From positions 62,001 through 126,000 of the forward strand of contig NZ_SNYN01000005.1 in NCBI RefSeq assembly GCF_004363075.1: a stretch of DNA of 64,000 nt, in the 5' to 3' direction. Positions 1 through 64,000 of this stretch are shown one piece after another. The stretch is from Actinorugispora endophytica (GTDB lineage: Bacteria > Actinomycetota > Actinomycetes > Streptosporangiales > Streptosporangiaceae). How positions within the stretch are numbered: position 1 is the first letter of the stretch; every line of letters begins with the position of its first letter. The position numbers were made by a program, and so were the translations under genes. Below the pieces are notes generated by a model that worked only from the letters and a program-made list of their open reading frames with translations, did no database searches and was not told the origin of the DNA.

Positions 1-79
1 CGACTTCCTCCTGCGCGACGAGGTCAGGCACGCCCTGCGGCAGGGCTTCTGGGACGCCCTGGAGCGTTCCCGCACGTGA
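1..79 (+). CDS. C-terminal end of an unidentified protein (partial)
   Basis: An open frame enters from the left edge and stops at 77-79. The 25 visible residues are mostly helical in character (DEVRHALRQGFWDALERSRT) and use GC-rich third positions, as real genes do here. The next gene starts 38 bases later on the same strand, so the two may be co-transcribed. Too little is visible to name a family. Confidence 0.5.
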   Translation, partial: DFLLRDEVRHALRQGFWDALERSRT

Positions 80-117
80 TCACCGGTGTCGGACCGGTGT
101 GGAGCAGGAGGACTGCG

Positions 118-672
118 ATGACCCGCGTGACGACGGCGGACCTCGACCGGTTGGAGTTCCAGGCCGTGCGGTCCGGAGACCACGACGCGGTGGCCAGGCA
201 GCTGGTCGACCTCGCCAACCAGGTGGAGGCGGACAGCGAGATCTGCCGCGCGGAGCTGTTCGTGCGGGCGGGCGAGCAGTGGGAGATGGCCCAGGAGGCC
301 GAGCGGGCGGCCGCCGCCTACCAGCGCGCGATCGACGACGGCGGGACGACCATCATCGACGCCCGCGCCCTGCTGGCCGGGGCGCTGCTGGAGCTCGACC
401 GCGTCGACGACGCCTACGCCCAGTTGGAGCGCCTCAACGCCCTGGGCGCGCGCAACCTGCCCACGTACATCCACATCGCCGAGACCCTGCTGGCGCACTC
501 CGACCTGGAGAGCGCCCACACCTGGGCCACCCTGGGAGTCGAGCGCTTCCGGCACCAGGACGTCTCCCCGTACATGCACGACCTCCTGATGGAGCTCCTG
601 CGGATCCGCTTCCGCATCCGGGTGGACCTGGGCCTGGACGAGGACTCCCTCGACCGCATGCTGGACGAGTAG
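118..672 (+). CDS. Tetratricopeptide-like helical repeat protein
   Basis: A 184-residue soluble protein made almost entirely of amphipathic helices. Residues about 40-160 show TPR-like helix pairs (EQWEMAQEAERAAAAYQRAI, followed by ALLAGALLELDRVDDAYAQL). Such repeats usually act as protein-protein scaffolds; no catalytic motif is visible. The ATG at 118 is chosen over an upstream GTG at 76 because it has a clear ribosome-binding site (GCAGGAGG, 6-7 bases upstream). It converges on the TetR gene at 747, with a palindromic terminator between them. The partner is unknown; the call is structural. Confidence 0.7.
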   Translation: MTRVTTADLDRLEFQAVRSGDHDAVARQLVDLANQVEADSEICRAELFVRAGEQWEMAQEAERAAAAYQRAIDDGGTTIIDARALLAGALLELDRVDDAYAQLERLNALGARNLPTYIHIAETLLAHSDLESAHTWATLGVERFRHQDVSPYMHDLLMELLRIRFRIRVDLGLDEDSLDRMLDE

Positions 673-676
673 ATTC

Positions 677-741
677 CCGCTGATCTCGACCCTTCCGGGG
701 GCTCGACCGCCTCTGAGAGCCCGGAACGGTCGGGGTCGGCG
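677..741. terminator. Degenerate GATCTTG-type palindrome between convergent genes
   Basis: Two arms of about 23-27 bases separated by the 10-base loop gaccgcctct. The left arm reads GATCTCGACC... and the right arm ends ...GGTCGGGGTC, pairing with several G-U pairs and mismatches. Position and arm layout match the better-conserved copies at 4021, 15111 and 50598. It lies between convergent stop codons, so it probably terminates both genes. Confidence 0.6.
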
Positions 742-746
742 GGGGA

Positions 747-1352
747 CTACCGGACGCCCAGGGCGGGGAGGATCGCCTGGTCCACGACCGCGGCGATCCA
801 CTCCTCGTCGGGGAACAGGCCGGTGTCGGTCACGAACTTCCCGAGCATCGCCTCGCCGATGTCGGCCACGACCGGGGTCACGCGGGCGGGGTCGATGACG
901 CCGCGCTCCGCGTAGTGCCGCATGACGGTGAGGGTGAACCGGCCGCCGCGCGGGTCGAACACCCGCTTGTACATGGCCTCGGCGAGTTCGGGGTGCCGGT
1001 GCCGCTCGACGATCACCTCGGCCACGGCGCGCCCGGTCGGCCGCCGCATCCAGTCGGTGAGCTGCCGCAGGCTGCGGAGCAGGTCGCCGCGCAGGTCGTC
1101 GGCGTCGGGGGACGGGGTCTCCTGGGGGAACGTCTCGTAGAGGGCGTCCAGGAGGACGTCCTGGGGAGAGGACCAGCGCCGGTAGAGCACCGTCTTGGCG
1201 GTGGCCGCGCGCTTGGCCACGCCCTCCATGGTCAGTCCGCCCACGCCGACCTGGAGGACCTCCTCGATCACCGCGTGGTGGATGGCCTCGACGAGCTCCG
1301 CGCCGCGCCGCCGGGACCGCCCCGGGCGGTGCGGCTTCTTCTCTTCAGCCAT
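747..1352 (-). CDS. TetR/AcrR family repressor
   Basis: A 201-residue one-component regulator. The N-terminal helix-turn-helix lies at about residues 37-62 (LTMEGVAKRAATAKTVLYRR), followed by a ligand-binding helical domain with no assignable ligand. The start at 1352 (MAEEKK) is preferred to an upstream start at 1367. It is divergent from the DUF418 membrane gene at 1474. The intergenic space holds two copies of a perfect GATACG-N4-CGTATC palindrome, so it very likely represses itself and the membrane gene. Confidence 0.85.
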   Translation of the reverse strand: MAEEKKPHRPGRSRRRGAELVEAIHHAVIEEVLQVGVGGLTMEGVAKRAATAKTVLYRRWSSPQDVLLDALYETFPQETPSPDADDLRGDLLRSLRQLTDWMRRPTGRAVAEVIVERHRHPELAEAMYKRVFDPRGGRFTLTVMRHYAERGVIDPARVTPVVADIGEAMLGKFVTDTGLFPDEEWIAAVVDQAILPALGVR

Positions 1353-1370
1353 GACTTCTCCACACAATTA

Positions 1371-1419
1371 GATACGTTCCCGTATCTTCTTCTGCCATTA
1401 TTGGATACGCTTCCGTATC
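1371..1419. promoter_or_regulatory. Two TetR operators GATACG-N4-CGTATC
   Basis: Identical-arm palindromes at 1371-1386 (spacer TTCC) and 1404-1419 (spacer CTTC), centres 33 bp apart, about three helical turns. They sit between the divergent TetR gene and the DUF418 gene, the usual place for a TetR operator pair. Confidence 0.75.
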
Positions 1420-1473
1420 TAGAGGACGTGGGGTCCCCCACATCCCCGCCTTCGCCATTCCACCAGGTTCGAG

Positions 1474-2694
1474 ATGATGGGAACACCGATGCCCGCACCC
1501 TCCTCCGCAGCTCGGGCGCCCGCAGTGGGCGCCACCGGCATCACCGAGCGCTCACTCGCCCCCGACCTCGCCCGCGGCGCGATGCTGCTGGTCATCGCCG
1601 TCGTGCACGCCTACCTCTTCGTGGCCCCCTACTACGCGGGCGGCGCCCACTCCGGGTCGCTGACCCCGCTGGACGCCGTCGTGACCGGCGCCGTCACCCT
1701 GTTCGCCGAAGGGCGCGGCTACCCGATGTTCGCGGCCCTGTTCGGCTACGGGCTCGTCATGGTCGCCACCCGGCAGGAGGCCGCGGGACGGGGATGGCGC
1801 GGAGCGCGCGCCGTCGTGCGCAGGCGCGGCTGGTGGCTCCTGCTGTTCGGCTTCCTGCACGCCCTGCTGCTGTACTCCGGCGACATCCTGGGAGCCTACG
1901 GACTGATCGCGCTGCTCTTCGCGGGTGTGCTGCGTCTGGCCCCCGATCGGCTCCCGGTGCGCGCGGGCGCCTGGCTCGTCCTGGGGTCGCTCCTCTACAC
2001 GGCGGCGATGTTCGCCCTGACCGGCCTCACCGCCCCGGACCCGGGCGCGGAGGCGGCTCCGATCGGCCCGCTGACCGACGCCTTCATCCGCGTCTCGGTC
2101 TGGCCGGTCCTCACCGTGCTCCTGGTCATCGCCTCGGCCGGACCGTTCCTGGTGGGCGTCTGGGCAGCGCGGCGGAAGGTGCTGGAGCGCCCCGAGCGGA
2201 ACCTGGCGCTGCTGCGCCGCACCGCGCTGGTCGGAATCCCCGTCGCGGTCCTGGGCGGCGTGCCGCAGATGCTCGTGGCCACCGGCCTCGTCGAGGTCCC
2301 GTCGAGCGCGGTGGCGTGGGCGTTCTTCCACCTGCACACGGTCACCGGGTACGCGGGCGGGTTCGGCTACGCCGCGCTCGTCGCCCTGGTCGCCGTCCGC
2401 CTGGGCGGGCGCCGGGGGCCGGTCGTGACCGCGCTGGCCGCGTGCGGCCAGTGGTCGATGACCGGCTACCTGCTCCAGTCGGTGGCCTGGGTCGTGCTGT
2501 TCCTGCCCTATACGCTGTCCCTGAACTCCCACGTCGGGGTGGCCGGCGCGGTCGCGGTGGGCGTCGCGGTGTGGCTCGCCACCGTGGTCGTCGCCGAGGC
2601 CGGCCGCAGGGCGGGCCGCAGGGGCCCCGCCGAGACGCTGCTGCGCCGCCTCACCTACGGGCCGCGCCGGCCCGTGGCGGAGCGGGCACGGTAG
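1474..2694 (+). CDS. DUF418-family integral membrane protein
   Basis: A 406-residue protein with about ten hydrophobic segments, starting with the RSLAPDLARGAMLLVIAVVH region and ending in a DUF418-like C-terminal half (WSMTGYLLQSVAWVVLFLPY). DUF418 proteins are predicted transporters or acyltransferase-like membrane proteins of unknown substrate. The ATG at 1474 is the first start after the two operators; a second in-frame ATG lies at 1477. The pairing with a divergent TetR suggests an induced export or lipid-related role. The family call rests on layout and motif likeness. Confidence 0.75.
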   Translation: MMGTPMPAPSSAARAPAVGATGITERSLAPDLARGAMLLVIAVVHAYLFVAPYYAGGAHSGSLTPLDAVVTGAVTLFAEGRGYPMFAALFGYGLVMVATRQEAAGRGWRGARAVVRRRGWWLLLFGFLHALLLYSGDILGAYGLIALLFAGVLRLAPDRLPVRAGAWLVLGSLLYTAAMFALTGLTAPDPGAEAAPIGPLTDAFIRVSVWPVLTVLLVIASAGPFLVGVWAARRKVLERPERNLALLRRTALVGIPVAVLGGVPQMLVATGLVEVPSSAVAWAFFHLHTVTGYAGGFGYAALVALVAVRLGGRRGPVVTALAACGQWSMTGYLLQSVAWVVLFLPYTLSLNSHVGVAGAVAVGVAVWLATVVVAEAGRRAGRRGPAETLLRRLTYGPRRPVAERAR

Positions 2695-2736
2695 CAGCCG
2701 GGGCACGTGCGCGCTCCGGCCGGGAGAGGAGCGCGC

Positions 2737-3441
2737 GTGTACCAGGAGAGGCCGTCCCGGGTGCCGGACGCGGTGCTGTGGTGGGACCGGGAGCCCGAGG
2801 ACGCGGGGGAGCGCCGGGTCCTGCCCGACGGCTGCATGGACATCCTCTGGGTCCGGGGCGGCCTGCTCGTCGCCGGACCGGACACCACGGCGCAGCTGGT
2901 GCGGGACGAGCCGGGTGACGTCCACATCGGACTGCGCTTCGCGCCGGGACGAGGGCCCGCGGTCATCGGGGTTCCGGCCGTGGAGCTGCGCGACAGCAGG
3001 ACGCCGCTGGACGCGCTCTGGCCCGGGCGTCTGGTGCGGCGTCTCGCCGAACGGCTGGAGGCCGCCGACGACCCCGCCGCGGAGCTGGAGGCGGGCGTCG
3101 CGGAGCTGCCGGTGCGCGAGGACCTGGCCGACCCGGTGGCCGCCGCCGTCCTGGCCCGCCTCGAAGCCGGTCCCGGCGGAGCACCGGGTCCGCGGGTGCG
3201 CGACGCGGCCCGGGAGATCGGCCTGAGCGAGCGCCAGCTGCGCCGGCGGTGCCTGACCGCGTTCGGGTACGGCCCCAAGACCCTGGACCGGGTCCTGCGG
3301 ATGAACCGCGCCCTGGACCTCGTCCGCGCGGGCACGGCGCTGGCCGAGGCGGCGGCGGTGGCGGGCTACGCGGACCAGGCCCACCTCACCCGCGAGGTCC
3401 GCTCCCTGGCCGGCGTGCCGCCGGGTTCCCTAGTCGGCTAG
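2737..3441 (+). CDS. AraC-type transcriptional regulator
   Basis: A 234-residue regulator. The N-terminal half has the VLPDGCMDILW motif of the DUF6597-type sensor domain. The C-terminal 85 residues form an AraC-type double helix-turn-helix (VRDAAREIGLSERQLRRR, then a second helix pair ending ADQAHLTREVRSLAGVPPG). The GTG at 2737 follows a strong GGAGAGGAG by 6 bases; a GTG at 2707 is possible but lacks a site. It starts 42 bases after the DUF418 gene and may share its transcript. Its 3' end overlaps the convergent VOC gene by 12 bases. Confidence 0.85.
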   Translation: MYQERPSRVPDAVLWWDREPEDAGERRVLPDGCMDILWVRGGLLVAGPDTTAQLVRDEPGDVHIGLRFAPGRGPAVIGVPAVELRDSRTPLDALWPGRLVRRLAERLEAADDPAAELEAGVAELPVREDLADPVAAAVLARLEAGPGGAPGPRVRDAAREIGLSERQLRRRCLTAFGYGPKTLDRVLRMNRALDLVRAGTALAEAAAVAGYADQAHLTREVRSLAGVPPGSLVG

Positions 3442-3834
3442 CGGCGCGTACAGGTCCACGGAGTTGCCGTCGGGGTCGTACACGACCGCGTAGCGCTGCC
3501 CCCAGAAGGCGTCCCAGGGCTCCAGGTGGCTCTTGCAGCCCGAGGCGACCAGGTCCGCGTAGGCGGAGTCCACGGCCGCCGGGGTGTCGCAGGCGAAGGC
3601 CAGCCCGAGCCGTCCACCGCCCGGGGTGAGCGCCTCGGGGTCGTGGCCGGGGTCGAAGGAGCGGATGACGTCGTCGGTGTCGAAGAGGAGCCGCGTCCCG
3701 CCGTCGAGCCGGACCTCGACGTGCGGCTCGGAGTCGGCCCCGGCGGGGATGTCGAGCCCGAGCCGCCGGTAGAAGGCCAGTGAGCGCGCCATGTCCGAGA
3801 CCGCGATGCCGATCGCGTTGAAGGTGATAGCCAT
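3430..3834 (-). CDS. VOC (glyoxalase/bleomycin-resistance fold) protein
   Basis: A 134-residue protein with the paired beta-alpha-beta-beta-beta units of the vicinal oxygen chelate fold: ITFNAIGIAVSDMARSLAFY at the N-terminus and an AYADLVASG...VYDPDGNSVDLYAP second half. The metal-site glutamate/histidine pattern is only partly visible (HVEVRL; NSVDLY). VOC proteins include dioxygenases, isomerases and drug-binding proteins; the substrate cannot be told. The ATG at 3834 opens right at the fold's first strand. Confidence 0.85.
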   Translation of the reverse strand: MAITFNAIGIAVSDMARSLAFYRRLGLDIPAGADSEPHVEVRLDGGTRLLFDTDDVIRSFDPGHDPEALTPGGGRLGLAFACDTPAAVDSAYADLVASGCKSHLEPWDAFWGQRYAVVYDPDGNSVDLYAPLAD

Positions 3835-4020
3835 GCCGCCACCGTAGGCGCCGGTCCCCGCCCGGGTCTTGAAGGAAACGGACACGCGGCCCCATGCCGT
3901 GGTTCTGGTCAGTCCGTCCGGCGGACCCCGGCCACGAGCCGCCACACGTTGGTCGACGGGTTGCGGGAGTGGACCTCCCCACGGGGATCAAGCCGGGCGG
4001 CGCGTTCTTGGCGCTCTCTC
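3835..4020. other. Intergenic stretch with a possible minus-strand gene relic
   Basis: No intact gene. On the minus strand, 3909-4010 reads as a protein-like C-terminal end (GEVHSRNPSTNVWRLVAGV, then RRTD and stop) without a usable start, because the palindrome at 4021 lies immediately upstream. It may be a decayed gene end or chance. Nothing else stands out. Confidence 0.3.
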
Positions 4021-4084
4021 CGGTGATCTTGACCTTTTCGGGGTCTCGGAGGCGGTTGAGACCCCGAAAAGGTCAAGATCACCG
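4021..4084. repeat. Perfect 27-bp-stem GATCTTG palindrome
   Basis: Arms 4021-4047 and 4058-4084 are exact reverse complements (CGGTGATCTTGACC... / ...GGTCAAGATCACCG) around the 10-base loop ggaggcggtt. It stands upstream of the nrd promoter region and lacks a U-tract. It probably stops transcription entering the nrd region. The same sequence, with changes, recurs at 15111 and 50598. Confidence 0.85.
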
Positions 4085-4141
4085 GGAGGAGCGGACCCCG
4101 TCCCGGGGAATCGTTCGTTCCGTGGAGGCCAGGGGCCGACA

Positions 4142-4188
4142 CACCATCATGTTGTGGCCGTCCCTCCGGTGACCCCCAGATGATGTGG
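4142..4188 (+). promoter_or_regulatory. Possible pair of NrdR boxes
   Basis: Two related 16-mers, 4142-4157 (CACCATCATGTTGTGG) and 4173-4188 (CCCCCAGATGATGTGG), agree at 11 of 16 positions and lie exactly 31 bp apart, centre to centre. NrdR boxes known upstream of RNR operons come in pairs spaced by whole helical turns and end in similar CAC/GTG half-sites. The match to consensus is imperfect, so this is a candidate only. Confidence 0.4.
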
Positions 4189-4220
4189 CTTCTCCTCCGC
4201 CGTGGATGTAGAGTCTTGAC

Positions 4221-4489
4221 CCGCTGGTGGTTCGCCGAGGCCCTGCGGCCAAGGCGAAGCGCGAGGGGACCCGGTGGGATTCCGGGGTCGCCCCAGCGGT
4301 GAGCGGGAACGAAAGCCGTCATCAGGTACCGGGCCGGGAAGGTCCGGGAAGCGGCGGCCGGTAGGAGAGGGGCGGCGGAGAGCCCCCCGTGCCCGCGAAG
4401 CCGACAGACCTGTCCACCGGCGTGCGCCCAGAGCGCTGAGAACGGGGCTCCGAGGGGGAGCCGCCGCGTAGTCGGGGGATCCAGGTCTG
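4221..4489 (+). promoter_or_regulatory. Cobalamin (B12) riboswitch controlling nrdAB
   Basis: The leader holds the hallmarks of an adenosylcobalamin riboswitch: a GGACCCGGTGGGATTCCGGG core-like segment (4273-4292), a following CCCCAGCGGTGAGCGGGAA segment, and the B12 box AAGCCGACAGACCTGTC at 4398-4414. Downstream, CAGGTCTG at 4482-4489 is the exact complement of CAGACCTG inside the B12 box (4405-4412), giving an obvious alternative pairing for the expression platform. In Streptomyces such a riboswitch turns off class I nrdAB when B12 is plentiful, so that the B12-dependent class II enzyme is used. The 5' edge is approximate. Confidence 0.85.
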
Positions 4490-4572
4490 CGGTGGTGCGC
4501 CGCATGCCCCGTCCGCGTGCGCTTCTCCCCTCGGGACCCCGACCGGTTTCGTCTACCTGGTTGGAGCCAACC

Positions 4573-7500
4573 TTGACCATCGACACGGACGTCGAGCCCG
4601 CAGCGGCCGCCTCCGCGGACCCCATGGAGCGGATCCGCGTGGTGGTCGCCGAGGCGTGCGCGGGCCTCGCGGGCGCCTCGGCGGAGACGGTCGTCGCGGA
4701 GGCCCGGCGCGGCCTGTACCCGGGGATCACCGCCGCCGAGGTCGAGCTCGCGCTGGTCATGGCCGCGCGCACCTACGTCGAGGCCGACCCGGACTACTCC
4801 TACGTCAGCGCCCGGCTGCTGCTGGACAAGCTCCGCCGCGAGGCGCTGACCTTCCTCGCCGGAGGCTTCGACGAGGCCACCCAGGCCGCCATGACCGGCC
4901 GCTACGCCGACTACCTGAAGGCGTACGTCGCGCGCGGCGTCGAACTGGAGCAGCTCGACCCGGAACTGGCCGCCTTCGACCTGGACCGCCTCGGCGCGGC
5001 GCTGCGCCCCGAGCGCGACCTCGACTTCACCTTCCTCGGCCTGCAGACCCTGTACGACCGGTACTTCCTGCACAGCGGGGGCACCCGCTACGAGCTGCCG
5101 CAGGCGTTCTTCATGCGCGTGGCCATGGGCCTGGCGTTGAAGGAGGACGACCGCGAGGCCCGCGCCATCGAGTTCTACGGGCTGCTGTCCTCGTTCGACT
5201 TCATGTGCTCCACCCCCACCCTGTTCAACTCCGGGACCCGGCGCGCGCAGCTGTCCTCCTGCTTCCTCACCACCGTCGGCGACGACCTGGGCGAGATCTT
5301 CCACGGCATCAGCAACAACGCCCTGCTCTCCAAGTACTCCGGCGGCCTGGGCAACGACTGGACGCCGGTGCGCGGCATGGGCGCGCACATCAAGGGCACC
5401 AACGGCGAGAGCCAGGGCGTCGTCCCGTTCCTCAAGATCGCCAACGACACGGCGGTGGCGGTGAACCAGTGCTTCGCGCCCGACACCCCCGTCTACACCG
5501 CCGACGGCGCCAAGGCGATCTCCGAGATCCGGATCGGCGATCTGGTACTGGGGCAGAGCGGCATATACCGCGAGGTCACCGATGTCATGCTCTACGACCA
5601 GACCGATCCGATGGTCGAGATCGACGTCAAGCACTCGGTCGAGAAGCTGAGGGTCACCGCGGGGCACCCCTTCTACGCGATCCAGGGAGTCCCGCTGGAG
5701 CAGTCCAACAGCAGGACCCTGAAGTGGCTGGAGAACGACAAGGTCCGGGCCGAGTGGGTGGAGGCCGGGCAGCTGTCCAAGGGCGACTACGTCGGCCAGG
5801 TCGTGCCGAAGGAGATCGTTCCGGTCCCTGGGCTCACCGAGGAGGACGCCCGGCTCTACGGGATCCTGCTGGGTGACGGACACCTCGCGAAGGACGGCAT
5901 GGAGTGGGGTGTGTCGGGGAATCCCGAACTGGACACCCACCTCGACTTCGTGCGGGACTACCTCACCGAACGCGGCATCCACTTCTGGGAGGCCGGGCAG
6001 GGTGACACGTACCGGCAGATCCGCTGGGCCTCGGGGTTGGGAGTCCTCCGCGACCCCGCGACCGGCCGCATCACCGGCGCGGGCGAGCCGACTCTTCCCT
6101 TCACCCGCGACGACCTCTACGACGGGCAGAAGAACAAGCGCGTCGCGCGCAGGTTCAGCCACCTTCCCCACGCGCAGACGCGCGCGATGCTCCAGGGACT
6201 GCTGGAGACCGACGGCGGAGTGTCCCGAGGCGTCGAGATCTACTTCACGACCACGTCCCGACCGCTCGCGACGGGGATCCGCTACCAGTTGCTGCGACTC
6301 GGCGTTCCCGCCGCCGGCCAGTACCGGGAGCGGGAGCAGTCGCACACCGGGCGCCGGTCCGATGGAACCGAGACCGCCTTCTCCGGCACGGTGAAGGCGT
6401 TCGACATCCGGGTCCCGGCGGTCTCCGGCATCGCCGAACTCCTCGGATGCAGGCCGCTCACCAAGCGGAACTGGTTCGAGTACGGCGGAATGGTCTTCAC
6501 CCGGATCCGTGACGTGGCTCCCACCGAAGCTGTTCCCACCGTGTTCGACCTCAAGGTCGAGACGGACGAGTCGTACATGACGACGGCCGGGCTCGCGCAC
6601 AACGGCGGGAAGCGGAAGGGCGCGGTGTGCGCGTACCTGGAGACGTGGCACATCGACGTCGAGGAGTTCCTCGACCTGCGCAAGAACACCGGTGACGAGC
6701 GCCGCCGCACCCACGACATGAACACCGCGAACTGGGTGCCGGACCTGTTCCTGCAACGGGTCGAGAGCGACGCCCAGTGGACGCTGTTCTCCCCCGACGA
6801 GGTCCCCGACCTGCACGACCTCTACGGCGAGGCGTTCGCCCGGCGCTACGCCGCCTACGAGCGGGCCGCCGACCGCGGCGAGGTCACGGTGTTCCGCCGG
6901 GTGCGCGCGGTGGACCTGTGGCGGCGCATGCTGACCATGCTGTTCGAGACCGGCCACCCGTGGATCACCTTCAAGGACCCGTGCAACCTGCGCTCCCCGC
7001 AGCAGCACACCGGTGTCGTGCACTCCTCCAACCTGTGCACCGAGATCACCCTGAACACCAGCGCCGACGAGGTCGCCGTGTGCAACCTGGGCTCGGTGAA
7101 CCTGGCCAACCACGTCGGCCCGGACGGCCTGGACGCCGAGCGGCTGCGCGGGACCGTGCGCACCGCCGTGCGCATGCTCGACAACGTGATCGACGTGAAC
7201 TTCTACACGATCCCCGAGGCCGAGCGCGCCAACACGCGGCACCGCCCGGTGGGCCTGGGCCTGATGGGCTTCCAGGACGCGCTGTTCGAGCTGCGCCTGC
7301 CCATGGCCTCGGACGCGGCCGTGGAGTTCGCCGACGAGAGCATGGAGCTGATCAGCTACCACGCGATCGCGGCCTCGGCGGACCTGGCCGCCGAGCGCGG
7401 CGCCTACGCCTCCTTCGACGGCTCGCTGTGGAGCAAGGGGGTCCTGCCCGTCGACTCGCTGCGCCTGCTGGACGACGCGCGCCGCGGCGACCTGGAGGTG

Positions 7501-8253
7501 GACGCCACGCAGCGCCTGGACTGGGACGCGCTGCGCGAGCGGGTGCGCGCCGTGGGGATGCGCAACTCCAACGTGATGGCGATCGCGCCGACCGCGACCA
7601 TCGCCAACATCACCGGCGTCGGCCAGTCCATCGAGCCGATCTACCGCAACCTGTACGTCAAGTCGAACATGTCCGGCGACTTCACCGTCGTCAACCCCTC
7701 CCTGGTCCGCGACCTCAAGGAGCGCGGCCTGTGGGACGAGGAGATGGTGTCGGCGCTGAAGTACCACGACGGCAGCCTCGGCGGGATCGACCGGGTCCCG
7801 GCCGACCTGCGCGAGCTGTACGCCACCGCCTTCGAGATCGACCCGTCCTGGCTGGTGGACGCCGGGTCCCGGCGGCAGAAGTGGATCGACCAGGCGCAGT
7901 CGCTGAACCTGTACATGGCCGCCCCCAGCGGCCGCAAGCTCGACGAGCTGTACCGGCGCGCCTGGCGTAAGGGCCTCAAGACCACGTACTACCTGCGCTC
8001 GCAGAGCGCCACGCACGTGGAGAAGAGCACGCTCAAGGGCACCGACGGCAAGCTCAACGCCGTCTCGGCGGTCCCGGCCGCCGCCCCGGCGCCCGCCCCG
8101 GCCGCCGTCCCCGCCCCCGCGCCGAGCCCGTCGCCGTCCCCGGCGACCCCGGTCGCCCCGGTCGCCCCGGAGGCGGCCTCCGTCCCGGACATCGACCCGG
8201 ACGCCGCCGCGTTCTGCTCGCTGGACGACCCCGACTGCGAAGCCTGCCAGTGA
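4573..8253 (+). CDS. nrdA: Ribonucleoside-diphosphate reductase alpha subunit, intein-containing
   Basis: The large subunit of class I ribonucleotide reductase, which makes deoxyribonucleotides with NrdB. The precursor is 1226 residues; removing the intein at residues 300-677 leaves 848. Visible parts: a shortened ATP-cone-like N-terminus, the [14 protein letters not shown] active-site cysteine loop, SNLCTEI and CNLGSVNL (the thiyl and second redox cysteine), a Pro/Ala/Ser-rich linker near the end, and the terminal redox pair DPDCEACQ. The TTG at 4573 is chosen because GGAG lies 6 bases upstream and the reading begins just after the riboswitch; an in-frame ATG lies at 4504. nrdB follows after 31 bases. 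Expression is probably B12-repressed. Confidence 0.92.
5470..6603 (+). mobile_element. NrdA intein with LAGLIDADG homing endonuclease
   Basis: 378 residues lie in frame between extein ...AVAVNQ and [13 protein letters not shown]..., an otherwise continuous RNR motif. The intein begins [17 protein letters not shown] (Cys1, block A), has a TAGHPF block B, two dodecapeptide motifs ([11 protein letters not shown] and [11 protein letters not shown]) typical of LAGLIDADG nucleases, and ends [19 protein letters not shown] then HN. The residue after the final Asn is Gly, not the Cys/Ser/Thr used in standard splicing. Base composition matches the host gene, suggesting long residence. Confidence 0.92.
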
Positions 8254-8284
8254 TCCCCGGACGCGACGAAGGAACGAGGAGACC

Positions 8285-9352
8285 ATGACCACGACCGCCG
8301 ACTCCACCGGTCTCGGTGCGATCCAGAGCGGCGCCGCGCGCGTCGACGTCGCGGACAAGCGGATGATCAACTCCCGCGCCGACGTCAACCAGCTGCTGCC
8401 GCTCAAGTACCGCTGGGCGTGGGAGAAGTACCTGGCCGGGTGCAACAACCACTGGATGCCCACCGAGGTCGCCATGCAGGCCGACATCGCGCTGTGGAAG
8501 TCCCGCGACGGCCTCACCGAGGACGAGCGGCTCATGCTCAAGCGCAACCTCGGCTTCTTCGCCACGGCGGAGTCCCTGGTGGCCAACAACGTGGTGCTCG
8601 CCGTCTACCGGCACCTCACCAACCCCGAGTGCCGCCAGTACCTGCTGCGCCAGGCGTTCGAGGAGGCCGTGCACACGCACACCTTCCAGTACATCTGCGA
8701 GAGCCTCGGCCTGGACGAGGGCGAGCTGTTCAACATGTACCGCGAGGTCCCCTCGATCACCGAGAAGGACGCGTGGGCGCTCGAGTACACCCGGAACCTG
8801 GAGGACCCGGACTTCGCCACCGGAACGCCGGAGGCGGACCAGGCGTTCCTGCGCGACCTCGTCGCGTTCTACGTGGTGTTCGAGGGCATGTGGTTCTACA
8901 CCGGCTTCGCGCAGATCCTCTCGCTCGGCCGCCGCAACAAGATGGTGGGCATCGCCGAGCAGTACCAGTACATCCTGCGGGACGAGAGCATCCACCTGAA
9001 CTTCGGCATCGACGTGATCAACCAGATCAAGATCGAGAACCCGCACCTGTGGACCCAGGAGTTCCAGGACGAGGTGCGCGCCATGCTCACCGACGCGTGC
9101 GCGCTCGAGGTCGCCTACGGCAGGGAGACCATGCCACGGGGCATCCTCGGGCTCAACTCCGAGCTGTGCGAGCAGTACATGCGCTTCATCACCGACCGCC
9201 GCGCCGAGCAGATCGGCCTGGCCCCGATCTTCGGCCAGGCCGAGAACCCCTTCCCGTGGATGTCGGAGATGATGGACCTGAAGAAGGAGAAGAACTTCTT
9301 CGAGACCCGGGTGATCGAGTACCAGACGGGTGGCGGCCTGGACTGGGACTGA
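8285..9352 (+). CDS. nrdB: Ribonucleotide reductase beta subunit, class Ic-like
   Basis: A 355-residue ferritin-fold R2 protein that generates and stores the oxidant for NrdA. Metal ligands read as TAESLV (Glu96), EEAVH (Glu127, His130), the Glu of [10 protein letters not shown] and DESIH near residue 238. The residue aligned with E. coli Tyr122 is Phe134 (HTHTFQY), and the ligand aligned with Asp84 is Glu96. Both are the signature of class Ic R2 (Chlamydia type, Mn/Fe cofactor) rather than a tyrosyl-radical enzyme. A GGAGA site precedes the ATG. The C-terminal tail GGGLDWD would dock into NrdA. Confidence 0.93.
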
Positions 9353-9416
9353 TCTTCGATCACACGTGAGGGACGGCCCGGACCGGCTGGTGCGCGGTCC
9401 GGGCCGCCGTCGTGTG
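9353..9416. repeat. 64-bp direct repeat, left copy
   Basis: Identical over all 64 bases to 10590-10653. It begins TCTTCGATCACACGTGAG and ends CCGCCGTCGTGTG, and contains the whole nrdB terminator hairpin. The two copies bracket a 1.17-kb patch that looks foreign to the operon. Confidence 0.95.
9361..9416 (+). terminator. nrdB terminator hairpin
   Basis: A two-part stem: outer CACACG/CGTGTG (9361-9366 with 9411-9416) and inner ACGGCCCGGACC/GGTCCGGGCCG around GGCTGGTGCGC. It sits 8 bases after the nrdB stop. There is no U-tract, as is common in high-GC actinobacteria. Confidence 0.8.
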
Positions 9417-9431
9417 CGGGGCGAGGTCGCG

Positions 9432-9541
9432 CCCACCGTGTGCGTTGCGTGCGGGTTACGTTGACGGTCTTGGGCTTTCTGCCCGTTTCGGGGCCTGGAA
9501 GGGCGGAAAGCCCGTGATCATTCCGAGCGAGAGCGGGACGC
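9432..9541. repeat. MITE-like repeat, core-only copy (M1)
   Basis: Carries the family core GGGCTTTCTGCCC ... GGGCGGAAAGCCC with flanks GTTGACGGTCTTGGG and GTGATCATTCC, as in the copies at 20684, 26058, 42629, 49297 and 58008. Terminal inverted repeats are missing, so it is a truncated copy. It lies inside the patch bounded by the 64-bp repeats. Confidence 0.75.
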
Positions 9542-9557
9542 CGCCCGAGAACTGGGT

Positions 9558-9809
9558 GTGGCCGAGGAGGTGTGGGCGTCCACCGACAAGCGCGGCTTCG
9601 CCTCCCCGGTCCCCGCCTGGCTGAACGACCCGGGCCTGCTGTCCCCCTGGTGCGAGGAGCGGATTCACGCAGCCCTCCCCACCGCTCCGCCGGCCCTGCT
9701 TCCGCTGTTGCGGGCCGGGCTCAGACCGACCGGTCGCTTCGATCGCACCCGCGCCCAAGCCCTGCTCACCGCCTTCTGGGTCGCCGGACCCCAGCGCCAC
9801 GCCGCCTGA
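9558..9809 (+). CDS. Unidentified 83-residue protein, probably a C-terminal fragment
   Basis: A GC-biased frame with protein-like composition (EVWASTDKRGFASPVPAWL, later ARAQALLTAFWVAGPQRHAA). It begins immediately after the repeat core with no convincing ribosome-binding site, and a larger gene may have been cut by the repeat or by the event that placed this patch. The NUDIX gene follows after 45 bases. I do not recognise the family. Confidence 0.35.
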   Translation: MAEEVWASTDKRGFASPVPAWLNDPGLLSPWCEERIHAALPTAPPALLPLLRAGLRPTGRFDRTRAQALLTAFWVAGPQRHAA

Positions 9810-9854
9810 ACCCGACAGGACTTACCAGCACCAGGAGGCGCCTACTGTGGCCGC

Positions 9855-10268
9855 ATGCGAGTTGACGACCAGCCCCGTGGCGCGGTGGCCATCATCGCCA
9901 ATGCCCGCGGCGACCTCCTGTTGCACCTGCGCGACGACGTCCCCCATATCGCCTGGCCAGGCCATTGGTCGGTGCTGGGCGGCGGGTGTGACCCGGGTGA
10001 GAGCCCACGCCAGGCGATCGTGCGCGAACTGGAAGAGGAGGCCGGCCTGGCCGCCGACGACCTGGCCGAACTGTTCGAGGTCCCCGACGTCCACGGCTCC
10101 GGCCAACTCATCACCGTCTACGCCGGGTCCTGGGAAGGAGAGGCCGCCGCCCTGCCGCTGAGCGAGGGAACCAGTCTCGGCTGGGTCACCCCCGACCTTC
10201 TCGACACCCTGCTGATCCCGCCCTTCATCCGTACCGCCATCCACCGCTACCTGGCCGACCGTCCCTGA
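9855..10268 (+). CDS. NUDIX hydrolase
   Basis: A 137-residue NUDIX protein hydrolysing a nucleoside diphosphate linked to another group; the substrate is not predictable. The NUDIX box is complete (GGGCDPGESPRQAIVRELEE then EAGL, residues about 44-66), with the RE..EE metal-binding glutamates present. No Shine-Dalgarno precedes the ATG, but TACTGT lies about 8 bases upstream, so translation may be leaderless. It is inside the 1.17-kb patch between 64-bp repeats and is followed after 41 bases by a truncated dehydrogenase. Confidence 0.9.
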   Translation: MRVDDQPRGAVAIIANARGDLLLHLRDDVPHIAWPGHWSVLGGGCDPGESPRQAIVRELEEEAGLAADDLAELFEVPDVHGSGQLITVYAGSWEGEAAALPLSEGTSLGWVTPDLLDTLLIPPFIRTAIHRYLADRP

Positions 10269-10309
10269 CCGTGCTCTTTTCCGGGGCGGCGGCCCCGGAA
10301 AGGAAACAC

Positions 10310-10606
10310 ATGCGTATCAGTGTCATCGGTTGTGGCCACCTCGGAGCCGTCCATGCCTCCTGCCTGGCCGAAACCGGCTTCGAGGTGATCGGCATTGATG
10401 TCGACCAGGGCAAGATCGACACCCTGTCAGTCGGCCGCTCCCCGTTCCACGAACCCGGCCTGGACGACCTCCTGGCCCGCAACATCGAAGCGGGGCGGCT
10501 GCGCTTCACCACCGACTACGGTGGGGCCGCCGCACTCGCCGACGCCCACTTCATCTGCGTCGGCACCACCGAGGCCCTGTCCGGGCGACTCTTCGATCAC
10601 ACGTGA
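10310..10606 (+). pseudogene. Truncated UDP-glucose/GDP-mannose dehydrogenase
   Basis: The first ~92 residues are the N-terminal Rossmann domain of a nucleotide-sugar 6-dehydrogenase: MRISVIGCGHLGAVHASCLA, then FEVIGIDVDQGKI, FHEPGLDDLL and ADAHFICVGT. Family members are about 430-450 residues. Here the frame runs into the right copy of the 64-bp repeat and stops after GRLFDHT, so the catalytic domain is lost. A GGAAA site lies upstream of the ATG. The break coincides with the repeat edge, pointing to recombination there. Confidence 0.85.
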
Positions 10607-10653
10607 GGGACGGCCCGGACCGGCTGGTGCGCGGTCCGGGCCGCCGTCGTGTG
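10590..10653. repeat. 64-bp direct repeat, right copy
   Basis: Perfect copy of 9353-9416, including the terminator hairpin. It truncates the dehydrogenase frame; the base after it differs (T against C), then GGGG continues in both. Confidence 0.95.
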
Positions 10654-10849
10654 TGGGGCCCGGGGCAATGGCCGATCGGACAACGCCGGTCCGGCGCGCT
10701 GGTCGCGCGGGACAAGGGGGTCCGGCGCGGGAGACGGCGCGGTCTCGACTCGGTGGGCAGATCGGTATCGGCCATTGATCGGGGAGGCCGGGGAAGCCAG
10801 GATGCGTCGAGGGTCGTACCCGTTCGATCACCGACAGTGGGGAGCCTCC

Positions 10850-12382
10850 ATGACCGATTCCGTCATCGCGTCGATAACCACCTTCGCCGTCTACTTCGTG
10901 GTGATGGTGGCGATCGGCCTCTGGGTGTACAAGCGGACGACGTCCCTGTCGGACTTCGTCCTCGGCGGCCGCCAGCTCAACAGCTGGGTGTCCGGGCTCA
11001 GCGCCAACGCCAGCGACTTCAGCGGCTGGCTGCTGCTGGGGCTGCCCGGCGCGATCTACCTCTCCGGTCTGGGCGAGGCGTGGATCGCGGTGGGCCTGGC
11101 GGTCGGCTTCTACGCGAGCTGGCGCGTCGTCGCGCCCCGGCTGCGCGTGTACACCGAGCGGGCCGCCGACGCCCGGGTCGGCGGGGAGGCGGACTCCCTG
11201 ACCATCTCGTCCTTCCTGGAGAACCGGTTCGGCGAGCACCGGGGGCTGCTGCGCGGGGTCTCCGCGGTCCTGATCCTGGTGTTCTACCTGTTCTACGTGG
11301 CCTCGGGCCTGGTGGCCATGGGCGTGCTGTTCGACCAGGTCTTCGACATGCCCGCCGCCGCGGCGGTCGCCCTGGGCGCCTCGATCATCGTGCTCTACAC
11401 CTTCCTCGGCGGCTTCCTCGCGGTCAGCTACACCGACGTCGTCCAGGCGGTCATGATGTGGCTGGCGGTGCTGGTCGTCCCGGTGGTCGGGATCGTCGCG
11501 GTCGGCGGACTCGGCGGCCTGGCGGACGGCGTCAACGGGCGCGGCGAGAACCTGCTGTCGGTCATGGGCGGGGTCGCCCTGTCCGACGGGGCCTGGCGGC
11601 CCACCGAGGCCCTCGGCGCGGTCGTGATCGTCTCCGGCCTGGCCTGGGGCATCGGCTACCTCGGCCAGCCGCACATCCTGGCCCGCTTCATGGGCATCCG
11701 CTCTGTGGCGCACATCGCGAAGGCCCGCGTGGTCAGCGTGGCGTGGGCGGTCAGCGCGATGGCGCTGGCCATCATGGTCGGCTTCGTCGGCATCGCCTAC
11801 TTCGACGAGCCGCTGGCCAACCCCGAGAGCGTCTTCCTGTCCCTGATCCAGGCGATCATGAACCCCTGGGTCGCCGGACTCCTGCTCGCCGCGGTCCTGG
11901 CCGCGGTGATGAGCACCGCCGACTCGCAGCTCCTGGTGGCCGCCGCCGCGCTGACCGAGGACGGCTACCGCGCGTTCGTCCGGCGCGACGCCTCGCCCCG
12001 CGTGCTCGTGTGGGTCAGCCGCTTCGCCGTGGTCGGGGTCGCGGTCGCGGCCGGGGTGCTCGCGCTGACCAGCGAGGACGGCGTCCTGGAGCTGGTCGGC
12101 TACGCCTGGGCCGGGTTCGGCGCGGCCTTCGGCCCGGTCATCGTGCTGGCGCTGTACTGGCGCGGGATGAACTGGGTGGGCGCCCTGGCGGGAATGGTCG
12201 CGGGCGGCGCGGTCGCGCTGGTCTGGCCCAACGTCGACCCGATCGGCCTGTACGCGATGGTCCCGGCCGTCGCCGCCTCCGTGGCCGCGGTCTTCGCGCT
12301 CAACCCGCTCGGCCCGAAGCCCAGCGAGCAGATGGCGGCCGACTTCCGGAAGGTCGACGACGAGGTCAGGGCGAGTGCCTGA
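10850..12382 (+). CDS. putP: Sodium/proline symporter
   Basis: A 510-residue sodium:solute symporter (SSF family) with about 13 membrane segments. Typical motifs include DFVLGGRQLNSWVSGLSANA and ASDFSGWLLLGLPG near the N-terminus, with the SSF layout of proline symporters. It imports proline with Na+, as nutrient or compatible solute. The ATG at 10850 (MTDSVI) follows GTGGGGAGCC; upstream in-frame starts would add a Gly/Arg-rich, non-homologous stretch. A clear terminator follows at 12402. Confidence 0.9.
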   Translation: MTDSVIASITTFAVYFVVMVAIGLWVYKRTTSLSDFVLGGRQLNSWVSGLSANASDFSGWLLLGLPGAIYLSGLGEAWIAVGLAVGFYASWRVVAPRLRVYTERAADARVGGEADSLTISSFLENRFGEHRGLLRGVSAVLILVFYLFYVASGLVAMGVLFDQVFDMPAAAAVALGASIIVLYTFLGGFLAVSYTDVVQAVMMWLAVLVVPVVGIVAVGGLGGLADGVNGRGENLLSVMGGVALSDGAWRPTEALGAVVIVSGLAWGIGYLGQPHILARFMGIRSVAHIAKARVVSVAWAVSAMALAIMVGFVGIAYFDEPLANPESVFLSLIQAIMNPWVAGLLLAAVLAAVMSTADSQLLVAAAALTEDGYRAFVRRDASPRVLVWVSRFAVVGVAVAAGVLALTSEDGVLELVGYAWAGFGAAFGPVIVLALYWRGMNWVGALAGMVAGGAVALVWPNVDPIGLYAMVPAVAASVAAVFALNPLGPKPSEQMAADFRKVDDEVRASA

Positions 12383-12401
12383 CGGGCGCCACCGGGGCGG
12401 A

Positions 12402-12429
12402 GGGGCGGTCCGGCCGGTCGGACCGCCCC
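12402..12429 (+). terminator. putP terminator hairpin
   Basis: GGGGCGGTCC / GGACCGCCCC, 10-bp perfect stem with an 8-base loop, 20 bases after the putP stop. Confidence 0.75.
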
Positions 12430-12497
12430 GTCCGCCGCGCAGCGGACCGGTCACCGGGTGTGGCGCGGTAACGGGGCGAACCGGTAGAACGGTCGGC

Positions 12498-13070
12498 ATG
12501 AGCCCCAGCAATGAGCTTCCCGTCGCCTGGTCCCGGCTCGACGTCTCCGAAGGGCTCTGCGTCGGCGCGCTCGCCACCGGGCCCTCGGGGTTCCGGCTGG
12601 AGGCCGGGGAGGTCGTGGTGGACGAGCGGGAGCGCTACTCCTGCCGCTTCACCGTGGACACCGACCTGGCGTGGGCGACGCGCAGGGCGCGGGTGGACAC
12701 GATCGACGCGGGAGGGACGCGCGTCCTGGAACTGGTGCGCGCGGCCGGGCAGTGGACGGTCAACGGCGAGCGCGCGCCCGAACTGGAGGGCTGCGTGGAC
12801 GTGGACGTGGCGGCGGCGCCGCTCACCAACACCCTCCCGATCCGCCGCCTGGGCCTGGCGCCGGGGCAGTACCGGGACATCCACGTCGCGTGGGTGGACG
12901 TGCCCGCTCTGAAGGTGCGGCGGATGAAGCAGCGGTACACCCGCCTGACCCCCTCCGGGGGCCTGGACCGGTACGAGTACCGCGACCCCGGGTTCGGGGC
13001 CTTCGACCTGACCGTCGACAGGGACGGCCTGGTCATCGACTACGAGCACCTGGCGAGGCGGATCCGGTGA
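12498..13070 (+). CDS. Putative glycolipid-binding protein (PF06475 type)
   Basis: A 190-residue soluble protein with repeated beta strands. It opens PVAWSRLDVSEGLCVGALA and continues YSCRFTVDTDLAWATRRARV, ending FDLTVDRDGLVIDYEHLARR. This layout matches the putative glycolipid-binding family, named from a Pseudomonas structure; its function is not established. The ATG at 12498 lacks a Shine-Dalgarno and has TAGAAC just upstream, so it may be leaderless. It converges on the Uma2 gene, 21 bases apart. Confidence 0.8.
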   Translation: MSPSNELPVAWSRLDVSEGLCVGALATGPSGFRLEAGEVVVDERERYSCRFTVDTDLAWATRRARVDTIDAGGTRVLELVRAAGQWTVNGERAPELEGCVDVDVAAAPLTNTLPIRRLGLAPGQYRDIHVAWVDVPALKVRRMKQRYTRLTPSGGLDRYEYRDPGFGAFDLTVDRDGLVIDYEHLARRIR

Positions 13071-13091
13071 GCGGGCCCGCGCGGCGCCCGG

Positions 13092-13694
13092 TCAACCGAC
13101 GAGCTGCCTGAGGTCCACGTCGATGTCGAAGGGCGCGCTCACCTTGGGGCGGTCGCGTGCGATCGCCGTCGGAACGTACGTCTCCGTCGCCGGGTCGAGT
13201 TCGTAGACGTAGACGACGGGAAGCCCCTTCTCCTCTTCGACACGCCAGAAGTGCCGGATTCCGGCCTTGGCGTATTTCAGGGGTTTCGTCTCCCGATCGC
13301 GGACCTCGGACTCCTCGGACACGATCTCGACGACGAGCAGGACCTCCTCCGGCAGGTAGCAGGTCCTGTCGTTGTCCGGTTCGGACTGGTGGAAGGCCAG
13401 GATGTCGGGTTCGGGCCGCTGCCGCTCGCCGAGTTTGACCGTCATCTCGATCTCGACGCCGATTCCTTCCGGCGCGGCGAGGTCCAGGGCGCTGCCCAGC
13501 CGCAGCATGACTCTGGCGTGGAAGGACCGCTGGGGGGACGTCACAATGAGCGCTCCGTCGATCAGTTCGATGTGCTGTGGAGCCTCGGGGGGAAGACGGT
13601 CGAGGTCGTCGGCGGTCCAGCCCCCGGGAGGCGGGAAGAACCAGTCGGGCAGCGGCTCAGCGAACAACGTCGGCTCCTTCAACTGGGTCGACAC
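13092..13694 (-). CDS. Uma2 family (DUF820) putative endonuclease
   Basis: A 200-residue protein with the PD-(D/E)xK-like Uma2 layout: HIELIDGALIVTSPQ, RPEPDILAF (the Asp), then LLVVEIVSEESEVRDRETKP with E and a downstream Lys in KYAKAGIRHFWRV. Uma2 proteins are abundant in actinobacteria and cyanobacteria, often in many copies; their nuclease activity is inferred from fold, and the role is unknown. The gene is single here with no obvious partner. Confidence 0.88.
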   Translation of the reverse strand: MSTQLKEPTLFAEPLPDWFFPPPGGWTADDLDRLPPEAPQHIELIDGALIVTSPQRSFHARVMLRLGSALDLAAPEGIGVEIEMTVKLGERQRPEPDILAFHQSEPDNDRTCYLPEEVLLVVEIVSEESEVRDRETKPLKYAKAGIRHFWRVEEEKGLPVVYVYELDPATETYVPTAIARDRPKVSAPFDIDVDLRQLVG

Positions 13695-13837
13695 GTTCGG
13701 CTCACCCCTGGTATCGGTGTGTGACGGGTTCGGGGTGAGAAGCTAGTGGAAAACGTACCCAGTCGCATGTCGGATTCCCGGAGCCCCGGGTTATGACGTG
13801 TCCCCGATGCTCCCCGCGTCGGGTACACCTGTGGTTC

Positions 13838-14653
13838 ATGGGGATGTCGCGCATCGTTTATGACCGTCGGGGGAGCGGGAGCCCTCTGGTGCTGCTGCAC
13901 GGGCTGGGGCACCGCAGGCAGGCGTGGCGGCCGGTGCTGGGGGCGCTGGCCGCCGAGCACGACGTGGTGGCGCCGGACCTGCCGGGGTTCGGCGGGTCCG
14001 CCGCGCCCGGGGCGCGGGAGCGGTACGACATCGCCTGGCTGGTCGACACGGTGGCGCTGTTCTGCGAGCGGCTCGGCCTGGAGCGCCCGCACCTGGCGGG
14101 CAACTCGCTCGGCGGGGCGATCGCCCTGGAGCTGGCCGCGCGCGGGTTCGCGGCCTCGGTCGCGGCCTTCTCACCGATCGGCTTCACCACCGCGCGCGAG
14201 AACCTGGGCAACCGGCTGCTCACCCTCGGGATGGGCGCGGCCGCGCGGGTCCCCGAGCACGTCCGGGTGGCGATGGCGTCCAGCCCGCCCGCGCGGGCCG
14301 TGGCGCGGCGGGTGCTGCGCGGGGACCCGAAGGGGCAGGGCAGCCGGGACCTGCGCTTCGACGCCACGGTGATCTCGGCGGGCTCGCCCTTCGCCCGCCT
14401 GGCCCCCGAGGTCGCGGCCTACTCCTTCGGGACGAGTGCTCCGACCTGCCCGGTCACCATCGGCTGGGGCAACCGGGACCGGATCCTGCCGCCGCGCGCC
14501 GCCCGGCGCGCGGCCGAGCACGTCGGCCGCGCCCGCCTGGTCACCCTGATGGACTGCGGTCACGTGCCGATGGCGGACCGCCCGGAGCTGGTCGCCTCCG
14601 TCGTCCTGGAGACCACCCGCGCCGCCGAGCGGACCGCCCCGGCCCCGGCCTGA
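13838..14653 (+). CDS. Alpha/beta-fold hydrolase
   Basis: A 271-residue hydrolase: LVLLHGLGHRRQAW oxyanion region, nucleophile elbow GNSLGG (Ser), a VTIGWGNRDRILPP acid region (Asp), and catalytic His in LMDCGHVPMAD. The substrate is not predictable. The ATG at 13838 is the first codon near the fold start; MSR at 13844 is an alternative. Upstream, about 140 bases to the Uma2 start hold no gene. It converges on the small gene ending at 14668. Confidence 0.9.
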   Translation: MGMSRIVYDRRGSGSPLVLLHGLGHRRQAWRPVLGALAAEHDVVAPDLPGFGGSAAPGARERYDIAWLVDTVALFCERLGLERPHLAGNSLGGAIALELAARGFAASVAAFSPIGFTTARENLGNRLLTLGMGAAARVPEHVRVAMASSPPARAVARRVLRGDPKGQGSRDLRFDATVISAGSPFARLAPEVAAYSFGTSAPTCPVTIGWGNRDRILPPRAARRAAEHVGRARLVTLMDCGHVPMADRPELVASVVLETTRAAERTAPAPA

Positions 14654-14667
14654 TCCCCGCGCCGCCT

Positions 14668-15075
14668 TCACCGCGCGCCGGTGAACAGGCGGAGCGCGCG
14701 CCGCCACAGGGGGACGCGGGTGCGGGCGTGTACGGGCCAGTACCGGCGGGGCTTGCGGGGGGCGCGGCCGCCTGCGGCTTCGGCGCGCAGGCGGGCGATG
14801 GAGTCCACGACGTCGCGGTCGGCGGGGAAGTCGTCGCGGGTGGGCCACCGCCCGGTGACGGGGTGGGGTTCGAGCGGGTGCAGGAAGCGGGGGGCGGGCA
14901 GGAACCGGGGCGGTCGCGGCGCGGTGGCGGAGCACGGGGGTGTCCACCCGATGGCGATCTCGGGGCGGAGGTCGGCGAGTCGGCGGATGAGCGCGGCGAG
15001 CTGCGCGTCCTGCCGTTCGGCGCCGGGAGTGCCGAGGGTGGCGAGGATGTCGCCGTGCGTGGCGGTGCTGGTCAT
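14668..15075 (-). CDS. Unknown 135-residue protein, paralogue of the 49884 gene
   Basis: A protein of unknown function: an N-terminal HGDILATLGTPG segment, a conserved LRPEIAIGWTPP, then RFLHPLEPHPVTGRWPTRDD and DVVDSIARLRA. It is strongly similar to the product of 49884-50456, which adds a C-terminal hydrophobic segment missing here. Both copies stand just downstream of a near-identical ATPase gene, separated by the same palindrome. It has no catalytic motif. Its constant position in the regulator set implies a linked job. Confidence 0.75.
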   Translation of the reverse strand: MTSTATHGDILATLGTPGAERQDAQLAALIRRLADLRPEIAIGWTPPCSATAPRPPRFLPAPRFLHPLEPHPVTGRWPTRDDFPADRDVVDSIARLRAEAAGGRAPRKPRRYWPVHARTRVPLWRRALRLFTGAR

Positions 15076-15110
15076 GGGTGTCGGGGTCCTTTCCGTGGTT
15101 CTGGTTTTCC

Positions 15111-15174
15111 CGGTGATCTTGACCTTTTCGGGGTCTCGGACGCGGTTGAGACCCCGGAAAGGTCAAGATCACCG
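15111..15174. repeat. GATCTTG palindrome between two minus-strand genes
   Basis: Arms 15115-15137 (GATCTTGACCTTTTCGGGG...) and 15148-15170 pair over 23 bp with one G-U pair, loop ggacgcggtt, extended by CGGT/ACCG. The equivalent position in the duplicated set (50598) has a C-to-G change matched by G-to-C in the other arm. Confidence 0.85.
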
Positions 15175-15189
15175 AGGAGGGGACGGTGG

Positions 15190-15705
15190 TCAGGCGGTGT
15201 GCACGAACCGGGGGAGGCCGGCGGGGACCTGTGCGGGGTCCACGGGCAGGCCGGCCCACACGACCAGGCCCAGGTTCAGGGTGGGGTGGGCGTACACCGG
15301 GTAGAAGCCCCAGCCTTTGGCGAGCGCCGACACCATGAGCAGGCCCCGGTGGCGTTCGGAGGTGAACCAGTCGTCGCCGGCCAGTTCCGGGATGGTGGGC
15401 CGGGTGTCGGTGAAGCCGCCGTCGGCGACCTCCACCCGCAGCAGCCCCGCCTCGGGCAGGGAGAGTCGCCGTACCACCTCCCCGCCCTCGCCTCCGGAGG
15501 CGGTGTACTCCACCGCGTTGGCGAACAGCTCCGAGACGCACAACTCCACGTCGTCCACCAGCCCCGGAGCGAACCCGCCCAGGTCCTTGCGCACGTGCGA
15601 ACGCACGACAGCGGCTTGCTTCAGCGACCCCTCGTAGATGCGCGGCTCCCACCGCACCGGCGAAAACGCCCCCGATGACACCACGGATGACACAGATACC
15701 CCCAA
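15190..15705 (-). CDS. AbaA-like ATP-binding regulatory protein (HATPase_c)
   Basis: A 171-residue GHKL-type ATPase of the anti-sigma/serine kinase kind. The N box reads ELCVSELFANAVEYTA (Glu, Asn), followed by a VADGGF G1 box and HRGLLMVSALAKGWGF. In Streptomyces, small ATPases like this are paired with WhiJ-like XRE regulators and DUF397 proteins and affect development and antibiotic production. It is divergent from such an XRE gene at 15911. Its product is about 95 % identical to that of 50687-51202, with long DNA stretches unchanged, a recent copy or gene conversion. Confidence 0.88.
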   Translation of the reverse strand: MGVSVSSVVSSGAFSPVRWEPRIYEGSLKQAAVVRSHVRKDLGGFAPGLVDDVELCVSELFANAVEYTASGGEGGEVVRRLSLPEAGLLRVEVADGGFTDTRPTIPELAGDDWFTSERHRGLLMVSALAKGWGFYPVYAHPTLNLGLVVWAGLPVDPAQVPAGLPRFVHTA

Positions 15706-15849
15706 GGATGAAAAGAGCCCCGACAGCAGCCGGAGCCTCTGTGGCCAGCGATTTTCCAGACAGGGAAAGTTTCGGGTGCGTAGCGTCTACCTCAAGAAGT
15801 CTCTGGCTCAGAGATGAAGGACTGGAAACTCCCCGTGAAGACATGATCA

Positions 15850-15896
15850 GCTAGAAATTTCTAGCAGTCAACTGTTCTGCAAGAAATTTCTAGTAG
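15850..15896. promoter_or_regulatory. Operator pair AGAAATTTCT upstream of the XRE gene
   Basis: A perfect 16-bp palindrome GCTAGAAATTTCTAGC at 15850-15865 and a second AAGAAATTTCTAG core at 15881-15893, centres 29 bp apart. They stand between the divergent ATPase and XRE genes, likely binding sites for that XRE protein. Confidence 0.6.
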
Positions 15897-15910
15897 AGAG
15901 AGGGTCTAGA

Positions 15911-16795
15911 GTGCGAAGCATGCGATCACGCCTTCATAGTCCGACCGTGCGTCTGCGACGGCTGGCAGCAGAGCTCCGTAGGCACCGTGAGGCAAACGGA
16001 TGGTCTGTCTCTGAGACCGCTGGCAGGCTTGGTTGGAGGTCTCCGAAGGTAAGTAAGATCGAAAACGGGGAATCGCGTCGGCTCTCAGCCGACGACCTGG
16101 ACAAACTCCTCAACCTCTACGGAGTTGAAGAACGGGGAGAGCGTGAGGCCCTGCACAGGCTTGCCAAAGAAGCAACTGTCCAGGGTTGGTGGGCGAACTA
16201 CCGTGACGCTTTCGGCTCTCGTGCCTTGCCTGATTTTGAGACCGAGGCTTCGGCCATCCGGACCTATGAGGCACTTGTCGTTCCCGGTCTCCTCCAGACT
16301 CCCGAGTACGCGGAAGCCGTCTTCAAAGGAGCTGGCCTCACCGACGACGCAGTGTCCATCCGACGTCTCGTCCAAGCCCGGATGGAGCGGCAGCACATCC
16401 TCTTCCGGCCGCCTGCTCCACACCTTTGGGCGGTCATCGACGAGGCGGCTCTCCGTCGGGTGATCGGCGGTCGGGAAGTCATGCGTGACCAGCTACAGCA
16501 TCTGGTCAACATGGCGGGGCATCACAACGTGGATCTTCAGGTCCTGCCCTTCTCCAGCGGCTCGCACCCTGCTCTCTCGGGAGATTTCACTCTCCTGGAG
16601 TTCCAGGACCCGCTGGACCAGTCCATCGTTTACGTGGACACGGCAAGCGATGTCCGTTTTCTTGAAAAACCGGATGAGATCGAGCGGTATAGCCTGATTT
16701 TTGGAAGGTTGCAGGGGCATGCCCTGTCAGCCGCAGAGTCGCCCGTCTACATCAGAGACATCATGGCTGGTCTAGAGAGTGATGACCGTGAATGA
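15911..16795 (+). CDS. WhiJ-like XRE regulator with DUF5753 domain
   Basis: A 294-residue regulator: N-terminal XRE helix-turn-helix (NGWSVSETAGRLGWRSPKVS, then KIENGESRR, residues about 30-60) and a C-terminal DUF5753 domain (VPGLLQTPEYAEAVF and DLQVLPFSSGSHPAL). Such proteins are paralogous to WhiJ of Streptomyces. The GTG at 15911 follows GAGAGGG; an in-frame ATG at 15920 is equally possible. Its stop overlaps the DUF397 start by 14 bases, so the two are coupled. Two AGAAATTTCT operators sit just upstream, implying autoregulation. Confidence 0.9.
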   Translation: MRSMRSRLHSPTVRLRRLAAELRRHREANGWSVSETAGRLGWRSPKVSKIENGESRRLSADDLDKLLNLYGVEERGEREALHRLAKEATVQGWWANYRDAFGSRALPDFETEASAIRTYEALVVPGLLQTPEYAEAVFKGAGLTDDAVSIRRLVQARMERQHILFRPPAPHLWAVIDEAALRRVIGGREVMRDQLQHLVNMAGHHNVDLQVLPFSSGSHPALSGDFTLLEFQDPLDQSIVYVDTASDVRFLEKPDEIERYSLIFGRLQGHALSAAESPVYIRDIMAGLESDDRE

Positions 16796-16970
16796 GCTGA
16801 AGTTCCGCAAGAGCAGCTACAGCAGCGCGCAGCAGAACTGCGTCGAGGTCGCCGACACCCCTCGGGTGTCCGCCGTGCGCGATACGCAGAACCGCCACCT
16901 CGGCGCGCTTCTCTTCGACTCCGCCGAGTGGCGGGCCTTTCTCACCGCCGCCAAGGGCGACGCCCTCTGA
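16782..16970 (+). CDS. DUF397 protein (BldB-like family)
   Basis: A 62-residue protein with the full DUF397 pattern: FRKSSYSSAQQNCVEVAD, VRDTQNRHLGALLF and EWRAFLTAAK. DUF397 proteins are encoded beside WhiJ-like regulators and are thought to bind them and modulate their DNA binding. The ATG at 16782 is chosen; a GTG precedes it at 16779. It overlaps the XRE gene end, and a paralogue stands at 52246. Confidence 0.92.
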   Translation: MTVNELKFRKSSYSSAQQNCVEVADTPRVSAVRDTQNRHLGALLFDSAEWRAFLTAAKGDAL

Positions 16971-17008
16971 TCCCCGCACCGGCGCGGCCGTGAACAGCCG
17001 GTCCTTCC

Positions 17009-17389
17009 TCAGGGCTTTCCGGCGCGGCTCAGGTGGCTGGGCCACCACATGGCGCGGCCCACGTCGAGGCTGAGGGCGGGGACCAGGAGGGAGCGGACGA
17101 TCAGCGCGTCCAGCAGCACTCCGAACGCGACCAGAAACGCCAGCTGGAACAGGAACAGCAGGGGGTCGAAGACGAGCGCGCCCGCGCCGAGGGCGGCTCC
17201 GGACGACACCACCGTGGTGAGGACGAGCAGGAGCGCCGCCGTCACCAGCCAGTAGGCGCGCGGGCGCGCGCCCACGCCCGACGCCACGCGGCCCCACAGG
17301 CGGTGGCGGCGCAGCACGGTCCCGGTGCTCTCCGCCTCGCCGGTGCCCTCGGCGCCGCCCGCCGGGGGCCTGGTCTCGGTCTCGCTCAC
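17009..17389 (-). pseudogene. Remnant of an MMPL/RND-type transporter
   Basis: 126 residues with a hydrophobic segment at YWLVTAALLLVLTTVV and a typical MMPL C-terminus (FLVAFGVLLDALIVRSLLVP, then GRAMWWPS). MMPL transporters are 700 residues or more with about 11-12 membrane segments; here the N-terminal cytosolic part is joined almost directly to the final segments. It is an internally deleted copy, most likely inactive, though a GTG start (17389) with GAGAGGA upstream still exists. The neighbouring SDR gene ends 105 bases away. Confidence 0.75.
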
Positions 17390-17493
17390 AGGGGTTCCTC
17401 TCCGGTGGCTCGTCGGGCTCGTTCTCTTCTCACGGGATTCCGGCGGTCCGGCGAGGCGCGGGCCGCCGGGGCCTGCCCCGCCCCGTGGCGGGG

Positions 17494-18960
17494 TCACGTC
17501 CGGTCGCGCGCGGCCTCGCGTTCGGCGGCGGCGACGATGTTCCCGGCCATCGATCCGAAGACGATCCCGTGGAAGGCGCTGACACCGTGCCAGTACAGGT
17601 GTCCGCCGAGGCCGCGCGGGTGGAACAGCGCCCGCTGCCGGTACACGGCGGCCCCGTTCCCGGTGTCCGCGCGCAGCTCCAGCCAGGCCAGGCCGGGCAG
17701 GCGCATCTCGGCGCGCAGCCGCAGCAGCGAGCCGCGCTCGACCTCCTCGACCCGCCAGAAGTCGAGGGAGTCGCCGACCCGCAGCCGCTCGGGGTCGCGC
17801 CGCCCCCTGCGTAAACCGACCCCGCCGCTCATCCGGTCCAGCCATCCCCGCGCGGCCCACGCCAGCGGCCACGAGTACCAGCCCCGGTCGCCGCCGATCC
17901 CCTCGATGACCCGCCACAGGGCCTCGCGCGGGGCCCTCGCCGGGAGGGAGCGCTCGTCCACGTACAGGGACCCGCCCGCCCAGTCCGGGTCGGTGGGCAG
18001 CGGCTCCGACGGCGCGGCCGGCCAGGACGCCGACGACCAGCGCGTGTCCACCCGCGCCTCCCTGACGCGGCACAGCGCCAGGCGCACGGCCTGGTCGAAC
18101 CCCAGGCGCTCGTGGTCGTCGAGCAGGTCGGCGAGGTCGTCCTCGTGGCAGACCACCTCGTGCCGCAGCGACTCCACCAGCGGGCGGGCGATGGCGGCGG
18201 GGACGGGGGTGACGACGCCCACCCACAGGCTCGACAGCCCCGGGGACAGCACCGGCACCGGGATGATCAGCCGTCTGCGGATTCCCGCCACGCGGGCGAA
18301 GCGCTGGATCATCTCGGCGTAGGTGAGGACCTCGTCACCGCCGATGTCGAAGGCCCGGTCGACGTCGGCGGGCAGCCGCGCGCACCCGACCAGCAGCCGC
18401 AGCACGTCGCGCACCGCGATGGGCTGGACCCGGTTGGACACCCAGCGCGGGGTGGTCATCGCCGGAAGGCGCTCGGTGAGGTGGCGCAGCATCTCGAACG
18501 ACGCCGAGCCCGAGCCGAGGATGATCGCGGCGCGCAGGACAATCGCCGGGACCGGCGAGTCGAGGAAGATCCCGCCGACCTCGGCGCGCGAGCGCAGGTG
18601 CGGCGACAGGCGCTCCCCCTCGGGGGAGAGCCCGCCCAGGTACACGACGCGTCCCACCCCGGCGGCGCGCGCGGCGTCCGCGAAGTTCCGCGCGCCCTCC
18701 TGGTCCCGGCCGGCGAAGCGCGCGCCGCCGCCCATCGCGTGCACCAGGTAGTAGGCCGTCTCCACGCCCTCCAGCGCCGCGTCCAGGCTCGCCCGGTCGA
18801 GCACGTCGCCCCGGACGGCCTCCACGTCGGCGCGCCACGGGTGGTCGCGGAGCTTCTCGGGGGAGCGGGCCAGGCAGCGGACCCGGTGCCCCGAGCGCAG
18901 GAGTTCGGGGACGAGCCGGCCGCCGATGTAGCCGGTCGCCCCCGTGACGAGCACCCGCAC
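17494..18960 (-). CDS. SDR-family NAD(P)-binding protein with DUF2867 domain
   Basis: A 488-residue protein: an extended/atypical SDR Rossmann fold at the N-terminus (MRVLVTGATGYIGGRLVPEL with GxxGxxG, then CLARSPEKLRDHPW) and, from about residue 330, a DUF2867 domain (ERGSLLRLRAEMRLPGLAWL). It probably acts on an isoprenoid, lipid or sugar-nucleotide substrate, which cannot be named. The start is GTG at 18960, three bases after the stop of the DUF4383 gene, so the pair forms an operon. Confidence 0.88.
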   Translation of the reverse strand: MRVLVTGATGYIGGRLVPELLRSGHRVRCLARSPEKLRDHPWRADVEAVRGDVLDRASLDAALEGVETAYYLVHAMGGGARFAGRDQEGARNFADAARAAGVGRVVYLGGLSPEGERLSPHLRSRAEVGGIFLDSPVPAIVLRAAIILGSGSASFEMLRHLTERLPAMTTPRWVSNRVQPIAVRDVLRLLVGCARLPADVDRAFDIGGDEVLTYAEMIQRFARVAGIRRRLIIPVPVLSPGLSSLWVGVVTPVPAAIARPLVESLRHEVVCHEDDLADLLDDHERLGFDQAVRLALCRVREARVDTRWSSASWPAAPSEPLPTDPDWAGGSLYVDERSLPARAPREALWRVIEGIGGDRGWYSWPLAWAARGWLDRMSGGVGLRRGRRDPERLRVGDSLDFWRVEEVERGSLLRLRAEMRLPGLAWLELRADTGNGAAVYRQRALFHPRGLGGHLYWHGVSAFHGIVFGSMAGNIVAAAEREAARDRT

Positions 18961-18963
18961 GGG

Positions 18964-19512
18964 TCAGCGCCGCCGCGGAGCGGCTCCGGAGGTGTGGACC
19001 TCCTCGCCCGCGAGGTCCTCGTCCGGCCTCTCCGCGCGCTCGCCCTCCGGGTGGCGGGCCAGCCAGTACGGGTTGTCGTGCGGCAGGCCGCCGCTGAAGC
19101 GCCCGTACATGCCGAAGGTCATCAGCAGCACGCCCACGACGAAGCTGAAGATCACGTTCGACATCCGGAAGGCGAGCAGGTTGTACGCGGTGTCCAGCAG
19201 GGCGAGGTTCACCAGGCCGCTGAGGAGGAAGCCCACCCCGATCACGATGTTGAGCGTGGAGGCGAAGGCCCCGCCGAGGATCGCGCCGCCGATCAGGAGT
19301 GACCCGAACGCCACCGAGAGGAAGCCGAGCGCCGCGTTCGTGGACAGCCCCGCGATCACCCGGCCCTCGGTGGTGAAGAGGGCCGGCCCGCCCTCCAGGG
19401 CGATCACGCCGACCAGGCCGAAGACGACGAGTCCGGCGCCGATGAGTCCGGCGCTGTAGCGGTAGACGTTGCTGAGCCGGTGGTCCACCGGCCGGTTCTG
19501 GTTGAGCTTCAT
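18964..19512 (-). CDS. DUF4383 membrane protein
   Basis: A 182-residue protein with four predicted membrane helices: LIGAGLVVFGLVGVIAL, FLSVAFGSLLIGGAIL, LNIVIGVGFLLSGLVNLALL and VIFSFVVGVLLMTFGMYGRF. The charged C-terminal tail is rich in Glu/Asp/Arg. DUF4383 proteins are common in actinobacteria and uncharacterised. The ATG at 19512 opens the gene; it precedes the SDR-DUF2867 gene by three bases, so the two probably serve one envelope-related task. Confidence 0.87.
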   Translation of the reverse strand: MKLNQNRPVDHRLSNVYRYSAGLIGAGLVVFGLVGVIALEGGPALFTTEGRVIAGLSTNAALGFLSVAFGSLLIGGAILGGAFASTLNIVIGVGFLLSGLVNLALLDTAYNLLAFRMSNVIFSFVVGVLLMTFGMYGRFSGGLPHDNPYWLARHPEGERAERPDEDLAGEEVHTSGAAPRRR

Positions 19513-19668
19513 GATTACCCCCGATGTCCCGGCCCCTACCCCGGCCGCGCGCGGAATACCGTGCGGCCGGGGGCTGTCTGGGCGGACCGCCGGAGGGGGC
19601 CGAGGCGCGGTCCCGGGTAGGGCCGGGGTGCGTAGGATCACGGGAACCGGACACCAGGAGGTGCGCGA

Positions 19669-20667
19669 ATGAGCGCCGAGAAGACCGACAAGACCGAGTT
19701 CGAGCGGTCGCCCAGCCACTTCGGCGACCGGATCACCGCAGACGGGAGCGGGGGGTGGCCGGTCGAACCGGGCCGGTACCGGCTCGTGGTGAGCCGGGCC
19801 TGCCCGTGGGCCAACCGGTCGATGATCGCGCGCCGCCTGCTGGGGCTGGAGTCCGCGCTGTCGCTGGCCGTGGCCGACCCGATCCAGGACGAGAGGAGCT
19901 GGCGGTTCACCCTCGATCCGGACGGGCGCGACCCGGTGCTGGGCATCCGCTACCTGGCCGAGGCGTACGCGGCGCGCGAGCCCGGGTACACGGGCGGGGT
20001 GAGCGTCCCCGCCGTCGTGGACGTGCCCAGCGGGAAGCTGGTCACCAACGACTACCTGCGCCTCCCGGCGGAGCTGGCCACCGAGTGGGCGGGCCTGCAC
20101 CGCGAGGGCGCGCCCGACCTGTACCCCGCGCCGCTGCGCGCGGAGATCGAGGAGGTCTCGGACGCGGTCTTCCGCGACGTCAACAACGGGGTGTACATGT
20201 GCGGGTTCGCCCGCAGGCAGGCGACGTACGACCGGGCCTTCACCGCGCTGTTCGACCGGCTCGACGCGCTCTCGGAGCGCCTCGCGACCCGGCGGTACCT
20301 GGTCGGCGACAGCGTCACGGTCGCGGACATCGCCCTGTTCGTCACCCTGGTGCGCTTCGACGCCGTCTACCACGGCCACTTCAAGTGCAACAGGAGCAAG
20401 CTCACCGAGATGCCGGTGCTGTGGGCCTACGCCCGGGACCTGTTCCAGACGCCGGGATTCGGCGACACCGTCGACTTCGACCACGTCAAGCGGCACTACT
20501 ACGTGGTCCACGCCGAGGTCAACCCGTCGGGGATCGTCCCGGCCGGTCCGGACCTGTCGGGCTGGACCGCCCCGCACGGCCGCGAGGCGCTGGGCGGCAG
20601 CCCCTTCGGCGACGGCACCCCGCCCGGCCCGCCCCCGCAGGACGAGCGGGTCCCGCCGCTGGGGTGA
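19669..20667 (+). CDS. Glutathionyl-hydroquinone reductase-like (Xi-class GST)
   Basis: A 332-residue GST-fold protein. The thioredoxin-like domain carries SRACPWANRS with active Cys45, followed by KLVTNDYLRLPAELATEW; the C-terminal helical domain begins near residue 165 (YLVGDSVTVADIALFVTL). Xi-class GSTs reduce glutathionyl- or mycothiol-hydroquinones through that Cys. Actinobacteria use mycothiol, so a mycothiol-linked role is likely. A GGAGG site lies upstream of the ATG. It is divergent from the DUF4383 gene. Confidence 0.87.
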   Translation: MSAEKTDKTEFERSPSHFGDRITADGSGGWPVEPGRYRLVVSRACPWANRSMIARRLLGLESALSLAVADPIQDERSWRFTLDPDGRDPVLGIRYLAEAYAAREPGYTGGVSVPAVVDVPSGKLVTNDYLRLPAELATEWAGLHREGAPDLYPAPLRAEIEEVSDAVFRDVNNGVYMCGFARRQATYDRAFTALFDRLDALSERLATRRYLVGDSVTVADIALFVTLVRFDAVYHGHFKCNRSKLTEMPVLWAYARDLFQTPGFGDTVDFDHVKRHYYVVHAEVNPSGIVPAGPDLSGWTAPHGREALGGSPFGDGTPPGPPPQDERVPPLG

Positions 20668-20683
20668 CCCTTTCCCGCTGGTC

Positions 20684-20926
20684 TTGACCTTTTCGGGTTC
20701 CGCCCTCGCTCGGAATGATCACGGGCTTTCCACCCGTTTCGGGGCCGGGAAGGGCGGAAAGCCCAAGGCCGTCAACGGAACCCTCACGCAACGGACACCG
20801 TGGGCGCGGCCCCGACCCCCACCCGCCGTCGCCGCCCGCCGTGACCCCGCGATCCGCGTGACAGGAGGTCGAAAGACCCACCCGAAGCACCGGCACGCCG
20901 AATCACCCCCGCGCCGGAGCCTCCCT
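20684..20926. repeat. MITE-like repeat, right-half copy (M2)
   Basis: Starts with half of a GATCTTG palindrome (GGTCTTGACCTTTTCGGG), then the core GGGCTTTCCACCC...GGGCGGAAAGCCC, then CCGTCAACGGAACCCTCACG, and ends with the terminal repeat (CACCCCCGCGCCGGAGCCTC, 20904-20923). The left terminus is missing. The terminus abuts the stop codon of the TetR gene. Confidence 0.75.
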
Positions 20927-21689
20927 AGCCCTGTCCCTCCGCCGCGCGGCGGGCGACGAGGCTCTCGACCCCGTCGAGCACGCAGCGCAGGCCGAACGAG
21001 AAGTCGGCGTCGGTGGACTCGGCGGAGTCCCCGAACACACCCGCCTCGATGGCGGTCCGCAGCGCCGGGTACTTCCCGGCGTCGACCAGGCCGCTCACGA
21101 TCCGCTCGTACGCCCCGGCGGCGGGGCCCCCGGCGCCGCCGTCCGGGGCCTCCCGGGGCAGGCCCCGGGCCAGCAGCGCCTCACCGCGCACGTAGTTGGT
21201 GAGGAGCAGGATCACGGCGACCTTCTCGTCCTCGGCCAGGCCGGTTCCGGCGAGGGACCGCAACCCGCTGTCCAGCCAGGCGAGCGTCACCGGGCCGACC
21301 GGCGGCCCGGTGATGGGGACGTCCAGGACCCAGGGGTGCAGGAGCGTGGTCCTCATGTGCTCGCGCGCCCAGTGTTCGAGTCCGGCGCGCCACTCGGCTC
21401 CGGTCCCCGCGGGCTCGGGCGGGGAGCCGCCGGCGGTGTCCGCCATGAGCATCAGCAGCTCGTCCTTGCCGCCGACGTGCCGGTACAGGGCCATGGTGGT
21501 GAAACCCACCTGCTTGGCGACGCGGCTCATGGACACCGCGCCGAGCCCTTCGGTGTCGGCGACTTCGATGGCCGCGCGGATGATCGCCTCCAGGGACAGG
21601 CTGGGCCGGGGGCCCTTCCTGGCCGTCTCGCCCACGCCCCACAGCCGCTCCAGGGACCGCGGCAGGCCGGTCTCGCTGTCCTCGCCCAT
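20925..21689 (-). CDS. TetR repressor (TetR_C_1 class)
   Basis: A 254-residue regulator, longer than average, with the DNA-binding helices at residues about 45-75 (LGAVSMSRVAKQVGFTTMAL, then YRHVGGKDEL) and a C-terminal domain like tetracycline repressors. It is divergent from a DrrAB-like ABC exporter, with an operator-like palindrome between them, so it probably represses the exporter and responds to its drug. The ATG at 21689 has GGGTGG upstream; a GTG at 21695 is possible. Confidence 0.88.
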   Translation of the reverse strand: MGEDSETGLPRSLERLWGVGETARKGPRPSLSLEAIIRAAIEVADTEGLGAVSMSRVAKQVGFTTMALYRHVGGKDELLMLMADTAGGSPPEPAGTGAEWRAGLEHWAREHMRTTLLHPWVLDVPITGPPVGPVTLAWLDSGLRSLAGTGLAEDEKVAVILLLTNYVRGEALLARGLPREAPDGGAGGPAAGAYERIVSGLVDAGKYPALRTAIEAGVFGDSAESTDADFSFGLRCVLDGVESLVARRAAEGQG

Positions 21690-21734
21690 CGCCACCCTGC
21701 GTTCGTCTCGGTGCCTTGACGCGAAATCCTACCT

Positions 21735-21772
21735 CTGTGTATAACGTAAACATGAGTATATTGCATACACAG
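21735..21772. promoter_or_regulatory. Operator-like palindrome CTGTGTAT...ATACACAG
   Basis: Exact 8-bp inverted arms at 21735-21742 and 21765-21772 in an unusually AT-rich spacer (AACGTAAACATGAGTATATT region) between the divergent TetR and ABC genes. It probably overlaps both promoters. Confidence 0.65.
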
Positions 21773-21789
21773 TTAAAAAGGGGGTGGGT

Positions 21790-22743
21790 ATGAGCGACCA
21801 CGCGGCCATCCAGGTCAGCGGCCTCGAGAAGTCGTTCGGACGCACGCGGGTCCTCGACGGGATCGACCTCAGCGTCCCGACCGGCACCGTGTTCGGCCTG
21901 CTCGGGCCGAACGGCGCGGGCAAGACGACCACGGTCCGGATCCTCTCCACGCTCGTCAGGCCGGACGCCGGGCGGGTGGTGGTCGCCGGGTTCGACGTCG
22001 TGCGCCAGGCGGACCGGGTCCGCGGCGTGATCAGCCTCACCGGGCAGTACGCGGGGGTCGACGAGCGGCTCACCGGCGAGGAGAACATGGTGATGATGGG
22101 CAGACTCCACCATCTGGGCCGGGCCGCCGCCCGCCGCCGCGGCGCGGAGCTACTGGAGCGGTTCGACCTCGCCGACGCCCGCGGCCGGCTGGTCAAGACC
22201 TACTCCGGCGGGATGCGCCGCCGGCTCGACCTGGCGGTCGGCCTGATCTCCCGGCCGCCGCTGCTCTTCCTGGACGAGCCGACCACCGGGCTGGACCCGC
22301 GCAGCCGCCAGACGATGTGGGAGGCGGTCCAGGAGCTCTCGAAGGAGGGGGTGACGGTCTTCCTCACCACCCAGTACCTGGAGGAGGCCGACCGGCTGGC
22401 GGACCGCGTCGCCGTGATCGACGGCGGCTCCGTGATCGCCGAGGGAACCGTCGAGGAGCTCAAGGCGAGCGTCCCCGGGGCGAGCGTGGAGCTGCGGTTC
22501 GCCGGGGAGGAGGACTTCCGCCGCGCCGTGGACGCCCTTGACCGCCCCGCGGACAGCGACATCGCGGACCTGACCGTGCGGATACCCGGCGACGGCGCCC
22601 CCGCCCAGGTCAAGGAGCTCCTGGACCGGATGGACGCGGCGGGCGCGGCCGTCGGCCAGCTGCTCCTGCGCAAGCCCACTCTGGACGATGTCTTCCTGGC
22701 CCTGACCGGGCACTCCACCAGGAACGAAGGGGAGAACGGGTGA
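21790..22743 (+). CDS. ABC transporter ATP-binding protein, DrrA type
   Basis: A 317-residue ATPase with Walker A GPNGAGKTTT, signature YSGGMRRRLDLA, Walker B LLFLDEPTTGLDP and a C-terminal extension of the daunorubicin-resistance (DrrA) class (KPTLDDVFLALTG). It powers export of a drug or lipid through the permease encoded next. The ATG at 21790 follows AAAAAGGGGG; a GTG at 21784 is an alternative. The stop overlaps the permease GTG by 4 bases, so translation is coupled. The divergent TetR gene is the likely regulator. Confidence 0.92.
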   Translation: MSDHAAIQVSGLEKSFGRTRVLDGIDLSVPTGTVFGLLGPNGAGKTTTVRILSTLVRPDAGRVVVAGFDVVRQADRVRGVISLTGQYAGVDERLTGEENMVMMGRLHHLGRAAARRRGAELLERFDLADARGRLVKTYSGGMRRRLDLAVGLISRPPLLFLDEPTTGLDPRSRQTMWEAVQELSKEGVTVFLTTQYLEEADRLADRVAVIDGGSVIAEGTVEELKASVPGASVELRFAGEEDFRRAVDALDRPADSDIADLTVRIPGDGAPAQVKELLDRMDAAGAAVGQLLLRKPTLDDVFLALTGHSTRNEGENG

Positions 22744-23519
22744 AGACGCGCACTCGGCTCCGGCACGCGGCCGCCGACTCGCTCACCATGGTCGAGCGGA
22801 GCCTGCGGCACATGGTCCGCGACGTCGACTCGCTGCTGCTCGGCGTGATCCTGCCGGTCGTACTGCTGCTGATGTTCGTCTACGTGTTCGGCGGCGCGAT
22901 CGACCCCGGCACCGGATACCTCGACTACGTGGTCCCCGGCATCATCCTGGTGTGCGCCGGGTACGGGGCGGCGTCCACCTCGGTCGCCGTCGCCACCGAC
23001 CTGGCCGAGGGGATCGTGGACCGCTTCCGCTCCATGCCGATCCTCAGCTCGGCGATGCTCACCGGCCATGTCGTGGCCAGCACGGTGCGCAACGTCGTGT
23101 CCATGGTCATCGTCATCGGCGTCGCGCTGCTCATGGGCTTCCGCCCCACCGCGGGACCGCTCGAGTGGCTGGGGGCGGCCGGCGTCCTGGTGCTGTTCAT
23201 GCTGGCGGTCTCCGCCCTCGCGGCCGTCTTCGGCCTGGTGGCCAAGACCCCCGAGAGCGCCGGGGCCTTCCCCTTCTTCGTCCTCTTCCTGCCCTACGCG
23301 AGCAGCGCCTTCGTCCCGACCGACACGATGCCCGGGTGGCTGCGCTGGTTCGCCGAGAACCAGCCCGTCACCCCGGTCATCGAGACCGTCCGCGCCCTGC
23401 TGGTGGGGGGAGGCCCGGCCGGCGGCGACGCGGTGCCGGCGGTGGCCTGGTTCGGCGGGCTCCTGGTCCTCGCGCAGACCCTGGCGGTCGTCCTCTTCAG
23501 GCGCCGGACCGCGCGCTGA
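22740..23519 (+). CDS. ABC transporter permease, DrrB type
   Basis: A 259-residue membrane protein with about six helices (SLLLGVILPVVLLLMFVYVF, YVVPGIILVCAGYGAAS, VVSMVIVIGVALLMGF, WLGAAGVLVLFMLAVSALAA and others) and the ABC2-type EGIVDRFRSMPI cytoplasmic motif. It forms the membrane channel for the preceding ATPase. It starts at GTG 22740 within the end of the ATPase gene. The exported compound is unknown. Confidence 0.92.
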   Translation: MKTRTRLRHAAADSLTMVERSLRHMVRDVDSLLLGVILPVVLLLMFVYVFGGAIDPGTGYLDYVVPGIILVCAGYGAASTSVAVATDLAEGIVDRFRSMPILSSAMLTGHVVASTVRNVVSMVIVIGVALLMGFRPTAGPLEWLGAAGVLVLFMLAVSALAAVFGLVAKTPESAGAFPFFVLFLPYASSAFVPTDTMPGWLRWFAENQPVTPVIETVRALLVGGGPAGGDAVPAVAWFGGLLVLAQTLAVVLFRRRTAR

Positions 23520-23660
23520 GCGGCCGTTCGGGCGAAGTCCGGGGAGGGGTGAGGAATACCGGGAGAAGCCGTGGGTAGCTGCGAGTCTCACCAACCGCAC
23601 GGAACCGATACCAAGCCAGGACGGATCCAGGACGAGACCCAGGATGAAGAGGTGGCGGTA

Positions 23661-24341
23661 ATGGGGTACGAGACCGCAACCCCCGGATCGGGGCGAACCG
23701 GGCAGGAGGCCAGGGAACGGGCCTCCGAGACGATGGGGAAGGCGCGGGAGTCCGCGGGCGAGGTCGCCACGACCGCGAAGGAGCAGGCGCGGGGCGTCGT
23801 CGACGAGTCGCGCGCGCAGCTCCAGAACGTCACCGCGGAGATGCGCGAACGGCTCGGCGCGGAGACGCGCACCCAGACCCAGCGGGCCTCGGAGGCGCTG
23901 CGGCACTGGTCGGACGACCTGGCCTCGATGGCGGACCGGGCGGAGACCGACTCCCCGGTGCGCGGAGTGGTGAGCCGGGTCGCCCAGAGCGGGCGGGGAG
24001 CGGCCGACTTCCTGGACGAGCGCGGTGTCGAGGGCATGGCGGAGGAGGTGCGCGCGTTCGCGCGGCGGCGCCCCGGGATGTTCCTCGCGGGCGCGGCCCT
24101 GGCCGGGTTCGCCGTCGGGCGCCTGGCCAAGGCGGTGACGCAGGAGTCCAGGCGGGAGCCGGACGCGCTCGCGGCCCCGTCCGGCGGGGAGCCGCTGGCG
24201 GCGGGCACCCCCCGGCCGCGGGAGGAGGGCACGGCCGTTCCGGGCGTGCCGCTCTCGCCCGAGGCGGGGGAGGCCCCCCGGTACGGCGTGCCGCCGCACG
24301 ACTCCCCGTACGACCGGCCCCGTTACCAGGAGGGGAGCTGA
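23661..24341 (+). CDS. Ala/Glu-rich coiled-coil protein with one hydrophobic segment
   Basis: A 226-residue protein. Residues about 10-100 are a charged coiled coil (ARERASETMGKARESAGEVA), followed by FARRRPGMFLAGAALAGFAV, a single hydrophobic stretch, and a Pro-rich tail. The ATG at 23661 has AGAGGTGG upstream. It leads an operon with a YqjE-like protein (6 bases later) and a DUF3618 protein, an arrangement common in actinobacteria and reminiscent of stress-linked envelope operons. Its exact role is unknown. Confidence 0.8.
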   Translation: MGYETATPGSGRTGQEARERASETMGKARESAGEVATTAKEQARGVVDESRAQLQNVTAEMRERLGAETRTQTQRASEALRHWSDDLASMADRAETDSPVRGVVSRVAQSGRGAADFLDERGVEGMAEEVRAFARRRPGMFLAGAALAGFAVGRLAKAVTQESRREPDALAAPSGGEPLAAGTPRPREEGTAVPGVPLSPEAGEAPRYGVPPHDSPYDRPRYQEGS

Positions 24342-24346
24342 CCCAG

Positions 24347-24805
24347 ATGTCCACACCGCAGGTCCCCCTGCCCAGCGTCGAGCCGGGAACGGCGAGGGGG
24401 AGGGAACTGGAGCAGGAACGGGGGCATGACCGGGAGTCGCTCGGCGAGCTCATCAGCGAGGCGACGAGCGACCTGCAGAAGCTGTTCCGGCAGGAGGTGA
24501 GCCTCGCCAAGGCCGAGCTCCGCGAGGAGGGCGCCAAGGCGGGCAAGGCCGCCGCGATGCTCGGCGCGGCCGCCCTGGCGGGTCTCATGGTCATCGTCCT
24601 GGCCAGCTTCGCCCTGGTGTACGCACTGGCGAACGTGATGGACGCCGGATGGGCGGCGCTGATCGTGGCCGCGCTGTGGGCGGTCGCGGGCGCGGTGCTG
24701 TTCGTGCTCGGACGCAACCGCATGCGAGAGGTGGACCCCAAGCCCGAGCAGACCATCGAGACCCTGAAGGAGGACGCGCAATGGGCCAGACACCCGACGA
24801 GATAA
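24347..24805 (+). CDS. YqjE-like/holin-superfamily membrane protein
   Basis: A 152-residue protein: a Glu-rich N-terminal helix (GELISEATSDLQKLFRQEVS) then two membrane helices (AAALAGLMVIVLASFALVYA and WAALIVAALWAVAGAVLFVL). This is the Phage_holin_3_6 / YqjE layout; such proteins are not phage lysis holins but envelope proteins of unknown role. It starts 6 bases after the previous gene and overlaps the DUF3618 gene by 25 bases. Confidence 0.85.
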   Translation: MSTPQVPLPSVEPGTARGRELEQERGHDRESLGELISEATSDLQKLFRQEVSLAKAELREEGAKAGKAAAMLGAAALAGLMVIVLASFALVYALANVMDAGWAALIVAALWAVAGAVLFVLGRNRMREVDPKPEQTIETLKEDAQWARHPTR

Positions 24806-25482
24806 GGAACGAGATCGAGGTGACGCGGGCCGACCTGCGGGACGACGTCGACCGGATCGCCGATCGGACGAGCCCGAGGCGGATCGCCCGGCGTCGCACC
24901 GACCAGGTCCGCCACATGGCCCGGCGCCGCGGCGACCAGGTTCGCGGCAGGGCCCACCACTGGAAGGAGCGGGTTATGGGTGCGGCTCCCGACAAGAGCA
25001 CCTTCCGCGACGCGGGCCACCGGGCCCAGGACACCGCGCACATGGTCAAGGACAACGTCAGGGACACCGCGTCCCAGGCGGGCCGGACGGTGCGGTCGGT
25101 TCCGGGGCAGGCGGCGGAGCGGACCCAGGGCAACCCCCTGGCGGCCGGGCTCATCGCGTTCGGCGCCGGCCTGCTGGCGGCGTCCGTGATCTCCGAGAGC
25201 CAGGCCGAGCGCCAGGCGGCCCGGCGGCTCAAGGACGAGTTCGGCGACGCGGTCGAACCCGTCAAGCAGTCCTTCACCGAGTCGGCGCAGCACCTCAGGG
25301 AGGGCGCGCAGGACTCCGCGCAGCGGGCCGTGGGCCAGGTCAGGGAGACCGCGGCCGAAGCGGGGCAGGCCACGCGCGAGAGCGCGCAGGACCAGGCCCG
25401 CCAGGTCTCGGAGCAGGCGCGCGAGTCGGGCCGCCAGATGGCCGACACGACGCGGTCGAACGATCCCGGCCGCAGGCCCTAG
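24781..25482 (+). CDS. DUF3618 protein
   Basis: A 233-residue protein with the DUF3618 N-terminus (PDEIRNEIEVTRADLRDDVD), a short hydrophobic segment (GNPLAAGLIAFGAGLLAASV) and a long Ala/Gln/Glu coiled-coil tail of near-repeats (REGAQDSAQRAVGQVRETAA). DUF3618 genes regularly follow YqjE-like genes. It starts inside the preceding gene, so translation is coupled. A strong bidirectional terminator follows. Confidence 0.87.
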   Translation: MGQTPDEIRNEIEVTRADLRDDVDRIADRTSPRRIARRRTDQVRHMARRRGDQVRGRAHHWKERVMGAAPDKSTFRDAGHRAQDTAHMVKDNVRDTASQAGRTVRSVPGQAAERTQGNPLAAGLIAFGAGLLAASVISESQAERQAARRLKDEFGDAVEPVKQSFTESAQHLREGAQDSAQRAVGQVRETAAEAGQATRESAQDQARQVSEQARESGRQMADTTRSNDPGRRP

Positions 25483-25494
25483 CGTCCGGAGGAG

Positions 25495-25540
25495 GACGGG
25501 CGCCGCCCGCGGAGCCCCGGTTCCGCGGGCGGCGCCCGTC
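25495..25540. terminator. Strong bidirectional terminator
   Basis: GACGGGCGCCGCCCGCGGA pairs perfectly with TCCGCGGGCGGCGCCCGTC (19-bp stem, 8-base loop). It lies between the convergent DUF3618 and spore-associated genes. Confidence 0.85.
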
Positions 25541-25548
25541 TCCGCGCG

Positions 25549-25965
25549 TCACCCGCAGTTGGTGCCGTCCTTGCCGTACCAGGTGCCGCCGTTGAAGCGG
25601 CCCGCCCAGTCGACGCAGCTGCCCGCGGCGGACAGGTACACCGGGCCGGCGTAGCTGGTGAAGTAGTCGCCCTCGTAGGCGTCCCAGTGGTTGCCCTTGG
25701 GGCTGATGGAGAGGCCGACCTCGATCAGGATCGCCGACCCGGCGGTGTTGCGCTTGGCGACGGCGCAGTTGTAGCCGTTGGAGCTGTTGTAGGTCAGGAA
25801 CACCGTTCCGGAGGAGCCGATGCTCTTGGAGTTGACGACGCTGTAGCCGGAGCCGCACTCGCCGCCGTAGGTGGCGGCGGACGCGGGAGCGGCGGTGGCC
25901 ACGCCTCCGGCCACGACGGTCCCGGCAACCAGGGCGGCGGCGGCCGCCTTCTTCAGGATCTTCAC
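25549..25965 (-). CDS. Secreted spore-associated protein (SapA-like)
   Basis: A 138-residue exported protein. The signal peptide is KILKKAAAAALVAGTVVAGG... with cleavage after ASA near residue 33. The mature part has four cysteines (GGECGSGY, NGYNCAV, AGSCVDW, GTNCG) and YTSYAGPVYLSA-like strands (FTSYAGPVYLSAAGSCVDW), the pattern of streptomycete spore-associated proteins. Function beyond association with spores is not established. The start is GTG at 25965. No ribosome-binding site is obvious. Confidence 0.82.
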   Translation of the reverse strand: MKILKKAAAAALVAGTVVAGGVATAAPASAATYGGECGSGYSVVNSKSIGSSGTVFLTYNSSNGYNCAVAKRNTAGSAILIEVGLSISPKGNHWDAYEGDYFTSYAGPVYLSAAGSCVDWAGRFNGGTWYGKDGTNCG

Positions 25966-26057
25966 GACTGTCCCCGAGCGTTCTCGCGGCACCGCCCGGT
26001 GCGGCGCACGTCGGAGACTCTTCCAGGGCCCTCTTCGGAAAAACTTCGGATCGGCTT

Positions 26058-26345
26058 CCGGGGAGCCTCCGGCGCGGGGGTGGTTCGCGTGCCGGTGCTT
26101 CGGGGGGTCTTTCGGCCTCCTGCCGTGCGGATCGCGGGGCCACGGCGGGCGGGGGCCGGGGCCGCGCCCGTGATGTCCGTTGCGTGAGGGTTCCGTTGAC
26201 GGCCTTGGGCTTTCTGCCCGTTTCGGGGCCGGGAAGGGCGGAAAGCCCGTGATCATTCCGGGTGAGAGCGGGACCGGCCCTCGAACCGCCGCGTCACGGA
26301 CATCCGGCGGGCACGCGCGGACCCCACAGGCCACTTGCCCGGTGA
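26058..26345. repeat. MITE-like repeat (M3)
   Basis: Left terminus GAGCCTCCGGCGCGGGGGTG, then GTGCCGGTGCTTCGGG, then GTTGCGTGAGGGTTCCGTTG, core GGGCTTTCTGCCC...GGGCGGAAAGCCC, and a right arm (GACCGGCCCTCGAACCGCCG, CGGACATCCGGCGG) matching the reverse complement of the left arm of the copy at 58008. The right terminus is degraded. No gene lies between 25966 and 26413. Confidence 0.8.
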
Positions 26346-26413
26346 TGTGGGCGCGGCCTCGATCCGTCCTCGCCACACCCGCCGCCGGAGGGCCGGTCGG
26401 GCAGCGGGTCCGC

Positions 26414-26650
26414 TCAGGGGCCTTCGCCGGGCGGCCCCTCCGGCGACGGGTCCGGTGGCCGCGGCGCGGCGGGGGGCGGGTCCTGCCCCTTTTCCCGGAA
26501 GACCAGCATGACCCAGGTCAGGGCCATCAGGGCGCTCAGCGCGGTGTTGGCCTCGTGGGCGTCGGCCAGCCACGAGCCGAGCAGTACGACGCCCAGCAGC
26601 GCCAGCGCCGCCCACGCGCGGTACCGCGCCATCCGACGGGAGGCGGTCAT
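26414..26650 (-). CDS. Small two-helix membrane protein
   Basis: A 78-residue protein with two hydrophobic helices (YRAWAALALLGVVLLGSWLA and ALSALMALTWVMLVF) and a Pro-rich, charged C-terminal tail. GGAGGTCCGTG precedes the ATG at 26650, which supports translation. No family recognised. The nearest neighbour is narK, transcribed in the same direction upstream but separated by a terminator. Confidence 0.65.
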   Translation of the reverse strand: MTASRRMARYRAWAALALLGVVLLGSWLADAHEANTALSALMALTWVMLVFREKGQDPPPAAPRPPDPSPEGPPGEGP

Positions 26651-26772
26651 CACGGACCTCCGCTCCTCCATCCGACGTGTCCCGCCGTCCGTCCGGAGCG
26701 CGGGAGTGCCGGGTCCCCCGGGCGGCGGCGTCGAGCCTCTGCTGCCCCGCCCGGAGGAGGCGGAAACCCGCA

Positions 26773-26806
26773 GGGTCCCGCCGCCGGAGTACCGGCGGCG
26801 GGACCC
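26773..26806 (-). terminator. narK terminator hairpin
   Basis: GGGTCCCGCCGCCGG and its exact complement around the 4-base loop AGTA, 9 bases beyond the narK stop. Confidence 0.85.
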
Positions 26807-26814
26807 GGTCCGGG

Positions 26815-28041
26815 TCAGCTCCGGGCCGCCGGGGACGCGGTGCCGACGCCGCGGAAGGCCAGGGCCGTGTAGACCGCGACGGCCAGGGCCACCGCGGCCA
26901 GCAGCGCGAACCCGATGGTGTACGCGCCGGTGGCCTGGTAGACGGCGCCCATCACCAGCGGCGGGAAGTAGCCGCCGAGGCCGCCGGCGGCGCCGACCAG
27001 GCCGGTGGCGGTGCCCACCCGGGCGGGTTCGACCACCGTGGCGACCAGCGCGAAGACGCCGCCGGTGCCGAACCCCAGCACGACCGCCATGAGGACGAAG
27101 GACACGCCGGCGGGCAGCTCGGCCGGGGGGTGGAAGGCCAGGACGACGGCCATGGCGGTGGTGCCGACGAAGGAGGCCAGGCAGACCTTCACCGGGCCGA
27201 TCCGGTCGGCCAGGATTCCGCCGACGGGGCGGGCGGCGACCGCGGCGAGGGAGAACCCGGCGGTGCGCATCCCGGCCTCGGTCTGCGCGAAGTCGTAGGC
27301 GGTCTGCAACAGGGTCGGCAGGTAGGTGGAGAACGCCACGAACCCGCCGAACGCGACCGCGTAGAGCAGCATGTTCTGCCACGTCGCCTTGAGCCTGAGC
27401 GCGTCCTTCAACCGGGGGGCGACCGGGGCGGTGTTCGGCTTCCACCCGGGCGCGTCGCGGCTGAACAGGAGCATGACCACGCCCATCGCGGCCAGGGCGG
27501 CGCACATCACCAGGTGCGTGTTGAGCAGGCCGAGCGCCTCGACCAGCCGCGGGGTCAGGAACGCCGACAGCGCGGTGCCGCCCATCCCGGCGCCGAACAC
27601 GCCGGTGGCGAAGCCGCGCCGCCGGGGCTCGTGCCAGGCGCTCACGAACGGGATGCCGACCGCGAACGACGTGCCCGCCACCCCGAGGAAGAAGCCCCAC
27701 AGCAGCAGCATCGCGAACGAGTCGCTCGACAGGCCCACCAGCGCGACCGGGATGATCGAGACGAAGCAGACGGCCGCCATCATCACCCGTCCGCCGTAGC
27801 GGTCGGTCAGGGCTCCCACCGGGATCCGGCCCAGGGAGCCGACCATCACGGGGAAGGCCACCAGGAGCGACGTCTGCGTCGGGGACAGGCCCAGCGCCTC
27901 GGTGTACGTCCTGGCCAGGGGGCCGATGAGGTTCCACGCCCAGAACGTCAGGACGAACGCGGCCGTCCCGAGAAAGAGATTTCCTCCTGCGGTCCCTCCG
28001 CGGACCGCCGGCGCGTTCGTCGCGCCCGTGCCACCGTCCAT
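26815..28041 (-). CDS. narK: Nitrate/nitrite MFS transporter
   Basis: A 408-residue, 12-helix major facilitator. Nitrate-signature glycine-rich helices are visible (AALAAMGVVMLLFSR region; FGTGGVFALVATVVEPARVG, TATGLVGAAGGLGGYFPPLV), and the first loop has GRIPVGALTDRYGGR. It imports nitrate and/or exports nitrite for the adjacent divergent narGHJI. The ATG at 28041 has GGAAGGTGGG upstream. The 178 bases to narG form a shared regulatory region. Confidence 0.9.
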   Translation of the reverse strand: MDGGTGATNAPAVRGGTAGGNLFLGTAAFVLTFWAWNLIGPLARTYTEALGLSPTQTSLLVAFPVMVGSLGRIPVGALTDRYGGRVMMAAVCFVSIIPVALVGLSSDSFAMLLLWGFFLGVAGTSFAVGIPFVSAWHEPRRRGFATGVFGAGMGGTALSAFLTPRLVEALGLLNTHLVMCAALAAMGVVMLLFSRDAPGWKPNTAPVAPRLKDALRLKATWQNMLLYAVAFGGFVAFSTYLPTLLQTAYDFAQTEAGMRTAGFSLAAVAARPVGGILADRIGPVKVCLASFVGTTAMAVVLAFHPPAELPAGVSFVLMAVVLGFGTGGVFALVATVVEPARVGTATGLVGAAGGLGGYFPPLVMGAVYQATGAYTIGFALLAAVALAVAVYTALAFRGVGTASPAARS

Positions 28042-28219
28042 TTTTCCCACCTTCCGACGAGCTCACCATAAGACAGGCCAACGGCGAACCAAATTAAACC
28101 CCGGTGTTGCGTGAGTCTGCTGGAGGGGTAATTTGTGATTGGGTGGGATTTCGGTCCCGGAAAAGTCCGCGCTGTGCTCTACCCGACAGCACAGACAGTA
28201 AACAGAGGGTTGGCTGATC

Positions 28220-31200
28220 ATGACTAAAGGCGGTGAAACCGCAGCTCAGAAGGGCAATTCCGCTGATCTTCTGCTGCGGGCGGGTGTTTATCTGACGCGT
28301 TCGAAAGCGTCAAGGGACCTTCGTACCGTCTTTAAGGACGGAGGTCGCGAAGGGGACGTGTTTTATCGGGACCGATGGAGCCACGACAAAGTCGTAAGGT
28401 CGACTCACGGTGTTAACTGCACCGGTTCGTGCTCTTGGAACGTCTATGTGAAAGACGGCATAATCACCTGGGAGACCCAGGCCACGGACTACCCCTCGGT
28501 CGGCCCCGACCGCCCCGAGTACGAGCCGCGCGGCTGCCCGCGCGGCGCGGCGTTCTCCTGGTACACCTACTCGCCCACCCGGGTCCGCTACCCCTACGGG
28601 CGCGGGGTGCTGATCGAGATGTACCGCGAGGCCAAGGCCCGCCTGGGCGACCCGGTCGCGGCGTGGGCCGAGATCACCACCGACCCGGTCAAGCGCCGCA
28701 CCTACCAGTCGGCGCGCGGCAAGGGCGGCCTGGTGCGGATCACGTGGGAGGAGGCCGTGGAGATCGCCGCGGCCGCGCACGTGCACACCATCAAGGAGTA
28801 CGGCCCCGACCGCGTCGCCGGGTTCTCGCCGATCCCCGCGATGTCGCAGGTGTCGCACGGCGTCGGGGCGCGGTTCGTGAACCTGGTCGGCGGCTCGATG
28901 CTGTCGTTCTACGACTGGTACGCCGACCTCCCCGTCGCCTCCCCGCAGGTGTTCGGCGACCAGACCGACGTGCCCGAGTCCGGGGACTGGTGGGACGCCG
29001 CCTACCTGGTGCTGTGGGGCTCCAACGTCCCGGTCACCCGCACGCCCGACGCCCACTGGATGACCGAGGCCCGTTACCGGGGCCAGAAGGTCGTCGTGGT
29101 GTCCCCCGACTACAGCGACGCGACCAAGTTCGCCGACGAGTGGCTCGCCCCGCACCCCGGCACCGACGGGGCGCTGGCCATGGCCATGGGGCACGTGATG
29201 CTCAAGGAGTACTTCGTCGACGGGCGCACCGAGAACTTCGACCGGTACGTCAAGAAGTACACCGACCTCCCCTTCCTGATCAGCCTGGACGAGCGCGGCG
29301 GCCGCTACACCCCCGGCAAGTTCCTCATGGCCGACGACCTGCCCGGAGCAGGGGACGGCGCCCCCGTGGAGAACGGGAACTGGAAGCCGGTCGTCGTCGA
29401 CGGGCGGACCGACGGGATCGTCACCCCCAACGGCACCCTCGGCCACCGCTGGGGCGAGGCGGGCAAGGGGAGGTGGAACCTCGACCTGGAGGGCGTCGAG
29501 CCGCGGCTGAGCCTGTACGGCGACGACGCGGAGACGGTCGAGGTCGAGCTGGCCCGCTTCGACTCCCCTGCGGGGGCGGGCGAGTCCCTGGTGCGCGGCG
29601 TGCCGGTGCGGCGGGTGGGCGGCAGGCTCGTCACCACCGTCTACGACCTGCTGCTCGCCCAGTACGGGGTGGGCCGCCCCGGCCTCCCCGGCACCTGGCC
29701 CACCGGCTACGACGACGCGGACGAGCCCTACACGCCGGCCTGGCAGGAGGCCGTCACCTCGGTCCCGGCCGAGCGGGCGATCCGTATCGCCCGCGAGTTC
29801 GCCGACACCGCGGACAAGACCGGCGGCCGCTCCATGATCATCCTGGGCGCCGGCGTCAACCAGTGGTTCCACGGCGACACGATGTACCGCGCGTTCTTCA
29901 CGATGCTGCTGCTCACCGGCTGCCAGGGCGTGAACGGCGGCGGCTGGGCGCACTACGTCGGCCAGGAGAAGTGCCGCACCCAGACGGGCTGGGCGACGTT
30001 CGCCTCGGCCATGGACTGGTGCCGCCCGCCGCGCTTCATGGCGGGGACCCCCTACTGGTACCTGCACACCGACCAGTGGCGCTACGACACCTACGACGCC
30101 GACGCGCTCACCGCGCCGACCGGCCCCGGCCGCCTCGCGGGCAAGCACACCGCCGACATGGTGGCGGCCTCGGCGCGCATGGGCTGGATGCCGTCGTACC
30201 CGACCTTCGACCGCAACCCGCTCGACCTCGTCGAGGAGGCGAGGGCCGCCGGGCAGAAGACCGCCGACTACGTCGCCGAGCGGCTCGCGTCGGGGGAGAT
30301 CCGCTTCGCCGCCGAGGACCCCGACGACCCCCGCAACTGGCCGCGCGTGCTCACCGTGTGGCGGTCCAACCTGTTCGGCTCCTCGGCCAAGGGCAGCGAG
30401 TACTTCCACCGCCACCTGCTGGGCGCCCAGTCCGGCGTGCAGGGGGAGCAGGCCGCGCCCGAGCACCGGCCCACCGAGGTCGTGTGGCGCGAGGAGGCCC
30501 CCGAGGGCAAGCTCGACCTGCTGCTGTCGATCGACTTCCGGATGACCAGCACCACGCTGCTGTCCGACATCGTGTTCCCGGCCGCCACCTGGTACGAGAA
30601 GCACGACCTGTCGACCACCGACATGCACCCGTTCGTGCACGCCTTCACCCCGGCCATCGACCCGCCGTGGCAGGCGCGCAGCGACTTCGACGCCTTCCAC
30701 GCCCTCGCGCGGCGGTTCAGCGAACTGGCGGCCACGCACCTGGGCACGGTCACCGACCTGGTCGCCGCGCCGCACCAGCACGACACGCCGGGCGAGCTCG
30801 CCCAGCCGGGCGGCGGCGTCCCCGACTGGAAGGCCCTGGGCGAGGTCCCGGTCCCGGGCGTGACCATGCCCAACCTGATCGAGGTCGAGCGCGACTACGC
30901 GGCCGTCGCCGAGCAGATGAGGGCGGTCGGCCCGCTCGCGGTGGAGAAGAAGCTGCCGGTCAAGGGGGTCACGTTCACCCCCGACGAGGAGATGGAGTGG
31001 CTGGCCCGGCGCAACGGCACCGCGCGCGGCGGCGTCGCCGACGGCCGCCCCCTGATCGACACCGACATCAAGGCGTGCGAGATGATCCTCGCGCTGTCGG
31101 GCACCAGCAACGGGCGGCTGGCCGCGCAGGGCTTCGAGCTGCTGGCCGAGCGGACCGGCACCGACATGGACGAGCTCATCCACGGCGGGCACGAGCGGCG

Positions 31201-31924
31201 CGTGGTGTTCAAGGACACCCAGACCCGGCCCACCCCCGTCGGCGCGAGCCCCGAGTGGTCCGGCAAGGAGGCGCCCGAACGGCGCTACTCCCCGTTCACC
31301 ATCAACCTGGAGCACGACAAGCCCTGGCACACGCTCACCGGCCGCCAGCACTTCTACCTCGACCACGACTGGATGCACGAGTTCGGGGAGTCGCTGCCGG
31401 TGTACCGGCCGCCGCTGAACATCCAGAAGCTGTTCGGCGAGCCCGCGTTCGGCCCGACGGGCGAGCGGGAGGTGACGGTGCGCTACCTCACCCCGCACTC
31501 CAAGTGGTCCATCCACTCCGAGTACCAGGACAACCTGCTGATGCTCACCCTCTCGCGGGGCGGCCCCGCGATCTGGATGAGCCCGAGCGACGCCGAGGTG
31601 ATCGGGGCGCGCGACAACGACTGGGTCGAGGCGGTCAACCGCAACGGCGTGGTCGCGGCGCGCCTCATCGTCTCCCACCGGATGCCCGCCGGGACGGTGT
31701 ACATGTACCACGCCCAGGAGCGCGTGATCGCCGTCCCCAAGACGGAGACGACGGGCAAGCGCGGCGGCATCCACAACTCGCTGACCCGCGTGCTGGTCAA
31801 GCCGACGCACCTGATCGGCGGCTACGCCCAGTTCGCCTACGCGTTCAACTACATCGGCCCCACGGGCAACCAGCGCGACGAGGTCACGGTCGTGCGCAAG
31901 CGACAGGCGGAGGTGACGTACTGA
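28220..31924 (+). CDS. narG: Respiratory nitrate reductase alpha subunit
   Basis: A 1234-residue molybdenum bis-MGD catalytic subunit, full family length, reducing nitrate to nitrite on the cytoplasmic face. The N-terminal [4Fe-4S] site reads HGVNCTGSCSW with a later Cys in EPRGCPRGA; SFYDWYADLP holds the Mo-ligand Asp region. The first 86 codons (28220-28477) use many A/T-ending codons (AAA, TAT, GTT, CTT), then usage switches sharply to GC-ending codons. The ATG follows GAGGGTTGGC. narH overlaps by one base, forming narGHJI with narK divergent. Confidence 0.96.
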   Translation: MTKGGETAAQKGNSADLLLRAGVYLTRSKASRDLRTVFKDGGREGDVFYRDRWSHDKVVRSTHGVNCTGSCSWNVYVKDGIITWETQATDYPSVGPDRPEYEPRGCPRGAAFSWYTYSPTRVRYPYGRGVLIEMYREAKARLGDPVAAWAEITTDPVKRRTYQSARGKGGLVRITWEEAVEIAAAAHVHTIKEYGPDRVAGFSPIPAMSQVSHGVGARFVNLVGGSMLSFYDWYADLPVASPQVFGDQTDVPESGDWWDAAYLVLWGSNVPVTRTPDAHWMTEARYRGQKVVVVSPDYSDATKFADEWLAPHPGTDGALAMAMGHVMLKEYFVDGRTENFDRYVKKYTDLPFLISLDERGGRYTPGKFLMADDLPGAGDGAPVENGNWKPVVVDGRTDGIVTPNGTLGHRWGEAGKGRWNLDLEGVEPRLSLYGDDAETVEVELARFDSPAGAGESLVRGVPVRRVGGRLVTTVYDLLLAQYGVGRPGLPGTWPTGYDDADEPYTPAWQEAVTSVPAERAIRIAREFADTADKTGGRSMIILGAGVNQWFHGDTMYRAFFTMLLLTGCQGVNGGGWAHYVGQEKCRTQTGWATFASAMDWCRPPRFMAGTPYWYLHTDQWRYDTYDADALTAPTGPGRLAGKHTADMVAASARMGWMPSYPTFDRNPLDLVEEARAAGQKTADYVAERLASGEIRFAAEDPDDPRNWPRVLTVWRSNLFGSSAKGSEYFHRHLLGAQSGVQGEQAAPEHRPTEVVWREEAPEGKLDLLLSIDFRMTSTTLLSDIVFPAATWYEKHDLSTTDMHPFVHAFTPAIDPPWQARSDFDAFHALARRFSELAATHLGTVTDLVAAPHQHDTPGELAQPGGGVPDWKALGEVPVPGVTMPNLIEVERDYAAVAEQMRAVGPLAVEKKLPVKGVTFTPDEEMEWLARRNGTARGGVADGRPLIDTDIKACEMILALSGTSNGRLAAQGFELLAERTGTDMDELIHGGHERRVVFKDTQTRPTPVGASPEWSGKEAPERRYSPFTINLEHDKPWHTLTGRQHFYLDHDWMHEFGESLPVYRPPLNIQKLFGEPAFGPTGEREVTVRYLTPHSKWSIHSEYQDNLLMLTLSRGGPAIWMSPSDAEVIGARDNDWVEAVNRNGVVAARLIVSHRMPAGTVYMYHAQERVIAVPKTETTGKRGGIHNSLTRVLVKPTHLIGGYAQFAYAFNYIGPTGNQRDEVTVVRKRQAEVTY

Positions 31925-33642
31925 TGGCGACCCCATCGGCGTCCGGGCGGCGCATCGGCAAGGTCATGGCCCAGGTCGCCATGGTGATGAACCTCGACAA
32001 GTGCATCGGGTGCCACACCTGCTCGGTGACCTGCAAGCAGGCGTGGACCAACCGCAGCGGCATGGAGTACGTCTGGTTCAACAACGTGGAGACCCGTCCC
32101 GGCCAGGGCTACCCGCGCCGCTACGAGGACCAGGAGAAGTGGGAGGGCGGCTGGGTCCGCACCCCCGGCGGGAAGTTGAAGCTGAAGGCGGGCGGGCGGC
32201 TCAAGAAGCTCGCCACGATCTTCGCCAACCCCAAGATGCCCGCCATCCAGGACTACTACGAGCCCTGGACCTACGACTACGAGAACCTGATCAAGGCGCC
32301 GCTGAGCGACGACATGCCGGTCGCCCGGCCCCGGTCGCTGATCAGCGGCGAGCCGATGAACGTCACGTGGAGCGCGAACTGGGACGACGACCTCGGCGGC
32401 GGCGAGGAGCTGGGCAGGCAGGACCCGATCGTGCAGAAGCTCGGCGAGCAGGTGAGGTTCTCCTTCGAGGAGACCTTCATGTTCTACCTGCCGAGGATCT
32501 GCGAGCACTGCCTCAACCCCTCGTGCGTGGCGAGCTGCCCCAGCGGCGCGATGTACAAGCGCGCCGAGGACGGCATCGTGCTGGTCGACCAGGACAAGTG
32601 CCGGGGCTGGCGCATGTGCGTCACCGGCTGCCCGTACAAGAAGGTCTACTTCAACCACAAGACCGGCAAGGCCGAGAAGTGCACGCTGTGCTACCCGCGC
32701 ATCGAGGTCGGCATGCCGACGGTGTGCTCGGAGACCTGCGTGGGCAGGCTGCGCTACCTCGGCGTCATCCTGTACGACGTGGACCGGGTGGGCGAGGCCG
32801 CCACCGTGGAGGACGAGCACGACCTGTACCCCGCGCAGCTGGACGTGTTCCTCGACCCGAACGACCCCGAGGTGCAGGAGGCGGCCCGGCGCGACGGCAT
32901 CCCGGACCGCTGGATCGACTCGGCCAAGCGCTCCCCGGTCTACGCCCTGGCCAAGAAGTACAAGGTCGCGCTGCCGCTGCACCCCGAATACCGCACGATG
33001 CCGATGGTCTGGTACATCCCGCCGCTGTCCCCGGTGGTGGACACCCTCACCAAGACGGGGCACGACGGCGAGGACGCGGGGAACCTGTTCGGCGCGATCG
33101 ACGCGCTGCGCATCCCCGTCGAGTACCTGGCCGAGCTGTTCACGGCCGGGGACACCGCGCCGGTGGACTCCGTGCTCAGGAAGCTGGCGGCGATGCGCTC
33201 GTACATGCGCCGGATCAACCTCGGCGAGGAGCGCGACGAGTCCCTGGCCGAGGCCGTGGGGATGAGCGGGACCGACATCGAGGACATGTACCGGCTCCTG
33301 GCGATCGCCAAGTACGACGAGCGCTACGTCATCCCCACCGCCTACGGGGTGGACGACGCCGATCGCGGCGTGATCGAGGAGATCGGGTGCAGCCTCGACT
33401 TCGAGGGCGGCCCGGGCATGGGCGGGATGGGCGGCCCGGTGCCGTTCGGCGAGGCGTCCGGCCGCCCCGACGCCGCGAGCGTGGAGACCTTCCACGCCCT
33501 CAAGACGCGGCAGACCAGCGACGGGCGCAGCGACCTGAAGGGCAGGGTCAACCTCCTGAACTGGGACGGGAACGGGAAGCCCGACGGTCTGTTCCCTCCG
33601 TCCGACAACGGGGCCGCCCCCGACGAGAAGGAGAAGCCGTGA
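31924..33642 (+). CDS. narH: Nitrate reductase beta subunit (iron-sulfur)
   Basis: A 572-residue electron-transfer subunit. Cysteine clusters: CIGCHTCSVTCKQAW, CEHCLNPSCVASCPSGA, CRGWRMCVTGCPYKK and CTLCYPR...CSETC. The Trp in place of one cluster Cys (CRGWRMC) is the NarH hallmark giving a [3Fe-4S] centre. It shuttles electrons from NarI haems to NarG. The ATG at 31924 overlaps the narG stop (TGATG); MAQVAM at 31966 is a possible alternative start. Confidence 0.96.
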   Translation: MATPSASGRRIGKVMAQVAMVMNLDKCIGCHTCSVTCKQAWTNRSGMEYVWFNNVETRPGQGYPRRYEDQEKWEGGWVRTPGGKLKLKAGGRLKKLATIFANPKMPAIQDYYEPWTYDYENLIKAPLSDDMPVARPRSLISGEPMNVTWSANWDDDLGGGEELGRQDPIVQKLGEQVRFSFEETFMFYLPRICEHCLNPSCVASCPSGAMYKRAEDGIVLVDQDKCRGWRMCVTGCPYKKVYFNHKTGKAEKCTLCYPRIEVGMPTVCSETCVGRLRYLGVILYDVDRVGEAATVEDEHDLYPAQLDVFLDPNDPEVQEAARRDGIPDRWIDSAKRSPVYALAKKYKVALPLHPEYRTMPMVWYIPPLSPVVDTLTKTGHDGEDAGNLFGAIDALRIPVEYLAELFTAGDTAPVDSVLRKLAAMRSYMRRINLGEERDESLAEAVGMSGTDIEDMYRLLAIAKYDERYVIPTAYGVDDADRGVIEEIGCSLDFEGGPGMGGMGGPVPFGEASGRPDAASVETFHALKTRQTSDGRSDLKGRVNLLNWDGNGKPDGLFPPSDNGAAPDEKEKP

Positions 33643-34343
33643 GACTCCGCAGACGCGCGTCCCGCGCCGAGGACAGCGGGCCGGACCCGCGCACGCGGGC
33701 CGTCCTGCGCCGCGCGGCCTCGCTGCTGATCGGCTACCCGGACGCCCGGTTCTACGAGCACCTGCCGATCGTCCGGCAGGCGCTGGCCGACCTGCCCGAA
33801 AGCGGGCCCCGCGACGCGCTGCTCGCCTTCTGCGCGCACGCGGAGGCCGAGCCCGCCCTCGACCTCGGCGCGCACTACGTCCACACGTTCGACACGCGCC
33901 GCCGCCGGGCGCTGCACATGACCTACTACACCGACGGCGACACCCGGCGGCGCGGCCACGCGCTCGCCCGGGTCAAGGAGATCTACGCCGGGTGCGGCTG
34001 GGAGCTCGACCCGGGCGAGCTCCCCGACCACCTCGCGGTGGTCCTGGAGTTCGCGGCCATCGGCGACGCCGAGTGGGGCGAGGCGCTGCTGGTCCGGTTC
34101 CAGCCGGGGCTGGAGCTCCTGCGGGCCGGGCTGCACGAGACCGGCACCCCGTACGCGGACGTGCTCGACGCGATCGGCGACACGCTGCCGCCGCCCGGCA
34201 AGGAGGAGCGGGAGGCCGCGCTGCGCCTGGCCGAGCTGGGGCCGCCCGCCGAGGACGTGGGACTCGACGCGTACGGAAAGCCGGTCGACCTGGGCATGCC
34301 CGGAGTGGGCGCGCCCGCCGCGACAGCGGGAGGACGGAGATGA
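33639..34343 (+). CDS. narJ: Nitrate reductase molybdenum cofactor assembly chaperone
   Basis: A 234-residue all-helical chaperone of the NarJ/TorD group that holds apo-NarGH while the molybdenum cofactor is inserted. Typical motifs are AASLLIGYPDARFYEHLPIV, HYVHTFDTRRRRALHMTYYT and PDHLAVVLEFAAIGD. It begins at GTG 33639, overlapping narH by 4 bases after a GAGAAGGAGAAG site, and overlaps narI by 4 bases. It should not be part of the final enzyme. Confidence 0.94.
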   Translation: MRLRRRASRAEDSGPDPRTRAVLRRAASLLIGYPDARFYEHLPIVRQALADLPESGPRDALLAFCAHAEAEPALDLGAHYVHTFDTRRRRALHMTYYTDGDTRRRGHALARVKEIYAGCGWELDPGELPDHLAVVLEFAAIGDAEWGEALLVRFQPGLELLRAGLHETGTPYADVLDAIGDTLPPPGKEEREAALRLAELGPPAEDVGLDAYGKPVDLGMPGVGAPAATAGGRR

Positions 34344-35131
34344 TCCCGATGACCCCGACGGACGCGGGGCACGCGGTGGACGCGGTCGCCCCGACCGCGC
34401 TCGACCACATCCTGTGGGGGGTGTTCCCCTACGTGGTCCTGGCGGTGCTGGTCGGCGGCCTCGTCTGGCGCTACCGCTACGACAAGTTCGGCTGGACCAC
34501 CCGGTCCTCGCAGCTGTACGAGTCGCGGCTGCTGCGCATCGCCAGCCCGATGTTCCACTTCGGCCTGCTGGTGGTGATCATCGGCCACGTCGCGGGCCTG
34601 CTGATCCCCAAGAGCTGGACCGAGGCGATGGGCGTCACCGAGGACATGTACCACTTCATGGCGCTGTCCCTGGGCACCGTCGCGGGGGTGTGCACGCTCG
34701 GCGGGATCGTCCTGCTGATCTGGCGGCGGCGCACCAACGGGCCGGTGTTCAGCGCGACCACCGTCAACGACAAGGTCATGTACCTCGTCCTGGTGATGGC
34801 GATCCTGGCGGGCCTGGCCACGACGCTGCTGTCGGCGGGCGCGGACCTGACCGGCGGGCACGGGCACGACTACCGGGAGACCGTCTCGGTGTGGTTCCGC
34901 AGCATCTGGATCCTGCGGCCCGACGTCGCGGCGATGGCCGCCTCGACCTTCGCGTTCAAGCTGCACGTGATGGTGGGGCTGACGCTGTTCATGCTCTTCC
35001 CGTTCACCCGCCTGGTGCACGCGTTCAGCGCCCCGGTGCAGTACCCGTTCCGCCCCTACGTGGTGTACCGCACCCGCGACCAGCACCCGAACCGGTCCGA
35101 GCGCGTGGTCCGCAGGGGCTGGGAGGGCTGA
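34340..35131 (+). CDS. narI: Nitrate reductase gamma subunit (cytochrome b)
   Basis: A 263-residue membrane anchor with five helices and the di-haem b histidines: FHFGLLVVIIGHVAGLLIP (two His) and AFKLHVMVGLTLFMLFPFTR with LVHAFSAP. It takes electrons from menaquinol on the outer side and passes them to NarH. The ATG at 34340 overlaps narJ; another ATG follows at 34349. It ends the operon before a strong terminator. Confidence 0.95.
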   Translation: MIPMTPTDAGHAVDAVAPTALDHILWGVFPYVVLAVLVGGLVWRYRYDKFGWTTRSSQLYESRLLRIASPMFHFGLLVVIIGHVAGLLIPKSWTEAMGVTEDMYHFMALSLGTVAGVCTLGGIVLLIWRRRTNGPVFSATTVNDKVMYLVLVMAILAGLATTLLSAGADLTGGHGHDYRETVSVWFRSIWILRPDVAAMAASTFAFKLHVMVGLTLFMLFPFTRLVHAFSAPVQYPFRPYVVYRTRDQHPNRSERVVRRGWEG

Positions 35132-35140
35132 CCCCGGAAC

Positions 35141-35182
35141 GCGGACGAGCCCGCCCCGGGGCGACGGGGCGGGCTCGTCCGC
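35141..35182. terminator. narGHJI terminator (bidirectional)
   Basis: GCGGACGAGCCCGCCCC pairs with GGGGCGGGCTCGTCCGC, 17-bp perfect stem, between the convergent narI and the exporter gene. Confidence 0.85.
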
Positions 35183-35194
35183 GTACCGCCGGGG

Positions 35195-36757
35195 TCACAC
35201 GGCGGCGGGCTCCGGCGCGGGTTCGCGCTCGATAGTGGTGGCCAGCGGCTTCTCGACCACGAAGAGCAGCAGGACGGCCGCCGCGAGCGCCAGCGGGGTC
35301 ATGGCCAGGAAGAGCGGGACGAGCGCGTCGTTGTAGGCGGTGACGATCGGCTCCCGGATGGCGTCGGGCAGGCCGTTGACCAGCTCGGGGGTGAGCGAGC
35401 GCGTCCCGCCCCCGCCGGGCATCTCGGCTCCGGCGGGCAGGCTCCTGGTCAGCTGGTCGATGAGGCGGGCGGTGAACAGGCTGCCCACGACCGCGGACCC
35501 CAGCGACGCGCCGATCTGGCGGAAGAAGTTGTTGGCGGCGGTCGCCGTGCCCACCTGGCTGACCGGGAAGGAGTTCTGCACGATGAGCACCAGGATCTGC
35601 ATGCTCGTCCCCAGGCCGACGCCCATGACGCCGAGGTAGACGCAGGTCAGCCACACCGGGGTGGAGACGGCCAGGGTGGACAGCAGGGCGAGGCCGCCCG
35701 CGAGGACCACGGACCCGGCGACGGGCAGCCACTTGTAGCGGCCGGACCTGCTCACCATCTGACCCGAGACGGTCGAGGTGACCAGGAGCGCGGCCATCAT
35801 GGGGATCATGAGGAGCCCGGCCCTGGTGGCGCTGGCGCCGGTGACCATCTGCAGGTAGGTGGGCATGTAGCCGAGGGTGCCGAACATCGCCACACCGGTG
35901 AACAGGCCCGCGACGGTGGTCAGGTTGAAGTTGCGGTCGCGGAACAGGTGCAGCGGGATGACCGGTTCGGCCGCGCGGCGCTCGACGAGGACGAACAGGA
36001 CCGCGGTGACGACGGTCGTGGCGATGAGGCCGAGGATCACCGGGGAGTCCCAGTCGTACTGCGAACCGCCCCAGCTGGAGGTCAGGATGAGGCTGGTGGT
36101 CGCGACGGCCATCAGCGCCATGCCCGCGATGTCGAGGCGCGGCCGCGAGACGCCCTTGGGCAGGCGCAGCAGGAAGAGGACGGCGAGGAACGCGAGGACG
36201 CCGAGGGGGATGTTGATCCAGAAGGCCCACCGCCATCCGATGCCCTCGGTGAACCAGCCGCCCAGCAGCGGCCCGGCGACGGAGGAGACGGCGAACACGC
36301 CGCCCATGATCCCCATGTACCTGCCGCGCTCGCGGGCGGGGATGACGTCGGCGATGATGGCCTGGGACAGGATCATGAGGCCGCCGCCGCCGAGGCCCTG
36401 GACGACCCGCGCGACGATCAGCCAGTTCATGTCGGGGGCGAGGCCGCCGAGGACGGAGCCCGCGGTGAAGAGCCCGATGGCGGCCAGGAACAGGCCCTTG
36501 CGGCCGATGAGGTCGCCGAGCTTGCCGTAGACCGGCATGGTGATGGTCGACGCGAGGATGAAGGCGGTCATCACCCACAGCATCTGGTCGACGCCGTTGA
36601 GCTCGCCGACCATGGTGGGCAGGGCCGCGCTCAGGACCGTCTGGCTCAGCGACGCCAGGAGCATCGCCAGCATGAGCGCGACGAAGATGAGGACGATCCC
36701 CCTGCGGGAGTCCGTCGACTGCTTTCCCGATGCCTCGGGGACGGCGGTGGTGGTCAT
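35195..36757 (-). CDS. DHA2-family (EmrB/QacA-like) 14-TM multidrug exporter
   Basis: A 520-residue MFS exporter with 14 predicted helices, motif A GKLGDLIGRKGLF in the first loop, motif C-type GPLLGGWFTEGIGWRWAFWI and VVQGLGGGGLMILSQAI. Such proteins expel drugs or dyes with proton exchange; the substrate is not known. A loop near residue 450 is Gly-rich (AGAEMPGGGGTRSL). The ATG at 36757 overlaps the stop of its TetR gene by 4 bases (ATGA), so repressor and pump are one operon. Confidence 0.92.
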   Translation of the reverse strand: MTTTAVPEASGKQSTDSRRGIVLIFVALMLAMLLASLSQTVLSAALPTMVGELNGVDQMLWVMTAFILASTITMPVYGKLGDLIGRKGLFLAAIGLFTAGSVLGGLAPDMNWLIVARVVQGLGGGGLMILSQAIIADVIPARERGRYMGIMGGVFAVSSVAGPLLGGWFTEGIGWRWAFWINIPLGVLAFLAVLFLLRLPKGVSRPRLDIAGMALMAVATTSLILTSSWGGSQYDWDSPVILGLIATTVVTAVLFVLVERRAAEPVIPLHLFRDRNFNLTTVAGLFTGVAMFGTLGYMPTYLQMVTGASATRAGLLMIPMMAALLVTSTVSGQMVSRSGRYKWLPVAGSVVLAGGLALLSTLAVSTPVWLTCVYLGVMGVGLGTSMQILVLIVQNSFPVSQVGTATAANNFFRQIGASLGSAVVGSLFTARLIDQLTRSLPAGAEMPGGGGTRSLTPELVNGLPDAIREPIVTAYNDALVPLFLAMTPLALAAAVLLLFVVEKPLATTIEREPAPEPAAV

Positions 36758-37398
36758 TGAAGCTTCCGTATTACCTTCCGCAGTAGTTCCACTGCCTGGT
36801 CGAACGCGTGCTCGGCCGTCTCGGCGGAGCCCGCTTCCGCGTCGTTCCGGGTGGCGTTCTGGATGGCGAGGCGCATCGCGCTGGAGCAGACCATGACGAT
36901 CACGCGCGCGGCGTCGTCGACGTCGACGTCCCCGTCGGAGAACCGGTGGTCGGTCCGCAGGTGTCCGGCGACGGTCCGCGAGAGCCGCTGCTCGATGGCG
37001 GTGACCCGTTGGAGCTGGCGGCGCCTGAGCTGCGGGTGGCGGGTCATGGCCTCCCGGATCCGCTCGAACGTCTCGCCGTTCGGCGTCACCGCGAAGACCG
37101 AGCGGACCAGGTGCGAAACGTCGGTCACGAGGTCCCCGCTGGAGCACTCCCGGTCGATGAACGCCTCGATCGCGTCGTCGTCGGCGATCTCCTCGGGGAG
37201 GCCGAGGACCGCGTCCTCCTTCGTCGGGAAGTAGTTGAAGAACGTCCTGGTGGAGACGTTGGCCTCGGCGCTGATCTCGGCGACGGTCACGTTGTCGATC
37301 CCCTCGTCGAGGACGCGCCGCAGCGCCGCGTGGTGGATGGCCTCCCGGGTCTGCCGCTGCTTGCGCGTCCGAAGGGTCTCGCCGGTTCCGCTCGTCAC
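36754..37398 (-). CDS. TetR repressor of the exporter operon
   Basis: A 214-residue regulator. The helix-turn-helix lies at residues about 37-62 (VTVAEISAEANVSTRTFFNY, FPTKED), which is the AcrR/TtgR-like pattern, followed by a helical ligand domain. Three TGCA-N4-TGCA units directly upstream (37425-37469) are the likely operators, so it should repress itself and the pump. The start is ATG at 37398. Confidence 0.9.
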   Translation of the reverse strand: MTSGTGETLRTRKQRQTREAIHHAALRRVLDEGIDNVTVAEISAEANVSTRTFFNYFPTKEDAVLGLPEEIADDDAIEAFIDRECSSGDLVTDVSHLVRSVFAVTPNGETFERIREAMTRHPQLRRRQLQRVTAIEQRLSRTVAGHLRTDHRFSDGDVDVDDAARVIVMVCSSAMRLAIQNATRNDAEAGSAETAEHAFDQAVELLRKVIRKLQ

Positions 37399-37423
37399 GG
37401 GGGCGGCCTTCCGTGGTCGAAAT

Positions 37424-37469
37424 ATTGCACGACTGCAATCTTACGCGTGTGCAAGCGTGCAGTCATGCA
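37424..37469. promoter_or_regulatory. Cluster of TGCA-N4-TGCA operators
   Basis: ATTGCA-CGAC-TGCAAT at 37424-37439 is a perfect palindrome. TGCAAGCGTGCA (37450-37461) and TGCAGTCATGCA (37458-37469) repeat the TGCA-N4-TGCA form. Position 26 bases upstream of the TetR start supports a repressor site. Confidence 0.65.
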
Positions 37470-37523
37470 AAAAACGGCTCCCGCGGATGTGAGGTGCCGG
37501 ACAGCCCGGACCGGGAACACGCT

Positions 37524-37572
37524 GACGCCGGGGCCCCGCCTCGCGGTCGTCGCGAAGCGGGGCCCCGGCGTC
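37524..37572. terminator. Hairpin terminator
   Basis: GACGCCGGGGCCCCGC pairs with GCGGGGCCCCGGCGTC (16 bp) around 17 bases. It ends the minus-strand gene at 37638, and insulates the TetR promoter. Confidence 0.75.
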
Positions 37573-37637
37573 ATGCGGCCCGGTCGGGTGGTCCTCGGTG
37601 GTCGGGAGGGCCGGCCGGCCCTCCCGATTCCACCGGA

Positions 37638-37964
37638 TCAGGACGGGACGGCCTCGGCGTCCCCGACGCGGAGAAGGTGCGGCGTGCCCGGCTTCTCGGG
37701 GCGCCAGCCGTCCGCGAGGCCCGAGCGCACCCCGGAGGCGACCGCCGCCGGGGTGATCGGCACGACCGGGCCGGTGGCGCCGCGCGTGTGCGGGTGCGGC
37801 GTGGTGACGACGAGGACGCTTCCGGGGGCCTCGGCCAGTTCGACGGCGAAGGTCGCCGGCGCCTCGAAGCGCGCCTGGTCGTACGTCGGACGGCCGCGGG
37901 TGCGCCAGCGGTAGGCCGTTCCGTCCACGGTGATCAACCGCGACCCCTTCTTCACCAGAGCCAT
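37638..37964 (-). CDS. Unknown 108-residue protein
   Basis: Mostly beta-strand character: GSRLITVDGTAYRWRTRGRP, ATFAVELAEAPGSVLVVTTP, then PVVPITPAAVASGVRSGLAD. The pattern resembles small actinobacterial proteins of unknown function, but I cannot name a family. The ATG at 37964 is the start nearest the fold; codon use is typical of the genome. It stands alone. Confidence 0.7.
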   Translation of the reverse strand: MALVKKGSRLITVDGTAYRWRTRGRPTYDQARFEAPATFAVELAEAPGSVLVVTTPHPHTRGATGPVVPITPAAVASGVRSGLADGWRPEKPGTPHLLRVGDAEAVPS

Positions 37965-38099
37965 GAGTACGGGCCTCCCTCGACCGGACGACAGTGCGAG
38001 CACGACGGTAGGGGGGAAGCGCGTCCGGTGGCCAATGGTTTTCCCGGTGTGCCCGGAAAGGGGGGACGGTCGCTATGGAGTCCCCGCGCCGGGGCTTCC

Positions 38100-38330
38100 C
38101 TACTGCTCGTCCTCGCTCGACGCGAAGACGCGGCGGGGGCCGGGGCGGTCGGGGTAGGGCAGGACCGCGAACAGAGCGGCCAGGCAGAGGGGGCCGAAGA
38201 GATACGACGGCCAGGAGCCGTCCATGGAGACCGCCAGGGCCACGAGACCGGCGGAGCCCGCCAGCCACACGGCGGCGCCCAGGAGCAGTGTTCGTCCGAG
38301 CGCGCGGGTCTCGTGCTTCGGGGGATGCAT
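38100..38330 (-). CDS. Small two-helix membrane protein
   Basis: 76 residues: basic N-terminus, helix TLLLGAAVWLAGSAGLVALA, helix YLFGPLCLAALFAVLPY, and an acidic C-terminal tail (FASSEDEQ). GAGGAG precedes the ATG at 38330. No family recognised. It is divergent from the sigma factor gene at 38615. The ~280 bases between hold no gene. Confidence 0.65.
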   Translation of the reverse strand: MHPPKHETRALGRTLLLGAAVWLAGSAGLVALAVSMDGSWPSYLFGPLCLAALFAVLPYPDRPGPRRVFASSEDEQ

Positions 38331-38614
38331 AGGTCTCCTCTGCGGCGCGGTGGGGGTTTCCCGGGGGAGTACACCAACGGAGTAATGCTCGCCTTGACCG
38401 TATTTCACAGACTTTGTTACGGGAAGGGGGCAAATGAATTACTTCGCAGGCCCTCCGCCGTGATCTGGTGTTCTGTCCGCAGACGTCCGCCGGACGGTCC
38501 GGGAGGTACCGGGGCGGAACCGGAGAGACCGGAGGATCACGCCTCCCGGGTGTAATAAGCGGCGTCCTGGGCGGGACTACTGGTGACACCCCCGCGACTG
38601 TGAGGACGGATGCC

Positions 38615-39190
38615 GTGGAATCCCCGGCCGATCGACTGACAGCGCTGTACGACCAGTTCCACCGGAGAGTGCTCGGCTACGCCCTTCTGCGCGCCGAGCC
38701 CGAGGTGGCCGAGGAGGTCGCGAGCGAGACGTTCGTGGTCGCCTGGCAGCGGCTGGACACCGTGCCGCGCTCGCCCCTGCCCTGGCTCCTGGGCGTGGCG
38801 CGCAACCTGCTGCACAAGCACTACGACGCGCAGCGGCGGCAGCGCCTGCTGGTCGAACGCGTGACGGCGCTCAGCAGCGAGGACGACGTGCTCGAGTGGG
38901 ACGTCGCCGAGCACGTCGTCGGACGGCAGAGCGCGCTGGAGGCCCTCGGCGCGCTCCCCGAGCGCTACGCCGAGGCGCTGACGCTGGTCACCTGGAACGG
39001 GCTGAGCGCGGCGGAGGCCGCCAGGACCGTCGGCTGCTCGACCCCGGCCTTCACCGTGCGGCTGCACCGCGCGCGCCGCGCGCTGCGCCGTCTTCTCCGC
39101 CAGGAGCACGGACACGCGGCCCGGGACGGCCTCGTGCGCGCGTCCGGGCGCCGCCCCCAGCCCGCTCCCGCCACCCAGGAGGCACGATGA
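38615..39190 (+). CDS. ECF-type RNA polymerase sigma factor
   Basis: A 191-residue sigma-70 family protein with region 2 (LTALYDQFHRRVLGYALLRA and ASETFVVAWQRLD) and region 4 (ALPERYAEALTLVTWNGLSA, AEAARTVGCSTPAFTVRLHR). The GTG at 38615 has GAGGACGG at proper spacing; longer in-frame starts reach 38468. It overlaps the following CU044_5270-type gene by 4 bases. ECF genes of this group are usually followed by such membrane proteins, which may act as their anti-sigma factor. Confidence 0.9.
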   Translation: MESPADRLTALYDQFHRRVLGYALLRAEPEVAEEVASETFVVAWQRLDTVPRSPLPWLLGVARNLLHKHYDAQRRQRLLVERVTALSSEDDVLEWDVAEHVVGRQSALEALGALPERYAEALTLVTWNGLSAAEAARTVGCSTPAFTVRLHRARRALRRLLRQEHGHAARDGLVRASGRRPQPAPATQEAR

Positions 39191-40335
39191 CCCCCGAGTC
39201 CGATCCCGTGCGGATCATCGCCGACCTCGAACCCGCGGCGGCGCGCGCCGAGGCCGAGCGGCTGCACCGGGCCGGCCGCGAGGCGGTGCTGAGTCGCGCG
39301 ATGTCCGGTCGGCCCGCCGCCGCGCGGGCGGTCCGGCGCGCTCTTCCGCGCCCGTTCACGCTGATCGCCGGTGTCACCGCGGCGGCGGTCCTCGCGGGCG
39401 GAGCGGTCTACGCCGCGGTCGCCGGCCCGATCGGGCTCCCGGCCGGTCCGCAGTCCGGCCAGGCCGGGGGCGAGGCCCCGCCGCCCTACGCCGACGCGAG
39501 CGAGTTCCTGCTCGCCAACGCGGACGCGATGGCGGTGGCCGATCCGGAGGAGGGCGGGTACTGGCACGTCAAGACGCGCGAGCACCGGCCGACCGGTGTC
39601 CTGGGCGCGCAGGCGTACCTGAGGGAGCCGGGGGCGGACGCCCCCGAACTGGCCGGACTGGACGTCACCGTGGAGTTCACCAGCGAACGGTGGACCAGGA
39701 TCGGCGGCGACCACCGCATCCTGAACAACCTGCAGACGGACAGCGAGGTCGTGTTCGCCTCCGAGGCCGACCGGAAGCTGTGGGAGCGCGAGGGCTCGCC
39801 CGAGCTGTCGTACGCGGAACCCGTGTCCACCGAGTACTACGGCGGGGACCAGCGCTACGGCGTGCTGGGCCTGACCGCGCAGGAGCTGTTCGCCCTGCCG
39901 GGCACCCGCGGCGCGCTGGAGCGGGAGCTGCGCTCGGTCTGGGAGACCGCTCCCGGCGAGCAGCCGTTCGACGCCTTCGTCCTGGACGTCGCGCTCGACT
40001 TCTTCGAGAGCCCGGTCAGGGCCGACACCCGCGCCGCCTTCTACGAGGTCCTGGCCGGGATCCCGGACATCCGGATGGCCGGGGAGACGGCCGACCCGCT
40101 CGGGAGGAAGGGGATCGCGCTCGAGGTCGCCCCGTCCGCCGACGTCCCCCTGCTCCGGCGCTGGATCATCGAGGACGGGACGGGCGTCCTGCTCGCGCGG
40201 GAGGTCCACCTGACCGACGAGGAGGGCGTCCCCGAGGCCGACCCCATGACGTGGACCGCCTACGAGGAGATGGGCCCCGTCCCCGAGGCCGGGGAACCGG
40301 TGGTTCCCGTCGAGGCCTGGGAGACGGGCTCCTGA
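39187..40335 (+). CDS. CU044_5270-family membrane protein, putative anti-sigma partner
   Basis: A 382-residue protein with a short cytoplasmic N-terminus, one membrane helix (LIAGVTAAAVLAGGAVYAAV, residues about 58-78) and a large extracellular beta-rich domain (GYWHVKTREH..., YYGGDQRYGVLGLTAQELFA, LLRRWIIEDGTGVLLAREVH). This family is encoded directly after ECF sigma genes and probably senses an external signal. It starts at ATG 39187 overlapping the sigma stop. A terminator follows. Confidence 0.85.
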   Translation: MTPESDPVRIIADLEPAAARAEAERLHRAGREAVLSRAMSGRPAAARAVRRALPRPFTLIAGVTAAAVLAGGAVYAAVAGPIGLPAGPQSGQAGGEAPPPYADASEFLLANADAMAVADPEEGGYWHVKTREHRPTGVLGAQAYLREPGADAPELAGLDVTVEFTSERWTRIGGDHRILNNLQTDSEVVFASEADRKLWEREGSPELSYAEPVSTEYYGGDQRYGVLGLTAQELFALPGTRGALERELRSVWETAPGEQPFDAFVLDVALDFFESPVRADTRAAFYEVLAGIPDIRMAGETADPLGRKGIALEVAPSADVPLLRRWIIEDGTGVLLAREVHLTDEEGVPEADPMTWTAYEEMGPVPEAGEPVVPVEAWETGS

Positions 40336-40359
40336 CCCTTCTCCCGAGAGACCGGCTCC

Positions 40360-40396
40360 GTTCCGGGCGCCCCGCTTCCCCAGGGGCGCCCGGAAC
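40360..40396 (+). terminator. Terminator of the sigma operon
   Basis: GTTCCGGGCGCCCC pairs with GGGGCGCCCGGAAC (14 bp) around CGCTTCCCCA-type loop, 25 bases past the stop. Confidence 0.8.
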
Positions 40397-40475
40397 GCGG
40401 CCGAGGGCGCGTCACCGGAGCCGTGCGACGCGTCCGGACGATCCGACTTCCCCTTACCCGAATCGAGGGCTTCCC

Positions 40476-41681
40476 TTGTCCAGAAGAAGACGCGCCGGCG
40501 GAGGCCGCGCCGCGGTCAGGCGTTCCCCCGGACTGCTCCGCGCGGTGTGGAGGCTGTCCGTCGGCGGTTGGGTCGCGTGCGCGGCGACCGGCCTGGTCAT
40601 CACGGCGAGCCTGACCGCCTACGCCGGGTACTACGGCGTCTCGGGCAACATCGCGACCGCCCACGTGGACACCGGTTCGTGGGAGGAGCGGCCCGAGCGT
40701 GTCGAGGGGGTCCACAACATCCTGGTGATGGGCTCGGACGTGCGCACGGGCGAGAACGCCGAGTACGGCTCGACCGAGGGCATCCGGCCCGACGTGATGA
40801 TCGTCGCGAGCGTCGACGCGGACAAGGGGGCGGTGACCCTGATGAACCTGCCCCGGGACCTGATGACCGACATCCCCCCGTGCGACCCGGCCGGAGAGGG
40901 GTTCCCCGGGACGCCGGGCGTCTTCGACCAGCTCAACCACGCGATGGCGTACGGCGGAGTGGAATGCCAGTGGAAGACCGTGGAGGAGATCACCGGCGTG
41001 CGCCTGGACCACTTCGCCATGATGGACTTCGCCGGGTTCAAGGACATCGTGGACGCCGTCGGCGGCGTGCCGATGTGCGTCCCCCAGGCCGTCGACGATC
41101 CCAAGGCCAGACTCCGGCTCGAAGCGGGCGAGCAGGTCCTCGACGGCGAGCAGGCGCTGGGCCTGGCGCGCAGCCGCGACAGCACCGAGTTCGGCAGCGA
41201 CCTGGGCCGGATCGAGAACCAGCAGCGGATGATGGGCGCCATCGCGCGCAAGGTGACCAGCGGCGAGATCCTGTCCAGCCCCACCGCCGTGTACGCGTTC
41301 CTGGACGCGGTCACCGGCTCTCTGACGACCGACGACGGGCTGACCGTCGACGCGATGGCCGACCTGGCGGTCACGATGCGCGACGTGGACCTGGAGCGGG
41401 TCTCCTTCGTGACCCCGCCCCTGGCGGACTACCCGGCGGACACCGACAAGGTCGTCCTGGTCGAGGAGCCCGCGAACCGGCTGTTCGCCGCCATCGCCGA
41501 GGGCGAGGTCCTGCCCGAGGAGGAGGCGGAAGCGACGGCAGGCGGCGACGAGGAGGAGAGCGGTGGGCAGGCCGGGGGCGAGGACTCCGACGGCGCCGGT
41601 ACCGGGGAGGCGTCCGTCGTGGACGAGATGAACGCCATGACCGCCGCGGCCGACGAGCAGGCCGACGCCTGCGCGGGCTGA
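40476..41681 (+). CDS. LytR-CpsA-Psr (LCP) family ligase
   Basis: A 401-residue envelope protein: basic N-terminus, one membrane helix near residues 25-50 (WVACAATGLVITASLTAYAG), then the extracellular LCP domain with HNILVMGSDVRTGE, RPDVMIVASVD, LMNLPRDLM and RSRDSTEFGSDLGR. LCP enzymes attach polymers (teichoic acid, arabinogalactan-like) to peptidoglycan using conserved Arg/Asp. The tail is acidic, low complexity. The start is TTG 40476, with CGAGGG 7 bases upstream; no ATG exists before the helix. Confidence 0.9.
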   Translation: MSRRRRAGGGRAAVRRSPGLLRAVWRLSVGGWVACAATGLVITASLTAYAGYYGVSGNIATAHVDTGSWEERPERVEGVHNILVMGSDVRTGENAEYGSTEGIRPDVMIVASVDADKGAVTLMNLPRDLMTDIPPCDPAGEGFPGTPGVFDQLNHAMAYGGVECQWKTVEEITGVRLDHFAMMDFAGFKDIVDAVGGVPMCVPQAVDDPKARLRLEAGEQVLDGEQALGLARSRDSTEFGSDLGRIENQQRMMGAIARKVTSGEILSSPTAVYAFLDAVTGSLTTDDGLTVDAMADLAVTMRDVDLERVSFVTPPLADYPADTDKVVLVEEPANRLFAAIAEGEVLPEEEAEATAGGDEEESGGQAGGEDSDGAGTGEASVVDEMNAMTAAADEQADACAG

Positions 41682-41687
41682 CCCGTT

Positions 41688-41734
41688 CTCCTCGCCGACC
41701 GTGACCCCGGAAAGGTCACGATCGCCGAGGAGGA
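41688..41734. terminator. Hairpin with GATC-type core between convergent genes
   Basis: CTCCTCGCCGACCGTGACC pairs with GGTCACGATCGCCGAGGAG, one mismatch, loop CCGGAAA-like. It resembles a shortened GATCTTG palindrome (shared ...GATCGCCGAGGAG end with 50651-50666). Confidence 0.7.
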
Positions 41735-41747
41735 CGGGCTCGGGACA

Positions 41748-41957
41748 CTACGTGTGGATGCCCCGCCAGTAGTCGTCGAGGCTCACGGTGAACTTCTCCG
41801 GGGAGACCTTGCGCAGCTCCTCGACGCGTTCCCCCAGCAGGGCGATCGTCTCGGGCAGGGTGGCGTCGCACTGGGCCTTGACCGCGAGAGCGGCCTGGAT
41901 GACGCGCCCCTCGAAGAGCAACGGGTCGACGGTGTCCCATCGATCGGGCCTGTTCAT
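41748..41957 (-). CDS. Unknown 69-residue protein
   Basis: A short soluble protein: NRPDRWDTVDPLLFEGRVIQ then ALAVKAQCDATLPETIALLG and EKFTVSLDDYWRGIHT. It has good codon bias, and AGGGGTG precedes the ATG at 41957. No family recognised; the helical middle and the conserved-looking Trp/Tyr ends suggest a real small protein. It is convergent with the LCP gene. Confidence 0.65.
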   Translation of the reverse strand: MNRPDRWDTVDPLLFEGRVIQAALAVKAQCDATLPETIALLGERVEELRKVSPEKFTVSLDDYWRGIHT

Positions 41958-42191
41958 CGACACCCCTGGTGGACGGCGGACGAAACCGCGGCGTTGATCA
42001 TCTTCGTCCACCATAGCCGCCCGATGATCATGACGAAATCGGCCGGGACCCGGACACCCGGTCATCCGCGCGGTGGCGGCGGGGGAGCGGACGGTCACCA
42101 CCGTCCGGGAGAATGCGCGTCACCGTCCTTGAGGGGCCGCACTGTTGCCTGCGGTCCGCAGGGAGTGTCCAGGAGAGACAGGGAGATCCGG

Positions 42192-42626
42192 ATGGCGAGC
42201 ACCGAACTGACCCGAAGCAACTTCCAGAGGACCGCGGCCGGCTCGAAGGTGCTGCTCGTCGACTTCTGGGCCGACTGGTGCGGACCGTGCCGCGCGTTCG
42301 CCCCGGTCTTCGAGCGGGTCGCGGAGAAGCACCGGAACGGGGACGTCGTCTTCGGCAAGGTCGACATCGACGCCCAGCCCGAGCTCGCGGACGCCTTCCA
42401 GGTCACCGGCATCCCCACCCTGATGGTGATCCGCGACGGCGCCGTCGTGCACACCCAGATGGGCGCGCTGCCCGAGCGGGGCCTGGAGGAGCTCATCGGC
42501 GCGGTCACCGGGCAGAAGGCCGTGACCTGGTCCGACCCCACGCCCCTGAGGACGGCGACCGACTCCGCGCGGGCCGGCGGAGGACCGGCGGAGAAGTCCG
42601 CCCCGGGCCCGGACCGGGGGTTCTAG
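42192..42626 (+). CDS. Thioredoxin
   Basis: A 144-residue thioredoxin with active site FWADWCGPCRAF, cis-Pro in TGIPTLMVIRDG and a C-terminal low-complexity extension of about 35 residues rich in Ala/Gly/Pro. It reduces protein disulfides. GGAGATCCG precedes the ATG. It stands alone; a repeat element begins at its stop codon. Which trx paralogue it is cannot be told. Confidence 0.93.
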   Translation: MASTELTRSNFQRTAAGSKVLLVDFWADWCGPCRAFAPVFERVAEKHRNGDVVFGKVDIDAQPELADAFQVTGIPTLMVIRDGAVVHTQMGALPERGLEELIGAVTGQKAVTWSDPTPLRTATDSARAGGGPAEKSAPGPDRGF

Positions 42627-42628
42627 GG

Positions 42629-42992
42629 AGTCCCCGGGGTGGGGGTGATTCGCGTGCCGGTGCTTCGGGTGGGTCGTTCGGCCTCACGCCACGCGGATCG
42701 CGGGGTCACGGCGGGCGGCGACGGAGGGTGTCGGTCGGGGCCGCGCCCACGACGTCCGTTTCGCGTGGTTTCCGTTGATGATCTTGCTATTTCCCCTCGA
42801 GAACCTTGACTTCGGGGGAAAACAGCAAGATCACCGGACATTAGAGGGCCGATTCCGCCCCCACCCGGAATGATCTTGGGCTTTCCGCCCGTTTCGGGGC
42901 CGGGAAGGGCGGAAAGCCCACGACCGTCAACGGAATCCCTCACGCGACGGCCATGGCGGGCGCGGCCCCGGCCCCGGCCCCGGCCCTCACCC
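42629..42992. repeat. Composite MITE-like repeat with nested palindrome (M4)
   Basis: A left arm (GGGGTGATTCGCGTGCCGGT, then GGGTGGGTCGTTCGGCC, then CGCGCCCACGACGTCCG) is followed by a GATCTTG palindrome at 42780-42832 (GATCTTGCTATTTCCCC / GGGGGAAAACAGCAAGATC, 18-base loop). A second, oppositely reading core comes next (GGGCTTTCCGCCC...GGGCGGAAAGCCC, 42878-42918) with GTCAACGGAATCCCTCACGC. It fills the whole space between thioredoxin and DUF6493. Confidence 0.75.
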
Positions 42993-43001
42993 GCCGGGAG
43001 G

Positions 43002-45854
43002 TCAGTCCGAGAGTGCGTCGCGGAGGTGGCGGGCCGCCTTGAGCAGGCGGGTGGAGCCCTTGTGGGCGGCCAAGGCGCTCACCTGCGGAACCGCGCCCCT
43101 AAAGGCGTGGTGGTGGGCGATCTCGGTGGCCGCCTCCAGGAGGTGGGCCAGGTTCCGCGCCTCCATGGCCTCCGCCCTCTCCTCCCCGTAGAGGCCCTTG
43201 GTGGACCGCAGCGCCTTCTCGGTGTCGCGGTCGAGCAGGGCGGGCAGCGCGGCGGACAGCGCCGTCCACACCGCGCCGGAGGCGCCGGAGCGGGCCGCCT
43301 CCCGGACCGACTCCGCCAGCGGCTCCGAGCCGACGTGTCCGTAGCGCGTCGCCTCGGCCAGTTCGCGGCCCAGGAGCGCGGGGTCGAGGCCGCCGCGCGC
43401 GGCCAGGGCCAGCAGCGCGTCCACCGCGGCGGTCCGGATCCCGGTGTTGCGCGCGCCCAGGCCGCAGGCCAGGCCCAGGTGCAGGGCGGGCCCGGCCGCG
43501 CCGGAGCCCTCGGCCAGCGCGGGCAGCAGCAGCATCCGGCTTCCGGGCGCCTCGTAGACGGCCTCGGCGAACGTCGGTTGCAGGTGGAGGGCGACCAGCT
43601 CGCGCCGGACCGGGACCACGGACGGCCAGTGGCCGATGTCGTCGGAGAAGACGGGCGGGGGTTCGGACCCGGCCTCCAGCACGGGACCGAAGACCTCGGC
43701 CAGCGGCGTCGGCGCGTCCACCCGCTCGCAGGCGAACAGCAGGTGCTCGGCCTCGCGCTTCCCGCACCGGCAGACGTCCCCCAGCCGCTCCGGTTCCGGT
43801 TCGGGGAGTCCCCCGGCCTCCAGCCAGGCGGTGAGCCTGCGGCCCGCGTCGGAGGCCAGTCCCCGGGCACGGGCCAGGACGTCCCCGCCGCACGCGGCGG
43901 CGTCCACCCGCAGCAGCGCCTGGGACAGGTCGACCTCCCCGGGGACCGCGCCCACCCGCTCGTACTCGGCGATCCGCTCCACGAGCGCGGCCGGGTCGAT
44001 CCGGCCGTCGGTGAGCGTGGGCGTGGCCAGCAGGAACGGCGGCGCCCCGCCGACGACCATGCGCGCGACCTCCCGCAACCGCTCCCGCAGCACCGCGTTC
44101 AACGGCGACGTGTTGGACCGGCGGTTGCCGGAGGGCTTCGTGACCCAGTACTCGGTCTCCCAAAGGGGGCTTCCGGTGGTCTCGCCCAGGATCTCGGCCA
44201 CCACGCAGCGGACGTCGCCCGTGTCCCAACCGGCGTAGTACGGGTGGAGGCCCGTCCACGGGTGGGTGCGGGCGACCGCCTGGAGGGCGTGGACGAGGCC
44301 GTCCCGGTCCCGGTGGGCGTGGCGCACCAGCCCGTCCAGGATCCGCTCGAACGCGGGGACGTCGGAGGAGACATCGGAGGCGCCGCCCCAGTCCCTCCTC
44401 CGCATGGCGGAGGTGATCGCGTTGACCTCCTCGGCGACCTCGACGGCGGTGGCCGGCGGCGCCTCCATCGGCCGGGGGCCGGAGACGGCGGGCAGGACGT
44501 CGGGCTCGGGACGGTCGTCGGCGACCGCCCCGCCCAGGACCTCGGCGGCGCGGCCGCGCAGGGCCGGGGTCAGCGCGGCCGCCGCCGCGACCAGGCCGGG
44601 CCGCACCGCGTCCCCGGCGGCGGGCAGGTGGCGGGCCACCAGGTTCAACGCGCGCTCCTGCACGGCCAGGTCGCCATGGCCGAACGCGTCGGCGGCGGCC
44701 AGCGCCGCCAGCCCCGCCCGGGACCGGTCGCGGCGCGCCGCCCGGTCCAGCCACGACAACTGGGCGCGCACGAGGGTCGCCTCGGTGCGGAACAGCACCG
44801 ACGCCGACGCGTCCACGAGGTGCTCGTCCTCCAGGCGGCCCGCCTCGTCCAAGCGGGCCAGGACCTTCTGGGCGTGGCCCGCCACGGGAGAGGGCGTGTC
44901 GGGCAGCAGCCGCAGCAGCGTGGCGGTACGCGCCGCGTACTCGTCCTCGGTGGGCTCCAGCGCGTCGAGCAGCTTCCGGAAGCCGCGCAGGTCGCCCGGG
45001 CGGCCCGGGCGCAGCAGCCGCGCCAGCGCGCCGTCCAGAAGCGCCTCCCGGTCGAGGCGGCCCTCCCGGCACAGCGCGGTCAGCGCGTCGTACCAGACGT
45101 CCCTGCCGGAGTCGGTCGCCAGGGGGTCGCCGGCCTCCAGCAGGTGGCCGGTGCCGTCCGTCTCGAACACGCGCGGCAGGATCTCGTCCAGGCCGGGGTC
45201 GGCCCGCAGCTGCTCGACGAGCGGGGGCCTCCCCCCGTCCTGGGGCCGGTCGGCGAGGGAGCCGTCGACGACGAGGGGCCAGCGGTCGGCGTCCCAGTCC
45301 CAGCGCTCGCTCATCCACCCCCGGACGAACCGCTCGTCATCGGGTGTGGGAGCCCCGGAGAGCAGGAGCAGGTACCGGACCAGGCTGAAGTGGTGGTGCT
45401 CCGGTCTCCTGCCCGAGCGGGCCAGGACGCGGTGCGCGACGTCGGCGAGCCAGTCCCCGGGGCGCCCGGCCAGGAGCCGGAGGACGCGGACGCCGCTGTC
45501 GGTGTCGAAGACGTCCGCCATGCTCCGGCCGGTGATCCACCGCGCGACGTCGGCCGCGCCCGTGTGGCAGCCCGCGCCCGCGACCAGCAGCGCCTTCCTG
45601 CGCGGCGTCCAGGGGCGCGCGCACTCCGACCACGCCTTGAGGAAGCGCGCGCAGGAGCGCCGCTCCTTCTCCGACAGCGCGGCGATCAGGCCCGGCAGCC
45701 GGTCGGCAGCGTCCTCGGCCACGGCCGCCAGGACCGCGTACGCCCCGGGGGCGAGTTCGGCCCCGGCCCTCTCCAGCAGGGCCCGTTCTCGTTCCGACAA
45801 CCTCTTGAACGGGGAGGGCGGGGTGTCGGTCTTCATGGAGTCGGTGGTTTCCAT
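43002..45854 (-). CDS. DUF6493 family protein
   Basis: A 950-residue soluble protein, largely HEAT-like helical repeats, with a Cys-containing knuckle near residue 705 (LGDVCRCGKREAEHLLFACE) and a conserved YWVTKPSGNRRSN-like strand segment near 560. DUF6493 proteins in streptomycetes usually sit beside SWIM zinc-finger, MoxR-type AAA and von Willebrand genes; none of those is here, so this copy is an orphan. The start is the ATG at 45854; an inner ATG at 45836 is possible. Confidence 0.82.
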   Translation of the reverse strand: METTDSMKTDTPPSPFKRLSERERALLERAGAELAPGAYAVLAAVAEDAADRLPGLIAALSEKERRSCARFLKAWSECARPWTPRRKALLVAGAGCHTGAADVARWITGRSMADVFDTDSGVRVLRLLAGRPGDWLADVAHRVLARSGRRPEHHHFSLVRYLLLLSGAPTPDDERFVRGWMSERWDWDADRWPLVVDGSLADRPQDGGRPPLVEQLRADPGLDEILPRVFETDGTGHLLEAGDPLATDSGRDVWYDALTALCREGRLDREALLDGALARLLRPGRPGDLRGFRKLLDALEPTEDEYAARTATLLRLLPDTPSPVAGHAQKVLARLDEAGRLEDEHLVDASASVLFRTEATLVRAQLSWLDRAARRDRSRAGLAALAAADAFGHGDLAVQERALNLVARHLPAAGDAVRPGLVAAAAALTPALRGRAAEVLGGAVADDRPEPDVLPAVSGPRPMEAPPATAVEVAEEVNAITSAMRRRDWGGASDVSSDVPAFERILDGLVRHAHRDRDGLVHALQAVARTHPWTGLHPYYAGWDTGDVRCVVAEILGETTGSPLWETEYWVTKPSGNRRSNTSPLNAVLRERLREVARMVVGGAPPFLLATPTLTDGRIDPAALVERIAEYERVGAVPGEVDLSQALLRVDAAACGGDVLARARGLASDAGRRLTAWLEAGGLPEPEPERLGDVCRCGKREAEHLLFACERVDAPTPLAEVFGPVLEAGSEPPPVFSDDIGHWPSVVPVRRELVALHLQPTFAEAVYEAPGSRMLLLPALAEGSGAAGPALHLGLACGLGARNTGIRTAAVDALLALAARGGLDPALLGRELAEATRYGHVGSEPLAESVREAARSGASGAVWTALSAALPALLDRDTEKALRSTKGLYGEERAEAMEARNLAHLLEAATEIAHHHAFRGAVPQVSALAAHKGSTRLLKAARHLRDALSD

Positions 45855-45941
45855 GGGGAGACCGTAGAGGACGCCTCTGTCAGGTCCGCCGGGCCGTCGC
45901 GTTCCGTCAGGCCGCCGCGTTCCGCCGGATCGGGTCCCGCG

Positions 45942-46421
45942 TCAGCGACCCGGTCGGGCCGCCGCCATGGCGGGTTCGATCTCGTCGGCTCCGAGCACGA
46001 CCGAGGAGTTGTGCTCCCGTACGATCCGCCACCCGTCCGGGCGTCGGCGCCACACCAGCGAGCTGTTCGTGCGGACGCCCGTCACCGTGCCGTCGAGCAT
46101 CTCCAGCCGGGCGACGAACACGAGTGTCGAGGCGGCGAGGGAACCGTCCACGACCACGCGCGGCCCGTCCGCGACGCCGTGGCGGGCGGACCGCATACGC
46201 CGGAAGGCCGGCTGCCAGATGTCGCCGTACTCGGCCGGACCGCGGGCGATCCGGTGCCCGGGGTCGAAGTCGTCGTAGAGCGCCGCGTCGTCGGTCTCCC
46301 AGTCGTAGAAGCGCCCGGCCCGCTCGCGGAAGACGAACGGCGGACCGTCCTCCTCCACGTCCCATCCGAACACCCAGTCGGTGTGGAGGTCGGCGACGGC
46401 GGTGGTCTGTTCGTCGGTCAT
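45942..46421 (-). CDS. SnoaL/NTF2-like protein
   Basis: A 159-residue alpha+beta protein with the NTF2 cone pattern: an N-terminal helix (TTAVADLHTDWVFGW), RFYDWETDDAALYDDFDPG, and closing strands (TGVRTNSSLVWRRRPDGWRI, VREHNSSVV). Members include polyketide cyclases, isomerases and domains that only bind ligand; the reaction cannot be told. AGGAGAACGCC precedes the ATG at 46421. Confidence 0.85.
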   Translation of the reverse strand: MTDEQTTAVADLHTDWVFGWDVEEDGPPFVFRERAGRFYDWETDDAALYDDFDPGHRIARGPAEYGDIWQPAFRRMRSARHGVADGPRVVVDGSLAASTLVFVARLEMLDGTVTGVRTNSSLVWRRRPDGWRIVREHNSSVVLGADEIEPAMAAARPGR

Positions 46422-46694
46422 GGCGTTCTCCTTTCTGCTCCGGGGCCAATCGTGCTCCGGTCCGGCCGGGGGCGGGAGGCCGGGGCGCACCCGGGAGCAC
46501 GGCACCCACGTCCGCGAGGAGCCCCGTCCCTCGGAGGCCCTGAACGGTTCAGGCGCTTCGCCGCCGTTCCCGCCCCGACCGGTGCGGTGCCCCGACCGGT
46601 GCGGTGCCCTGCCCGGGCGCGGTGACCGGCAGGGCCGGCACCGGGTTAGCCTGTCGGCGGCGCTGACCACGACGACGGACGGGGTGTTGACGGC
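46422..46694. promoter_or_regulatory. Divergent intergenic region, no gene seen
   Basis: 273 bases between the divergent SnoaL-like and ACT-domain genes. It contains a tandem GACCGGTGCGGTGCC repeat (about 46579-46610) and no protein-like frame. Promoters for both genes must lie here. Confidence 0.4.
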
Positions 46695-47102
46695 ATGGCC
46701 GGTGAGACCGATCTGGCGCTCATGCTGCGCACGCTCACGGTGACGAGGCGGCCCGGACGGTACGTGTTCGTCACCGTGGACGAGGAGCGGGCGGCCGGAC
46801 TGCGCGGGAAGGCCGCCGCGTCCGTCGTCGAGGACGAGGGCGCCACACTCGTGCTCCCCGCCGAGGCCGCCGACGCCGAGGGCCTGCCCTACGACTTCGT
46901 CGCCGCCTGGCTCACGCTCGACGTGCGCTCCGCGCTGGAGGCGGTCGGACTCACGGCGGCCTTCAGCGCCGCGCTGGCCGGGGCGGGCATCAGCTGCAAC
47001 GTGCTCGCGGGCTTCCACCACGACCACCTGCTCGTCCCCGAGGACCGCGCCGAGGACGCGCTCGCGGCGCTCGCCGGCCTGCGGAAGCCGCCGCCCCCGT
47101 GA
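46695..47102 (+). CDS. ACT-domain (DUF2241 type) protein
   Basis: A 135-residue protein with two ACT-like beta-alpha-beta units: DLALMLRTLTVTRRPGRYVF and LTAAFSAALAGAGISCNVLA with FHHDHLLVP. Proteins of this kind are predicted small-molecule (amino-acid) binders and are usually encoded alone. The ATG at 46695 precedes MAGETDLALML. Its ligand is unknown. Confidence 0.87.
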   Translation: MAGETDLALMLRTLTVTRRPGRYVFVTVDEERAAGLRGKAAASVVEDEGATLVLPAEAADAEGLPYDFVAAWLTLDVRSALEAVGLTAAFSAALAGAGISCNVLAGFHHDHLLVPEDRAEDALAALAGLRKPPPP

Positions 47103-47228
47103 CCGGCGCGGCCGGGAGGCCCCTGGTCCGGAGGCCGCCCGAAAAGCCCGAACGGTCGGACGTCCCCGGGAATCAGGGCTTCCGGGTTTCCCGGCGGCCT
47201 GGGTCTCCAGCACGTCTTCGCCGCCCGG

Positions 47229-47447
47229 TTGACCTCCATGGACCCGGCCGACCGGACGGGAGCCGAGTTCACCGAACCCGGACGCGGCTCCTACGAGGTG
47301 GTCAGTGTTCCCGCCACACGCGACGCCCTCTCGGCGGTCCGCCTCCTCCCGCCCCGGCTCGCCGAGTTCACCGAGGCGAACCTCCCCGGCCTGCTCGCGC
47401 TGGTTGGACGAGCCGACCGGGAAGGCCGGGGAAGCGGGGCGCCGTGA
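47229..47447 (+). CDS. Doubtful 72-residue protein
   Basis: A frame with reasonable codon bias (GSYEVVSVPATRDALSAVRL, then LAEFTEANLPGLLALVGRA), starting at TTG/ATG codons near 47229-47238 without a good ribosome-binding site. It could be a small gene or the relic of a larger one. I do not recognise it. Confidence 0.35.
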   Translation: MTSMDPADRTGAEFTEPGRGSYEVVSVPATRDALSAVRLLPPRLAEFTEANLPGLLALVGRADREGRGSGAP

Positions 47448-47553
47448 CCGGATCCGTCAGCCCCGAACCGCGTTGAGGGACGGTCGCGGACGTCTTGGCC
47501 GCGTCGGAACGCCCCTTGCCGGTGGCTGTCCCGGGGGCCGTGGACCCGGTCTC

Positions 47554-48033
47554 TCAGCCGAGGTGGGGGAGCCGGTCGGGGACGAGGGCGTGCCCGACGC
47601 GGAGGCGCTGGGTGTGGTGCATGGGCAGGGCGTCGAGTTCGCCGCGCGGGATCCAGCGCACGAGGGTGGACTCGCCGCTGACGGCCAGGGCGCCGCCGAG
47701 CGGGCGGCCCCGGAAGCAGACGTTGAACTGGCGGCGGACCTCGCCGTCGGTGTAGGCGATGACGTGCCGGGGGTCGGTGTAGGTGCCCACCAGGCCGGTG
47801 ATCTCGATGTCGATCCCGGTCTCCTCACGGGTCTCGCGCACGGCGGTCTCGGGCAGGCTCTCGGTCGGTTCCATGGCGCCGCCGGGCAGGGCCCACAGGC
47901 CGCTGTCGGCGCGCCGCTGCATCAGCAGCCGCCCCCGGGTGTCGAACACGGCCGCGCTGGCGGCCACGACCGTGCTGTTGGGCACGGGCGCGGCGGGGTC
48001 GTCGTAGTACTCGGTACGGGCCACGGTGGTCAC
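47554..48033 (-). CDS. NUDIX hydrolase
   Basis: A 159-residue NUDIX protein: ASAAVFDTRGRLLMQRRADS, then the NUDIX box GGAMEPTESLPETAVRETRE ETGI (residues about 52-74). The conserved tail GTYTDPRHVIAYTDGEVRRQ FN resembles NUDIX proteins found in regulator clusters of actinobacteria. The start is GTG at 48033 (a second GTG at 48024 is possible). Its neighbours are relics, and another NUDIX gene lies 0.5 kb upstream. Confidence 0.9.
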   Translation of the reverse strand: MTTVARTEYYDDPAAPVPNSTVVAASAAVFDTRGRLLMQRRADSGLWALPGGAMEPTESLPETAVRETREETGIDIEITGLVGTYTDPRHVIAYTDGEVRRQFNVCFRGRPLGGALAVSGESTLVRWIPRGELDALPMHHTQRLRVGHALVPDRLPHLG

Positions 48034-48100
48034 TCCCGGATCGGGTCGGCGCTCTCCCACACCGCGTCGAAACTCGCCGAGTGGGCGGTGAAGAGCCCTG

Positions 48101-48424
48101 TCACACGGCCGCGCGCCGGGCGTAGACCGCCACCAGCTCCTCACGGACAGCCGGACCGTTCCCGGTGCCCGGCTTGAGCAGGGGCCACAGGGAGGCGACG
48201 TCCTCCCCCAGGACCCGGGCCACGGAGGGGTCGTCGGTCACCTCCTGGTCCAGCAGGACTCCGTCTCCGCTGAAGTGGTTGACGCGGACGAGCCGGTCGT
48301 CGAAGAGCCAGAAGTCGTTGCCGGGGAACGCGATGCCGGTCGTCCGGCGGCAGGGCAGCTACCTCACCTGCTCCCCGGCGATGACGTTGGCGCGGGTGAT
48401 GTGGTGCTCGTACCTGATGTACGT
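48101..48424 (-). pseudogene. DUF6879 protein relic with in-frame stop
   Basis: The minus strand reads YIRYEHHITRANVIAGEQVR, then a TAG at 48359-48361 where DUF6879 proteins have Trp, then LPCRRTTGIAFPGNDFWLFD DRLVRVNHFSGDG and a normal end. DUF6879 members are about 170-190 residues and are encoded beside XRE/TPR regulators. The N-terminal half is replaced at about 48424 by another gene relic, so this copy is dead. Confidence 0.7.
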
Positions 48425-48560
48425 TGACTTGGCGTTCGCGCTGACCGCACGAGGAGACACAACCGAGGCGCGAAGACATGCCCAACGCGCCGCTGACCTG
48501 GCCAGAACCACCGGGTCGGTGCGGCAGCGCGTGAGGATCGCCAAGTTACCCGGCGGGTGA
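48413..48560 (+). pseudogene. C-terminal relic of a TPR-type regulator
   Basis: The plus strand reads YLMYVDLAFALTARGDTTEA RRHAQRAADLARTTGSVRQRVRIAKL, the usual last TPR repeats of XRE/TPR regulators in actinobacteria. No N-terminal part or start is present. It meets the antiparallel DUF6879 relic head-on at about 48413-48424, a rearrangement junction. Confidence 0.55.
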
Positions 48561-49091
48561 GGAGGATCGGTTCGTGAGTACGTGCAGCAACGCGATCAGC
48601 GTGCCCGAACTCTGGATCTGACCGACCGCGATGAGTTCGGGGACCTTGGCCATGGGGACCCACTCAAAGCGGCCCTCGTCGAATTCGCTGGGATCACCAA
48701 CACGTTCGGGAGTTCGGCCGACGAACACGTGGTGCGGGCTGCGTACAGTGCCGATCATCGGTTCGAAGGTCACGACATGCTCCACGGAACCGACTCGGTA
48801 ACCGGTCTCCTCCTCGGCTTCGCGCACCGCTGTGTCCTCTGGGGCCTCGCCCGTTTCCAGCAAACCACCCGGCAGCTCCCACCCCCACACGTCGGGAACG
48901 AAGCGGTGTCGGTAGCTCATGAGCACGTTCTCGTCCCCGTGGTCCAGAACCGCGATCATCGCCGCCGACGGCAGCGTGACCGTATGGTGTTCGAACCGGC
49001 TCCCCGATGGCGTGGTGATATCGGCCTTGCCGAGACAGACCCACCGGTTTTCGTAGATCGTGCGCCCGGAGGACCTGGAGCGGTTCGACAT
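48546..49091 (-). CDS. NUDIX hydrolase, ADP-ribose pyrophosphatase-like
   Basis: A 181-residue protein: TIYENRWVCLGKADITTPSG, VLMSYRHRFVPDVWGWELPG, then the NUDIX box GGLLETGEAPEDTAVREAEE ETGY. The YENRW start and W-E-L-P-G-G segment are typical of ADP-sugar pyrophosphatases. The ATG at 49091 (MSNRSR) is chosen over 49103. In related genomes such genes accompany XRE and DUF6879 genes, whose relics are next door, so this gene probably outlived its cluster. Confidence 0.87.
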   Translation of the reverse strand: MSNRSRSSGRTIYENRWVCLGKADITTPSGSRFEHHTVTLPSAAMIAVLDHGDENVLMSYRHRFVPDVWGWELPGGLLETGEAPEDTAVREAEEETGYRVGSVEHVVTFEPMIGTVRSPHHVFVGRTPERVGDPSEFDEGRFEWVPMAKVPELIAVGQIQSSGTLIALLHVLTNRSSSPAG

Positions 49092-49155
49092 CCACCCCAG
49101 CATGCGCCAGCAGATCGGCGACTACCTGTCCGGTGACTATCCGTACCTGGGTTGA
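49060..49155 (+). pseudogene. Short C-terminal gene relic
   Basis: A plus-strand frame reads PEDLERFDIHPSMRQQIGDY LSGDYPYLG and stops at 49153. It looks like a genuine protein end but begins antisense to the NUDIX gene start with no start of its own. Family not recognised. Confidence 0.3.
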
Positions 49156-49165
49156 TCCCGGCCTG

Positions 49166-49718
49166 TTATCCGGAACGGACGTCGAGCCGATCGGACGGAT
49201 CGACCTGATCGCCCGTCGGTGAGCTGGTCAGATCGGCGTACCACAGCGCGTCGGCGACCGAGGACTCCTCACGCGGGAACAGGGCCAGATCACCGGCCGG
49301 GGAAGCTCCGGTGCGGGGGTGGTTGGGGCCCTGTCGGGGCGGGGTCCGTTCGGGGCTTGTTGCGGCGGGCGGGGCTGGAGGCCCGCGCGTCCCCGCAGGG
49401 CGTCTGTGACGCGGCGGTTCGGGGAATGGTCCTGCCCTCGCTCGTGACGATCTTGGGCTTTCTGCCCGTTTCAGGCCCCGAAACGGGCAGAAAGCCCAAG
49501 ATCATCGGGCAGGCCCCTCCTGTGGACGCAGAGCCCCCCGCGCCGGAGGTTCCCGGTCCCCGCTTCCCCGCCGCGACGAGAAGGTCTTGGTCCTCTTCCG
49601 GCACCGTGGAAGCGACCGACCGGGCCCGCTCCCCGGCGCGTCTGACGTGCGGCCAGCGTGTTCCCACGTCACGCAGCAGTTTGTGAGCGGTTCGAGCCGC
49701 CCACCCGGGAGACACCAC
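49166..49718 (-). pseudogene. HD-domain hydrolase gene split by a repeat element
   Basis: On the minus strand, 49557-49718 encodes an HD-family N-terminus (GWAARTAHKLLRDVGTRWPH, VPEEDQDLLVAAG). After the element at 49297-49556, 49166-49296 encodes an HD-family C-terminus (GDLALFPREESSVADALWYA DLTSSPTG...stop). The intact relative at 58396 has the same order (RRWAHTRGVAERAE, LVTAAAWLHDIGY, NLLDALTYSDMTTG). About 50-60 codons holding the HD metal site are missing, so insertion came with deletion. Confidence 0.75.
49297..49556. mobile_element. MITE-like element inserted in an HD gene (M5)
   Basis: 260 bp. Terminal inverted repeats: CCGGGGAAGCTCCGGTGCGG at the left and CCGCGCCGGAGGTTCCCGG at the right. 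Its centre is a perfect 24-bp-stem palindrome (49449-49472 with 49480-49503, starting GATCTTGGGCTTTC). The left arm (GGGGCGGGGTCC, GACGCGGCGGTTCGGGG) matches that of the 58008 copy. Gene sequence on both sides belongs to one HD gene. Confidence 0.8.
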
Positions 49719-49883
49719 AGACCTTCCTCCGGCGGTGCTTCGCGGAGCGACCGCTCCTTTTCCCGTGATCACACCACGCGAGCGGCTGAGCCGTCGGGGG
49801 ACGAGACGGTCGAGGTCTTGGACGAGTAGTCCGCTGGGCGGTGAGCGCTGGTCCCGACCCGTTACGGGTCGGGACTGGTTCTC
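49719..49883. other. Intergenic stretch with one hairpin
   Basis: No gene. A hairpin AGTCCCGACCCGTAACGGGT-type (plus strand GTCCCGACCCGTTACGGGTC GGGAC, 49852-49876) lies just beyond the stop of the 49884 gene and should terminate it. Confidence 0.6.
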
Positions 49884-50456
49884 TCATGCTGTCAGGAGGG
49901 TGGCGGCGAGGCTGGTGGCCATGATGGCGGTGCCGAGCAGCGCGCCTGCGCCCAGGAGATTCCGGTGGGTCGTGCGGACGGCGCGGATGGCGCGGATGGA
50001 GCGCTGGATTCGGGTGGGTCGGCGTTTGCGGGCGAGGAACCGGTCGTTGGGGTGGCGGGGCCAGTACTGGCCGTGCCGGTGGGTTCCGGCGGCGATGGCG
50101 CGCAGGCGGGCGATGGAGTCCACGACGTCGCGGGGGGCGGGGAAGTCGTCGCGGGTGGGCCAGCGCCCGGTGACGGGGTGCGGTTCGAGCGGGTGCAGGA
50201 AGCGGGGGTCTGGCAGGAAGCGGGGCGGTCGCGGCGAGGGGACCGGGGACAGGGCCGGGGCCGGAGCCGGGGGTGGTGTCCAGCCGATGGCGATCTCGGG
50301 GCGGAGGTCGGCGAGTCGGCGGATGAGCGCGGCGAGGTGTTCGTCCTGCCGTCCGGTGTCGAGAGTGCCGGGGGTTCCGGGGATGCTGAGGGCACCGGGG
50401 ATGCCGGGGGTGCCGGGGGTGGCGAGGATGTCGCCGTGTGTGACGGTGACGGTCAT
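49884..50456 (-). CDS. Unknown 190-residue protein, paralogue of the 14668 gene
   Basis: Shares HGDILATPGTPG, AALIRRLADLRPEIAIGWTP, RFLHPLEPHPVTGRWPTRDD and DVVDSIARLRA with the 14668 product. It adds a PG-rich insert near residue 20 and a basic C-terminus ending in a hydrophobic helix (LGAGALLGTAIMATSLAATL), so this version may be membrane-anchored. It follows the duplicated ATPase gene, across the same palindrome. Function unknown; the context is the WhiJ/DUF397/ATPase set. Confidence 0.75.
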   Translation of the reverse strand: MTVTVTHGDILATPGTPGIPGALSIPGTPGTLDTGRQDEHLAALIRRLADLRPEIAIGWTPPPAPAPALSPVPSPRPPRFLPDPRFLHPLEPHPVTGRWPTRDDFPAPRDVVDSIARLRAIAAGTHRHGQYWPRHPNDRFLARKRRPTRIQRSIRAIRAVRTTHRNLLGAGALLGTAIMATSLAATLLTA

Positions 50457-50597
50457 GGGTGTCGGGTCCTTTCCGGGGTGGCGGCCGTGGTGGTCGTCGA
50501 GGGGGTGCGGGGCCGGGGGCCGTGACGGGGCGGCGACGGCGTGCGGGTCGGAGGAGGGGCGGTTGGCGCTCCGGTTGTCCGTGGTGTCCGTTTTTCT

Positions 50598-50661
50598 TGG
50601 TGATCTTGACGTTTTCGGGGTCTCAACCGCGTCCGAGGCCCCGAAAACGTCAAGATCGCCG
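50598..50661. repeat. GATCTTG palindrome with compensatory change
   Basis: Arms 50602-50624 (GATCTTGACGTTTTCGGGG...) and 50635-50657 (...CGTCAAGATC) pair over 23 bp with one G-U. Compared with 15111, GACC/GGTC has become GACG/CGTC, and the loop is reversed in sense (aaccgcgtcc). Confidence 0.85.
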
Positions 50662-50686
50662 AGGAGACGCCGCCCGGGGGCTGGGT

Positions 50687-51202
50687 TCAGGTGGTGTGCA
50701 CGAACCGGGGCAGCCCGGCGGGGACCTGTGCGGGGTCCAGGGGCAGGTCGGCCCACACCACCAGGCCCAGGTTCAACGTGGGGTGGGCGTACACCGGGTA
50801 GAAGCCCCAGCCTTTGGCGAGCGCCGACACCATGAGCAGGCCCCGGTGGCGTTCGGAGGTGAACCAGTCGTCGCCGGCCAGTTCCGGGATGGTGGGCCGG
50901 GTGTCGGTGAAGCCGCCGTCGGCGACCTCCACCCGCAGCAGCCCCGCCTCGGGCAGGGAGAGTCGCCGTACCACCTCCCCGCCCTCGCCTCCGGAGGCGG
51001 TGTACTCCACCGCGTTGGCGAACAGCTCCGAGACGCACAACTCCACGTCGTCCACCAGCCCCGGAGCAAACCCGCCCAGGTCCTTGCGCACGTGCGAACG
51101 CACGACAGCGGCCTTCTCCAGCGACCCCTCGTAGATACGCGGCTCCCACCGCACCGGCGAAAACGCCCCCGACGACACCACAGGCAACACAAGTACCCCC
51201 AC
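50687..51202 (-). CDS. AbaA-like ATP-binding regulatory protein, second copy
   Basis: 171 residues, identical to the 15190 product except about ten positions, mostly at the N-terminus (MGVLVLPVVSS against MGVSVSSVVSS) and tail (VWADLPLDPAQ, VHTT). GHKL boxes are intact: ELCVSELFANAVEYTA, VADGGF and HRGLLMV. DNA is unchanged over long runs, so duplication or gene conversion is recent. It is divergent from the XRE gene at 51373, as its twin is from 15911. Confidence 0.9.
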   Translation of the reverse strand: MGVLVLPVVSSGAFSPVRWEPRIYEGSLEKAAVVRSHVRKDLGGFAPGLVDDVELCVSELFANAVEYTASGGEGGEVVRRLSLPEAGLLRVEVADGGFTDTRPTIPELAGDDWFTSERHRGLLMVSALAKGWGFYPVYAHPTLNLGLVVWADLPLDPAQVPAGLPRFVHTT

Positions 51203-51372
51203 AGGACCAGGCCGCCGGTGGCGGCGTGAACACTTGAAGTGATGTCTAAGATAAACGAGGTGGCCTCAAAAATAAACAGCCTTGACGCATCGTGCCTCAA
51301 AGTCGTTTTGGGATTTTCTGAGTCAGGAACCATACGATGTCTGCATCAAGCACTTCGGCTAGGGAGAGCGGT

Positions 51373-52215
51373 ATGGCCATGGGGATGCCTGTTCGACGGC
51401 GGCACCTGATCATCCAGCTGAAGCGGCTGCGCAACGAGGCCGGACTGTCCCAGGACGAAGCCTGGAAGCTGGTGGGCTGGAGCCGCGCCAAACTCCAGCG
51501 GCTTGAAGCAGGGGACTTCCAGAGAGTCAAGGCAGGCGACATCATGGCGCTCTGCCAGATCTACAACGCCGACAAGGCCGTAGCCGAAGAGCTCATCCAG
51601 ATCGCCCGGGACTCCCGCAAGGAGACGCCCTGGTGGTTCCAGTACAAGGACGTGCTTCCGGGAACGTTCATCGGACTGGAAGCGGAAGCGACCTTGATCC
51701 AGGACTACGCCATCGCCCTCATCCCCGGCCTGCTCCAGACCCGTGACTACACGGCCGCGCTGATGAACACATCCACCGACGTCCCTAAACAGGAGGTGCG
51801 GCAGCGACTCGAAATCCGTGCCGAGCGGCAAAGGTCGGTCCTGGACCGGGAACAGCCACCGATGCTCATGACAGTCATCGACGAGGCAGCCGTGCGCCGT
51901 CAGATCGGCGGCCCTGAGACCATGCGCGAGCAGATCCAGCACCTGATCGAACTATCCGAACGACCGTCCGTCGACATCCAGGTGCTTCCGTTCTCCGCAG
52001 GAGCACACGCGGCCGCTGGAATCCCCTTCACGATCCTGGGCTTCGACGGTGCGAACGCGGCAGGCAGCGTCGTCTACCTGGAGACCCACAAGGACGGCTT
52101 CTACCTGGATTCGGACACGGAGATCGCCCGGCATAGGCTGATCTTCAGCCGCACGCAGGGGAGCGCCATGTCGGTCGAAGACTCCCGTGACTTCCTTGAA
52201 CGGCTGAACTCCTGA
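51373..52215 (+). CDS. WhiJ-like XRE regulator with DUF5753 domain
   Basis: A 280-residue regulator: XRE helix-turn-helix (LRNEAGLSQDEAWKLVGWSR, KLQRLEAGD) and DUF5753 sensor-like domain (LIPGLLQTRDYTAALM, SVDIQVLPFSAGAHAA). It is clearly homologous to the 15911 product but much more diverged than the neighbouring ATPase pair, so the parts of the set evolve at different rates. The ATG at 51373 follows AGGGAGAG; an ATG at 51337 would add 12 residues. The DUF397 gene follows after 30 bases. Confidence 0.9.
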   Translation: MAMGMPVRRRHLIIQLKRLRNEAGLSQDEAWKLVGWSRAKLQRLEAGDFQRVKAGDIMALCQIYNADKAVAEELIQIARDSRKETPWWFQYKDVLPGTFIGLEAEATLIQDYAIALIPGLLQTRDYTAALMNTSTDVPKQEVRQRLEIRAERQRSVLDREQPPMLMTVIDEAAVRRQIGGPETMREQIQHLIELSERPSVDIQVLPFSAGAHAAAGIPFTILGFDGANAAGSVVYLETHKDGFYLDSDTEIARHRLIFSRTQGSAMSVEDSRDFLERLNS

Positions 52216-52245
52216 AACGTCCAGTCGTCCGAATAGAGGAAGTCC

Positions 52246-52437
52246 ATGGACCTGACCGCCGCCGTGTGGCGCACGTCCAGCTACACGAACCCCAGCAGCA
52301 ACAACTGCGTTGAGGTCGCTGACGCCTCCGGAGCGTCCGCCGTGCGCGACACCCAGAACCGCCACCTCGGCGCGCTCCTCTTCGGCTCCGCCGAGTGGCG
52401 CGCCTTCCTCACCGCCGCGAAGAACGACACGCTCTGA
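52246..52437 (+). CDS. DUF397 protein (BldB-like family)
   Basis: A 63-residue DUF397 protein: WRTSSYTNPSSNNCVEVADA, VRDTQNRHLGALLFGSAEWR AFLTAAK. The C-terminal half is nearly identical to the 16782 product. GAGGAAGTCC precedes the ATG. It is the presumed partner of the XRE protein encoded just upstream. Confidence 0.92.
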   Translation: MDLTAAVWRTSSYTNPSSNNCVEVADASGASAVRDTQNRHLGALLFGSAEWRAFLTAAKNDTL

Positions 52438-52445
52438 GAGGGCGC

Positions 52446-52498
52446 ATGCGGCGGGGAGGGCCTGGTCTTCGCAGGAGGCCAGGCCCTCCCCGCCGCAT
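52446..52498. terminator. Bidirectional terminator
   Basis: ATGCGGCGGGGAGGGCCTGG pairs exactly with CCAGGCCCTCCCCGCCGCAT (20-bp stem, 13-base loop), between the DUF397 gene and the convergent restriction-modification gene. Confidence 0.85.
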
Positions 52499-52532
52499 CG
52501 GGGCCATGGTGGGGCGGCGTCCGTCAGGGGTG

Positions 52533-55500
52533 TCAGAGGATCGTGCCCTGGCCGGTTTCGGTTCCGGGGGTGGCCAGCCCGTATCGGGGTCTGCGGTCCT
52601 TGGCCGCCTGCGGGAACCTCACGCCTGCGGCCGCGAGCCGGCCCGCGGTGATGAGGGGGCCCGACAGGACCCGGTCGAGGAGGTCGGCCTGCTCGGATTC
52701 GAGGTCGGTGACGCGGCGCAGCGCGGTGAGGAGTTCGTTGAGGTCGGTGATCCACTCGCGCGGCCACGCGTCCAGGTGGATGCCGTCGAGCGGGCTGGTC
52801 TTCTTCCCGCCCGGGTTGGCCTTGCGGTAGGAGAACCACTTCCTGATGACGTTCATGCCGCCGACGTCGTAGGCCCACATGCGCGGGGTGACCGGGCCGA
52901 ACGAGCCCCGGCCGACGTGAAGCGTCCCCTCCCCGTCCTCGCCCTCGGTGTAGGCGAGCCTGTCCGGCAGGCCGTCGCCGAGCGGGGTGAGGTTCTTCGG
53001 CCGTCGCGGGTCCGAGGCCGCGAACGCGATCGTGCCCTCGGGACGGCCGGCCCGGGGGTCGGCGAAGGCTCCGCCATAGGTGGAGGCCCAGACCAGATCG
53101 CTGCCGACCATGACGAGCTCCTCCCACAGATCCGGGTCGGCGGTGATCGGAACGCGGACGCCCGGGGTGACCAGCTCGTCCGCGAACTCCTCGGTGAACG
53201 CGGGGTGGGCGGTCGTCCCCGCGATGTAGGCGGCCACGTCTGACGCCGTCACCGGCGTCCCCAAGACACCGGTGAGGCAGGAGAGAAGGCCGGGCGCGAG
53301 GTTGGCTGAGCCGTCCGGGTGCAGCAGCGGGAGGACACGGCCGCCCTCGCTTCCCTTGAAATAGTGCATGTCCGGGATGAGAGTCGAGAAGACCACAGCA
53401 GGACCAGAACGGACGGACTGTGAGTGCTGCTCGGTGAGGTAGAGCTGTCCACTGCGCGCCTCAGCGCTCCACAGGTCCATGCGCGCGAAATCAACAACCC
53501 GGTTGTCGGGGATGAGCCACTGCCGGTCGAAGGAGCGGTAGGCGATCCGCTTCGGTGCGGGGCAGGCTCCCCTCTCCTTCTCCAGTGGCCCGTCAGACAT
53601 GGCTGTGTCCGGGAGCGGGTCTTTCTTACTGGACAGAGTGCGGTCGCGGGTCTCCTTGAACAGCGCCGACTTCTCGGCCTGGTCCGCGGAGAGCAGCCTG
53701 TCCCAACGCGCGCGCAGAATGTCGGGGTGCGGGGCGTAGACCCAGGTGCGGTTGGGCTTGATACCGGGACTGGTCCAGCAGAACAGGTCACCGAGGGCAG
53801 GGTAGTCGTCCCAGGCGGAATCGGCTGCGGGGAGGAACGGCGCCTCCCAGGCGGTGCGGACCCTGTGCCAGTCGGCGCCGTCCAGAGTGATGGTGCCGAG
53901 TTGGGCGTACTTGTCCTCGCGGCGTCCGGTGACGTGGGCGTAGCGGATGTCGGCCGGAACCGCCGGGTCGGTGTCGGCGCGGCGTACGAAGACACCGATC
54001 GCGAGGGGCTGCTGAACACCGGGGAAGACGCGGGTGGGCACATCGGGGCGCATCCCCTCGGGGGACACGTTGATGATCCAGCCCTCGGAGCAGGTCTCCC
54101 GCAGGTAGCGGCGCATGCCCCGGAACCCGGGGCCCGCGAGGTAGCCGCTGGTGGTGATGAAGCAGATGACGCCGTGCTGATCAGCGGGGTGGGCCTCGAA
54201 CACCTTCCAGGCCGCCCACGCCCAGAAGTAGACGTAGAGGTTCTTGAGCACGTACTCCAGACGGCCGTTGCCTTCCTCGCGGAACATGTCCAGCGGCGCG
54301 GTGGCGGTGTGGGAACCGGACTCGACCCAGCCGCCCAGGCCGTCCGCGCGTTCACGGTAGGGCGGGTTGCCGATGACCACGGTGACGGGGGTTTCGGCCT
54401 TGATCCGGTTGGCCTGCTTGTGGGACCTGGACAGCGCGGTCAGGCCCGGCAGGGCCACGGCCTCCTCATAGGGGTCGTCCAGGGTGTTGGTGACGTGCAG
54501 GCGCAACCCGCCCGGAGGGACGCGGGCGCCGTGGCTCTTGAGCAGGTCGACCGCGCGCATCTCCGCGACCGTGTAGGGGCCCATCTGCAACTCGAAGCCG
54601 ATGAGGCGTTCGGCGAGGGAGCTGACGGCGGGGCCCACCGCGCCGGGGCCGTCGGTCTCGGCGGCGCGCCGGGCCGCGTGGTCGATGACCGAGTGCAGGA
54701 AGGTGCCCGTCCCCATGGCGGGGTCGATCGTGGTCACCCCCGGCGACAGGTAGCCCTCCCCAGCGCCCAGGCGGGCGGTCAGCACCTCCTCGGTGAGGCG
54801 CACCATGGCGGCGACGACCTCGACCGGCGTGTAATAAGAGCCGGACGCCCTGCGCAGCGCGGGGTCGTAGACGCTCAGGAACGTCTCGTAGAGGTGCAGA
54901 TAGGCGTCGTCGCGGTCGGCCCAGATCGGGGCCCACTCCACCGCGCCGACCACGCGCCGCAGCAGGTCCAGCGTGACCTGGAAGGACGCCACCGCGCTCT
55001 CCGACAGCAGCTTCAGCGCCTGGCCCATCAGCGAGTGGGTCTGGTGCGCGCCGAGCCGGTGGGCGACCTGGTGGGCGTGCAGACCGGCGACGTCGATGCC
55101 TTCCGTGCGGGCCAGAAGCAGTGCGAACGTGACCGTCTGGGCATACCCGTCGGCGAACACCTCGTCGGTGGCGCTGGGGAAGAGCAGAGTGCGCCAGCTC
55201 CTCGCGAGGAGTGAGAACGGCTGGTCGTCGGGGTCGGCCCCGGCCTTGACGGCCTGGTGCTCGATGGCGAGCTGCTCCAGCACCGACTCGCGCAGCAGCC
55301 GGCACAACGGCGCCACCGCCTCGACCAGCTGGTCGGCGGTGGTGATCGGCGGCGGAGCCCACCGCAGGAACGCGCGCAGCAGGGGTTCCAAGGCCGGGTC
55401 GCGGCACTCCAGGGCCGTCCCGGAGGTGCGCGGGTCTCCGTCGAACACGGTGCGGGCGACCAGGGCGCCGTGCTGGTAGAGGCGCCAGTCCGCGCCGTTG

Positions 55501-55841
55501 GTGAAGAGCAGGTTGGGCAGGTCCTTGAGCCGTTCCCACTGGCGCTTGTTGTGGCCGGTGAAGCGGGCCGGGTCCAGGTTCTCCCCGGGCTTCTTCAGCT
55601 CGACGTGCCCCGTGACCACCCCGTCCACCCGGATCGCGAAGTCCGGGCGGGCCCCGACCTCCCTCACCCGCGCTTCGTCGTGGGCCACCACCGCCAGGCC
55701 GAAAGCGCGCCCTGTGGTGGTCAGGAACTGTTCGACCGGGCCGCGGATGGCGGCTTCTGGCTGGCCGACACCCTCCCGCAGCTTCTCGGCACATCGCTTC
55801 CCGAACCCCGACACCGCCAGGCACAACCACTCCGGACCCAC
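52533..55841 (-). CDS. Single-chain restriction-modification enzyme, type ISP-like
   Basis: A 1102-residue protein. Residues 60-85 hold a nuclease-like PD-(D/E)xK site (ARPDFAIRVDG then GHVELKK: Asp67, Glu81, Lys83). An adenine-N6 methyltransferase follows, with motif I IDPAMGTGTFL (Asp373) and motif IV GNPPYRE (Asn492). The C-terminal ~400 residues resemble the target-recognition domain of type ISP enzymes (KYAQLGTITLDGADWHRVR, MWAYDVGGMNVIRKWFSYRK). LlaBIII-type ISP enzymes are ~1500 residues with a helicase; none is seen here, so this is a compact, type IIG-like form. The GTG at 55841 follows GGGCGAGGGGA. Confidence 0.85.
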   Translation of the reverse strand: MGPEWLCLAVSGFGKRCAEKLREGVGQPEAAIRGPVEQFLTTTGRAFGLAVVAHDEARVREVGARPDFAIRVDGVVTGHVELKKPGENLDPARFTGHNKRQWERLKDLPNLLFTNGADWRLYQHGALVARTVFDGDPRTSGTALECRDPALEPLLRAFLRWAPPPITTADQLVEAVAPLCRLLRESVLEQLAIEHQAVKAGADPDDQPFSLLARSWRTLLFPSATDEVFADGYAQTVTFALLLARTEGIDVAGLHAHQVAHRLGAHQTHSLMGQALKLLSESAVASFQVTLDLLRRVVGAVEWAPIWADRDDAYLHLYETFLSVYDPALRRASGSYYTPVEVVAAMVRLTEEVLTARLGAGEGYLSPGVTTIDPAMGTGTFLHSVIDHAARRAAETDGPGAVGPAVSSLAERLIGFELQMGPYTVAEMRAVDLLKSHGARVPPGGLRLHVTNTLDDPYEEAVALPGLTALSRSHKQANRIKAETPVTVVIGNPPYRERADGLGGWVESGSHTATAPLDMFREEGNGRLEYVLKNLYVYFWAWAAWKVFEAHPADQHGVICFITTSGYLAGPGFRGMRRYLRETCSEGWIINVSPEGMRPDVPTRVFPGVQQPLAIGVFVRRADTDPAVPADIRYAHVTGRREDKYAQLGTITLDGADWHRVRTAWEAPFLPAADSAWDDYPALGDLFCWTSPGIKPNRTWVYAPHPDILRARWDRLLSADQAEKSALFKETRDRTLSSKKDPLPDTAMSDGPLEKERGACPAPKRIAYRSFDRQWLIPDNRVVDFARMDLWSAEARSGQLYLTEQHSQSVRSGPAVVFSTLIPDMHYFKGSEGGRVLPLLHPDGSANLAPGLLSCLTGVLGTPVTASDVAAYIAGTTAHPAFTEEFADELVTPGVRVPITADPDLWEELVMVGSDLVWASTYGGAFADPRAGRPEGTIAFAASDPRRPKNLTPLGDGLPDRLAYTEGEDGEGTLHVGRGSFGPVTPRMWAYDVGGMNVIRKWFSYRKANPGGKKTSPLDGIHLDAWPREWITDLNELLTALRRVTDLESEQADLLDRVLSGPLITAGRLAAAGVRFPQAAKDRRPRYGLATPGTETGQGTIL

Positions 55842-56033
55842 ACGCGTCCCCTCGCCCTGATGAAATTTTCCTCAGTGGTTCCGATTTTTGCAAAAGAAAG
55901 AGGATTTCACCATGAAACTAATTATGAAAGGAGCAGGTGTCCTGTTGTGTCTCTTTTGGGTTTCGTGTGCTGAAAGGTGCTGTGGATCTGACGTGTGGGG
56001 GGTGGGATTTTTCAGGGGCTTTGTGCGCTTCCG
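55842..56033. promoter_or_regulatory. AT-richer upstream region of the R-M gene
   Basis: 192 bases noticeably richer in A/T than the surroundings (TTTTGCAAAAGAAAGAGG and similar). It holds the R-M gene promoter on the minus strand. A short plus-strand frame from 55912 (MKLIMKGAG...) is present but doubtful. Confidence 0.4.
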
Positions 56034-56270
56034 TTACCCTCGGAGTCGACTTTTCGGAACTCCGCCGTTCAGAGCGTTGAACAGGTGGTAGAGGCAGAGC
56101 TTGAACCCCTCGGCCTTGGGCGCCCCGCAGTAGGTGGAGCCGACAGCCGCCCCGTAGGCGGTCTGCTCGTCGCACTCGCCGGGGTGCAAGTCCTCATAGG
56201 CGACATCGCGGCACCGCGACTTGTCGGGGACGGGGCCGCGCTTGAGCGCTCTCAGCCCGGCGTTATCCAT
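56034..56270 (-). CDS. Small Cys/His protein, possible zinc knuckle
   Basis: A 78-residue protein with DKSRCRDVAYEDLHPGECDE and YCGAPKAEGFKLCLYHLFNA. The C-x-A-P-x7-C-x2-H spacing looks like a small zinc-binding knuckle of the kind seen in phage and mobile-element proteins. GAGAAGAGACGCG precedes the ATG at 56270. It is immediately upstream of, and co-directional with, the R-M gene (193 bases). No family recognised. Confidence 0.5.
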   Translation of the reverse strand: MDNAGLRALKRGPVPDKSRCRDVAYEDLHPGECDEQTAYGAAVGSTYCGAPKAEGFKLCLYHLFNALNGGVPKSRLRG

Positions 56271-56440
56271 CGCGTCTCTTCTCGTCAGGAATGCTGAAAA
56301 CCGACAGGTGTGAAGTTCGGGTGCCAAAAGAACCGAAAGAAGGCAGGGTGCTTATGGCGAAAATCGAGGATGCAAATGTACCGGCGGTATGCTCACGCCG
56401 CATGCGTCCCGAGTCTACGTACCAGCAACCGCTCCGACCG

Positions 56441-56682
56441 GACAGACGACCTCGACGTCGCGCCGGGTCCGCGCGTGCTGGAGGTCGGCACCGGGAGCAG
56501 GCCGGGGCAATGTCGCGGTGGTGCTGGACGATGGACGCGAGGGCGCTCCCGGTGCCGCTCCCTCCGGCCGGATCGTGGCCTGGGCCGGCCCCGAGGCCGT
56601 GCCGCGCGCCTGGGCGGACCAGTGGCGCGAGGAGGGCAGTTCCGGTTGCCGGTTCCTTCGGTCAGGTCAGCGGAATTGCTGA
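56441..56682 (+). pseudogene. Relic of a PCMT-like methyltransferase
   Basis: 56441-56500 encodes the SAM motif of protein-L-isoaspartate-type methyltransferases (DDLDVAPGPRVLEVGTGS). In a shifted frame, 56560-56640 encodes the later GRIVAWAGPEAVPRAWADQW segment. About 100 residues between them are missing and the frames disagree, so it is a decayed copy. Confidence 0.5.
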
Positions 56683-56785
56683 CAGTGACGGCTCTTCTCG
56701 TCAAGTACTCGCCTACGGTCGGACAACCGTACTTTCCGGCCAATACTGAACGGAAACCGTACGGCTGGAGCGAGAGGGGTGGGCC

Positions 56786-57079
56786 GTGACCTCCAAGGAG
56801 CGTCGGCGTCGGGTGACCGTGCGCAGGAAGAACCAGCTCACGCTGCCCGCAGACGTCAGCGAGCCGCTGCACATCGGCGAGGGCGACGAGGCCGAGTTCG
56901 CCGTCGGCGCCGACAGCGAGGGCCGGCTCCGCGGCCTGGCCGTGGTCCCGGCCGAGCAGCGATGGTTCTGGACCGAGGAGTGGCAGGAGGGCGAGCGCGA
57001 GGTCAGCCGGGAGATCGCCACTGGAGACGTCGCCGTCCACGGGGACGCCGACGCTATGTTCACCGAGCTGGAACAGTGA
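56786..57079 (+). CDS. AbrB/MazE-type antitoxin
   Basis: A 97-residue protein with an N-terminal swapped-hairpin domain (RVTVRRKNQLTLPADVSEPL HIGEGDEAEF) and an acidic C-terminal tail that would wrap a toxin (WFWTEEWQEGEREVSREIA). The GTG at 56786 opens the frame. Upstream, AACCGTAC occurs twice (about 56725 and 56757), perhaps operator half-sites. The gene immediately downstream is a ruined RelE/ParE-like toxin, so the antitoxin is an orphan. Confidence 0.85.
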   Translation: MTSKERRRRVTVRRKNQLTLPADVSEPLHIGEGDEAEFAVGADSEGRLRGLAVVPAEQRWFWTEEWQEGEREVSREIATGDVAVHGDADAMFTELEQ

Positions 57080-57085
57080 CCCGGT

Positions 57086-57386
57086 AAGCGCCCACCTTAG
57101 CCACCACTCCTCGCTTCCAGCGAGACTTCAAGGCCCTCACGCTTGAACAGCAGGCACGGTTCAAAAAGACCATCACCCAGCAGTTCGTCCCCGACCTCGA
57201 CACCGGGCAGTTCCGTCCCGGCTTGCGCGTCAAACGGGTCCAGGCACCGAGAAGGTCTACGAGATGACCTGGGCCCCCGACGGCCGGGCCACCTGGGAGT
57301 ACGGCGACGAACAACGTTCGGGAACCCCCCACGTCATCTGGCGTCGCGTCGGCACCCACGCCATCTTCAGCCCCGGACCGCCCTGA
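57086..57386 (+). pseudogene. Frameshifted RelE/ParE-like toxin
   Basis: The first part reads FQRDFKALTLEQQARFKKTI TQQFVPDLDTG...RVKRVQ, a RelE-fold toxin start. After position ~57243 the matching continuation (TEKVYEMTWAPDGRATWEYG, HVIWRRVGTHAIFSP) lies in the next frame, implying one lost base near CAGGCACC. No start codon exists either (TAA then GCG CCC). The toxin is dead while its antitoxin is open. Confidence 0.75.
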
Positions 57387-57413
57387 CCGGCTCAGGACCC
57401 TTGCCCCGGGAAT

Positions 57414-57519
57414 CCGGTCGGGATGAGGCGGCGGTGCGGTGCGCTTCCGGCAATCACCGCGGCGAGTGTTCATGGGGTCGGGGTGCGGTGATCGATCGCG
57501 CCGGGGCCTGGACCACAGG
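57414..57519. repeat. ~100-bp dispersed repeat, copy 1
   Basis: Matches 59371-59477 with roughly 80-85 % identity and almost no gaps (shared GGCGGTGCGCT, CACCGCGGCG, TCGATCGCG, GGGGCCTGGACCACAGG). Its end is fused to the partial PP2C copy. Not protein-like. Confidence 0.6.
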
Positions 57520-57873
57520 TGGGACGCTGCTCTGACCGAGCGGCGCAACGTTCCCGGCGGGTTCTGGACGGCGGGCGCCGATCCGCGCGCCGCCTGCGAA
57601 GCGCTCACCGGAAGCGTCGCGCTCGCCGACCTGGCCGGGTTGGCGATGCTCACCGACGGGGCCAGTCGGCTCACCGACACCTTCGGCCTGGCCACCTGGC
57701 GGACCATGCTCGACCTGCTGTGGGCCGAGGGGCCGCACGCGCTCATCGCCCGGGTGCGCGACGCCGAACGCGCAGATGCCGACGGCAAGCGCTGGCCTCG
57801 CTCCAAGAGCCACGACGACGCGACCGTGCTCACCTGGCGGCCGACCGCCCGGACACTTCCGGACAGTCGTTGA
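57518..57873 (+). pseudogene. Partial PP2C phosphatase copy
   Basis: 57518-57847 repeats 63550-63879 without gaps over 330 bp, with only scattered base changes. It carries the C-terminal half of the PP2C protein (LTERRNVPGGFWTAGADP, AMLTDGASRLTDTFGLATWR, SKSHDDATVLTWRP) but lacks the N-terminal metal-binding half and a plausible start. The frame ends after an unrelated tail (ARTLPDSR). A recent duplication fragment. Confidence 0.9.
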
Positions 57874-58007
57874 CGCAGCCCAATCCGGCGCTTCTGCTGT
57901 CCTTCTCCCCGGAACCGCGTGTCAGGCGCTGACCGGAATGGAGGGGGCGGGTGCGGTCCACTCGGCCCACGGCAAGGGCAGGTCCGTCCGGGACACGCGA
58001 ACGCCGC

Positions 58008-58390
58008 CAGGCTATGGGGGTTCCGGCGCGGGGGTGATTCGGGGCTCTGCCGGGGCGGGGTCCCCTCAGGGCCTGTTACGACGAGCGGCGACGGCGGGCG
58101 GGGCCGGGAGGTCCGCGCATAACCGCCGGATGTCCGCTGCGCGGCGGTTCGAGGGCCGGTCCCGCCCTCCCGGAACGATCATGGGCTTTCCGCCCTTCCA
58201 AGCCCCGAAACGGGCAGAAAGCCCAAGACCGTCAGCGGAACCCTCACGCAACGGACGTCGTGGGCGCGGCCTCGACCCTCACCCGACGTCGCCGCCCGCC
58301 GTCACCTCGCGGTTCGCGGACGTGAGGCCGAACGACCCACCCAAAGCACCAGCGCGCCAAACACCCCCGCGCCGGAAACCCCATAGCCTG
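58008..58390. mobile_element. Full-length MITE-like element (M6)
   Basis: 383 bp with near-perfect 29-bp terminal inverted repeats: the left end 58008-58036 starts CAGGCTATGGGGGTTCCGGC, and the right end 58362-58390 is its reverse complement with one mismatch (CAGGCTATGGGGTTTCCGGC). The centre holds GGGCTTTCCGCCC...GGGCAGAAAGCCC (58190-58230). No coding frame is convincing. The right terminus (CCATAGCCTG) ends 5 bases before the HD gene start and may supply its promoter. Confidence 0.85.
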
Positions 58391-58395
58391 TAGAC

Positions 58396-58947
58396 ATGGG
58401 AGACGTTCTGTGGGCACGCGACCTGGCTCGGCGTCTCCTCGAGGATCCGTCGCCCCGACGGTGGGCGCACACCCGGGGGGTGGCCGAACGGGCCGAATCC
58501 CTGTCGGCGCTGCTCGGCGATGACACCGACCTGGTGACCGCCGCCGCCTGGCTGCACGACATCGGCTACTCGCCGGCTCTGGCGGCCACCGGCTTCCACC
58601 CGCTCGACGGTGCCCGCTACCTGCGCGATACCGAGAAGGCGGATGAGCGGCTGTACTCGCTCGTCGCCCACCACTCCGGCGCCTGGGTGGAGGCAGGGGA
58701 ACGCGGTCTGCGGGACGAGCTGGTGGAGGAGTTCGCGTTCCCGCCCGCGAACCTGCTGGACGCGCTCACCTACTCCGACATGACCACCGGACTCGACGGC
58801 ACACGCCTGTCGTTGGAACGCCGCCTGTCGGAGATCCTGGAGTGCCACACCCCCGGCGGCATCGTGCACCGTTCCATCTCCCAGTCCATGCTGGCGTTGA
58901 CCGCCTCGGTCCGTGCGGTCGAGGGGCGGTTGAACCGGGTGGGTTGA
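58396..58947 (+). CDS. HD-domain phosphohydrolase
   Basis: A 183-residue metal-dependent phosphohydrolase: His25 in RRWAHTRGVAERAE, the HD pair in AAWLHDIGYSP (His54-Asp55), further ligands in VAHHSGAW, and Asp in DALTYSDMTTG. Such small HD proteins cleave phosphate esters of nucleotides or related molecules; the substrate is unknown. The ATG at 58396 has no Shine-Dalgarno and follows TAGCCTGTAGAC, so translation is probably leaderless from the element's end. A homologous gene at 49166-49718 is broken. Confidence 0.88.
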   Translation: MGDVLWARDLARRLLEDPSPRRWAHTRGVAERAESLSALLGDDTDLVTAAAWLHDIGYSPALAATGFHPLDGARYLRDTEKADERLYSLVAHHSGAWVEAGERGLRDELVEEFAFPPANLLDALTYSDMTTGLDGTRLSLERRLSEILECHTPGGIVHRSISQSMLALTASVRAVEGRLNRVG

Positions 58948-58983
58948 TCAGGGCGGTGGTGGGTCGGCCGACGTGCGGGGCCG

Positions 58984-59037
58984 GCCGCTCAGGAACTCGA
59001 AGAGTGGCGCAGGGCCCAGGAGGACGGCGGCGGCTGA
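58984..59037 (+). pseudogene. Possible integrase C-terminal relic
   Basis: The frame AAQELEEWRRAQEDGGG-stop resembles the charged tail that ends many actinobacterial tyrosine integrases, which lie next to tRNA attachment sites. It is followed at once by TGGCACG repeats and the tRNA fragment. The rest of the integrase is absent, so the identification is weak. Confidence 0.3.
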
Positions 59038-59095
59038 GGTCCGCCCTGTGGCACGTGTGTGGCACGGAGCCGCGAAAACCCCTCGGGAACGACGA

Positions 59096-59134
59096 AGGCC
59101 CAGGTTCGGGATTGTCTCCCTGACCTGGGCCTTT
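59096..59134 (+). terminator. Rho-independent terminator
   Basis: AGGCCCAGGT pairs with ACCTGGGCCT and is followed by TT. It is one of few hairpins here with a small T-run; it ends transcription entering from the left before the attachment core. Confidence 0.7.
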
Positions 59135-59140
59135 GCTCTG

Positions 59141-59186
59141 TGGAGCGGATGACGGGAATCGAACCCGCGCTATCAGCTTGGGAAGC
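59141..59186 (-). tRNA. tRNA-Gly(CCC) 3' fragment (attachment core)
   Basis: The minus strand reads GCTTCCCAAGC (anticodon loop, CCC), GATAGCGCGGGTTCGATTCC and CGTCATCCGCTCCA: anticodon stem 3' side, variable loop, T arm, acceptor 3' strand and encoded CCA. The 5' half (acceptor 5' strand, D arm) is missing; beyond 59186 the sequence is unrelated. This is what integration of an element into the 3' end of tRNA-Gly leaves behind. It cannot make a working tRNA. Confidence 0.85.
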
Positions 59187-59370
59187 GGTCGGGGCGGTTT
59201 ATCGCTGAGCTGGTGTTTCGCTGACCTGTGCTGTTGTGGCTGATGTGCCGCTGATTCCCCGTGGTTCCCTCTGAAGCGCTCCCGTATCTGGCACGGAACT
59301 GGCACGGGGAGATTGGCCGGCTCCATCACTGGCTGTGTGCTTTCCTGCGGTTCGCGGGTGGTGGCGCTGA

Positions 59371-59477
59371 CCGGTCGGGGACAAGGCGGCGGGGCGGTGC
59401 GCTCCCGGCAACCACCGCGGCGGGTGACCACGGGCTCGGGGCGTGGTGCTCGATCGCGCTGGGGCCTGGACCACAGG
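59371..59477. repeat. ~100-bp dispersed repeat, copy 2
   Basis: Counterpart of 57414-57519, inside the non-coding stretch 59187-59640. That stretch has no convincing gene; it also contains a short tandem GGACCACAGGC/GGACCACAAGC motif near 59470 and 59535. Confidence 0.6.
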
Positions 59478-59640
59478 CAGTCGTTACCGCGATCGAGTGC
59501 CACGCGACCCGAGCCCGTCGGTGACCACAGGCGGGACCACAAGCGGTGTGGGGTTGTCCGGCTACGTCAGTTTTTGCGTTGCCATGACTCGGCGGTTACT
59601 GCTGTGCTGGGATACCCATAACGGCCCTTAACCCCCGTGA

Positions 59641-59699
59641 GGGTTGGGCTGGGGCTCCGGACCGGGCGGCAGCCCGCAGCCGGAGCCCCAGCCCAACCC
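59641..59699. terminator. Long hairpin
   Basis: GGTTGGGCTGGGGCTCCGG pairs exactly with CCGGAGCCCCAGCCCAACC (19 bp) around about 19 bases. It forms the boundary between GC-rich DNA and the AT-rich gene that follows. Confidence 0.8.
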
Positions 59700-59786
59700 C
59701 ACGACGGCGCGAAGCGCCGGAGCCTTGATCCCATATAGCTCAACTCGGCAACAAAAAGACTATCTTTAATTACAAGAATTTGGATT

Positions 59787-60785
59787 ATGAGGAAAGTATA
59801 TTTTTGGATCGCTTTAGTGATTTCAATATCCCTCTTTTTTATAGGCGCATCAACCCCGATTGCAAGCCTGCTTCCGTTTCCTGCAGCTTGGACCTCTTGG
59901 GTTTCTAATCTATTTATAAGCATCGGAGCTTCCATTGCTATTTTTGCTCCGCTCTTTTTTCTAGAGCGAAAACTTGAAGGGAAATTGAACGAATTCGAGA
60001 AGAGTCAGAAAGAAATAAAAAGAAATCAAGGGCGCCTAGAAGGCGAAAGTCAGGCGGCTAGAGATTCCATCTCTTCCTTAACCAAAGAGGTGAAGCGGAC
60101 ACAGGAAGAGCTATCCAAGGCCGTAATCAACAAACTAGCATCGGGGCGCAAAAACGACGAAGAGCTGATTCTTTCCGTGAAGAATTCACCGGATCGCTCT
60201 ACGATAATTGAAGCAATAGCGCGCGCCCGAGAACTCAGACTCATACCAGATACCGGGTGTAGGACCACAATTCCTGCGGTAGTGGAGCTGTACGCGAGGT
60301 TCAGTCCGTCTCAAATAAGACTACACGAGGGACTTACCATTCCTATTGAAATAGACGATTCAAGACCTATTGAGAGCATAATTTGGCACGAAGGGCAAGA
60401 TGTAATTGATTTTTTAGCCGAACTTGCCCTCAAGTTACAGGATTTAGGGCTATATCCTGGCGATGCCGTTTTTGATTCAAGTGAGATATTCAGGGAGCTA
60501 AGCGATCTCCTAGGCTTGTCGCACAAGGCAGTAACTGGCTCTCATGGTCTCACTTATCCCTTGGGTGAAGTAATACAGATAGTCCAACCACAGTGGGTGA
60601 TTAACAGCAAAGGGATCATTAACTACGACGGCCCAGGAGAGTACTTTATCTCTGCAAAAAGATTCAACGAAATGGACTGGTGGAATCATGTCACGCGCAA
60701 AGGGTGGGTCGATAATATCTCCTTTGGAAAAGCATTTGACACGGCCAAACTTCTAGTCGAGCAAGGGGAAATGGAGATGGATTAG
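59787..60785 (+). CDS. AT-rich membrane-anchored coiled-coil protein, unknown
   Basis: A 332-residue protein. Two N-terminal membrane helices (VYFWIALVISISLFFIGAST and WVSNLFISIGASIAIFAPLF) are followed by a charged coiled coil at about residues 65-130 (LEGKLNEFEKSQKEIKRNQG) and a ~200-residue soluble domain (STIIEAIARARELRLIPDTG, FLAELALKLQDLGLYPGDAV, YFISAKRFNEMDWWNHVTRK). No catalytic motif is recognised. Composition is close to half A/T, with codons such as ATA, TTA and AAA that are nearly absent elsewhere, so it was acquired from a low-GC source. GGATT is the only weak ribosome site before the ATG. Confidence 0.85.
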   Translation: MRKVYFWIALVISISLFFIGASTPIASLLPFPAAWTSWVSNLFISIGASIAIFAPLFFLERKLEGKLNEFEKSQKEIKRNQGRLEGESQAARDSISSLTKEVKRTQEELSKAVINKLASGRKNDEELILSVKNSPDRSTIIEAIARARELRLIPDTGCRTTIPAVVELYARFSPSQIRLHEGLTIPIEIDDSRPIESIIWHEGQDVIDFLAELALKLQDLGLYPGDAVFDSSEIFRELSDLLGLSHKAVTGSHGLTYPLGEVIQIVQPQWVINSKGIINYDGPGEYFISAKRFNEMDWWNHVTRKGWVDNISFGKAFDTAKLLVEQGEMEMD

Positions 60786-60823
60786 TTTCCCCAGAGGAAA
60801 CCATGTCGCTATGATAGCTATTC

Positions 60824-61609
60824 ATGAATCTAAAACAAGCTCTAATAATCGGCCAAAAATTACGCAATTGGCGCGAGCATGTGGGGTGGTCTGGCCGGGA
60901 ATTGGCTCGGCGTTCGGGGGTGGCCCAGTCAACGTTGTCGCGAGTTGAGAACGGGCAGCGGGTGCGGTCTGCTGAGGTGGTTGATCAGATCATTTCGGCT
61001 TTGCCGCTCGGTGAGGAAGAGGCTGCTCGGCTACGCTCTGAGGTTCGGGCGGCGTATTCGGCGACGAATGAGCGTCGGGTTGATGCTGGGTTCTCGCTGA
61101 AGTCGGACGTGGTGCGCAGACTTGAGCGTTCGGTTTCCTCTGTGTCGGCGTTTCAATCGGCGGCCATTCCTCGGGCTCTGCGAACCGCTGAATATGCCAA
61201 GGCGGCGGGGACTCGGGACCTCGGGCTCTCCGGCTTGCTTGATGACGACAAACGGGACTTTCGGTTCGCCATCACCGAGGGGGCATTGCGCACCTGGCCC
61301 GGTGATGGGTCGGTGATGCTTGCCCAGCTCGACCACTTGGCGGCGGTTTCTCGGCGGGCGAACGTGTGGCTTGGGGTGGTGCCGTGGTCGGTTCCGCTCG
61401 GTGTGGTGCCTCCGCATGGGTTCACGCTGTACGGGGATGAGGCCGTGTCGGTGGAGACCTTCACCGCCGAGGTGACCATCAGCGATCCGGATGCCGTTGC
61501 CGCCTACCGAGACGCCTTCGCTGTGGTGGAGCGGTCGGCTGTGAGCGGGGATGAGGCTCGGGTACTGCTGGCGACGATTCGGGACGACTTCAGGAAGCTT
61601 GCCGAGTGA
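60824..61609 (+). CDS. XRE regulator with DUF5753 domain
   Basis: A 261-residue regulator: helix-turn-helix VGWSGRELARRSGVAQSTLS RVENGQR, then a DUF5753-like domain (IPRALRTAEYAKAAGTRD, RRANVWLGVVPWSVPLGVVP PHGFTLYGDEAV). Codon composition changes within the gene: the first ~20 codons are AT-rich like the preceding gene (ATAATCGGCCAAAAATTACG), then GC-rich. It follows the AT-rich gene by 38 bases on the same strand and heads the four-gene module. Confidence 0.88.
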   Translation: MNLKQALIIGQKLRNWREHVGWSGRELARRSGVAQSTLSRVENGQRVRSAEVVDQIISALPLGEEEAARLRSEVRAAYSATNERRVDAGFSLKSDVVRRLERSVSSVSAFQSAAIPRALRTAEYAKAAGTRDLGLSGLLDDDKRDFRFAITEGALRTWPGDGSVMLAQLDHLAAVSRRANVWLGVVPWSVPLGVVPPHGFTLYGDEAVSVETFTAEVTISDPDAVAAYRDAFAVVERSAVSGDEARVLLATIRDDFRKLAE

Positions 61610-61683
61610 TTCACTGTTTTCGTTGAATCACTACCTGGTCTTGGCTTACGCTCCCATCACCAAGGTGTATAGCCCTCTAGACG

Positions 61684-62091
61684 GTGGTGGTTGTGGTGGG
61701 ACAGTGGTCGCGGATGTTCCCTGGCCAGTTGACCGAAGTACGTACGGCGCGGGCCTTCACCCGTGCGGTGCTCGACGGCAATCCGATGATGGATGACGCG
61801 GTGCTCGTGGTGAGCGAGCTGGTGTCCAACGCGCTTCAGCACTCGATGAGCGGCGAGTACGGCGGGCCGTTCATCGTCGCGGTGGAGTCCAACCCCGGTT
61901 CGGTATGGGTGAGCGTGGTTGACCTGGGGGCCGAGACGACTCCCTCGCTGAGCCCCACGATGCCCGGTCCTGATCGTGAACGCGGACGGGGCCTGAGCCT
62001 GGTGGCAAGGCTGTCTAAGGAGTGGGGCACCGACCAACTCCCCGTGGGTCTGCGTGTCTGGGCCGAACTGGTTCCCGACGGGTCTTCGTGA
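61684..62091 (+). CDS. GHKL-type ATP-binding regulator
   Basis: A 135-residue small ATPase of the anti-sigma/serine kinase kind: N box LVVSELVSNALQHSM, G1 VVDLGAET and G2 RGRGLSLVARLSKEWG. It is only distantly related to the twins at 15190 and 50687. Several GTG codons (61684-61696) could start it; the first is given. It lies 74 bases after the XRE gene, in the same direction. Confidence 0.85.
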   Translation: MVVVVGQWSRMFPGQLTEVRTARAFTRAVLDGNPMMDDAVLVVSELVSNALQHSMSGEYGGPFIVAVESNPGSVWVSVVDLGAETTPSLSPTMPGPDRERGRGLSLVARLSKEWGTDQLPVGLRVWAELVPDGSS

Positions 62092-62169
62092 CCGGTCCGC
62101 GTATGCCGCGACGGCGCAGGCTGTTCAAGGCGGTCAGCTCCGCGTCCGGCGAGGTCATCGACCCTGGTT

Positions 62170-62180
62170 TGTCTAGGGGA
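62170..62180. promoter_or_regulatory. TGTCTAGGGGA site
   Basis: TGTCTAGGGGA at 62170-62180, followed by CTAAACTCC, about 50 bases before the HTH-sensor gene start. The same decamer, in either orientation, occurs three times at 63888-63983. Confidence 0.55.
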
Positions 62181-62231
62181 CTAAACTCCCGGGTAGTGCT
62201 CGCGTCGTCGGCACTGGACGGGAGGGGACGC

Positions 62232-63074
62232 ATGCCAAGCGAGTATGAGCGCATCGCGGCGATTGATGATCCGTTCGCTCTGCTCCGGGTAGCCACCGAA
62301 CGCCTCGCCGAAGCGCAGCAGGAAGTGACCGATCTGTCCCGGCTACGTCGGCGCACGATTCAGGACCTGCACGCGCAAGGCTTGTCGTACGCGCAGATCG
62401 CCAAGCAGGCCGGGTTGAGCCGAGGGCGCATCCACCAAATCCGCCATACCGGTCCGGCTCCCGAGGGCGCGTTCTTCGGATCGGGCACGGTCACCGTGGT
62501 TACTCCGCTGCGCCATGACCCGGACAAGAACCGGGCGGTCGTCTCGCTGGAAGACCTCAACACCGGCAAGCGGCTGGAAGACCTGGCGCGCAGCTTCGAC
62601 CTGACGGTCAAGGACGATCACGTCTCGGTGTCCGGCGAGATCGATTTGAACCGGGCGGGCCTGGTGGTGGTGTGCGGGCCGCGCATGTCCGAAGCCATGC
62701 GGCTCACTTACGCCAAGGACCCGGTGTTTCGTTGGGAGCGTGAAGAGGGGAAGCCGTGGCGGCTGCGGGACACCCGAACCGACACGGTGTACTACGCGGG
62801 GTCGGACGAGGCCCCGGCCAAGCCCAATGACATCGCCTATCTGGGTCGTCTGCCCCGCCCCGACGGGCAGGGCTCGGTGCTGGCGATCGCGGGTATCCAC
62901 CCGGTGGGGTCGCTCGGCGTGACGCACCTGCTCTCCACGGACATCGCGACGCTGTGGGGGCAGGTGGGCGCCAGGAACTTCTCGGTCCTGGTACGGACCG
63001 AGTACGACCCGCAGACCAACGAACCGGTCAGGACCGAGTTGGCGACGCCGCTGTACCGCCACGACCAGGACTAG
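62232..63074 (+). CDS. HTH protein with C-terminal sensor-like domain
   Basis: A 280-residue protein. Residues about 35-72 form a sigma-region-4-like helix-turn-helix (LRRRTIQDLHAQGLSYAQIA KQAGLSRGRIHQIRHTG). The remaining 200 residues form an alpha/beta domain (AGLVVVCGPRMSEAMRLTYA, DIAYLGRLPRPDGQGSVLAI AGIHPVGSLGVTHLL, FSVLVRTEYDPQTNEPVRTE) with a Rossmann-like CGP strand turn that suggests ligand sensing. GGGAGGGGACGC precedes the ATG at 62232. The PP2C gene starts 3 bases after its stop. The domain call is inference. Confidence 0.75.
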   Translation: MPSEYERIAAIDDPFALLRVATERLAEAQQEVTDLSRLRRRTIQDLHAQGLSYAQIAKQAGLSRGRIHQIRHTGPAPEGAFFGSGTVTVVTPLRHDPDKNRAVVSLEDLNTGKRLEDLARSFDLTVKDDHVSVSGEIDLNRAGLVVVCGPRMSEAMRLTYAKDPVFRWEREEGKPWRLRDTRTDTVYYAGSDEAPAKPNDIAYLGRLPRPDGQGSVLAIAGIHPVGSLGVTHLLSTDIATLWGQVGARNFSVLVRTEYDPQTNEPVRTELATPLYRHDQD

Positions 63075-63077
63075 CCG

Positions 63078-63884
63078 ATGCCGTACCGCCTCGCCACCGA
63101 CCCCGGACGTCCCGACCGCGCGAACGAGGACTTCGCGGCCGTGGGCACGGATACGGCGGTCCTGCTCGACGGGGCCGGTACGCCCCAGGGGTTCGAGTCC
63201 GGGTGCGTCCACGGGGTCGCCTGGTACACCCGGACCCTCGGCGCCCTCCTGCTCGCCGAGACCACCCCCGGCCGGTCCCTGGCCTGCGGGCTGGCCTCGG
63301 CGATCAAGACCGCCTCGTCGCTGCACGGCGACTCCTGCGACCTGGACAACCCGAACACGCCTTCGGCCACCGTGGTGGCGGTGCGCTTCACCGCGGACCG
63401 GTTGGAGTACCTCGTCCTGTCGGACTCGGTGCTCGTCCTGGACCTGGGCGGCTCCGACCCGGTGGTGGTCACCGACGGCCGCATCGGCGACGTGGGACGG
63501 GAGTCGGCGGGCCGCGACTCGGCTCCCGCCTCGGGGCCGGCGCTCCACGGGTGGGACGCTGCGCTGACCGAGCGGCGCAACGTTCCCGGCGGGTTCTGGA
63601 CGGCGGGCGCCGATCCGCACGCCGCCTGCGAAGCGCTCACCGGAAGCGTCGCGCTCGCCGACCTGGCCGGGTTGGCGATGCTCACCGACGGGGCCAGCCG
63701 GCTCACCGACACCTTCGGCCTGGCCACCTGGCGGACCATGCTCGACCTGCTGTGGGCAGACGGGCCGCACGCGCTCATCGCCCGGGTGCGCGACGCCGAA
63801 CGCGCCGATGCCGACGGCAAGCGCTGGCCTCGCTCCAAGAACCACGACGACGCGACCGCGCTCACCTGGCGGCCGACCGTCTGA
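63078..63884 (+). CDS. PP2C-type protein phosphatase
   Basis: A 268-residue PPM/PP2C phosphatase removing phosphate from Ser/Thr: RPDRANEDFA, AVLLDGAGTP (metal Asp31), TVVAVRFTADRLEYLVLSDS, AMLTDGASRL and NHDDATAL (final metal Asp). It is translationally linked to the HTH-sensor gene (3-base gap). With the ATPase (possible kinase) upstream, a partner-switching-like circuit is plausible. Its C-terminal half is duplicated at 57518. Several TGTCTAGGGG sites follow its stop. Confidence 0.9.
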   Translation: MPYRLATDPGRPDRANEDFAAVGTDTAVLLDGAGTPQGFESGCVHGVAWYTRTLGALLLAETTPGRSLACGLASAIKTASSLHGDSCDLDNPNTPSATVVAVRFTADRLEYLVLSDSVLVLDLGGSDPVVVTDGRIGDVGRESAGRDSAPASGPALHGWDAALTERRNVPGGFWTAGADPHAACEALTGSVALADLAGLAMLTDGASRLTDTFGLATWRTMLDLLWADGPHALIARVRDAERADADGKRWPRSKNHDDATALTWRPTV

Positions 63885-63887
63885 ATA

Positions 63888-63983
63888 CCCCCCTAGACAA
63901 TCGTTCGAGTCGTCTGTTACCTTCCCTGTTAATACCCCTAGACAGCTTGTCGCGTGGCGCACGGTCCGCACTGTCTAGGGGGG
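63888..63983. promoter_or_regulatory. Promoter region with three TGTCTAGGGG sites
   Basis: CCCCTAGACA at 63890-63899 and 63935-63944, and TGTCTAGGGG at 63972-63981, spaced 45 and 37 bases apart. The region is followed by GTG codons near the window edge, so it is probably the control region of a gene beyond it. The same site precedes the HTH-sensor gene. Confidence 0.6.
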
Positions 63984-64000
63984 TGAACAAGTGAGAGGTG

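Follow-up and report, generated by a model that had tools for sequence, protein, structure and literature searches.

Four genes at the right end of the 64,000-nucleotide stretch of Actinorugispora endophytica DNA analyzed here (the window) are, judged from gene content and direct repeats, the regulatory front of a complete actinobacterial integrative and conjugative element (AICE) of about 10 kb and of the pSAM2/pMR2 type, located in a glycine tRNA gene. They form a control block in which the HTH protein is likely an autorepressor that replaces KorSA at pra and is co-expressed with an apparently active PP2C phosphatase. The candidate operators follow this pair of genes from genome to genome with few exceptions.

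A mobile element in a glycine tRNA gene

As originally predicted, the XRE, GHKL, HTH and PP2C genes all lie on the forward strand (Table 1), and PP2C starts three bases past the HTH stop codon. The module proved to be part of a larger unit, since the AICE begins at attL, around 59084 and thus left of the XRE gene at 60824. The original prediction also held that shared sites tie the module to a gene past the window; reading beyond 64000 supplied that gene, a pra homologue, followed by the rest of the element. All core genes have intact reading frames. The element combines a tyrosine integrase and excisionase, a tRNA attachment site with direct repeats, a RepSA-type rolling-circle replication initiator, an FtsK-type Tra and Pra, and would on these grounds be expected to excise and to transfer by conjugation as double-stranded DNA.

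Table 1. Features of the element and its control region; numbering is that of the window and continues past its end at 64000.
Feature	Position	Strand	Basis or remark
attL, left direct repeat (52 + 49 bp, exact)	59084..59186	.	repeat comparison
Cargo protein (probable), 332 aa, AT-rich	59787..60785	+	ORF list
XRE HTH + DUF5753 protein (WhiJ-like)	60824..61609	+	ORF and domain search
GHKL ATPase (HATPase_c_2, AbaA/RsbW-like)	61684..62091	+	domain search, motif conservation
Candidate operator at HTH promoter, GTCTA-GGGGAC-TAAAC	62171..62186	+	pattern, alignment
HTH protein (Sigma70 region-4-like, aa 35-73) with C-terminal alpha/beta domain	62232..63074	+	domain search, model
PP2C (PPM) phosphatase	63078..63884	+	metal ligands, fold match
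Candidate pra operator 1	63890..63899	-	holds proposed -35 box TAGACA (63894-63899)
Candidate pra operator 2	63935..63944	-	just downstream of proposed -10 box
Candidate pra operator 3	63972..63981	+	about 30 bp ahead of pra
pra (past window)	64009-64410		Pra homologue; ATG at 64009
tra, FtsK-type, TraB-like (past window)	64585-66024		PF01580
repSA (past window)	66025-67695		RepSA PF20199, E=4e-101
xis (past window)	67696-67920		TIGR01764
int, tyrosine integrase (past window)	67921-69108		PF00589
Right repeat copy, 52 bp (past window)	69149-69200		
Right repeat copy, 49 bp (past window)	69203-69251		in tRNA-Gly(CCC)
tRNA-Gly(CCC) (past window)	69206-69279	-	

The AT-rich reading frame between attL and the XRE gene is probably cargo; its product has an apparently hydrophobic N-terminus and a coiled coil, and gave no significant Pfam match. 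A long, near-perfect, G+C-rich hairpin of about 68 bp (59636-59703) stands between attL and this gene; it might serve as a terminator, as a single-strand origin or as a transfer site. A relic at 57414-57847, just to the left of attL, is made up of 57513-57847, which shares 97% identity with the 3′ end of the PP2C gene (63545-63879), and an adjoining stretch with 86% similarity to 59371-59477 within the AICE; by these similarities it seems to be what is left of a second, related AICE. A gene at 58396-58947, also left of attL, encodes a 183-aa protein that resembles HD-type phosphohydrolases by eye and may belong to the same relic. A very similar gene was found in another AICE locus (L116), and 'mdp' phosphohydrolase genes have been reported in AICEs (PMC3218068).

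The original prediction had left the choice between a control circuit for a mobile element and one for defence genes. The complete AICE bears out the first; the second found no such backing, since GHKL, HTH and PP2C gave no meaningful PADLOC match. That the element carries a defence or toxin-antitoxin module instead is extremely unlikely. Two papers propose pairs of XRE and small proteins as toxin-antitoxin systems (PMC10364602, PMC6262351), but the genes here keep strict synteny with those for replication, transfer and integration, and across cassette loci most operators are found at the promoter of HTH, of GHKL, or of pra or its equivalent. This reading was rejected on the PADLOC result and synteny.

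Operators that follow the HTH-PP2C cassette

TGTCTAGGGG occurs once ahead of the HTH gene and three times after PP2C, as originally noted (62170 on the forward strand, 63890 and 63935 on the reverse, 63972 on the forward). The genome of 5,253,007 bases contains no other exact copy, and the four together lie in a stretch of 1.8 kb. With four occurrences of a reversed control pattern as well, the count by itself is ordinary and it is the clustering that stands out; by our own estimate, the chance that four uniformly placed sites fall within 1.8 kb is about 1e-10. The sequence is not a whole site. Alignment of relatives identified it as the left half and spacer of a 16-bp imperfect palindrome, the inverted repeat GTCTA-N6-TAGAC. 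The right half matches at 4.79 of 5 positions at HTH promoters (control 1.24) and at 3.58 of 5 at the pra sites (control 1.27), where it is degenerate. A literature search for the site sequence returned only unrelated papers, mostly with primer sequences.

The right half of the operator ahead of the HTH gene forms the proposed -10 box, TAAACT (62182-62187). Across relatives this copy typically lies at -44, with its right half as a TAnnnT -10 box; in the window it lies at -62. The three pra operators have the orientations -,-,+, about 45 and 36 bp from one to the next, and lie around a proposed -10 box TACCTT (63918-63923), and TAGACA-N17/18-TAnnnT recurs in most of the 34 cassette-linked pra promoters, all promoter boxes being consensus readings rather than mapped start sites.

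This geometry bears on whether the HTH protein might, instead of repressing pra, activate it in the manner of a sigma factor or a class II activator. Its HTH is region-4-like, homologues are annotated 'sigma-70 family', and the first pra site overlaps the -35 box, the usual position of class II activators. However, two of the three pra sites are downstream of the proposed -10 box and the site at the HTH promoter covers its own -10 box, which is the geometry of a repressor; the HTH gene is located where KorSA, which is known to be a repressor (PMC8584621), would otherwise be; and only the region-4-like HTH was found in the protein, with no sigma region 2, so that it does not classify as a sigma-70 factor. 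We consider activation improbable.

Pra promoters of loci that carry the cassette were set against those of loci that do not. The -,-,+ trio is present in 34 of 34 with HTH-PP2C and in 0 of 39 without, apart from the contig-truncated locus L127, in whose genome the HTH gene is at another contig end. The trio stays with pra even where pra sits 1–3 kb away from PP2C. The inverted pair was found in 45 of 299 genomes, every one with an HTH homologue (in G152 only as a contig-edge fragment), and in none of about 218 genomes without one, while the reversed control was found in none (Fisher p=2e-31, in which related genomes are not independent). As a blind check, the DNA pattern alone was used to pick three genomes from outside the order; all three encode XRE, GHKL, HTH (66% identity) and PP2C alongside it.

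Autoregulation by Pra, or binding by a host factor, would also place sites at pra, and the trio does occur in every cassette locus with pra. Some Pra proteins of cassette-less loci are 88–93% identical to the one here, yet where another repressor is present their promoters lack the sites, which thus follow the regulator and not the Pra backbone; moreover the sites are absent from cassette-less genomes and occur nowhere else in the host genome. This distribution makes both readings very improbable, and they were rejected.

The original prediction also named the XRE protein, beside HTH, as a candidate binder of the site. A WhiJ-like XRE could be the operator-binding repressor, with HTH-PP2C serving another function: almost every locus with the exact operator has an XRE, most loci with the operator have it upstream of GHKL-HTH, and WhiJ9 of S. 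venezuelae binds sites adjoining its own gene (PMC10294661). Here, in contrast, no site stands before the XRE gene itself, and XRE identity falls to 36–41% while the operator is unchanged. Two further observations favour HTH over XRE as binder. Locus L058 keeps operators at HTH and pra with no XRE homologue or XRE-like reading frame in the 2 kb upstream, and distant HTH-PP2C loci with neither XRE nor GHKL still have related motifs before HTH, built on GTCTAG or on G/C tracts (GTCTAGGGGGGTCTAGAC in L111, and TGTCAAG with a G/C tract in L102-L112). XRE as the operator-binding repressor is accordingly unlikely, and the HTH protein is the preferred candidate.

The operators of distant HTH-PP2C loci (30–40% identity) differ (TGTCAAGCCCCCC, GCAACCCCC) and could be linked to a second target in one case only, L158. 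A k-mer search for operators at such loci mainly picked up GC-rich words due to chance; it returned repeats upstream of HTH in L101 and repeats at a second gene in L158.

What stands upstream of pra differs between loci. In none of the cassette loci did the 4.6 kb upstream of pra contain a KorSA-like GntR. Among the 38 other loci, 25 have one within 1 kb upstream and 13 have XRE-type repressors (10 of a divergent second type, 3 XRE-TPR), and the pra promoters of these cassette-less loci keep other conserved sequences. The divergent XRE (L116, L117, L119, L121, L122, L124, L126, L131, L133, L154) constitutes a third repressor module, with a C-terminal domain that is possibly PLD-like and ATACATGCTATACATGTAT as likely operator. 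In a fourth (L118, L120, L128) the XRE has a probable TPR-type repeat region, the pra promoter keeps TACTAGACA(A/C)AAC(T/A)AAAAGT, and the neighbor is a small antibiotic-monooxygenase-like gene. From this, the pra promoter appears to act as a plug-in site that accepts at least four unrelated repressor modules.

The proteins and a proposed switch

Of the 299 genomes of the host's order, about 80 encode a full-length homologue of the HTH protein (60–88% identity). The original prediction treated HTH and PP2C as a pair and named unlinked homologues as the finding that would speak against it; a PP2C homologue stands beside HTH in 68 of the 71 loci read, and XRE-GHKL precedes HTH in most of them. 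Plasmids of Streptomyces, Micromonospora and Amycolatopsis carry divergent HTH homologues (33–43% identity for all plasmid matches). The next gene is annotated as PP2C in at least two of the four divergent plasmids, pRL1 and the Micromonospora plasmid, while pSVL1 and pXL100 have a similarly placed gene with another annotation. Neither XRE nor GHKL was seen beside HTH on these four, and no homologue of the HTH protein was found in phages. A second AICE backbone (L053-L072) carries the same cassette, with the trio before a gene whose product begins MRNIPVDV and with a different Tra, from which we conclude that the cassette has moved between backbones. Homology of the MRNIPVDV protein to Pra was not supported (hhalign probability 0.5%).

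PP2C is probably catalytically active, as judged from its predicted fold and active site: the canonical metal ligands E17, D18, D31, G32, D204 and D257 are invariant in 31 aligned sequences, and the fold matches PPM phosphatases in the PDB (E ~1e-9). The GHKL protein keeps its ATP-binding motifs: an alignment of 57 sequences shows conservation of the N box and of the GRGL motif. The model of the HTH protein is confident (pLDDT 94), and its fold search gave no PDB match at E<=0.001, only weak BcsB and flavodoxin-like ones, and none among viral models. A PDB sequence search with the family gave noteworthy matches only in the HTH region, the best being a designed-looking repeat protein. The modeled C-terminal alpha/beta domain thus appears to be of a fold class without a solved match.

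KorSA of pSAM2 represses pra as well as its own gene, and Pra in turn activates repSA-xis-int (PMC8584621, PMC3218068). We propose that the HTH-PP2C pair stands in for KorSA, in both position and role. The HTH protein would bind GTCTA-N6-TAGAC operators, probably as a dimer; the operator over the -10 box of its own promoter would give autorepression, and the three over the -35 box and transcribed leader of pra would silence Pra, and with it repSA-xis-int, that is, replication and excision. PP2C and the upstream WhiJ/AbaA-like XRE-GHKL pair would probably tune the repressor, perhaps through phosphorylation and dephosphorylation. Specific phospho-control of the HTH repressor by GHKL and PP2C, suggested by the coupling of PP2C, is a tentative proposal; both enzymes may act on other targets.

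If these repressors do constitute a family controlled by phosphorylation, its members would be master repressors of actinobacterial mobile elements, composed of an HTH and a new sensor-type domain and nearly always accompanied by their own PP2C; they would have been swapped for KorSA on near-identical elements and would occur also on Streptomyces, Micromonospora and Amycolatopsis plasmids. We regard this wider reading as possible but rather doubtful. Were it true, AICE excision and transfer would be gated by protein phosphorylation and not by a small-molecule ligand of GntR. No KorSA ligand has been identified (PMC8584621), and the signal that wakes AICEs is not known. The present elements have nearly the same backbone, but a protein with its own phosphatase and an exactly defined operator in place of the usual repressor, which makes the question of the trigger directly testable. 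The 16-bp DNA signature is also usable for finding such elements.

Comparison with known systems

AICEs, KorSA-pra control and WhiJ-AbaA pairs are already known. The HTH-PP2C cassette in KorSA's place and the GTCTA-N6-TAGAC operator were not found described in a literature search that had most subscription journals outside its scope.

The closest parallel is KorSA-pra of pSAM2 and its homologue SCO3932-SCO3933, in which a GntR/HutC repressor acts on pra and on itself. The candidate operators here likewise lie at the regulator's own promoter and at that of pra, and the place upstream of pra and the downstream tra, repSA, xis and int are shared. In contrast, a domain search found no GntR/UTRA (KorSA-type) domain among the ten main genes of the element, and the HTH protein is unrelated; the KorSA operator is AC[TC]T[AG]TT[GC][TG][GT]ACG; and the adjacent PP2C and upstream XRE-GHKL pair set the present element apart.

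The pMR2-type AICEs surveyed in Frankia share the backbone order pra-tra-repSA-xis-int; the regulators described there are GntR, small XRE and NsdA-like XRE, and a phosphatase is not mentioned (PMC3218068). The Micromonospora rosaria plasmid NC_006910 has a Pra homologue at 41% identity.

The XRE-GHKL pair resembles the WhiJ-AbaA(-BldB) clusters of Streptomyces (PMC10294661, PMC4255298), in which an XRE/DUF5753 gene likewise adjoins a HATPase_c (anti-sigma-like) gene. Here, however, HTH-PP2C and the AICE genes come next, and the ORF list, as opposed to a dedicated search, contains no DUF397/BldB gene in the gap between XRE and HTH.

RsbW/SpoIIAB-SpoIIE partner switching shares with the element a GHKL ATPase of the serine-kinase/anti-sigma superfamily and a PPM phosphatase. 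The element differs from that type of switch in that its ten main genes gave no match to a STAS anti-anti-sigma domain and it has no sigma factor, while its PP2C is paired with a DNA-binding protein.
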